Of a stretch of DNA of 32,766 nt, positions 1 to 32,766 are shown piece by piece. The position numbers and the translations under genes were made by a program. A model generated the notes under the pieces. The model was not told where the DNA came from and ran no database searches. It worked only from the letters and a program-made list of their open reading frames with translations. The DNA is from Sulfurovum sp. (GTDB lineage Bacteria > Campylobacterota > Campylobacteria > Campylobacterales > Sulfurovaceae): NCBI GenBank assembly GCA_024763175.1, contig JANTGA010000001.1, positions 1-32,766 on the forward strand, in the 5' to 3' direction. Within the stretch, counting starts at the first letter, position 1; each line of letters opens with the position of its first letter.

Positions 1-95
1 TATCAATGATTTTAGCAATAAGAGCCGTGTGACGGGAGACTGTCAAGCACGGTTCTGTGAGAGCCTTAAAGTGCGATTCTTTGGGGCTACTCGAC
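1..95 (+). mobile_element. 3' end of a group II intron (domains V and VI), cut by the window start
   Basis: Positions 22-55 fold as a 34-nt group II domain V. The outer arm GAGCCGUG pairs with CACGGUUC, the inner arm GACGG with CUGUC, a GAGA tetraloop closes it, and the unpaired side has the AAG bulge. The catalytic triad AGC lies at 23-25. Domain VI follows: 62-71 pairs with 79-88 as a 10-bp stem, and A89 stands unpaired seven bases before the intron end at C95. That is the expected place for the branch-point adenosine, and the AC ending is typical. The intron body and any reverse transcriptase gene would lie upstream of the window. The domains look intact, so splicing competence cannot be excluded. 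The call rests on folding by hand. Confidence 0.85.
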
Positions 96-97
96 TG

Positions 98-320
98 TCA
101 AATTTTAAATATATCACGCTGCCTGTTAGCAAACAATCCCTTCTCATCATCGACATCACCCCTCTGAATCGAGAAACAGAGTAATGGCACCAAGAATCAA
201 TCCAAAACTTTCTGCACAGAAACTCTCCGGTACTATCGGCATATCCAAAAGAAAGATAGAGGAAAATAATGTAGCTGTAAAAATAAGGGAGAAGAGCAGA
301 ATCTGATGATTCCGTCTTGT
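98..320 (-). pseudogene. Decayed C-terminal part of a small membrane protein (candidate)
   Basis: This lies directly downstream of, and in frame with, the 92-residue ORF that stops at 321-323. Reading on past that TAA gives about 50 codons of membrane-like protein, including ILLFSLIFTATLFSSIFLL and ESFCAESFGLILGAITLF, ending at a TGA at 156-158. Shifting one frame gives a hydrophilic tail, DVDDEKGLFANRQRDIFKI, ending at a TGA at 98-100, two bases from the intron border. There is no ATG to start it separately. The simplest inference is one gene spanning 98-599 broken by a nonsense codon and a frameshift. Alternatives are an independent ORF with an ATT start, or a plus-strand ORF ending in a TAATG overlap at 182-186. 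No family was recognised. Confidence 0.35.
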
Positions 321-599
321 TTAGGTTGTTATCTTCATCAGGATCGTGGCGCTGATAAGGGCGAAGATGTAGAGAGCCGCCGTAAAGATAAACTGATAGC
401 GGTGATTATTGGGGAAAATCTCATACTGTGTTGTGTTGGAGTTGTCGCTATAGTACTCCATCAATCTGTTTTGATCGTACTGAAACTCAGCAACAATTGT
501 GTTGAGTTGTTTGTCGTTGCTTTCGTTTGCCTGGGATATCGGCCCGAAAGTCATTGCAATAATCAGAGCCAACATTATTTTTTGTAAAAATCTTTTCAT
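321..599 (-). CDS. Small exported/membrane protein, unknown family
   Basis: A 92-residue protein. It has an N-terminal signal peptide (about residues 1-24, ending near SQANE), a polar middle rich in Asn, Gln and Tyr, and a hydrophobic segment at about 69-89 (FIFTAALYIFALISATILM). It is probably held in the inner membrane by the C-terminal helix, with the polar part in the periplasm. The ATG at 599 has a clear AGGAG Shine-Dalgarno seven bases upstream. It lies nine bases after the secreted 101-residue gene on the same strand, so the two are probably co-transcribed. The reading frame continues as membrane-like sequence beyond the stop, so this may be the front part of a truncated gene. No family was recognised. 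Confidence 0.6.
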   Translation of the reverse strand: MKRFLQKIMLALIIAMTFGPISQANESNDKQLNTIVAEFQYDQNRLMEYYSDNSNTTQYEIFPNNHRYQFIFTAALYIFALISATILMKITT

Positions 600-608
600 T
601 TTTCTCTC

Positions 609-914
609 CTAATCGAATGAGTTTAAAATTTCGTAGAGATGATTGTAGTAGGTCGCTTCCTCAAAATGATTTAGATCCGCTGCATCATCAATTTTCTGCT
701 TGTAAGTTGTTCTCAGTTTTGATCTGTCAGACGGAGAAAGGCTACCTACTTTCTTTCTGAATTTAGTATAGATGTCAGCTTTGGCCGACTTGTTGAGATC
801 TTTGCAGGCAGGTGTCTTTGGGGGGACGGTCGCCTCGTTCGTTTGTGCAGCTGACAGATGCAGTGACAGTGTCACCATCGCCGCTATCAGATATCCAGTT
901 TTAAACCCTCTCAT
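609..914 (-). CDS. Small secreted protein, unknown family
   Basis: A 101-residue protein with a signal peptide (MRGFKTGYLIAAMVTLSLHLSAA, cleavage near AAQ). The mature part is helical and charged, rich in Lys, Asp and Tyr, with one Cys in TPACKDLNKSAK. The reading frame is open 35 codons further upstream. The start at 914 is chosen because AAGGAGGGG sits just before that ATG and because it places the signal peptide at the N-terminus. It is followed nine bases later by the 321-599 gene, forming a two-gene unit that diverges from the plus-strand gene at 1055. The mature half, with SPSDRSKLRTTYKQKIDDA, suggests a small helical bundle. The function is unknown. Confidence 0.65.
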   Translation of the reverse strand: MRGFKTGYLIAAMVTLSLHLSAAQTNEATVPPKTPACKDLNKSAKADIYTKFRKKVGSLSPSDRSKLRTTYKQKIDDAADLNHFEEATYYNHLYEILNSFD

Positions 915-1054
915 TTTCCCCTCCTTACCTGAAATCTTATTCGTATTGTAAAGTGATAATGTTGCATTATTGTTGCAATGGAAATATTGGCGCTTATGGG
1001 AGTAATAAGTTATTTTCAAGTAAAATCGTATGAAATGTCATGATTGGAGTTCTT

Positions 1055-1540
1055 TTGAAAGCTATTATTTTGGTATGTCTGAGTCTGATGAGCTTTGTCT
1101 CTGCTGAGAGAGTGATGATGGAAGATGGGAAATGTTATGAGCAAAAAGGAAAGATTTACTATATCATCCCATGCGCAAAAGAGAGTAGCCCGGCCGAGGA
1201 GCCCGGTGAGTCCGCCATAGCGAAAAAGGAGAAGTGCCTTTTCACACTGGGCAAATATAGCGTCAAGTATCAAAAACCACAAGAGGAGAATGAAGATATC
1301 ATCTCTTGCGCAGACTCTCTGCACTATATCGAAACGATGATATTGGGTTATGATAAATCTCTCAAAACAAACAAGATCAAAATCGGTGATCTCGTTGTCA
1401 AGAGTGGCCTCTCCAAATGTGAAGTTGAACTCTATTATGGCGATTTTATAACCGTGGGCCTGATGTCGGGTGATCGGTTGATGTGTGACAACTTTATGGT
1501 CTATCACTCGACATCGGGTCGTGCGGGCAGGAAGCAGTAA
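1055..1540 (+). CDS. Secreted cysteine-containing protein, unknown family
   Basis: A 161-residue exported protein. The TTG start at 1055 is preferred over the in-frame ATG at 1040 because GGAG at 1046-1049 lies five bases before the TTG, and the result is a compact signal peptide (KAIILVCLSLMSFVSA then E). The ATG at 1040 has no ribosome-binding site. The mature protein has about six cysteines (in GKCYEQ, IIPCAKE, KKEKCLF, ISCADS, SKCEVE and LMCDN), which suggests disulfides in an oxidising periplasm. An Ala/Glu/Pro-rich linker (SSPAEEPGESA) separates a short N-terminal part from the C-terminal part. A 200-codon ORF on the opposite strand is treated as a shadow. The function is unknown. Confidence 0.6.
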   Translation: MKAIILVCLSLMSFVSAERVMMEDGKCYEQKGKIYYIIPCAKESSPAEEPGESAIAKKEKCLFTLGKYSVKYQKPQEENEDIISCADSLHYIETMILGYDKSLKTNKIKIGDLVVKSGLSKCEVELYYGDFITVGLMSGDRLMCDNFMVYHSTSGRAGRKQ

Positions 1541-1683
1541 TCTGCATTTGGATGGAGTGAGAGGGAAAATGTGCCATATGCTCTCAAGGAGAAGCAGCTG
1601 CAGAGACTCCTGACTCATCTTTTCAAACTTTCCTGTAGCGATTCAGGTTCGATGATCCTGATCTGCGGCAGCCATCTGTAAGT

Positions 1684-3087
1684 CTACCCTCTCTGAAGCT
1701 CTTCTCTGATCCCCTCTGCCACTTTTTCTGCTCTGGCACCCAGTACGATCTGGATCGTGCTGTTGTCGGGGCGGATGATGCCGGCGGCGCCCAGTGTCTT
1801 GAATGCTTCGTCTTTGAGATCGGTACTGTTTTTGACCGTCATTCTCAGACGGGTGATGCATGCATCGGTATCGAGGATGTTGTCTCTGCCACCGAGTGCC
1901 TGAATGAAGGCTTCTGTTTCACTGTTTTGCTTTGCAGGGGCGGTCTGCACCCCGGCTCCTGCCTCATCTGTCTCCATCTCTTTGAAAAGATCAACTTTAA
2001 GATATTTGAGCAGCGTATAACCGACGACAAAATAGACAAAGCCGATGAGGAGACCCAGGGGAATGATCAGTAGGGGTTTGGTGGCGAGTTTGTAGTTGAC
2101 GATGTAGTCGATAAAGCCGGCCGAGAAGCCAAAGCCGGCGTGGATACCCAGGAGTTGTGCAAGGGCAAGTGAGAGTCCGGTGAGCAGAGCGTGGGCGATG
2201 AAGAGGACTGGAGCAACGAAGAGGAAGAGAAACTCGAAAGGCTCCGTGATCCCTGTCAAAAAGGAGGTGAAGGCGACACCGGCGAGGATGGCGCCGACTT
2301 TTTTGCGTTTGGATTTGGGAGTGTTGAGGTACATCGCCAGACCCAGTGCCGGCAGACCGAACATCATCACCGGATAGAAGCCCGCCATATAGATACCTGC
2401 TGTCTTGTCTCCGGCGAAAAAGCGATGCAAGTCGCCGTGGGCTACCAGGGTTTTGCCTGCCTGGATGTATTCGTAGTCTCCGAGCTGAAACCAGAAGACG
2501 GAGTTGAGGATATGGTGCAGACCCAGGGGGATCAACAGCCGGTTGAGGGTGCCGTAGATGAAGGTACCGATCTCTCCCAGCCCGATGATGGCATTGGAGA
2601 AGGCGTCGATACCATCCTGGATATAGTGCCAGTAGTATCCGGCCAGGACACCCACAAGAATCGCTGTGAGTGCCGTGATGATGGGGACGAATCGCTTGCC
2701 GCCGAAAAAGCCCAGAAATTCAGGCAGTTTGACGGTATGGAAGCGGTTGTAGAGGAGGCCGGCAAGCACCCCGATAATGATGCCGATAAAGACACCCATA
2801 TTGACTGTATCGTCGATAGAGATATAGACAGCTTTGGCGATCAGTACACCGATGGCACCGGCCAGTGCTGCCGCCCCATCGTGGTTTTTGGCAAGGCCAT
2901 AAGCGATACCGATACCAAAGAGAAGATCAAGATTGCCAAATACTGCATCTCCTGCCGCCTTCATGATCGCAGCACTCTGCCCTTCAAAGATATCGCCAAA
3001 ACCAAAACGAAGCAGGAGCGCGGCAATGGGAAGCACAGCGATTGGCGTCATCAGCGCCTTGCCTATTTTTTGTAAAAAACTGAGCAT
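1684..3087 (-). CDS. nagE: PTS N-acetylglucosamine-type permease, EIIC-EIIB (NagE-like, no EIIA)
   Basis: Takes up a hexose, most likely N-acetylglucosamine, across the inner membrane while phosphorylating it. The EIIC membrane domain spans about residues 1-365. It matches NagE closely by memory (LPIAALLLRFG, FGGKRFVPI, HGDLHRFFAGD, GITEPFEFLF, GIHAGFGFSAG). A polar linker at about 368-392 leads to the EIIB domain, whose phospho-accepting cysteine is Cys410 in DACITRLR. At 467 residues it is EIICB only. E. coli NagE is an EIICBA of about 650 residues, so the EIIA domain must be supplied in trans. The ATG at 3087 has AAGGAG eight bases upstream. No EI, HPr, EIIA or nagA/nagB gene is in the window. 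PTS permeases are unusual in Campylobacterota, so acquisition is possible. Glucose specificity is a weaker alternative. Confidence 0.88.
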   Translation of the reverse strand: MLSFLQKIGKALMTPIAVLPIAALLLRFGFGDIFEGQSAAIMKAAGDAVFGNLDLLFGIGIAYGLAKNHDGAAALAGAIGVLIAKAVYISIDDTVNMGVFIGIIIGVLAGLLYNRFHTVKLPEFLGFFGGKRFVPIITALTAILVGVLAGYYWHYIQDGIDAFSNAIIGLGEIGTFIYGTLNRLLIPLGLHHILNSVFWFQLGDYEYIQAGKTLVAHGDLHRFFAGDKTAGIYMAGFYPVMMFGLPALGLAMYLNTPKSKRKKVGAILAGVAFTSFLTGITEPFEFLFLFVAPVLFIAHALLTGLSLALAQLLGIHAGFGFSAGFIDYIVNYKLATKPLLIIPLGLLIGFVYFVVGYTLLKYLKVDLFKEMETDEAGAGVQTAPAKQNSETEAFIQALGGRDNILDTDACITRLRMTVKNSTDLKDEAFKTLGAAGIIRPDNSTIQIVLGARAEKVAEGIREELQRG

Positions 3088-3130
3088 AAACGAATCTCCT
3101 TGATATTTGTGCTTGCTATTTTATCCAAAA

Positions 3131-3159
3131 ATAACAAATTGCCTGATTTGTGCTATACT
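3131..3159 (+). promoter_or_regulatory. Candidate sigma-70 promoter for the 3192 gene
   Basis: TATACT at 3154-3159 is a good -10 element, with a weak ATAACA at 3131-3136 at 17-bp spacing. It lies in the divergent spacer between the NagE-like gene (minus) and the helical protein gene (plus). Poor -35 conservation is normal for epsilonproteobacterial promoters. Confidence 0.4.
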
Positions 3160-3191
3160 ATAGTAAAGTAAATCAACGAAAGGAGAAGATG

Positions 3192-3503
3192 ATGAGTGAG
3201 CTGGAATCCAAAATCGATCAATGGCTGGAAGAGGCGCAGACACTGCGAGATGAGTTGGCAGTCAAAGCCAATCTCGGCGTAGCGGAAGCCAAAGATGAAT
3301 TGGGAAAACTCGATGAGCAAATGGAGGACTTGAAATCCAAAGGCAAGCAGATCGCCAATATGGCCGGCGATACAGCCCAGGAGCTTCGTATCGCGGCCGA
3401 AATGGGGATCAAGTCTGATTCCAAAGAGGATTTGACTACTGCGCTTGAGTTGGCAGGAGAAGAGATCAAAAAGGGATATGAGCGAATAAAAAAGCTTCTG
3501 TAA
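3192..3503 (+). CDS. Small coiled-coil protein, unknown function
   Basis: A 103-residue, highly charged and almost fully helical protein without a signal peptide or membrane segment, so it is probably cytoplasmic. Heptad-like spacing (ESKIDQWLEEAQTLRDEL, ELGKLDEQMEDLKSKGKQI) suggests an antiparallel helical hairpin or oligomeric coiled coil, with a second helical part after about residue 70 (TTALELAGEEIKKGYERIKKLL). Two ATGs stand in tandem at 3189 and 3192; the AGGAG at 3181-3185 fits the second better. The gene stands alone, divergent from the NagE-like permease and convergent with the PilJ/NIT operon. It resembles small stress or envelope-associated helical proteins only in a general way. 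Confidence 0.65.
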   Translation: MSELESKIDQWLEEAQTLRDELAVKANLGVAEAKDELGKLDEQMEDLKSKGKQIANMAGDTAQELRIAAEMGIKSDSKEDLTTALELAGEEIKKGYERIKKLL

Positions 3504-3507
3504 CGAT

Positions 3508-3523
3508 TTGCCCTTTCGGGCAA
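3508..3523. terminator. Hairpin between convergent genes
   Basis: A perfect 6-bp inverted repeat, TTGCCC-TTTC-GGGCAA, lies in the 30-bp gap between the plus-strand helical protein gene and the end of the minus-strand NIT-like gene. Its position suggests a bidirectional terminator. Neither side has a strong T-run, so efficiency is uncertain. Confidence 0.45.
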
Positions 3524-3533
3524 CTGTATCGTG

Positions 3534-4802
3534 CTATTGCGGAAGAGAGAGATGTTCAATAAAATCTGTTTCTTTCTCGTCTTCTTTAATGGTCGGAGCT
3601 GTAGAACTATTCTTTTTTTTAGTTTTTATCTTATTGCGTGTTGCTGCAGGGACAAATTTTTCAATCGGTTTTTTGAGTCTGGTAAAAAATTTTCCATAGT
3701 AGCCAAATAGAACAAAGAGTGATAATGCAAGAATCAACAGTACTCCTATACAAAGAAGGAGAAGAAGCATCTCTTTCTCTTTTTCTATAATATTTCTGGT
3801 TAAATTTTGGCTGATCAATAGGGATATGAAGCTCTCTTTTGTGAAGATGTTATCTAATTTTTCTGTCTCAGCCTCAACCCATTTGTCATTTTGGGATTCG
3901 CCCGCTGATTTCCCCGGAGAGCCAAAAATAACCTCCATCCTCGCCAGATCTATTTTTTCAAATAGTTTTTTATCAGCATTATTGGAATTTATAAATTTAT
4001 CAAAAGAGGTGTAATCTCTGACAACATCCAATCCAGGTAGATTATCTTTGGCGATAAGTTTGTTCCATATCTCTAAATCAGAATCAGAAAGAGAGGATCG
4101 GGTAGTTATTTTGTGGGATATGAAATCTCTTTCCACTACTGTATTTTCGTATGCTCTAATCAATTCAAGATAAACATTAAGCAACTCTGTACTTGGCTTC
4201 GATTTCTGTAAATTAGTAAAGATATCCGGATTTACGATTTCTATGTAGTGATAGAAATTGTTGTTAATATTCTGAATATCAATTTTCTTCTTTGCTCTAT
4301 CCATTTCATTCTTGATTGTACAACTGAATCCTTTCGCATACTCCACAAAAAACAACTTTTCAAATTTTATATCTTTGTGTTCAGGCTTTTTCTTTGTGGA
4401 CTCATCAACAAACAACTTTTCAAATTTTATATCTTTGCGTTTAAACTTTCTTCTGGTATTGTCCAGATTAGCAAAATTTTTAAGCAGGTTTTCACTCATC
4501 TGCCCGCTGTAGCCGTTTTTCAAATCAACTATTGCCTTATCTACACTTTTTTGTATCTCTTGTAGCTCATTTGAAATATTTTTTTCACTACTATTCAGGT
4601 ATTCAGTAGTTACTCTCCTCTCCTCATCTATATCAAGCAGTAGACTATTTAACGCTTTGATATATGCAAACTGTTTTTGGGAATCCATTAGTAATTTATG
4701 CTCTCCGACATCTTTGTGATAATGATAAGAGAGCACAACAAGCAGAGCAATAAATGGCAAAACAACTATGGACATAAAAATTTTATGGGTAAATATTTTC
4801 AT
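3534..4802 (-). CDS. Two-TM protein with NIT-like (nitrate/nitrite sensing) ectodomain, no output domain
   Basis: A 422-residue inner-membrane protein. TM1 is about residues 8-26. A long helical periplasmic region (about 30-342) follows, then TM2 at about 345-367 and a basic cytoplasmic tail of some 55 residues. The ectodomain has the shape of a NIT domain: an early helix with LDIDEERRVTTEYL, a second helix with LELIRAYENTVVERDFISH, a loop with SDSDLEIWNKLI, and a closing helix containing NDKWVEAETEKLDNIF. NIT domains normally sit on kinases, cyclases or chemoreceptors. Here no HAMP, kinase, GGDEF or MCP domain follows TM2. The middle carries a 20-residue duplication (KDIKFEKLF at 123 and 143). 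It is the last gene of the four-gene minus operon, overlapping its upstream neighbour by ATGA. The NIT assignment is by pattern and memory. Confidence 0.7.
   Translation of the reverse strand: MKIFTHKIFMSIVVLPFIALLVVLSYHYHKDVGEHKLLMDSQKQFAYIKALNSLLLDIDEERRVTTEYLNSSEKNISNELQEIQKSVDKAIVDLKNGYSGQMSENLLKNFANLDNTRRKFKRKDIKFEKLFVDESTKKKPEHKDIKFEKLFFVEYAKGFSCTIKNEMDRAKKKIDIQNINNNFYHYIEIVNPDIFTNLQKSKPSTELLNVYLELIRAYENTVVERDFISHKITTRSSLSDSDLEIWNKLIAKDNLPGLDVVRDYTSFDKFINSNNADKKLFEKIDLARMEVIFGSPGKSAGESQNDKWVEAETEKLDNIFTKESFISLLISQNLTRNIIEKEKEMLLLLLCIGVLLILALSLFVLFGYYGKFFTRLKKPIEKFVPAATRNKIKTKKKNSSTAPTIKEDEKETDFIEHLSLPQ
4350..4437. repeat. 60-bp tandem direct duplication inside the NIT-like gene
   Basis: The segment at 4350-4377 recurs exactly at 4410-4437, an offset of exactly 60 bases, with partly matching flanks (CTC at 4341-4343 and 4401-4403). 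It adds 20 residues in frame (KDIKFEKLF twice). The linker between the copies has diverged more than the cores. Confidence 0.9.
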
Positions 4803-5578
4803 TTTTTCTCAATTTTCTGATCGTCTTCAATAGAAGCACTTAGTGAACTAATATCTTTTTCAACTTTGGATGAGGCCAGAAGTATAATATGCTGTATTTT
4901 CATCTCATTGTATTGTATGTAGTATTTTTTTAAGATCTGCCAATCGTTTTTTACTTTAGTTAGCAATGCAATAGTTTTGCAGTTGTAATTATGTTTGCTG
5001 ATAAGAGATAGACTATCTTCTATCTTCTTGATGGCGTCATTTAGTATCTCAGTATAATTTATTGCACTGTTGTCTATCAAGATTGCCATATAGTACTTTG
5101 TTAGTCTCTCTATCAAAAAAGAGATATCATGGATCTTTATCAATACTCCTTCTTTGACCGATGGCACATACTTGATATTGTTGTTTATCGACTCTGCACC
5201 CTCGAGGATCACTTCACTATAGTCAAGCATCAGGGGAGGATTGTCTTTGCTGAATGGATCATTGAACACCTCTTCCATCGTCTCTCTGCTATAATCCAAA
5301 AAAGTAAGTATATCTTTTGACTCTTCATTATTTGTTGATCCAGATATTGCTTTATACTCTTTGTCGAGATCTTTCAGCTCTGTCTCTGCCAAATCTTTGA
5401 ATCTTGTTTTTTTCGGGTTAGCATAGTAGTAGAGATAATTTTTTGCAATCTTTTGACTAGCAATGCGGATATTTTGAGAAGCCTTTAAAAGTTGAAACTG
5501 ATTTTCTGTCGACTCGGCATATAGAAATGCTGAAAAAAGCAGAATAACTATGCCTCTATTTATAATAAACATTCTCAT
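4799..5578 (-). CDS. Exported PilJ/NarX-type sensor-domain protein, degenerate motifs
   Basis: A 259-residue protein with a signal peptide (about 1-21, ending LYAES) and a mature all-helical part. It aligns by eye with its two upstream neighbours. The first signature is degenerate (ASQNIRIASQKIAKNY at about 33-48, in place of AGRQRMLSQRMARDY). The second is nearly gone (IHDISFLIERLTKYYMA at about 149-165). It shares the 'ILEG' helix (LMLDYSEVILEGAESI) with the 269-residue paralogue. There is no C-terminal TM or output domain, so it is periplasmic or held by an uncleaved signal. The ATG at 5578 has AGGGAG four bases upstream. The gene starts eight bases after its neighbour and overlaps the NIT-like gene by ATGA. 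Loss of the motif suggests a changed ligand or a structural partner role. Confidence 0.65.
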   Translation of the reverse strand: MRMFIINRGIVILLFSAFLYAESTENQFQLLKASQNIRIASQKIAKNYLYYYANPKKTRFKDLAETELKDLDKEYKAISGSTNNEESKDILTFLDYSRETMEEVFNDPFSKDNPPLMLDYSEVILEGAESINNNIKYVPSVKEGVLIKIHDISFLIERLTKYYMAILIDNSAINYTEILNDAIKKIEDSLSLISKHNYNCKTIALLTKVKNDWQILKKYYIQYNEMKIQHIILLASSKVEKDISSLSASIEDDQKIEKK

Positions 5579-5586
5579 TTTTCTCC

Positions 5587-6396
5587 CTAATGCTCAACAT
5601 ACATTGCTACTACTCTATTCATTTTCGAAGTGATATCATCAGTAGTAGAGAATACGATTATAGGCAGTCCCCCTTTTTCTATATTCAAATAGAATTTATA
5701 AACTATATTCCACATTTTGTTTACCTGTTCCAGCTCTTTCTGTATCTTTGAGTTATTACTTTTCAGTTTGCTGAGAACCGTGTCAAATTCTTTGACACTC
5801 TCTTTCATCTGCACAATAGTATTCTTATCTTTTATACCGGCCTGATAGGCTATATAGTATTTTCCTATACGCTGCGAGAGCATTCTCTGTTTGCCGGCAA
5901 TATCTATAATCTTATTTGTAGCTTTTCCTTTGGTAAGTGCATTGACAATATAGTTGTACCCCTCAAGTATAGACTCACTCAGATCCACAATCAGTGCACC
6001 GTTTTCCGCACTGTATGGCTTATTGGAGATAGAGATAAACTCATCAAGGCTCATATTTACAAAGGCGATCAGATTTTTGATCTCTTTATCTTCAATCGTG
6101 TCATTGAGAAATTCCTGCATTTTTTTGAAGTCGGCGAGACTCTTTTTGAGTTGTCTCCGGGCATTGCTTGTGTTGACCTTCTTCCCCACATAAAAATAAT
6201 CCCTTGCCATTCTCTGAGAGAGCATTCTCTGTCTTCCGGCCAGATTGACCAGCTGCTCCTCGGAGATATCTGTCTGGATAGATTGGGTCTTCGCAGGGGT
6301 TGCAGGGGTCGCATTGGTATCAGCAGGCTGCCCGAAAGCGACGCCCCCTACAATGAGTGTTCCCAGTATTACATTTTTAGCTATTATCATGATCAT
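5587..6396 (-). CDS. Exported protein with two PilJ/NarX-type sensor repeats
   Basis: A 269-residue protein with a signal peptide (about 1-22) and a Pro/Thr-rich linker at 24-40. Two PilJ-type helical repeats follow, each opening with the family signature: AGRQRMLSQRMARDY at 53-67 and AGKQRMLSQRIGKYY at 167-181. In NarX/NarQ and PilJ this region forms the periplasmic four-helix sensor; in NarX the signature arginine contacts nitrate or nitrite. Here the two repeats stand alone, without TM2, HAMP or a signalling domain. The start at 6396 is fixed by AAGGAG six bases upstream. It lies in the operon with gaps of 10 bp (upstream) and 8 bp (downstream). The role is inferred as periplasmic ligand binding, possibly presenting ligand to a membrane receptor elsewhere. 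Confidence 0.78.
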   Translation of the reverse strand: MIMIIAKNVILGTLIVGGVAFGQPADTNATPATPAKTQSIQTDISEEQLVNLAGRQRMLSQRMARDYFYVGKKVNTSNARRQLKKSLADFKKMQEFLNDTIEDKEIKNLIAFVNMSLDEFISISNKPYSAENGALIVDLSESILEGYNYIVNALTKGKATNKIIDIAGKQRMLSQRIGKYYIAYQAGIKDKNTIVQMKESVKEFDTVLSKLKSNNSKIQKELEQVNKMWNIVYKFYLNIEKGGLPIIVFSTTDDITSKMNRVVAMYVEH

Positions 6397-6406
6397 ATTT
6401 TACTCC

Positions 6407-7186
6407 TTATTTTACATTTTCATATAGTTTTGTTACTTCGTTCATCTTTTTGGTAATCTTGTTGGATGAGCGTGCAATGAGACTCGGGATATATTTTTTT
6501 GACTTGGAAACGCCAAGAACTTCAAAAAACATAAAGTCTTTTTTGACGACATTGAGGCCATCTTTGATCTCTTTCGTATTTTTCGGAAAGGTTTCGAGTT
6601 TCTTCTGTGCAGTAGAGAACTGTTCCATCGCTTTTTTCATATCCGTATCGTTCATTCCTACGCCCCAGACCTTCAGCATATAGAGACTTGCCAGTCTCTG
6701 GGATAGCATCCTCTGACGGCCGGAGACATTGATGATCTCTCCGGTTGTCTCATTGGATGTTGCGGCGATAGCATTTGTAGCCTTATGTGCGGCTGCCAGG
6801 AGCTGATCGGTTGTTTTGAATACTTCGACTGCTTTATCCTTCTGCGGAGGGGAAAGCAGCTCTTTTTTGAGAGGTTTCCAGAGTTTATCGACTTCCTGCA
6901 TCGCTTCATAGGAGGCTTTGTCTTTGTCCTTGGTGAAGGCAAGCAAGTCTTTGAGAGTATAAGAGAAGAGATCAGCAGACTCCTGAAGTTCCTTTTGCGG
7001 GTTGCCGAATTTCAGTTTCATGCCTATCATAAAGTAGTCTTTATCCATGCGTTGCGAGAGCATTCTCTGTTTTCCGGCTTTGTTGATGGCTTCGTTCAAG
7101 TTCGAAATCTCTGCCTGCAAAGTTGTAGTTATGAAAATATTAAGTATTATCATACCAAGCATCATTTTTTTTGTATCCATTTTCAT
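6407..7186 (-). CDS. Exported protein with two PilJ/NarX-type sensor repeats (first gene of operon)
   Basis: A 259-residue protein with a signal peptide (about 1-25, ending LQAE). Two PilJ-type repeats open with AGKQRMLSQRMDKDY at 37-51 and SGRQRMLSQRLASLY at 155-169. A polar stretch with AVEVFKTTDQLLAAAH joins them. There is no second TM and no output domain, so it should be soluble in the periplasm. The upstream AGGA abuts the first ATG but is correctly spaced for the second ATG at 7180, so translation may begin with MDTKKMMLG. It is probably the first gene of the operon 7186-3534. It is related in architecture to the next gene, suggesting duplication within the cluster. Standard annotation would be 'type IV pili methyl-accepting chemotaxis transducer N-terminal domain protein'. 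Confidence 0.78.
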   Translation of the reverse strand: MKMDTKKMMLGMIILNIFITTTLQAEISNLNEAINKAGKQRMLSQRMDKDYFMIGMKLKFGNPQKELQESADLFSYTLKDLLAFTKDKDKASYEAMQEVDKLWKPLKKELLSPPQKDKAVEVFKTTDQLLAAAHKATNAIAATSNETTGEIINVSGRQRMLSQRLASLYMLKVWGVGMNDTDMKKAMEQFSTAQKKLETFPKNTKEIKDGLNVVKKDFMFFEVLGVSKSKKYIPSLIARSSNKITKKMNEVTKLYENVK

Positions 7187-7438
7187 CCTATTTTGTTATT
7201 AGTCGCAATTATTATTTATATAATTCTAACGATATTTAGTTTTCTCGCGAATTCTACTATTTGAAGTTAAACGAATTATTAACAGAGATTTTTTTGATGA
7301 AAATTTGCCAGATAATATCGGTTCTTGCTGAGTAATTGAGGTGAAATTGCGTTAGTGATTGGAGTCGGTCAAAATATAATATATAAAAAATACATTACAT
7401 TAAGTTAAAAAGGTGATTGAAGATAAAATAAAAAGAAG
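7187..7438. other. AT-rich spacer holding the PilJ/NIT operon leader
   Basis: A 252-bp AT-rich stretch between the sensor operon and the tRNA-Asp gene. On the minus strand, TATAAA (7215-7220) could be the -10 element of the sensor operon, without a good -35. The other end lies downstream of the tRNA operon and shows T-rich sequence but no clear hairpin. No convincing ORF was found on either strand. Confidence 0.4.
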
Positions 7439-7515
7439 TGGCGCGGCGGACGAGACTCGAACTCGCGACCCCCTGCGTGACAGGCAGGTATTCTAACCAA
7501 CTGAACTACCGCCGC
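7439..7515 (-). tRNA. tRNA-Asp (GTC)
   Basis: A cloverleaf read from the minus strand. The acceptor GCGGCGG pairs with CCGCCGC, the discriminator is G, and CCA is encoded. The anticodon loop contains GUC, and the T-arm has GTTCGAGTC. It is 77 nt long and the last gene of the four-tRNA operon. Confidence 0.97.
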
Positions 7516-7540
7516 ACCGAAACCAACTGAATGGCTAAAA

Positions 7541-7616
7541 TGGTGGTCGCTATAAGACTCGAACTTATGACATCTACCTTGTAAGGGTAGCGCTCTACCA
7601 ACTGAGCTAAGCGACC
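7541..7616 (-). tRNA. tRNA-Val (TAC)
   Basis: Acceptor GGTCGCT pairs with AGCGACC, with discriminator A and encoded CCA. The anticodon UAC sits in the loop closed by CTACC/GGTAG, and the D-arm has AGCTCAGTTGGTAGAGC. It is 76 nt long and the third gene of the operon. Confidence 0.97.
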
Positions 7617-7630
7617 ATCAAGTAAAAATT

Positions 7631-7706
7631 TGGCGACCCTTAGAGGATTTGAACCTCTGTCTCTACGTTGAAAACGTAGCATCCTTGGCCGCTAGATGAA
7701 AGGGTC
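7631..7706 (-). tRNA. tRNA-Glu (TTC)
   Basis: Acceptor GACCCTT pairs with AAGGGTC, with discriminator G and encoded CCA. The anticodon loop UUUUCAA carries UUC and is closed by CTACG/CGTAG. It is 76 nt long and the second gene of the operon. This is the tRNA whose mischarged tRNA-Gln counterpart is amidated by GatCAB (gatA is at 12149). Confidence 0.97.
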
Positions 7707-7738
7707 ATCTAGTCCAAACAGTCATCATTACTTGATAG

Positions 7739-7814
7739 TGGTGACCCGTCTAGGATTCGAACCTAGGGCCCATTCCTTAAAAGGGAATTGCTCTACCAAC
7801 TGAGCTAACGGGTC
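7739..7814 (-). tRNA. tRNA-Lys (TTT)
   Basis: Acceptor GACCCGT pairs with ACGGGTC, with discriminator A and encoded CCA. The anticodon loop CUUUUAA carries UUU and is closed by ATTCC/GGAAT. It is 76 nt long and the first gene of the operon, 36 bases downstream of the consensus -10 element. Confidence 0.97.
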
Positions 7815-7850
7815 ACACTTCTTAAAGGTTGTTCTCTTTAAGTGGGCAGA

Positions 7851-7879
7851 ATTATAGCGGAGAAATTCTTGTTTGTCAA
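7851..7879 (-). promoter_or_regulatory. Full-consensus sigma-70 promoter of the tRNA operon
   Basis: On the minus strand, TTGACA (7874-7879) and TATAAT (7851-7856) are separated by exactly 17 bp, a perfect consensus pair. It points at the Lys-Glu-Val-Asp tRNA genes. The -35 hexamer overlaps the stop codon of the CinA-family gene on the same strand. Confidence 0.93.
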
Positions 7880-8967
7880 GGGTTTTTGAAAAATTCTTCA
7901 AAATTCTTTTTTTCCAGCTCGATCATCAATTTGATGACGTGCATAGCCGCCTGATATTGGATATAGTTTCTGTCGCCTCTGAGTAGCAAATGTTTGCTTC
8001 TCGTCTCTTGCGCATTGGCTGCTGCGATATAGACTGTACCTATAGGTTTGAGGGGGGTTCCGCCTGTCGGGCCGGCGATACCGCTGGTCGCCAGAGCGAT
8101 ACCGCTGCGAGCCATTCTCCTGGCACCTTCCGCCATCTCAACGACACACGCTCTGCTGACAGCCCCGGGATTTTCCAACACTTCTTTGCTGACCCCCAGC
8201 CATTGATGTTTGATCGTGTTGGCATAAGAGACGACGGAACCATTGAGAATGTTGGATGAGCCGGATCGTGCCGTGAAGGAGGATGCGATCAGTCCACCCG
8301 TACAGCTTTCAGCGAAGCTGATCGTCTTCTCTTCGCTTCCCAGGACCTCGATACATGTGTCGAAGATATTGTTTGAGGGAAAGAGAAGAAGATCCGGGTC
8401 GGCAGAAGGGGGGAGAAGTTTATCGATGTGATACGTACTCTCTGCGTGAATCTCATACCAGCCATCGATCAGCGGATAATAGTCAAAATGGAAGTGGTTA
8501 TCGTTTGCATACTGCTTGAGTCTAAGCAGTGGCGTTTTACTGCCAAGCAGTTGCCATATAATGTAAGCTTTTTTTGCTTCGAGGAGCAGTTCGGGTATCT
8601 CTTCTCCATTTTTTAGCATGATGAGATTGCATTGCGCCTCTTTGAGCTGCAAAAGCCAGCTGTTCTCTCTGACTTCTGTTGCGCTGGCCGGATGGAGGGT
8701 ATTGCCTGTAGCGATCAGTGCATCTCCCTTGAGTGTAGCTAATATCCTGCTGATGAGAGGATAGACGTTTGCAGAAGTAGCGATACAGAACTCCAGAGGC
8801 TTGTCAAGCAGTGTTTGCAGTGTATCGATCAATGCAGGATCATTCTCCTCCAGAAAATGGATGGAGTTGACGGATCGGTTTTTTGCTTTCAGTTTGCGTT
8901 GAAGTGCTTCTGTCAATGCATTGTCCTGATAGATGGTGCGGTCGATATAGATAAGCGTGATGGGCAT
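7876..8967 (-). CDS. CinA-family protein (C-terminal nicotinamide-nucleotide amidase-like domain)
   Basis: A 363-residue protein. The C-terminal domain (about residues 205-355) is a clear CinA/PncC domain, with FAESCTGGLIASSFTARSGS, GSVVSYANTIKHQWLGV, GAVSRACVVEMAEGAR, ATSGIAGPTGG and KPIGTVYIA. Such domains deamidate NMN to nicotinic acid mononucleotide in pyridine-nucleotide salvage. The N-terminal 200 residues should be the MoCF/COG1058 domain of full CinA, but its usual GGLGPTxDD motif is not visible and the segment looks strongly diverged. The reading frame extends 23 codons upstream. The ATG at 8967 is chosen because GAGGAG lies seven bases before it. The gene is immediately upstream of the tRNA operon and divergent from ileS. 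Confidence 0.82.
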   Translation of the reverse strand: MPITLIYIDRTIYQDNALTEALQRKLKAKNRSVNSIHFLEENDPALIDTLQTLLDKPLEFCIATSANVYPLISRILATLKGDALIATGNTLHPASATEVRENSWLLQLKEAQCNLIMLKNGEEIPELLLEAKKAYIIWQLLGSKTPLLRLKQYANDNHFHFDYYPLIDGWYEIHAESTYHIDKLLPPSADPDLLLFPSNNIFDTCIEVLGSEEKTISFAESCTGGLIASSFTARSGSSNILNGSVVSYANTIKHQWLGVSKEVLENPGAVSRACVVEMAEGARRMARSGIALATSGIAGPTGGTPLKPIGTVYIAAANAQETRSKHLLLRGDRNYIQYQAAMHVIKLMIELEKKNFEEFFKNP

Positions 8968-9128
8968 CGGAATACTCCTCATTATTTGTTGGGTTAAATT
9001 ATAACGAAATTCTAATGGAGTTTTGGCTATAATCATCTCTATTTCATTGTCATAGCAGAGGGTGTCATCTTCACGGAAGGGGGCTACTGTTTGCTGTGGC
9101 GATAATCACCGAAACAGGAACGATACCG

Positions 9129-11885
9129 ATGGATTTTAAAGAGACCTTACTACTTCCAAAAACTGATTTTCCGATGCGCGGGAATTTGCCGCAGAATGAA
9201 CCAAAACGTTATAAAAAGTGGTTTAACGAGGGGATATATGAGCAGATGAAAGAGAAGCGGGAGGGTGCTGAACGTTTCACGCTCCATGATGGTCCTCCTT
9301 ATGCCAATGGGGATATCCATATTGGTCACGCACTCAATAAAATCCTCAAAGATATCATCCTCAAATACAACTACTTTCAGGGGAGATCCGTTCGTATGAC
9401 GCCGGGCTGGGATTGCCATGGTCTGCCGATCGAACAGAAAGTAGAGGAGAAACTGGGCAAAATCAAAAAAGAGGCGATGCCTACAGCGCAGTTTCGTGAG
9501 CTTTGCCGGCAACATGCGGCGAAGTTTGTCGACATCCAGAGGGAGGGGTTCAAGTCTCTTGGCGTGATCGCAGACTGGGAGCATCCCTATGTGACGATGG
9601 ATTTTAAATTTGAAGCCAATATCTATCGTACACTATGCGAAATAGCCAAGAGAGGGCTTCTGGTGGAGCGCCACAAGCCGATCTTCTGGTCCTGGGCGGC
9701 GCGAACGGCGCTGGCGGATGCTGAGGTGGAGTATGAAGAGAAAGAGGATTATTCGATCTATGTCGCCTTTGAGCTTTCGGATAAAGCCAAGCAGGATCTT
9801 GACCTGCATGGCAAGGCAGCGGTAGTCATCTGGACGACAACACCCTGGACGCTGCCGGCCAATACCGGAATCTCCCTCAATCCTGAAGAGATGTATCTCC
9901 TGAGTGATGACGGCTATATCGTGGCGAAGAGCCGTTATGATGCACTGATCGAAGAGGGCGTTGTGGCTGGACACGCCGGACGGGAGATCGCAGCGACAGA
10001 GCTGGAAAACATGCTGGCAATCAATCCCCTGAATGGTCGCAGTTCCAAGCTCGTACTGGGTGAGCATGTGATGCTTGATGGCGGTACGGGCGCTGTCCAT
10101 ACGGCTCCGGGCCATGGAGAAGATGACTACCGTGTCGGACTCAAATATGGACTGGATGTGATCATGCCTGTGGATGAGCGGGGATGCTTCGATGAGAGTA
10201 TTGTCGGCTTGAACCTCTTGCCCGATCCTGAGAAATTTGTCGGGATGCATATCTTCAAAGCCAATGAACCTATCCTGGAACTTTTGGGCGATGCACTGCT
10301 CAAAGTCAGCAAATTTACCCACTCCTACCCGCACTGTTGGCGAACCAAAAAGCCATTGATCTATCGCGCGACAAATCAGTGGTTTATTTCGATCGACGAC
10401 AAGCCTGAAGGGGCAGAGGAGAGCTTGCGCAATACTGCACTCGATGCACTGGAGAATGTCAGCTTTTATCCGGAGAGTTCCAAAAACCGTCTCAAGCCGA
10501 TGATTGAGGGACGACCCGACTGGTGTATCTCCCGTCAGCGTTCATGGGGCGTGCCGATCGCCTTTTTCAGAGTCAAGAGCACCAAAAAAGTGATCTTCGA
10601 TGAGAAAGTTGTCAACTTTGTTGCGATGATTTTCGAGCAGTTTGGTGCTGATGCGTGGTATGATATGGAGATTTCACAGCTGCTTTACCCGGGTTCGGGC
10701 TACAAGGCAGAGGAGCTGGAGAAGATCGATGATATCCTGGATGTCTGGTTTGACAGCGGTTCGACGTGGAATGCTGTCCTCAAGAGCCGGAACTATGATG
10801 CAGGAAACTATCCGGCATCTCTCTATATCGAGGGAAGTGACCAGCACAGAGGGTGGTTTCAATCCTCGCTGCTTTTGAGCTCTGCTATCAACCATATCTC
10901 TCCCTATCAAAACCTGATCACCCACGGCTTCACTGTCGATGAGAAGGGCGAAAAAATGAGCAAATCCAAAGGCAATGTCACCGCCCCCGATAAAGTTGTC
11001 AAGCAGTATGGTTCCGAGATCCTCCGCCTCTGGGTTGCTTTGAGCGACTATCAGAGCGACTTGAAGATCTCCGACGGTATCCTCAAGCAGACAGCAGAGC
11101 AGTATCGAAAGATCCGAAATACCTTCCGCTTCCTGCTTGCCAATGTGGATGATCTCGATATGGTCGTGGTGCCGGAGGCTTACGGGGAGCTGGATAGGTG
11201 GATTTTGCAAAAAGCTTCAACGGTATTCGCGTCAGTGAAGGAGAGCTTCGACGAGAATGATTTCCTGCGTGGTTTTGCTGTACTGAATCACTTCCTGACC
11301 AATGAGTTGAGCGGCATCTATATGGATATCTGCAAAGACAGGCTCTATTGTGATGTCCGCGACAGTCAGAACAGACGGGCTGCGCAGTCAGCGATGGCAG
11401 TGATCTCCAGGAGTATGCTCGGATTGATCGCGCCGGTGCTGACTTATACTGCTGATGAGATACTTGACTATGCGCCGACGATCTTCAAGGGTGAAATGGA
11501 GAGTATCTTTGATCTGGTGTACGAAGCGGTACCGGAAGTATCCGAAGGATTTGATGATACGCTGCTGATGGGTGTCAGGGAAGCTTTCTATGAAGAGGTA
11601 GACAAGCTCAAGAAAGAGAAGATCATCAAGTCTACGCTGGAGCTGGAGATAGCCGGCGACGTGGAAGGTTTCACTCTTTCACAAAGCAAAGATCTTGAGG
11701 ATTGGTTCGTCGTCAGTGCCGTTAAGTCTGCTTCTCAAGGCGAAACATTGGTGCATTTCGAAGCAGACGGTAAAGCCTATACGATCCACAAAGCCACAGC
11801 GCACAAATGTCCACGATGCTGGAGATTTACTGCTGCAGCAGAAGATCAGCTCTGTGACCGCTGCGACAAGGTCGTGAATGTTTGA
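9129..11885 (+). CDS. ileS: Isoleucyl-tRNA synthetase
   Basis: Charges tRNA-Ile with isoleucine in the cytoplasm. It is a class I synthetase of 918 residues, the normal size for the bacterial enzyme. HIGH is at about residue 64 (DIHIGHALNKILKD) and KMSKS at about 609 (KGEKMSKSKGNV). The CP1 editing domain lies between (TTPWTLPAN, GTGAVHTAPGHGEDD). The C-terminal zinc finger shows CPRCWRF and LCDRC. The frame is open from a GTG at 9096, but the ATG at 9129 is preferred: AGGA lies upstream and the protein then begins MDFKETLLLPKTDFPMRGN, as in relatives. The last bases overlap a tiny membrane-protein ORF. gatA and guaB follow. Confidence 0.98.
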   Translation: MDFKETLLLPKTDFPMRGNLPQNEPKRYKKWFNEGIYEQMKEKREGAERFTLHDGPPYANGDIHIGHALNKILKDIILKYNYFQGRSVRMTPGWDCHGLPIEQKVEEKLGKIKKEAMPTAQFRELCRQHAAKFVDIQREGFKSLGVIADWEHPYVTMDFKFEANIYRTLCEIAKRGLLVERHKPIFWSWAARTALADAEVEYEEKEDYSIYVAFELSDKAKQDLDLHGKAAVVIWTTTPWTLPANTGISLNPEEMYLLSDDGYIVAKSRYDALIEEGVVAGHAGREIAATELENMLAINPLNGRSSKLVLGEHVMLDGGTGAVHTAPGHGEDDYRVGLKYGLDVIMPVDERGCFDESIVGLNLLPDPEKFVGMHIFKANEPILELLGDALLKVSKFTHSYPHCWRTKKPLIYRATNQWFISIDDKPEGAEESLRNTALDALENVSFYPESSKNRLKPMIEGRPDWCISRQRSWGVPIAFFRVKSTKKVIFDEKVVNFVAMIFEQFGADAWYDMEISQLLYPGSGYKAEELEKIDDILDVWFDSGSTWNAVLKSRNYDAGNYPASLYIEGSDQHRGWFQSSLLLSSAINHISPYQNLITHGFTVDEKGEKMSKSKGNVTAPDKVVKQYGSEILRLWVALSDYQSDLKISDGILKQTAEQYRKIRNTFRFLLANVDDLDMVVVPEAYGELDRWILQKASTVFASVKESFDENDFLRGFAVLNHFLTNELSGIYMDICKDRLYCDVRDSQNRRAAQSAMAVISRSMLGLIAPVLTYTADEILDYAPTIFKGEMESIFDLVYEAVPEVSEGFDDTLLMGVREAFYEEVDKLKKEKIIKSTLELEIAGDVEGFTLSQSKDLEDWFVVSAVKSASQGETLVHFEADGKAYTIHKATAHKCPRCWRFTAAAEDQLCDRCDKVVNV

Positions 11886-11994
11886 TATGACACAACCGGT
11901 AGGAATCGAGGTGATCATAGGCTCGATCGCAGTCATTTTTGCCCTGGTAGGGGCAGGGCTTTTGGTTGTGGCATACTATAAGCGGAAACATTAG
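11878..11994 (+). CDS. Tiny single-TM membrane protein overlapping the end of ileS
   Basis: A 38-codon ORF starting at an ATG at 11878 inside the last codons of ileS (8-bp overlap), or at an ATG at 11887 (35 codons). The start at 11878 has AAGG six bases upstream. The protein is a single transmembrane helix (IEVIIGSIAVIFALVGAGLLVVAYY) with a short N-terminal tail and a basic C-terminus KRKH, so the C-terminus should be cytoplasmic. Its place between ileS and gatA recalls a short membrane ORF at the same position in Campylobacter (memory, unverified). It is probably translated by coupling to ileS. The function is unknown. Confidence 0.6.
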   Translation: MFDMTQPVGIEVIIGSIAVIFALVGAGLLVVAYYKRKH

Positions 11995-12102
11995 GATCCT
12001 TATCGTTTGGGATTGAAGTCCCCCTTCATTATTTTGCCCTGATTTTACTGTGTTGAAATTTGCATTTTTCTCTCCATAATACTCCCCAAACCTACTTTTG
12101 GA

Positions 12103-12108
12103 TATAAT
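12103..12108 (+). promoter_or_regulatory. Candidate -10 element for gatA
   Basis: TATAAT preceded by TTTTGGA, a T-rich context common in epsilonproteobacterial promoters. No good -35. It lies about 40 bases before the gatA start, in a 154-bp spacer that otherwise shows only a weak GGGA/TCCC hairpin near 12009-12024. Confidence 0.5.
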
Positions 12109-12148
12109 CGCCATATTTAACTCGAAAAACTGCAAGAGGAAATGATAA

Positions 12149-13492
12149 TTGATAACACTAAAAGAAGCATTGACAAAGAGCAAAAATGAGATGGCTGCAC
12201 TCAGAAAAGAGCTGGAGGAGAAGGCCATAGAGAGTGGGCTCAATGCCTATATCGGATTTGAAAGTTCCGGAGAAGGGGTGCCGATCTTGATCAAGGATAA
12301 TATCCAGGTGAAAGAGTGGACGGTTACCAGCGGATCGAAGATCCTTCAGGGCTATATCGCTCCCTATGAAGCGACTGCCATTGTCAATCTAAAGTCCAAA
12401 GGCATGATGGCGTTTGGTCGGTCAAATATGGATGAGTTTGCGATGGGTTCGACGACAGAGAGCAGTTACTATGGACCGACACTCAATCCGCACAACACCT
12501 CGTGTGTCCCCGGCGGCTCTTCGGGCGGTTCGGCAGCAGCTGTCGCGGGCGGTTTGGCGATCGCAGCGCTGGGTTCAGATACGGGTGGGTCGATTCGTCA
12601 GCCGGCAGCCTATTGCGGTTGCGTCGGATTCAAGCCGACGTATGGGCGGGTGAGCCGTTTTGGATTGGCTGCGTATGCCTCTTCGCTCGATCAGATCGGC
12701 CCGATCACCCAAAATATTGAAGATGCAGCGATCCTCTATGACGCCATTGCAGGATACGATCCTAAAGATTCGACGAGTGCTGATCTCGAAACGAGCAGTA
12801 CCGCCGAGCAACTTGATCTCTCCAGAAAGTTGACGATCGCTGTCATCGATAACTACATCTCGGAAGCTTCACCCGAGATACAGGAGGCCTACACTCAGAC
12901 AGTTGCAGTACTCGAGAAGGCAGGCCATACAATCGTACACAAAAACATGTCCAATACCAAGTATGATATTGCAGCCTATTATATCGTAGCGACAGCAGAA
13001 GCGGCGACCAATCTGGCACGTTTTGACGGGGTGCGCTATGGCCGAAGGGCCGTCTCGGAAAACCTTGAAGAGCTCTACTACAAGACGCGCAGCGAAGGCT
13101 TTGGTGAAGAGGTCAAACGAAGAATTCTGCTGGGTAACTTTGTACTCTCCTCAGGCTATTATGATGCATACTATCTCAAGGCGCAAAAGGTACGACACTT
13201 GATCCGGGATGAGTTTACGAAAATCTTCGATGAAGTAGATCTGATCCTCTCTCCCGTGGCACCCAGTGTGGCACCTGAGATCGGGAGCATACAAGATCCA
13301 CTGGAGATGTACAAAAGCGATATGTATACAATTGCAATCAATCTGGCAGGACTGCCCGCCCTGAGTCTTCCGGTGGGGAGTAATGCGGCAGGAATGCCGA
13401 TCGGACTGCAGCTGATCGGAAACGCATTTGACGAACAGACAGTATTGGATGGCGCTTACAGCCTGGAACAATCACTCAAACAGAGCAAGTAA
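12149..13492 (+). CDS. gatA: Glu-tRNA(Gln)/Asp-tRNA(Asn) amidotransferase subunit A
   Basis: The amidase subunit of GatCAB. It releases ammonia from glutamine to convert misacylated Glu-tRNA(Gln) or Asp-tRNA(Asn) into the correct species. At 447 residues it is slightly short but complete. The amidase-signature triad has the standard spacing: Lys49 (PILIKDNI), cis-Ser124 ([10 protein letters not shown]) and nucleophile Ser148 ([11 protein letters not shown]). The start is a TTG at 12149, set by GAGGAA seven bases upstream and by the expected N-terminus MITLKEAL. The ATG just before it is out of frame. guaB follows nine bases later. gatB and gatC are not in the window. Confidence 0.97.
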
Positions 13493-14947
<1,455 letters not shown>

Positions 14948-14957
14948 GAGAGGAAAT

Positions 14958-15389
14958 ATGAAGCGTCTTGTTTGGGTTGTGCTGGGGCTACTGCTGGCAG
15001 GATGCGGCAGAGAGAGAGTAGCCAATATCGCGACACCCGAACAGATGGACAATAAGGCACTGTTGGTTATATTGCCTTCTATACCCAAAGAGTTCTGTTA
15101 TGCTGACCGCATGATGGAAATATTGGATGATTTTTCAGTTGAGTTGAACGGGACAAATCCGCAAATGCTTTCTATAGAGGCAAATCTGGATTGCTCAGAT
15201 TATGGATTTGACAATTGTGCAAGTATTGATTTGGGTACAGGAGATGACAATAAGCCTGCGGCCATGATCGAGTGCTTCTCTGATGACCAGACACGTCTGT
15301 GCTTGATGCTTTTGGGCAATGAGTACAGGGACGCTGAAGGCAATACGTTTGACGAGACCTGTATCGAGGGTAGTGATCGCAAAGAGTAG
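14958..15389 (+). CDS. Lipoprotein, unknown family
   Basis: A 143-residue lipoprotein. The signal (MKRLVWVVLGLLLAGC) ends in a canonical lipobox LAGC with the lipidated Cys16. The mature domain is acidic, with several further cysteines (EFCYADR, LDCSDYGFDNCAS, IECFSDD, RLCLML, ETCIEG), so disulfides are likely. It lies 10 bp after guaB and 21 bp before metY, in the same orientation, so it is probably co-transcribed, although nothing links it to purine or methionine metabolism. An SD-like GAGAGGAA precedes the ATG. No known family was recognised. It is probably on the periplasmic face of a membrane. Confidence 0.8.
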   Translation: MKRLVWVVLGLLLAGCGRERVANIATPEQMDNKALLVILPSIPKEFCYADRMMEILDDFSVELNGTNPQMLSIEANLDCSDYGFDNCASIDLGTGDDNKPAAMIECFSDDQTRLCLMLLGNEYRDAEGNTFDETCIEGSDRKE

Positions 15390-15410
15390 CAGAATAAAAA
15401 AGGAGAAAAG

Positions 15411-16673
15411 ATGAGAGATCAGACATTGGCAATACATGCCGGATACAAAAAAGATGAGCAGGGGACGATGGCAGTCCCTATCTACCAAACGACTGCCTAT
15501 GAGTTCAGGGATGCAGACCATGCTGCCAATCTGTTCGCACTCAAAGAACTGGGTAATATTTATACGCGCTTGATGAATCCTACAACTGATGTTTTTGAAA
15601 AGCGATTTGCAGCGCTGGAAGGTGGTGCGGCAGGAGTGGGCACAGCCAGTGGTATGGCAGCGATCTTTTATGCTATTGCCAATGTTGCAGAAGCAGGAGA
15701 CAATATCATTGTCGCCAAGCAAGTCTATGGCGGTACGACGACACTGACAGGGCATACGATCAAAAGATTTGGGATAGAGACACGCTATTTTGATGTGAAC
15801 AATCCTTCTGAATTGGAAGCATTGATCGACGAGAAGAGTAAACTGATCCTTTTTGAAAGTATCACCAATCCCAGTATCGATGTTCCTGACTTCGAAGCGA
15901 TTGTAGCGATCGCGGATAGGCATGGGGTGCTTAGCTGTGTCGACAACACCGTCGCCACTCCGATACTCTGCAAGCCGTTGGCACTGGGATGCGACTTGAC
16001 TGTGCACTCCGCAAGCAAATACACAACAGGGCAGGGGCTGGCGATCGGCGGTATCATTGTAGAGCGTGAAAATCTGGTCGAAAAGATCAAGGACAATGCC
16101 CGATATGCTCATTTCAACGAACCCGATCAGAGTTATCACGGATTGGTTTATTCGGATCTTCCGCTGCCGCTCTTTACACTGCGGGCGAGACTGGCACTGC
16201 TGCGTGATCTGGGTGCCGCTCCGAGTCCTTTTAACTCCTGGCTCTATATTCAGGGTTTGGAAACTTTGCCGCTGCGTATGCGGCAGCACTCCTCTTCAGC
16301 GCTGGCGATCGCTGAATTTCTGGAAAATCATCCCAGAGTCAAGAAAGTCAACTACCCTGGCCTGCCCAGCGACAAAAACTACCATTTGGCACAAAAATAC
16401 CTCAGAGACGGCAATAGCGGCCTGTTGAGTTTTGAAGTAGAGGACTTGGAGAGTGCGAAGCGGATCGCCAATGCGACAGAGATCTTCAAGCTGGTTGTCA
16501 ATATCGGTGACAGCAAATCGATTATCACACACCCCGCCAGTACGACACATCAGCAGCTCAGTGCACAGGAGCTGATCGATGCAGGTGTGCCGGCAGGATT
16601 GATCAGGCTGAGTGTCGGACTCGAAGATACGGGCGATCTGATCGCTGATCTGAAGCGGGCTTTTGAATACTGA
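15411..16673 (+). CDS. metY: O-acetylhomoserine sulfhydrylase
   Basis: A PLP-dependent Cys/Met-metabolism enzyme that forms homocysteine from O-acetylhomoserine and sulfide. 420 residues, typical of MetY. The start is MRDQTLAIHAGYKKDEQ with the diagnostic IYQTTAYEFRDADHAANLF and YTRLMNPTTDVFEKR. The PLP lysine is Lys203 in HSASKYTTGQG, and the C-terminal signature is IIHP-like (SIITHPASTTHQQL). An AAAAAGGAG ribosome-binding site precedes the ATG at 15411. It is followed 17 bp later by metX, which makes its substrate, so the two form direct sulfhydrylation. That suits a sulfur-oxidising or sulfide-rich lifestyle. MetB or MetZ are less likely given the length and the AHA insert. Confidence 0.95.
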   Translation: MRDQTLAIHAGYKKDEQGTMAVPIYQTTAYEFRDADHAANLFALKELGNIYTRLMNPTTDVFEKRFAALEGGAAGVGTASGMAAIFYAIANVAEAGDNIIVAKQVYGGTTTLTGHTIKRFGIETRYFDVNNPSELEALIDEKSKLILFESITNPSIDVPDFEAIVAIADRHGVLSCVDNTVATPILCKPLALGCDLTVHSASKYTTGQGLAIGGIIVERENLVEKIKDNARYAHFNEPDQSYHGLVYSDLPLPLFTLRARLALLRDLGAAPSPFNSWLYIQGLETLPLRMRQHSSSALAIAEFLENHPRVKKVNYPGLPSDKNYHLAQKYLRDGNSGLLSFEVEDLESAKRIANATEIFKLVVNIGDSKSIITHPASTTHQQLSAQELIDAGVPAGLIRLSVGLEDTGDLIADLKRAFEY

Positions 16674-16690
16674 AACATAAAAAGCAATTG

Positions 16691-17785
16691 ATGAAAATAG
16701 AAACAAAAACCAGACGCTTCAGCAGCCCTCTCTATCTGGAAAGCGGTCGTATCCTTGAGCCTTATGAGATCGTCTATGAAACCTATGGCAGAATCAATGA
16801 GGATAAGAGCAATGTAGTGTTGATTTGTCATGCGCTCAGTGGTTCGCATCATGCTGCCGGCACCTATGAGGGCGACAGAAAGCCGGGTTGGTGGGATGGA
16901 TTGATCGGTGACGGCAAGGCGATCGATACACGCAAGTTTTATGTGATCTCTACCAATGTCATCGGAAGCTGCTTTGGCTCGACCGGCCCAATGAGTGCAA
17001 ACTACCCCTCCGAAGCTCCCTATCGTCTCCAGTTTCCTGTCGTAACTATCAAGGATATGATCCGAGCACAGATGCAGCTGCTTTCAGATCTTGGTATTTA
17101 TCATCTGCGTGCTATTGTCGGAGGTTCGATGGGGGGGATGCAGGCACTTCAGTTTGCCGTGGACTACCCCAATCTTGCCGACGATATCATCGCGATGGCA
17201 GCGACGTATGCGACACAACCCTGGACCATTGCCTTCAACAAGGTTGCAGTAGAAGCGATCCGGAGAGATCCGCGCTTTGAGAGTGGCAATTATGCCAAAG
17301 ATGCCTTCATAGAAGAGGGATTGGATGGATTGGCCATCGGACGGATTGCCGGGCATATTTCCTACTTGAGCCCTGACTCAATGGATGATAAATTTGGCAG
17401 AAATTATGTCAGTAATGATGGACTTTTTGAGCTCTTTGGCCGCTATGAGGTGGAGCGCTATATGGAGTACAATACGACCAATTTCAGTAAAATCTTTGAT
17501 CCTCTGAGCTATCTCTATATCGTCAAAGCGATCAATACGTTCAACCTTGCTAGAGGGTATGAGACGCTTTATGATGCAGTGTTGCGTATCAAAGCCAGGA
17601 TGCATTTGATCAGCTTCAAGGGCGATTATCTCTTTTTCCCCAGGGAGATGGAGCACATCTATAAGATGATGCAGCGAAACAAACAGAGCTGTCACTACAC
17701 GGAAGTGGGAAGTGACTATGGGCATGATGCGTTTTTGGTGGAGTTGAAAAGGTTTGAAGGTTTGATTGCAGGGATATTAAAGTGA
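16691..17785 (+). CDS. metX: Homoserine O-acetyltransferase
   Basis: Transfers acetyl from acetyl-CoA to homoserine, the first dedicated step of methionine synthesis. It is an alpha/beta hydrolase of 364 residues. The nucleophile Ser146 is in GGSMGGMQAL, and the other triad residues are probably the Asp in SFKGDYLFFP and the His in SDYGHDAFL. Family motifs include LICHALSGSHHAAG, GWWDGLIGDGKAIDT and GSTGPMSANY. The ATG at 16691 is preferred to the TTG at 16688; the ribosome-binding site is poor, so coupling to metY is plausible. In sequence it is MetX, not the unrelated succinyltransferase MetA. xseB follows 24 bp later. Confidence 0.95.
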   Translation: MKIETKTRRFSSPLYLESGRILEPYEIVYETYGRINEDKSNVVLICHALSGSHHAAGTYEGDRKPGWWDGLIGDGKAIDTRKFYVISTNVIGSCFGSTGPMSANYPSEAPYRLQFPVVTIKDMIRAQMQLLSDLGIYHLRAIVGGSMGGMQALQFAVDYPNLADDIIAMAATYATQPWTIAFNKVAVEAIRRDPRFESGNYAKDAFIEEGLDGLAIGRIAGHISYLSPDSMDDKFGRNYVSNDGLFELFGRYEVERYMEYNTTNFSKIFDPLSYLYIVKAINTFNLARGYETLYDAVLRIKARMHLISFKGDYLFFPREMEHIYKMMQRNKQSCHYTEVGSDYGHDAFLVELKRFEGLIAGILK

Positions 17786-17809
17786 CCCTATAGAGAAGAA
17801 GGATTGAGA

Positions 17810-18013
17810 ATGAAAGCAAAAAGTTTCGAAGAAAAACTGGAATACTCCAAAAAGCTTCTGGATAAGTTGATGGATCAGGATATGACGCTTGAAGAGAGTG
17901 TCAAGCTCTATGAAGAGGGATTGAAAAATATCAAAGAGGCACAGCAGCTGATCGAAGAGGCGAAGATGAAAATTGAAGTGATCGAAAAAGAGACAATCGG
18001 TACAGACTCATGA
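17810..18013 (+). CDS. xseB: Exodeoxyribonuclease VII small subunit
   Basis: The small subunit of the single-strand-specific nuclease ExoVII. Several copies surround each XseA. 67 residues, two antiparallel helices. It carries the family pattern SFEEKLEYSKKLLDKL, DMTLEESVKLYEEGL and EAQQLIEEAKMKIEVI. AAGGA precedes the ATG at 17810. The TTG two codons upstream lacks spacing for a ribosome-binding site. It overlaps the next gene by ATGA (18010-18013), so the two are translationally coupled. xseA is not in the window. Confidence 0.92.
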   Translation: MKAKSFEEKLEYSKKLLDKLMDQDMTLEESVKLYEEGLKNIKEAQQLIEEAKMKIEVIEKETIGTDS

Positions 18014-18825
18014 AAAAAATCGTTGTAGGGGCTTTGCAGCTCCCCACTCTGGGCATGAATGCGACACGATTGGAGTTTTATCTCAAGAATGCTTACGAAA
18101 GAGGTACTCGAGTGATGCTGCTCGGCGAGTATGTCGTCAACCACTTCTTTAAAGAGTTGATCGATATGCCTTCAAGTATGGTCAGGGAGCAGAGTGCCAA
18201 GCACATAGAGCTGATCAAAGGTTTTGCTGTGAAGTATGATATGGTGCTTATTGTTCCCGTTGTGAAGATCAAAAGAAAAGAGTACTATAAAGCAATCGCG
18301 AAGGTGACAGCAAGGAGTGTCAGTTATTATCAGCAGCAGATATTGCTTCCTTATGCGCACTGGAATGAGAAGCAGTTTTTTTCCAATCCGGTCAAACCAT
18401 TACGCGCTCCTATGACATTTTCAGTAGATGGTTTCAGGGTGATGGTCATGGCAGGATTTGAGTTGCATTTCGATCTGTTTTGGCACTATGTAACTGAAAA
18501 AAAAGTCGATATTGTACTGCTCCCGACCGCCTCCACTTTCGGCTCTCACAATCGATGGAGGGAGATCATCAAGGCTAAAGCCTTTCTGCATGGGTGCTAT
18601 ATTCTGCGTGCCAATCGACTGGGAGAGTATCGCGATGAAGAGGTCAAATGGAAGTTTTACGGTGATAGTATGCTGGTCAATCCCGAAGGCGAAGTGGAGA
18701 TGATGCTGGAGGACAGGGAGTCGATGCTGGTTGAGCCGATCAGCAAAAAAGCGATCTCGGATCATCGCAGAATCTGGGGCTTTGAGCGGGAACTAAAGGC
18801 GCACAGTTTGCAGGAGAAGAGATGA
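18010..18825 (+). CDS. Nitrilase-superfamily protein lacking catalytic Lys and Cys
   Basis: A 271-residue protein of the carbon-nitrogen hydrolase fold. The Glu of the triad is present (Glu40 in VMLLGEYVVN). The Lys position, normally in YRKxHL, reads YYQQQILL (Gln about 109). The nucleophile position, normally in the 'xxCYDxxFP' strand, reads VMAGFELHFDLFW, with Gly149 where Cys is expected. Other fold features remain (WNEKQFFSNP, DIVLLPTASTFGSHNRW, RANRLGEY, GDSMLVNPEGEV). By these residues it should not hydrolyse amides or nitriles by the usual thiol mechanism. It may bind a ligand or act as a partner. It overlaps xseB upstream and the ThiF-like gene downstream by ATGA at both ends. I recall a similar hydrolase near a moeB-like gene in Helicobacter (unverified). 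Confidence 0.78.
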   Translation: MKKIVVGALQLPTLGMNATRLEFYLKNAYERGTRVMLLGEYVVNHFFKELIDMPSSMVREQSAKHIELIKGFAVKYDMVLIVPVVKIKRKEYYKAIAKVTARSVSYYQQQILLPYAHWNEKQFFSNPVKPLRAPMTFSVDGFRVMVMAGFELHFDLFWHYVTEKKVDIVLLPTASTFGSHNRWREIIKAKAFLHGCYILRANRLGEYRDEEVKWKFYGDSMLVNPEGEVEMMLEDRESMLVEPISKKAISDHRRIWGFERELKAHSLQEKR

Positions 18826-19496
18826 CACAAGAAGCATATTTCACCAGACAGATACAGCTGTGGGGCGATGAGGTACAAAGTAGTCTGACACAAAAGAAGA
18901 TTGTGATTATTGGCAGCGGGGGGCTGGGAAGTACGCTTGCGATGGCACTGGGTACGAGTGGTATCGGCGAGATTCATCTTGTCGATTTTGATACTGTGTC
19001 GCTGCACAATATCCATAGGCAGATTGCCTTTACGCTAGAGGATGAGGGCCGGAGCAAATCCAAAGTGGCAGCAGCACTGATCAGAGCCAAAAACCCTTTT
19101 GTCAAGATGGTGGCGCACGAGATGGACTTCGCGACCTTCTCCAAGCTGGGAAAACGCTATGATCTGATACTGGATGCGACAGACAACCTCCCTGTCAGAA
19201 GCGAGATCGATAGATATGCCAAGAGCACAGACACACCATGGATCTATGCCAGTGTCGAAGAGTTCAACGGCCAGGTCTGCTTTTTTGAAAAAGCCGGATT
19301 TCAAGTCTTCAATATCTGTGATCACAAGCCTGGTGGTATCACTGCCCCCATTGTTATGCATATCGGATCGCTTCAGGCGACACTGGCACTACGGTATCTC
19401 GCCGGTTTACCTGTGGTGACAGATCTTCTCTACTATCTCTATTTCAACGATGAGGGAGAACTGATTACGCAAAAATTTGGTATGCCAAAAGCATAA
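18822..19496 (+). CDS. ThiF/MoeB/HesA-family E1-like adenylyltransferase
   Basis: A 224-residue protein that should adenylate the C-terminal glycine of a ubiquitin-like sulfur-carrier protein (ThiS, MoaD or similar). It has the nucleotide-binding loop GSGGLGS at 31-37, Asp residues in VDFDTVSLHNIHRQ (Arg66), Lys79/Lys81 in GRSKSKVAAA, and DATDN at 118-122. The two CxxC zinc pairs found in most ThiF/MoeB proteins are absent, and there is no rhodanese domain, so it is a short minimal form. Its start overlaps the stop of the nitrilase-like gene (ATGA). The exact carrier is undetermined: no ThiS/MoaD-like gene is adjacent. An alternative is a TcdA-like tRNA modification enzyme. Confidence 0.88.
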   Translation: MTQEAYFTRQIQLWGDEVQSSLTQKKIVIIGSGGLGSTLAMALGTSGIGEIHLVDFDTVSLHNIHRQIAFTLEDEGRSKSKVAAALIRAKNPFVKMVAHEMDFATFSKLGKRYDLILDATDNLPVRSEIDRYAKSTDTPWIYASVEEFNGQVCFFEKAGFQVFNICDHKPGGITAPIVMHIGSLQATLALRYLAGLPVVTDLLYYLYFNDEGELITQKFGMPKA

Positions 19497-19533
19497 TAGT
19501 GCTAAGATTATAGTACCAATCAAGGAGAGTAAC

Positions 19534-19872
19534 ATGAAGATCAAATTGACAGCTGTTTTTGCTGTTTTGCTCTTGTTTTTCGCCGGGTGTACGCAGGAGA
19601 CGCAAAATTCTCTCAGTCGCTCATTGCAGAACTGGACGGGGACGAATGGTGTACTGGATGTCTATGCCGGTGATAAACTGGCTAAACGTTTTATCAAAAT
19701 CGATAAGGTGTCAACGGCTTACGGGTCCAATGACAACAAAATAAGACCTTATCGTTATGGCTATGGTATCGATGACAAAAACCATAATCTAAAAGTAGAT
19801 CCGGGTGAGAAAAAAGTCTATTTCGAATTTTCAGATTATTCGACAAGCTATATCTTTTATGAAAACAACTAA
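19534..19872 (+). CDS. Small lipoprotein, unknown family
   Basis: A 112-residue lipoprotein. The signal (KIKLTAVFAVLLLFFAGC) ends in the lipobox FAGC with lipidated Cys19. The mature domain is polar (LQNWTGTNGVLDVYAGDKLA, VSTAYGSNDNKIRPYRYGYG) and looks like a small beta-rich domain. The ATG at 19534 has CAAGGAGAG four to nine bases upstream; an open frame further upstream is rejected. It lies ten bases before ridA. No family was recognised with certainty. Confidence 0.82.
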   Translation: MKIKLTAVFAVLLLFFAGCTQETQNSLSRSLQNWTGTNGVLDVYAGDKLAKRFIKIDKVSTAYGSNDNKIRPYRYGYGIDDKNHNLKVDPGEKKVYFEFSDYSTSYIFYENN

Positions 19873-19881
19873 GGAGTAAAA

Positions 19882-20274
19882 ATGAAATTTGTAACTACGA
19901 GTGATGCACCTGCGGCGATCGGTCCCTATTCTCAGGCAGTGATTGCCCATGGTTTAGTCTATACATCCGGACAACTTGGACTACTGCCCAATGGTGAATT
20001 GGCAGATAGCAGCGCAGGAAAACAGATGTATCAGATCATGAAGAACCTCTACTATATACTCGATACGGCCGGCTCACAGTTGACGGACGTGATCAAGACA
20101 ACGATCTACCTGGAAGATATGCGTGATTTTGAAGAGATGAATGAGATCTATACATATCATTTCAAAGAGCATAAGCCGGCCAGAACCACAATCGCCGTCC
20201 GCAGTCTGCCGATGGGGGTCAAGATTATGATCGATTGTGTTGCTTTGGCACACACGAATGCCGACTTTGGTTAG
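19882..20274 (+). CDS. ridA: RidA-family enamine/imine deaminase
   Basis: A 130-residue RidA (YjgF/YER057c/UK114) protein that hydrolyses reactive enamine and imine intermediates from PLP enzymes such as threonine dehydratase. It has the family signatures GPYSQAV, VYTSGQLGL, QLTDVIKTTIYLEDMRDFEEMNEIY and the C-terminal PARTTIAVRSLPMGVKIMID. The Arg of PARTTI is the substrate-carboxylate contact. A trimeric cytoplasmic barrel is expected. AAGGAG precedes the ATG. It ends about 60 bases before the rplU promoter, with a weak CTGCC/GGCAG hairpin at 20287-20303. Confidence 0.95.
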   Translation: MKFVTTSDAPAAIGPYSQAVIAHGLVYTSGQLGLLPNGELADSSAGKQMYQIMKNLYYILDTAGSQLTDVIKTTIYLEDMRDFEEMNEIYTYHFKEHKPARTTIAVRSLPMGVKIMIDCVALAHTNADFG

Positions 20275-20334
20275 AAAGTCTTGCCGCTGCCTGCTTTTGG
20301 CAGTACTTTAAAAATGTATTAAACATTGTTTGGG

Positions 20335-20340
20335 TATAAT
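20335..20340 (+). promoter_or_regulatory. Candidate -10 element for rplU-rpmA
   Basis: TATAAT preceded by TTTGGG, about 40 bases before rplU, with an upstream AT-rich tract but no clear -35. The context resembles other epsilonproteobacterial promoters. Confidence 0.5.
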
Positions 20341-20380
20341 CACGAACTTTTTTAAGATTTAATAAAATAAAGGGTTTGCT

Positions 20381-20686
20381 ATGTACGCAATCATAAAAGC
20401 AAGTGGCCAGCAGTTCAAAGTGCAAGAGGGTGATATCATCGCTTTTGACAACATGGGACTGGAGCCTGAAAGTGCTGTAGAATTCAATGAGGTTCTGCTA
20501 CTGGATAATGGTGAGATGACAATTGGAACACCTTTTGTAGAGGGTGCTGTCGTCAAAGGTGAGGTGATCAACGAAGGCAGAGATAAAAAGGTGATCATCT
20601 ATAAGAAAAGAAGAAGAAAAGATTCTAAACTCAAAAGAGGTTTCAGGAGAGACTTCACCCGAGTGAAAATCACTTCAATCGCATAA
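20381..20686 (+). CDS. rplU: 50S ribosomal protein L21
   Basis: A large-subunit ribosomal protein binding 23S rRNA. 101 residues, normal length. The start is [20 protein letters not shown], then the L21 signature [18 protein letters not shown] near the C-terminus. It is followed nine bases later by rpmA (L27), the standard bacterial pair. An AAAGGG Shine-Dalgarno lies before the ATG. Confidence 0.98.
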
Positions 20687-20695
20687 GGAGCTAGA

Positions 20696-20950
20696 ATGGC
20701 ACACAAAAAAGGTCAGGGTTCAACCCAGAATAACCGTGATTCAGCAGGTCGTCGCTTAGGCGTCAAAAAATTCGGTGGTGAGTCAGTCATCCCCGGCAAC
20801 ATTATCATTAGACAAAGAGGGACTAAAGTCCACCCAGGCACAGGCGTCGGAATGGGAAAAGATCATACGATCTTTGCTTTGATTGATGGTGTTGTCAAGT
20901 TCGACAATAGATCAAATAGACAGAAAAAAGTTTCTGTTATCCCTGCATAA
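20696..20950 (+). CDS. rpmA: 50S ribosomal protein L27
   Basis: A large-subunit protein whose N-terminal tail reaches toward the peptidyl transferase centre. 84 residues. It starts [20 protein letters not shown] directly, without the cleavable extension found in Firmicutes. It has the signature GVKKFGGE and [24 protein letters not shown] site lies before the ATG. A terminator hairpin follows. Confidence 0.98.
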
Positions 20951-20963
20951 GCAGACCTCTTTC

Positions 20964-20992
20964 AGCCCGGCACTTCGTCGGGGCTTTTATCT
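20964..20992 (+). terminator. Rho-independent terminator after rpmA
   Basis: A stem AGCCC (20964-20968) with GGGCT (20981-20985), extended by an inner G-C pair across a small bulge, followed by a T-run (TTTTAT). It lies 14 bases after rpmA and before the convergent lipoprotein gene. Confidence 0.8.
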
Positions 20993-21023
20993 TTCCCTAT
21001 GTCATTTTTAGAGGAAATTGAAA

Positions 21024-21290
21024 TTAGCCGTTGCGTACTTCACAGTATCTGCGTCCGGCAAACCACCCCTCGTGGTATTCGATATTGTTGTTGAAATCCT
21101 CGTGATTTTTGGTATAGTCACCATTGGCTGTAGCGCAACCATCCTCGGCACCCCGCACATAAACAGGGCTTTTGCCTGAAGTATCCATCGGTTTTTTGAA
21201 CTTTGGTCCCTTGTGTGTACTTGAGCAGGCACCAAGCATCAGTATATTTACGATCATCACAACACTGATCATTCTCTTATTGGTTGACAT
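21024..21290 (-). CDS. Small lipoprotein, unknown family
   Basis: An 88-residue lipoprotein. The signal (KRMISVVMIVNILMLGAC) ends in the lipobox LGAC with lipidated Cys22. The mature part contains KSPVYVRGAEDGCATANGDY and EGWFAGRRYCEVRNG, with two further cysteines that may form a disulfide. AAGGA stands before the ATG at 21290. It is monocistronic on the minus strand, between L27 and the GT-C-like membrane protein. The short mature domain with Gly-Trp-Phe-Ala-Gly-Arg is distinctive, but I do not recognise the family with confidence. Confidence 0.8.
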   Translation of the reverse strand: MSTNKRMISVVMIVNILMLGACSSTHKGPKFKKPMDTSGKSPVYVRGAEDGCATANGDYTKNHEDFNNNIEYHEGWFAGRRYCEVRNG

Positions 21291-21377
21291 TATTTTCCTT
21301 CAAATGACTGAATATTCTTGAAAAATTATATCAGAAAATGGTAAAAGGAAACATCGATTAGGAGTAGGGTGCATGGA

Positions 21378-22892
21378 TTATCTGTTTTTGGGATCATCGG
21401 GGATCCTCTTGTAGAAGTAGAAGTATTTATTGCTTCCCACGAGTTTCATATTGTTCAGCTTTTCTGGACTGTCACCCACATAGAGATCGCATCGGGAATC
21501 AGATATATTGAACTTTTTACCGAAGATCAAGCTGTATCGTATATATTTTCCATTCAAGGAGAGTGGCAAACTGTAAAATTGAGGGGAGTATTCGATCGAA
21601 AATAGTGTCGGTTTCAAAAGTACCAGCACTTCTTTCTTCTTATATGCCGCGACATAGTTTCCTAGATCCGAAAAAGCATCTATCTGAGGCTGCTGCTCCT
21701 GTATCAATGTATTCATATTCTCTCTTCTGTCATTGACCCATTTCTGGTAATCAAGGACCGGGTAGAGAGTGGAGAGCTGAAACAATATAATGATATAAAT
21801 CGGAAAAAACTTTTGATTCAAAATCAGAATGACAGCAAGTATCATAAATGGAGTGGAGAGCATTCTGACTTCTCGCCAGTCATAGGTATCATATAGAGCC
21901 AGAAGGGCAAAAAAGATCGCGACGGCTATGAGTGTGCCTGATATGATGCTCTTTTCTTTTGTCTTATAGCTGCTATAGACGCCATAGAGAAGTATAAAAA
22001 TAAATAAAAACTTATAATAGAATATGAATTTTGTCTTTTCGTAGCTTACTAAGAAGAAGTAATTGTCTATATTTTTTAAAAAATAGTTATAGAGCAGATC
22101 CAGTGTATCTGCGATCGGATGTGTCTGCAGATACACAGACAGCTTTTGGAAAAAACCGAAGGGGAAAGGTGCATGAAACAATTTGATATCCAGCAGGACA
22201 AAAAACAAACCCAACAGAAAAATAAAAGCAAATTTTACGACATCTCGCCACGATTTTGCCAGAGGAAAAAGCCCCAGGAGTACAAATATCCATGATTGTC
22301 TAAAAAAGGACAATACAACGATCAGCACGATCAAACAGTAGAGATATCTTCTCTCTCGTGTATCGTAGACCAGATAGAGGAGATAGCCTACCACAAAAGC
22401 AAATACATAATGAAAAATTTCAGTCATTTCGCTGCTTATGAATAGAATGAGCATAAAATTCGACATAAAAACGATACCAATAAGCAGTTTTTCTTCCAGG
22501 GGTGTCTTGATCCATATCAAAAGTATCGATGCGCCAGCGACCAGGAAAATATTCACCAGCATGATTGACGGTTCGATACCAAAGAACGTGAGAAGCTTGA
22601 AAAACGATCCATAAAATACACTATAGCTGAATCCATGAAACCCTGCATGACCAAGCAGAGAATAGCTTTCGTTCAAGGTGGTCGCTGCATCTATCCTATT
22701 GTAAAGCTGAAAAGACTTGGCATCCAGATAGTAACTATACTCATCAGAGTAAAATGGTAAATAGTTCAGCGAAACCGCCTGATAAATGAGATAGGCGAGC
22801 AAAAGAGAAAGAGTGATAAAAAGAATGGCCAATACTATAACTCTATTATGGGTCATTGTCCGGATAAATACCGTTTGTTTCAGGTTTTGCAT
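21378..22892 (-). CDS. Polytopic membrane protein, probable GT-C-type glycosyltransferase
   Basis: A 504-residue inner-membrane protein with about ten to eleven predicted helices up to about residue 380, then a C-terminal soluble part of about 120 residues. The first large loop after TM1 reads YLPFYSDEYSYYLDAKSF, with the acidic pair Asp50-Glu51. An acidic pair at this place is the hallmark of GT-C transferases (PMT, ArnT, GT83), which transfer sugars from polyprenyl-phosphate carriers in the periplasm. Acceptor and donor cannot be told. A GAAGGG site precedes the ATG at 22892. The gene is alone, not in a surface-polysaccharide cluster. A hypothetical membrane protein outside GT-C remains possible. 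Confidence 0.65.
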   Translation of the reverse strand: MQNLKQTVFIRTMTHNRVIVLAILFITLSLLLAYLIYQAVSLNYLPFYSDEYSYYLDAKSFQLYNRIDAATTLNESYSLLGHAGFHGFSYSVFYGSFFKLLTFFGIEPSIMLVNIFLVAGASILLIWIKTPLEEKLLIGIVFMSNFMLILFISSEMTEIFHYVFAFVVGYLLYLVYDTRERRYLYCLIVLIVVLSFFRQSWIFVLLGLFPLAKSWRDVVKFAFIFLLGLFFVLLDIKLFHAPFPFGFFQKLSVYLQTHPIADTLDLLYNYFLKNIDNYFFLVSYEKTKFIFYYKFLFIFILLYGVYSSYKTKEKSIISGTLIAVAIFFALLALYDTYDWREVRMLSTPFMILAVILILNQKFFPIYIIILFQLSTLYPVLDYQKWVNDRRENMNTLIQEQQPQIDAFSDLGNYVAAYKKKEVLVLLKPTLFSIEYSPQFYSLPLSLNGKYIRYSLIFGKKFNISDSRCDLYVGDSPEKLNNMKLVGSNKYFYFYKRIPDDPKNR

Positions 22893-22919
22893 CGGTGCCC
22901 TTCAATGTAAAAGTATCAA

Positions 22920-22925
22920 TATAAT
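22920..22925 (+). promoter_or_regulatory. Candidate -10 element upstream of the xth leader ORF
   Basis: TATAAT in the 109-bp divergent spacer between the GT-C-like gene and xth. No convincing -35. It would give a transcript containing the small ORF at 22961-23005. Confidence 0.4.
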
Positions 22926-22960
22926 GGTACTATTTAAAAATAAAAGATTTGGGAGATGAA

Positions 22961-23005
22961 ATGAAAAATCATTTCCCGGGCGGCAAAAGAAAGGTACACA
23001 AATGA
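22961..23005 (+). CDS. Possible 14-codon leader ORF coupled to xth
   Basis: The ATG at 22961, with GGGAG at 22951-22955, opens an ORF encoding MKNHFPGGKRKVHK. Its TGA (23003-23005) overlaps the xth ATG as ATGA, the arrangement of translational coupling. A hairpin can form over the start (GAAATGA at 22957-22963 with TCATTTC at 22969-22975), which could hide or expose it. The peptide is very basic and has no known relative. It may be chance. Confidence 0.35.
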   Translation: MKNHFPGGKRKVHK

Positions 23006-23766
23006 CTTTTATCTCATGGAATGTCAACGGCATCCGGTCGATCGACAAAAAAGAGGCGTTAAAGTGGATCGATCATGAAAAGATCGATATCCTTGCACTG
23101 CAGGAGATCAAAGCGGAGGATCACCAAGTCCCCGATACGATTTTTGATCGCAACTTCAGGCATACGTGTGTCAGCTCTTCGCACAAAAAAGGCCAGTCCG
23201 GTGTTGCGCTCTTCACTGATATTGAGCCGGACTATTGCGGCGCGTGTCCGGAGGTGGATATTTCGGATGAGGGGAGGATCAATGAGTTGCATTTTGATAA
23301 CATCGCTTTTTTCAATGTCTACTTTCCCAATGGCCAGCGAAACAGTGAGCGATTGGCGTACAAGATGGCATTTTATGACCGTTTTTTGGAGTATATCGAA
23401 GATCTCAGAACCAGAGGCAAGTCGATCATCATTTGTGGTGATGTCAATACGGCACATAGAGAAGTAGACCTTGCACGGCCTAAAGCCAATGAGGATACTT
23501 CTGGATTTCTGCTAATCGAAAGGGAGTGGATAGACAGACTGATAGCACACGGCTATATCGACACTTTCCGCTATGTCCACGGAGATGTTGCAGATCGATA
23601 CAGCTGGTGGTCGATGCGTACACGTGCCAGAGAGCGGAATGTCGGCTGGCGTATCGACTACTTCTTCGTCTCAGAAGATCTCAGAGAGAAGATCATGGAT
23701 GCGGATATCCTCGATGAGATTATGGGGAGCGATCACTGCCCGGTGAAACTGGTGCTGGATAGGTAG
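23002..23766 (+). CDS. xth: Exodeoxyribonuclease III (AP endonuclease)
   Basis: A base-excision-repair nuclease of the EEP family that cleaves at abasic sites and degrades 3' ends. 254 residues. Catalytic motifs are WNVNGIRS, LQEIKAED (metal-binding Glu35), ICGDVNTAHREVDL (Asp and Asn), RIDYFFVS and GSDHCPVKL (Asp-His). An AAAGG site lies before the ATG at 23002. It is transcribed divergently from the GT-C-like gene. The length and motifs are of the ExoA/XthA type. Its start is overlapped by the stop of a possible 14-codon leader ORF. Confidence 0.97.
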   Translation: MTFISWNVNGIRSIDKKEALKWIDHEKIDILALQEIKAEDHQVPDTIFDRNFRHTCVSSSHKKGQSGVALFTDIEPDYCGACPEVDISDEGRINELHFDNIAFFNVYFPNGQRNSERLAYKMAFYDRFLEYIEDLRTRGKSIIICGDVNTAHREVDLARPKANEDTSGFLLIEREWIDRLIAHGYIDTFRYVHGDVADRYSWWSMRTRARERNVGWRIDYFFVSEDLREKIMDADILDEIMGSDHCPVKLVLDR

Positions 23767-23851
23767 GCACTTAATGTGTTTCGGGATGTAACGGCTTTGA
23801 CTTCATTGTTTTGGATTTGGTAATGATCCCAAAATACTTCTATCGTTTGTA

Positions 23852-23867
23852 TATAATTTGATATAAT
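23852..23867 (+). promoter_or_regulatory. Tandem candidate -10 elements before the DUF937-like gene
   Basis: Two TATAAT hexamers, at 23852-23857 and 23862-23867, are spaced ten bases apart about 20-35 bases upstream of the ATG at 23887. This could give two start points on one DNA face. No strong -35 is visible. Confidence 0.45.
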
Positions 23868-23886
23868 CATTTTAAAGGAGAGAGTA

Positions 23887-24333
23887 ATGGATTTGATGGA
23901 TATTTTAAGAACGGGTAGTGTATTGATTCAGGGTAACAGTGATGACGCGACGACAGGTTTGGATGTGGGTGATATCGCCAATGCCTTGAGCAAAATCCTC
24001 TCCAATGAGGAAGGCGGGCTGGATCTTGGTGCTTTGTTGGGCGGTTTGTCACAGGGGGGTCTGGGCGATATCGTCAGCTCCTGGCTGGGAAGCGGAGAAA
24101 ATGCTTCGATTTCCATATCGCAGATCACCGATCTGCTGGGTTCGGAAAAGATTTCAGAGTTTGCTTCAGAGCTGGGTCTGTCCGAAGAGAGCGCTGCTGG
24201 CGCACTGGCAGATGCTTTGCCTGAGGTGGTAAATGAGGCGACGCCGGAGGGAGACTCGCTAGCAGGGGATCTTTTGAGACAAATAGGCGGCGCCAAGGGT
24301 GCTATGGATATGTTGGGCAAAATGTTTGGCTAA
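23887..24333 (+). CDS. DUF937/YidB-like protein
   Basis: A 148-residue, acidic, Gly/Leu/Ser-rich helical protein resembling the YidB/DUF937 family (COG3753), cytoplasmic with no signal. It shows GLDLGALLGGLSQGGLGDIV and SWLGSGENASISISQITDLLG (the family's W-x-G-x-G-x-N-x-x-I-S motif), followed by a C-terminal domain with LSEESAAGALADALPEVVNE ending TPEG. The family has no established role; it is often linked to stress or envelope stability. AAAGGAGAGAG precedes the ATG. It is monocistronic, flanked by xth and the hairpin-rich spacer before obgE. Confidence 0.85.
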   Translation: MDLMDILRTGSVLIQGNSDDATTGLDVGDIANALSKILSNEEGGLDLGALLGGLSQGGLGDIVSSWLGSGENASISISQITDLLGSEKISEFASELGLSEESAAGALADALPEVVNEATPEGDSLAGDLLRQIGGAKGAMDMLGKMFG

Positions 24334-24609
24334 ACTTTCTCGCCCTGTCAGAATGGATGGGGCATGACATACTTCTATTTTTCTACGTAATCCTACAAAG
24401 AGCGTTTCCTTATTTTTCTATCGAATCTTTTAGAAGTTTTCTGAAGTCGGGCCTCGAAAGGCCCCTGCTTGCATTTTGGAGGGTAAACTCTCCATTACCA
24501 AAGCAGTTTTGCAGGAACTCTGCTCTATATAGCGTTCGTTTTGGATATAATGCGATTCATTATAAGGTATGGCCCAAAATGGCTATATGTGTTTGAGGAA
24601 GGTTTAATT
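24334..24609 (+). other. Hairpin-rich spacer upstream of obgE
   Basis: A 276-bp gap with three inverted repeats close together. GGGCCT-CGAA-AGGCCC is at 24449-24464. GGAGGGT-AA-ACTCTCC is at 24478-24493. AGCAG (24502-24506) can pair with CTGCT (24520-24524). The first could end the DUF937 transcript, though it is not followed by a T-run. The group could also be a small RNA or an obgE leader. No convincing ORF was found. Confidence 0.55.
24546..24551 (+). promoter_or_regulatory. Candidate -10 element for obgE
   Basis: TATAAT preceded by TTTTGGA, 58 bases before the obgE ATG at 24610. The same TTTTGGATATAAT string precedes gatA (12096-12108), which supports it as a real promoter element. Confidence 0.55.
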
Positions 24610-25734
24610 ATGTTTGTAGATAATGTAGAATTGACGATAAGTTCTGGTAAAGGTGGTGCAGGGTGTGTCTCATTCTGGACGGAGAAGTTTGTCATCAAAG
24701 GTGGGCCAGACGGTGGCGACGGCGGTCGTGGAGGTTCTGTCTTTTTCAGGGTGGATAACAATACGGATACGCTCAGTGCTCTGCGTGGCAAAAATGTCAT
24801 CAAGGCTGAAAATGGCCGACCCGGCGAAGGTCGCAAGTGCTATGGACGCAAAGGAAAAGATGTCGTCATCACGGTGCCTCCCGGAACTCAGGTAGTGGAT
24901 GCAGAGACGGACGAGGTGCTTCTTGATCTCCTCGAAGAAGGCGACAAGGTGAAGTTTCTCGAAGGAGGCAAAGGCGGACTGGGCAATCTGCATTTCAAAA
25001 GTTCGACCAATCAGCGACCAACTTATGCGCAGCCCGGATTGCCGGGTATCACCAAGCAGATACGCCTGGAGCTGAAAATGATCGCGGATGTGGGCTTGGT
25101 CGGATTCCCGAATGTGGGCAAATCAACATTGATTTCAACACTCTCCAATGCCAGACCGCAGGTGGCCAACTATGAGTTTACGACTTTGACCCCCAAGTTG
25201 GGCGTTGTGCAGGTAGGCGAGTTCGACTCTTTCATGATGGCGGATATCCCGGGGATCATCGAAGGTGCCAGTGATGGCAGAGGTTTGGGGCTGGAATTCT
25301 TGAAACATATCGAGCGCACCAAGACGCTCCTCTTTTTGATCGATGCAAGCAATTACAGAGAGATGAGGTATCAGTATGAGATACTTCAAGAAGAGGTACA
25401 GCGCTACTCTGCAGAGCTGGCGACGCGCAACCATGCGATCGCGATTACTAAAATCGATGCATTGCCCATAGAGGAAGTGAATCATTTGACAGAAACGTTT
25501 CTCGAAGCGATAGGGTTGAAAGCAAACAGGGTACTCAAAAAATACAAAGTGGATGAAAACTATCTCAGCTATGGATTTGAAAAGGAGGAGTGGGAGAAGC
25601 AGGATGCACTCAAGCCCGGTTTTGTTCTCCCCGTCTCTTCGGTGGGGCAGTTCAATATTGAGCCACTTCGATATGCTTTGGCGGCGTTTGCCAAAGAAGA
25701 AAATCGTGATCAGGACAAAGGAAGTGAACAGTGA
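24610..25734 (+). CDS. obgE: GTPase ObgE/CgtA
   Basis: An essential ribosome-associated GTPase acting late in 50S assembly and in the stringent response. 374 residues. The glycine-rich Obg fold covers residues 1-158 ([44 protein letters not shown]). The G domain from about 160 has [23 protein letters not shown] and TKID, then a C-terminal variable part (DQDKGSEQ). The ATG at 24610 follows GAGGAAGG and gives the correct N-terminus [12 protein letters not shown] longer frame from 24541 is rejected. proB overlaps its stop by GTGA. Confidence 0.98.
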
Positions 25735-26501
25735 AGAGAAAGCGCATCGTGATCAAAGTCGGCTCCCATGTATTGACCGAGAGGGGAGCAGTAGCCAAAG
25801 AGAGAATGATGGCACTGGTAGAACTGATCGCCAAGCTCAAAGCTGAGCGCAACGAAGTGATATTGGTGAGTTCAGGAGCGGTTGCGGCAGGATATACCAA
25901 ACTCCAGATCGACAAGAGAGACGTTACCAACAAGCAGGCACTCGCAGCGATCGGACAGCCTCTGCTGTTGCGAATGTATCAGGAAGAGTTTAACCAGCAC
26001 CATATCCTCTGTTCGCAAGTGCTGCTGGTAGCGGATGATTTTGATTCGCGTAAACGGACTGCCTATGCGAAAACTGCTATCGACAAACTACTGAAGCATG
26101 GTGTGGTACCGATCGTCAATGAAAACGATGTAACAGCGACTGAGGAGCTGGTCTTTGGTGATAATGACAGGCTCTCGGCCCATGTGGCACACTATTTTGA
26201 TGCTCAAATCTTAGCGATCCTATCGGATATCGATGCGTATTATGATAAAGATCCTCACAAGTATGAGGATGCAGAGGTGCGCTCTATCGTTCATCATATC
26301 GAGGATGCAGCACTCTGTGCCGAGTATACACCAAACAACAGCTTTGCGACAGGCGGCATCGTGACCAAGTTGCAATCGGCGGTATTTATGATGTCACGAG
26401 GAAAGGAGCTCTTTCTTGCCAGTGGTTTTGATTTGAGTGATGCAGAGAGTTTCCTGGTGCACGGTATCCATAAAGGTGGGACGCTTTTTACCAATTCCTA
26501 A
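25731..26501 (+). CDS. proB: Glutamate 5-kinase (PUA-less)
   Basis: Phosphorylates glutamate to gamma-glutamyl phosphate, the first step of proline synthesis. 256 residues covering only the amino-acid-kinase domain. The C-terminal PUA domain of the roughly 367-residue E. coli enzyme is missing, which is usual in this phylum. Motifs are [57 protein letters not shown] and [11 protein letters not shown]. It starts with GTG at 25731, overlapping the obgE stop (GTGA), so it is coupled to obgE. In C. jejuni fmt follows at once (memory); here pyk intervenes. Confidence 0.96.
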
Positions 26502-26551
26502 ATGCTCAATCTTGTCATTTAGCAGATTATTTCCGGTGATACATTCTTAAA

Positions 26552-26566
26552 CAAGTATCTTACTTG
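26552..26566 (+). promoter_or_regulatory. Perfect dyad CAAGTA-TCT-TACTTG upstream of pyk
   Basis: A 15-bp perfect inverted repeat (6-bp arms, 3-bp centre) 40 bases before the pyk ATG. If the pyk -10 is TACGAT (26569-26574), the dyad occupies the spacer between -35 and -10, where an operator would block RNA polymerase. It lacks a T-run, so it is not a normal terminator. Confidence 0.4.
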
Positions 26567-26605
26567 AATACGATAAAAAATAGTTAAATAATACAAGGAG
26601 GCTAC

Positions 26606-28093
26606 ATGAAGAAACGAACAAAAATTATAGCGACCATAGGACCAGCTACTGACACCCTTGAACAAATTATTGCGCTGATGCGTGCGGGAGTCAATGTTTT
26701 TCGACTCAACTTCAGCCATGGTACCCATGCCTATCATTCTGAAGTCTTTGCCCGGATTAAGCAGGCCAGTGAAGAGACGGGCTTGGTTGTGGGAATTTTG
26801 CAGGATATCAGCGGGCCGAAGATCAGGGTTTGTATGGTCGAAGAGAATTTCCTCCTCAAGACAGGTGATCGAATCGAGTTTTTAAAAGAAGAGATTCTGG
26901 GACACAAGGTAAGAGAGGGGTATTATCGTCTTTGTATTAATGAACCCAAAGTTCTGGATCAGCTTTCTGTAGGCGAGTCTATCTATATGTATGATGGAAT
27001 TATCCAGGCGATTATTGCCGAGGTAAGCGACAAAAGTGTGACAGTTGTTGTGCAGAATAATGGTATGCTCTCTTCGAGAAAAGGTGTTAATTTTCCCAAT
27101 ACACGTCTCGGTATCGATGTGTTGACGGCCAAAGATCGCAAAGATATGCTTTGGGGTATCGAAAATGGTGTTGATTTTATGGCGATTTCGTTTGTGCAAC
27201 AGGCAGAGGATATGATAGCCGCACGTGAAATTATCGGTGCCCATCATGGGAAAACACAGTTGATCGCAAAGATCGAAAAATTTGATGCGGTGGAAAATAT
27301 TGACTCGATTCTTGAAGTTAGTGACGGCATTATGGTTGCCAGAGGTGATCTGGGTATCGAGGTGCCCTATTATGATGTGCCAACGATCCAGAAGATGCTC
27401 ATCAAAAAAGCCAATAATCGATCCAAACCGGTGATCACTGCCACACAGATGCTGCTCTCGATGACGACTAGAAAGAGTGCAACAAGAGCAGAGATCAGCG
27501 ATGTGGCCAATGCGGTACTTGATGGTACGGATGCTGTTATGCTCTCCGAAGAGAGCGCGATCGGTCAATACCCGATACTGGCAGTCGAAACGATGGTCAA
27601 GACGATCCAGGCCGCGGAAAAACAATATCCATATCACAAATATTCAGACTTTGAAATGTATGACAGGGATGACAAGATCGATGAGTCTGCAGTGCGTCTC
27701 TCGGAGAGTTTGGAGACTTCAGGCTTGATCGCGATGACCGGGTCCGGACAATCCGCCAAAAAGATTGCCCGCTATCGCCCGGACAGGACTATCTATGCCG
27801 TGACCCATGACTGTTATGCAGCACGTTCCCTGACACTGGTCTGGGGTGTTGTGCCGGCATTTTCAGTCGAAAAAAGAGGGCTCAGGGATATGATGGGTGA
27901 AGTGATCAAAGAGGGTATCGAAAAGAGCATATTCAGCAGAGAAGACGTCTATATCTTGACAGCGGGTGACCCTGTCGGTATGCCCGGATCTACAAATTTG
28001 ATTCGCATCATTACAGGGCATGAGATGGACTTTTTCATTGAGAGAAGGGAAAAGGGCAAACGGAAGAGTGGCAACCATATTTCAAATCAGTAG
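26606..28093 (+). CDS. pyk: Pyruvate kinase
   Basis: Converts phosphoenolpyruvate and ADP to pyruvate and ATP. 495 residues. It starts MKKRTKIIATIGPATDTLEQ, with RLNFSHGTHAYH, ILQDISGPKIRV, the catalytic loop region IAKIEKFDAVENID and MVARGDLGIEVP, PVITATQML and the C-terminal domain (MTGSGQSAKKIARYRPDRTI). A very good AAGGAGG site lies before the ATG. It sits between proB and fmt, with its own upstream spacer of 104 bp, and runs into fmt with an 11-bp gap, so fmt, birA, parA and parB may depend partly on its promoter. Confidence 0.97.
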   Translation: MKKRTKIIATIGPATDTLEQIIALMRAGVNVFRLNFSHGTHAYHSEVFARIKQASEETGLVVGILQDISGPKIRVCMVEENFLLKTGDRIEFLKEEILGHKVREGYYRLCINEPKVLDQLSVGESIYMYDGIIQAIIAEVSDKSVTVVVQNNGMLSSRKGVNFPNTRLGIDVLTAKDRKDMLWGIENGVDFMAISFVQQAEDMIAAREIIGAHHGKTQLIAKIEKFDAVENIDSILEVSDGIMVARGDLGIEVPYYDVPTIQKMLIKKANNRSKPVITATQMLLSMTTRKSATRAEISDVANAVLDGTDAVMLSEESAIGQYPILAVETMVKTIQAAEKQYPYHKYSDFEMYDRDDKIDESAVRLSESLETSGLIAMTGSGQSAKKIARYRPDRTIYAVTHDCYAARSLTLVWGVVPAFSVEKRGLRDMMGEVIKEGIEKSIFSREDVYILTAGDPVGMPGSTNLIRIITGHEMDFFIERREKGKRKSGNHISNQ

Positions 28094-28104
28094 AAAGAGG
28101 TAAG

Positions 28105-29019
28105 ATGAAAAAAAAGATTGTTTATATGGGTACTCCCCACTATGCAGAGATGATACTGCAGACACTTTTGGATGCAGAGGATATGGATGTCTCTCTGGTG
28201 CTGACGCAACCTGACAGGCCAGTAGGACGAAAAAAGGTTCTGACGGCACCGCCAGTGAAACTCCTTGCGGAAGCCGAGGGGATTGAGGTTGTACAGCCTG
28301 ATCGTTTGACCGATGAAGGGATCCTGGAGAAGGTTACAGCTTCTGGGCCTGATTTTATAGTGGTAGCTGCCTTTGGACAAATTTTGCCACGATCGATTCT
28401 AGATATTGCCCCCTGCATCAATCTTCATGCCTCTTTGTTGCCGCACTATCGTGGTGCAAGTCCTGTGCAGCAGTCGCTTTTGAATGGGGACAGCTACAGC
28501 GGTGTCACCTCTATGCTGATGGAGGAGGGACTCGATAGCGGTCCAATATTGGGCTATAGTTACTTCAAGATACCTGCAGAGATGCGTCTTCGGGGATTGA
28601 TGACGCGACTGAGTGAAGATGCTTGCGTGTTGACACTGGATACGATACGTAATTATGAGAGGATTGAGCCATTGCCGCAAATCAGGGCAACTGCGAGCCA
28701 TTGTAAAAAGATACGCAAAAGCGATGGAGAGGTTGCGTTTGACAATGCGGAGAAACTTTATAATAAGTACCGTGCATTTGAAGGCTGGCCAGGTATTTAT
28801 ATTGTCGGTGGCTTGAAGATCATCAAAATGAAATTGATAGAAAAAGATTCAGTGCATCGCAGTGCTGAGATTGTTTCCGTTGAGGGGAACTGTATCGTCG
28901 TCGGATGCAAGAGAGGATCGATAGAGATTATGACACTGCAGCCGCCATCCAAGAAAGCCATGGATGCGAAATCTTATCTGCTTGGAAGGGGACTCAAGGT
29001 TGGAGATATACTCGTTTGA
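28105..29019 (+). CDS. fmt: Methionyl-tRNA formyltransferase
   Basis: Formylates Met-tRNA(fMet) with 10-formyl-THF to make the initiator tRNA. 304 residues. The N-terminal formyltransferase domain has VYMGTPHYAEMIL, LVLTQPDRPVGRKK, VVAAFGQILP, the catalytic INLHASLLPHYRGASPVQQS (Asn and His) and MEEGLDSGPIL (Asp). The C-terminal OB-like domain begins near residue 200. AAAGAGG lies before the ATG. The end overlaps the birA coding region. Confidence 0.97.
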   Translation: MKKKIVYMGTPHYAEMILQTLLDAEDMDVSLVLTQPDRPVGRKKVLTAPPVKLLAEAEGIEVVQPDRLTDEGILEKVTASGPDFIVVAAFGQILPRSILDIAPCINLHASLLPHYRGASPVQQSLLNGDSYSGVTSMLMEEGLDSGPILGYSYFKIPAEMRLRGLMTRLSEDACVLTLDTIRNYERIEPLPQIRATASHCKKIRKSDGEVAFDNAEKLYNKYRAFEGWPGIYIVGGLKIIKMKLIEKDSVHRSAEIVSVEGNCIVVGCKRGSIEIMTLQPPSKKAMDAKSYLLGRGLKVGDILV

Positions 29020-29635
29020 TAGCTTGTGCTCGACACAGAAATACTTGGTGGAGAAGATTCGAAGTGGTGAGCTTACTGCGCCTGTTGCCGTTATAACAGC
29101 AGAGCAGAGCAGTGGTATCGGCAGCAGAGAAAACAGTTGGAGTGGGGGGAGGGGGAACTTTTTTGCCTCTTTTGCGATAGGCCTGGGAGCACTTCCCGAA
29201 GATCTCTCCTTGAGCTCTGCATCTATCTATTTTGCCTTTATTATGAAGCAGGTATTGAAAGAGTATAGTGATGAAGTGTGGCTCAAGTGGCCCAATGACC
29301 TCTACAAGGATAATGATAAAGTAGGCGGTATCATGACACAAAAAATCGGGAACTCTCTGGTGTGTGGTATTGGGGTCAACCTGAGAAATTCGCCAAGCGG
29401 CTTCAGGGGGCTCGATAGCGATATCCCTGCCCCTTTTCTTCTCGAAAAATACCTGAAATCACTTGAAAGATTTCCAAAATGGAAGCAGATATTTAGTGAG
29501 TATCAGATAGAATTTGAACATAGCAGAAGGTTTTCAGTTCATATTGAAAGCTATCAAAAGAGCCTCCAAGACGCGCTTCTATGCGAGGATGGTTCCCTAC
29601 TGATAGAAGGAAAGAGAGTGTACAGTTTACGATGA
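29000..29635 (+). CDS. birA: Biotin--protein ligase (no repressor domain)
   Basis: Activates biotin as biotinyl-AMP and attaches it to carrier proteins such as AccB. 211 residues with only the catalytic domain and no N-terminal HTH, so it does not repress biotin genes as E. coli BirA does. Motifs are [33 protein letters not shown] (the biotin-binding loop, GRGRxG in E. coli), LKWPNDLYK and GIGVNLR. The start is taken as the TTG at 29000, inside the end of fmt, because GGAAGGGG lies about nine bases upstream and the protein begins (M)[12 protein letters not shown]. An ATG at 28964 would add twelve residues. It overlaps parA by ATGA. Confidence 0.93.
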
Positions 29636-30417
29636 GCGAAGTGATCAGTATAGCCAACCAAAAGGGTGGCGTAGGAAAGACGACAACCGCCGTCAACCTG
29701 GCAGCTTCATTGGCTGAAAGTGGGAAAAGTGTATTGTTGATCGATGCCGACCCACAGTCCAATGCTACAACCAGTTTGGGGTACAATCGCAGTGATTATG
29801 AATTCAACATTTATCATGTCCTGTTGGGAATAAAAAAACTACGAGAAGTGATTCTGAAAACAGATATCAACAATCTTGTGTTGGCACCTTCAAACATTGG
29901 ATTAGTTGGTATTGAAAAAGAGTTTTATAACTCCAGAAAGAATAATCGCGAGTTGATACTCAAGAGCAGACTTGCAGAGATGCGCGGAGAGTATGATTAT
30001 ATCATTATCGATTCGCCTCCTGCACTGGGCCCGATAACAATCAATGCCCTCAGTGCCTCAGACTCTGTGATTATACCGATACAGTGCGAATTTTTTGCGT
30101 TGGAGGGATTGGCGCAATTGCTCAATACGGTTGGATTATTGAAGAAGACGATCAATCCGAGGCTGAAAATAAAAGGCTTTCTGCCGACAATGTATTCCAA
30201 GCAGAACAATCTTTCCAAGCAGGTATTGGCGGATTTGTCACACCACTTCAAAGATAAACTCTTTCATTTGAAAAAAGGCAATGAGTGCATCGTGGTACCG
30301 CGCAATATCAAGGTCGCAGAGAGTCCCAGTTTTGGGAAGCCGGTCACGCACTATGCCAGCAGCTCCAAGGGAAGTATTGCCTATAGAGAGCTTGCTGCCG
30401 TAATCATCAAGGGCTAA
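29632..30417 (+). CDS. parA: Chromosome-partitioning ATPase ParA/Soj
   Basis: A deviant-Walker ATPase that binds the nucleoid and moves ParB-parS complexes to segregate the origin region. 261 residues. Motifs are [20 protein letters not shown] (deviant Walker A), [36 protein letters not shown] (Walker B) and [17 protein letters not shown]. The ATG at 29632 overlaps the birA stop (ATGA), and parB begins three bases after the parA stop. An upstream open frame from 29581 lies inside birA and is rejected. Confidence 0.97.
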
Positions 30418-30420
30418 GGG

Positions 30421-31293
30421 ATGGCTTTAGGTAAGGGTTTGGGTGAAATACTCGAAGAGGTTGGCCAGGCGTATGAGCATCAGGAGATGATCGGCGGCAA
30501 AGAAGGGGAGGAATCGAGTCAAGGCATTGTGATTGAAGAGCTGGATGTCAATAATATATCTGCAAACCCTTATCAGCCGAGGAAAAATTTTGATAAGCAG
30601 GCACTCCAGGAGTTGAGCGAATCGATCCAGAGCCATGGTCTTCTGCAGCCGATAGTTGTGCTGGAGAAAGAGGATGGTTACCTTCTGGTGGCAGGTGAAC
30701 GTCGTCTGCGTGCACACAAGCTTGCAAAGATAGAGAAGATACGGGCAGTCATTGCTGATGTGGATATCGACTCTATCAGGCTTAGAGAGCTGGCGCTGAT
30801 CGAGAATATTCAGAGGGAGAATCTCAATGCCATAGAGTTGGCCAACTCTTATGCAGAGCTGATAGAAGTTCACAGTATTACCCATGATGAACTCTCCACT
30901 ATTGTCCACAAAAGCAGATCGCAGATCACGAACACAATGCGCTTGTTGACACTTGATAGCTATGTTCAGAAACTGCTGCTGGATGGAAAAGTCTCTCAAG
31001 GACATGCCAAAATACTTGTAGGCCTGGATGAGGATCGGCAAAAAGTCATTGCTGATACCATTGTCGGCCAGAAATTAAATGTGCGCGAGACAGAAAATCT
31101 CGTCAAACGACATAAAAAAAGTAACGTATCCGGTGAGCAAAAGAGTCAGGCTGACAGTTGGCTGCTGCACTATCGTGATATGGTGAAGCAGTATCTTCCT
31201 TTTAAACATCATATCAAAGCAAATAAGCTTGAGATATCTTTTCGGAATGAAACAGAACTAAAAGATTTTATGGAAATTATAAAAAGATCTTAA
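30421..31293 (+). CDS. parB: Chromosome-partitioning protein ParB/Spo0J
   Basis: A CTP-dependent DNA clamp that loads at parS and recruits ParA and SMC. 290 residues. The N-terminal tail MALGKGLGEILEE (ParA-interacting) is followed by the ParB/Srx domain with NPYQPRKNFD at 49-58 and GERRLRAHKLA at 92-102 (CTP-binding). A helix-turn-helix region contains IENIQRENLNAIELANSY and KSRSQITNTMRLL, and a dimerisation C-terminus follows. No parS was found by eye nearby. Confidence 0.97.
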   Translation: MALGKGLGEILEEVGQAYEHQEMIGGKEGEESSQGIVIEELDVNNISANPYQPRKNFDKQALQELSESIQSHGLLQPIVVLEKEDGYLLVAGERRLRAHKLAKIEKIRAVIADVDIDSIRLRELALIENIQRENLNAIELANSYAELIEVHSITHDELSTIVHKSRSQITNTMRLLTLDSYVQKLLLDGKVSQGHAKILVGLDEDRQKVIADTIVGQKLNVRETENLVKRHKKSNVSGEQKSQADSWLLHYRDMVKQYLPFKHHIKANKLEISFRNETELKDFMEIIKRS

Positions 31294-31332
31294 ACTTTAA
31301 TCCACTTTTCAAATCTAAAATGATAAAATTGA

Positions 31333-31338
31333 TATAAA
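31333..31338 (+). promoter_or_regulatory. Candidate -10 element for the ATP synthase operon
   Basis: TATAAA in a 62-bp AT-rich spacer between parB and atpF', 18 bases before the atpF' ATG. TTTCAAATC upstream offers only a weak -35. Several overlapping AT motifs make the exact site uncertain. Confidence 0.35.
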
Positions 31339-31355
31339 TTATAAGAGGAGTTTGA

Positions 31356-31778
31356 ATGCTTGACATACACGTACCGTTAATGTTGTTTGTTTTAGTATTG
31401 TTTTTGGTACTTCTTGTGGTTTTGAATCGAATGCTTTACAAGCCATTGATAAAGTTTATGGACGACAGAGATGAATCTATCGCCAATGATTTGAATGCCG
31501 CGAGAAGTCTATCCGGAAACAGTGAGGCACTACACGCTGAAGCAGAGAGGAATCTCGATGAGGCACGATCGAAAGCTTCGGAGATCAGACATAAGTCTGT
31601 TGAGGAGGCAAAGGTGTTGGCAGAGAGCAGGGCCGACAATAGGCGAAGTGAACTGGACAAAGAGTATAACATCTTTATAGACAATCTTCAAAGTGAGAAA
31701 GAATCACTTAGAAACAGCCTTCTCTCTCAGATGCCTCTTTTTAAAGAGAGTCTGAAAGCCAAATTCAGCAAGATGTAG
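31356..31778 (+). CDS. F-type ATP synthase subunit b'
   Basis: A stator-stalk subunit of the F0 part. 140 residues with one N-terminal TM helix (VPLMLFVLVLFLVLLVVLNRMLYKPL), then a long charged coiled coil (KFMDDRDESIANDLNAARS and onward). AAGAGGAG precedes the ATG. It is the first gene of the atp operon, followed nine bases later by the second b-type gene. Having b and b' is typical of this phylum and of phototrophs. Confidence 0.94.
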   Translation: MLDIHVPLMLFVLVLFLVLLVVLNRMLYKPLIKFMDDRDESIANDLNAARSLSGNSEALHAEAERNLDEARSKASEIRHKSVEEAKVLAESRADNRRSELDKEYNIFIDNLQSEKESLRNSLLSQMPLFKESLKAKFSKM

Positions 31779-31787
31779 GGGAGAGAG

Positions 31788-32330
31788 ATGAAGAGAAAAT
31801 ATTTAGTGACGGTAGCACTGCTTTTGCTTCCAATGATTCTACTTGGAAACGAGGGAAGCGGACATTATGAGGCAATTACAGGAAGGGCAACAGATTTCAT
31901 ACCAAGGATTGTGAACTTCTTGATTTTTGCAGGAATCCTCTACTATCTGATAGCGAATCCTATCAAAAACTTTTTCACTGGAAGGCAGCAGGGTATTTCT
32001 GCTCAGCTGAAAGAGATCGAAGCAAGGCTTCAAGCATCAAAAGAAGAAGAGAGAGAAGCTAAAATACGCTTGGAAGAGAGTAAAAAGAAAGCGATAGAGA
32101 TAGAGCGAACTGCACACAAAGAAGCAGAAATACTTGCAGCAAAAATCGCTGAAAATTCTGATAATGAAGTGAAGGCGATAGAGAAGCAATACGAAGAGAA
32201 GTCAACACTTGAGGAGAGACGTATCGTTCGAGAAACAATTAGTGATGTCTTGAGCAACAATATCTCCAAAGATGATATTCATCTCAATGAGAAAAAAGTG
32301 ATCGACTTACTTGATAAGAAGGTGGCATGA
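31788..32330 (+). CDS. atpF: F-type ATP synthase subunit b
   Basis: The second stator-stalk subunit. 180 residues. It carries an N-terminal signal-like segment (KRKYLVTVALLLLPMILLG) before the TM anchor (RIVNFLIFAGILYYLIANPI), so a cleaved leader is likely, as seen in other epsilonproteobacterial b subunits. The rest is a long coiled coil (LKEIEARLQASKEEEREAKI). GGGGAGAG precedes the ATG. atpH begins two bases after the stop. Confidence 0.94.
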   Translation: MKRKYLVTVALLLLPMILLGNEGSGHYEAITGRATDFIPRIVNFLIFAGILYYLIANPIKNFFTGRQQGISAQLKEIEARLQASKEEEREAKIRLEESKKKAIEIERTAHKEAEILAAKIAENSDNEVKAIEKQYEEKSTLEERRIVRETISDVLSNNISKDDIHLNEKKVIDLLDKKVA

Positions 32331-32331
32331 C

Positions 32332-32766
32332 ATGGAAGAGTTAATCGCAAAAAGATATGTGCAAGCACTTCTGAATGTAGCCAGTGAAAATGAAAAGTCT
32401 GTTTACATAGAAGCATTGAATAGTATCGCATCAACCTTTGATGATGCGAACGTATCCACAATGATACAATCACCAATTGTGACAGTAGAAGCAAAAGTTG
32501 ACGCTCTCCTGGCAGCCTTGGGTACAGGAGTCGATCAAAAGCTCGTCAACTTCATCAAAATTCTGGGTGAAAAGAAGAGATTGTCTTTGCTGCCTGCCAT
32601 TGCAGCCGGGTTGAATGCTCAAATGCAAAAAGAGAGCAATGCCTATGAAGGCAGTGTCAAGAGCAGAGAGACACTCGATGGCGATGCGATCAGCGAACTC
32701 GAGGAGACTCTCAAGCGCTATACCGGCTCAGCAATCAAGCTGGACCAAGAGGAGAGTGATCTTGAT
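32332..32766 (+). CDS. atpH: F-type ATP synthase subunit delta, cut by the window end
   Basis: The peripheral-stalk delta subunit joining b/b' to the F1 head. 145 codons are present without a stop. The start is MEELIAKRYVQALLNVASEN, the typical delta N-terminus, with IQSPIVTVEAKVDAL, NFIKILGEKKRLSLLPAIA and the C-terminal strand SNAYEGSVKSRETL. The ATG at 32332 lies two bases after atpF, with AAGAAGG upstream. Atp genes for alpha, gamma, beta and epsilon are expected to follow. About 30-35 codons are probably missing. Confidence 0.93.
   Translation, partial: MEELIAKRYVQALLNVASENEKSVYIEALNSIASTFDDANVSTMIQSPIVTVEAKVDALLAALGTGVDQKLVNFIKILGEKKRLSLLPAIAAGLNAQMQKESNAYEGSVKSRETLDGDAISELEETLKRYTGSAIKLDQEESDLD

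Follow-up and report, generated by a model that had tools for sequence, protein, structure and literature searches.

A Sulfurovum operon of putative secreted PilJ-type proteins whose NIT membrane protein appears to have lost the kinase half present in most relatives

The window, that is, the whole stretch of DNA analysed here, comprises 32,766 nucleotides from the beginning of a contig of Sulfurovum sp. It contains four uninterrupted open reading frames, all encoded by the minus strand and transcribed in the order P1-P2-P3-P4, which are separated by gaps of 10, 8 and -4 bp and thus are as tightly packed as the initial annotation of this DNA had described. The features of the locus are as follows:

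3192..3503, plus strand: syntenic neighbour, a 103 aa coiled-coil ORF whose DNA is 72% identical to that at the corresponding position of L039, the operon locus of the relative G002
3534..4802, minus strand: P4, a NIT protein with two transmembrane (TM) helices, 422 aa (PF08376, E 1.1e-5)
3534..3710, minus strand: lysine-rich tail of P4 after TM2, 58 residues (hydropathy, composition)
4353..4437, minus strand: in-frame direct repeat in the P4 ectodomain (read from the sequence)
4799..5578, minus strand: P3, a predicted secreted, diverged PilJ-like protein, 259 aa (orthologues, alignment A4)
5587..6396, minus strand: P2, a predicted secreted tandem-PilJ protein, 269 aa (PF13675, E 5.5e-20)
6407..7186, minus strand: P1, a predicted secreted tandem-PilJ protein, 259 aa (PF13675, E 2.1e-21)

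About 250 bp separate the start of the operon from an upstream region that contains a sigma-70 promoter and a tRNA Lys-Glu-Val-Asp array, and since no terminator-like site was found in between, read-through into the operon is possible. In eight loci of relatives, no such tRNA array lies upstream of the operon. The promoter itself, located upstream of the array (7851-7879, minus strand), is a perfect consensus, TTGACA-17-TATAAT. A PTS EIIC/EIIB permease (1684-3087, minus strand; PF02378, PF00367), which is unusual in Campylobacterota, is encoded in the window as well, and in G002 the permease adjoins the same operon. Among the neighbours, none hints at a ligand; the flanking conservation consists of lineage-specific housekeeping synteny only. 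Close to the first nucleotide of the window, which is also the first of the contig, there is a match to a group II intron in Rfam (61 bits; positions 20-95, plus strand).

Judged by the curated Pfam cut-offs (26.6 bits for PilJ, PF13675; 24.9 bits for NIT, PF08376), three proteins, namely all but P3, have significant PilJ or NIT matches. In P1 and in P2, the PilJ domain occurs as two repeats, with scores of 76.5 and 72 bits, and both P-boxes are intact in P1 (AGKQRM and SGRQRM; alignment A5) as well as in P2 (AGRQRM and AGKQRM; alignment A1). The GxxR motifs of these P-boxes are mostly invariant among relatives, and P1 as a whole is 80-82% identical to its G002 counterpart. The initial annotation had counted three PilJ-repeat proteins, which holds for P1 and P2, but not for P3 by domain score: it reaches only 12.2 bits (E 0.19) against the cut-off of 26.6, and merely 3 of 12 members of its family alignment attain a PilJ E-value of 0.1. 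By sequence homology, P3 is instead a diverged paralogue of P2, with orthologues in 25 of 60 relatives. It has kept a single P-box arginine, the first one (R38), and has lost R25, E32, E35 and a C-terminal YHSKNQ motif, all of which are conserved in the orthologues. As to export, hydropathy reveals strongly hydrophobic, signal-like N-terminal stretches in P2 and P3; the N-terminus of P1 reads like a signal peptide, yet stays under the hydropathy threshold applied.

The fourth protein had been described as NIT-like with two TM helices, and both features are borne out: P4 scores 26.4 bits, a thin margin over the NIT cut-off, and hydropathy places two TM helices, with TM2 at about residues 346-364. 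Its ectodomain retains E61, E224, W246 and P256, which are conserved in nearly all relatives. The direct repeat has a 60-bp period, i.e., 20 codons, so that the sequence KDIKFEKLF occurs twice. AlphaFold2 (AF2) confidence is low over this repeat-bearing part and also falls toward the end of the tail, which is partly disordered in the model.

The folds predicted for P2 and P4 are of the helical-bundle type. In the AF2 model of P2 (pLDDT 85) there are eight helices, which we read as two four-helix bundles. Foldseek matches this model to McpN (6gcv; TMt 0.74-0.75, rmsd 2.4 A over about 125 residues) and the double bundle also to NasR (TMq 0.55), which is the top match of the P4 model too (4akk, E 3e-3). 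As helical bundles are common, E-values of such fold searches are weak and only the best-supported matches were used; a sequence search of solved structures with the NIT ectodomain returned no match. NasR, an antiterminator of the one-component type, has an ANTAR output. P4 resembles it in its NIT-like helical ectodomain, but is a membrane protein without output. With NarX/NarQ and McpN, P1 and P2 share the PilJ fold and the P-box GxxR, although the box reads AGKQRMLSQR here as compared with AGSLRMQSYR. In contrast to those receptors, two PilJ repeats are combined in one secreted protein that has neither a TM helix nor a transmitter.

The P-box GxxR is the nitrate-binding motif of McpN and NarX (PMC6381276, PMC8199190). 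In McpN, one nitrate is bound on the dimer axis, held by R61 from two monomers (PMC6381276); by analogy, a tandem PilJ repeat could provide two such arginines within a single chain. Not every NIT domain binds nitrate, as illustrated by the PA4520 receptor, which does not (PMC6381276). Searches for NapA gave no match in the genome of the window, which is incomplete, and none above cut-off in two near-complete operon-bearing genomes (G005, G017), and operon presence and NapA do not clearly track. Nitrate is thus not strongly indicated and is unproven as the ligand of the operon.

The distribution of the operon was surveyed by searching 60 related genomes and scanning GTDB contigs. It is widespread in Sulfurovaceae, as far as the inferred family assignment goes, and occurs in another family (labelled f6) within that taxonomic order. 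At least 60 loci of Campylobacterota share the P1-P2-P3-NIT arrangement. Among the 81 relative loci examined, profile annotation shows the four genes to be contiguous in 62, where the median distance between genes is 11 bp. The co-occurrence of the four genes and their order, which the initial annotation had proposed to survey, are therefore found in relatives, and the order is far above chance expectation. Gene 4 is complete in 61 relatives, and in 50 of these it encodes a NIT hybrid histidine kinase of 873-1127 aa; Pfam detects HisKA, HATPase_c and Response_reg in the gene-4 kinases tested (G002, G001 and G027). In G002, the NIT domain of this kinase scores 54.7 bits. Most commonly, the operon thus consists of secreted PilJ proteins together with a NIT hybrid kinase, and the system normally has an output module. 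This changes the view of the operon as one of stand-alone sensing halves: the statement that no output domain is present applies to the window's genome, but not to most relatives, and fails as a general description.

Variants of the gene set were also encountered. In G002 (L039, on the same contig as L107), the P1-P2 pair is duplicated in tandem before P3 and the kinase, and both P2 copies give identical scores against P2 of the window. In Gammaproteobacteria (Thiolapillus, Thiodiazotropha; L182-L185), P1/P2-like genes for secreted PilJ proteins are present too, some of them on their own, without an adjacent P3 or NIT kinase gene. A search for papers on Sulfurovum and PilJ or NIT domains found none, and the literature searched, which left most subscription journals outside its coverage, contains no description of the operon. 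Within these bounds, no account of the whole operon seems to exist; it would represent a sensory operon, shared by a large sulfur-associated group of Campylobacterota, in which a NIT kinase is accompanied by several secreted PilJ proteins.

Periplasmic capture of a ligand that is passed on to the NIT protein as membrane partner, as suggested in the initial annotation, is plausible. Domain types, export signals and the linkage of the genes speak for P1-P3 as periplasmic co-receptors that would contact the kinase ectodomain. Separate periplasmic proteins are known to act on membrane kinases in this manner, namely LuxP and TorT on LuxQ and TorS (PMC8534201) and GltB on the sensor kinase GtrS (PMC7927077). 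The putative arrangement is like these pairs in combining a separate periplasmic protein with a kinase ectodomain. It differs in that their partners are ligand-binding proteins of other folds, whereas here several PilJ-type bundles would meet a NIT ectodomain, with the kinase half gone in the window. Ancestrally, the genes would probably form a sensory operon of the two-component type, shared by Sulfurovaceae and a related family of Campylobacterota. Two to four exported helical bundles of the PilJ type (P1, P2, P3 and further copies) would serve in it as periplasmic ligand-binding co-receptors. Their ligand state would be read by the NIT ectodomain of the P4 kinase, and the signal would then reach the HisKA, HATPase and receiver domains in the cytoplasm.

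In the window's lineage, this output half is missing. The closest syntenic relative, G002, encodes a kinase of 1040 aa as gene 4, and P4 aligns only with residues 18-378 of it, at 34% identity. The PTS permease and the 103 aa coiled-coil ORF adjoin the operon in both the window and G002, and the deletion is bounded by the coiled-coil ORF. Between P4 and this neighbour, tblastn and blastn detected no kinase remnant in any frame. The lysine-rich tail, which has no similarity to kinases, stands where relatives have the kinase and receivers. On its sequence, P4 amounts to a NIT hybrid histidine kinase reduced to its N-terminal half, with the cytoplasmic output half missing; without HisKA, HATPase_c and receiver domains, it is a derivative of the hybrid sensor histidine kinases and not a member. 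P4 matches were obtained in eight of ten genus members searched (the window's genome included), and among these the window copy is the only one that ends right after TM2. The presence of sensing halves alone is hence a derived state of this lineage.

Relocation of the kinase half was considered as well. The sole related kinase in the assembly lies at the edge of contig C12 beside lon and matches an unlinked NIT kinase which in relatives adjoins uvrC, and in Sulfurovaceae also lon; relocation was rejected on these grounds. It is very improbable, too, that the true genome has the full kinase and that the draft dropped its 3' half. The assembly is fragmented (154 contigs, 82% complete) and the species is represented by one genome, which would allow for such an error. 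However, the contig concerned is 101 kb long and has the junction in its interior, the tail continues the reading frame to a stop of its own and the next gene is syntenic. In the rest of the assembly, neither an orphan kinase of the operon type nor a NIT fragment was detected, and an artefact would not cause the changes in rate and base composition that run through P2-P4.

These changes were assessed with ileS as the control gene. In small trees with a single close relative, terminal branches of the window and G002 measure.055 and.039 for ileS,.161 and.119 for P1,.322 and.069 for P2,.82 and.203 for P3, and 1.316 and.284 for NIT. The window branches of P2, P3 and NIT are thus 4-5 times those of G002, and P1 evolves at the background rate. 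Third-position GC (GC3) is.365 in P3 and.33 in P4 of the window, as compared with.585 in the window's ileS and with.69 and.60 in the respective G002 counterparts; P3 and P4 have drifted toward AT in the window. The pattern of rates and GC fits relaxed or changed constraint after uncoupling. Because the NIT domain of G001 is about as fast (1.37) and its kinase is intact, speed alone is no proof of uncoupling.

With the kinase half gone, the operon is no longer able to signal in cis. The reading which we consider probable is that PilJ co-receptors and a NIT hybrid kinase formed the ancestral system and that the window holds an uncoupled derivative of it, either decaying or acting in trans: the kinase half would have been lost just past TM2, and an intact but uncoupled receptor would persist, most likely as a receptor under relaxed selection or one paired in trans with the unlinked NIT hybrid kinase. 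Decay and trans action are close to equally likely. If the operon became useless and is degenerating, with frames that a recent loss has so far left open, the fast branches of P2, P3 and NIT beside a P1 at background rate, the low GC3 of P3-P4 relative to G002 and to the rest of the window, the missing conserved residues and C-terminus of P3 and the in-frame repeat in P4 would all find an explanation. This possibility falls a little short of an even chance in our estimate, as the four frames are intact and tightly spaced, P1 and the P-boxes are conserved, the key NIT residues are kept and comparable kinase-less states are stable in other genomes.

Such states are indeed found elsewhere. In ten further loci, gene 4 encodes a NIT pseudokinase of 512-584 aa that is devoid of HisKA and ATP-binding motifs and whose cytoplasmic part is a degenerate HATPase in most cases. 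Pseudokinases of this size occur in f6, where a short NIT protein is present in all 12 genomes searched; the copy in G146 runs off the contig end. One genome of this family, G088, rated 100% complete, has an intact four-gene operon with a bare NIT protein of 330 aa, which stops about 24 residues past TM2. Operon output has thus been lost separately in at least one distant relative of the window's genome, and as the branch length and GC3 of the G088 protein are ordinary, a kinase-less form can be stable.

How such a form might work is suggested by the unlinked kinase. A separate full-length NIT kinase is encoded in all 12 f6 genomes searched, which makes a role in trans possible; the window's genome has one at lon. 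The short NIT protein could then heterodimerise with this uvrC-lon kinase and gate it by the ligand state of P1-P3. A precedent is ChrS of Corynebacterium glutamicum, a kinase that has lost catalysis and acts via its paralogue HrrS by heterodimerisation (PMC9491836). ChrS differs in that a frameshift in its CA domain arose in laboratory evolution, whereas entire cytoplasmic halves were lost in nature here, for which trans action is unproven. The ordinary G088 protein in its intact operon and the motifs still shared among the pseudokinases of the ten loci speak for this explanation. On the other side, Sulfurovaceae with a complete operon kinase also have the unlinked kinase, so that the co-occurrence is not specific, and the fast, AT-drifting P2-P4 of the window look more like relaxed constraint. 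We regard action in trans as a tentative explanation for the window; if it applied, the kinase loss would be a functional change rather than decay.

A broader version, in which PilJ and NIT proteins form a multi-subunit receptor class that repeatedly shed its kinase and docks onto a paralogous NIT kinase encoded elsewhere, seems rather unlikely, but would mean that the genes for sensing and for output behave as modules that can be separated and exchanged. The natural series of full kinase, pseudokinase and bare receptor offers a test of whether kinase-less receptors act through paralogues. In the C-terminal half of the pseudokinases (L131, L129, L140 and others), a DLPLTN linker and NIAQKK-ESA are common motifs, which may indicate that the dead kinase domain has taken on a new function. 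The window's own genome encodes a further PilJ protein of 302 aa (contig C7, L037:7661-8569; E 4.7e-19), adjoining a protein of 102 aa that has a haem-like CxxCH motif.
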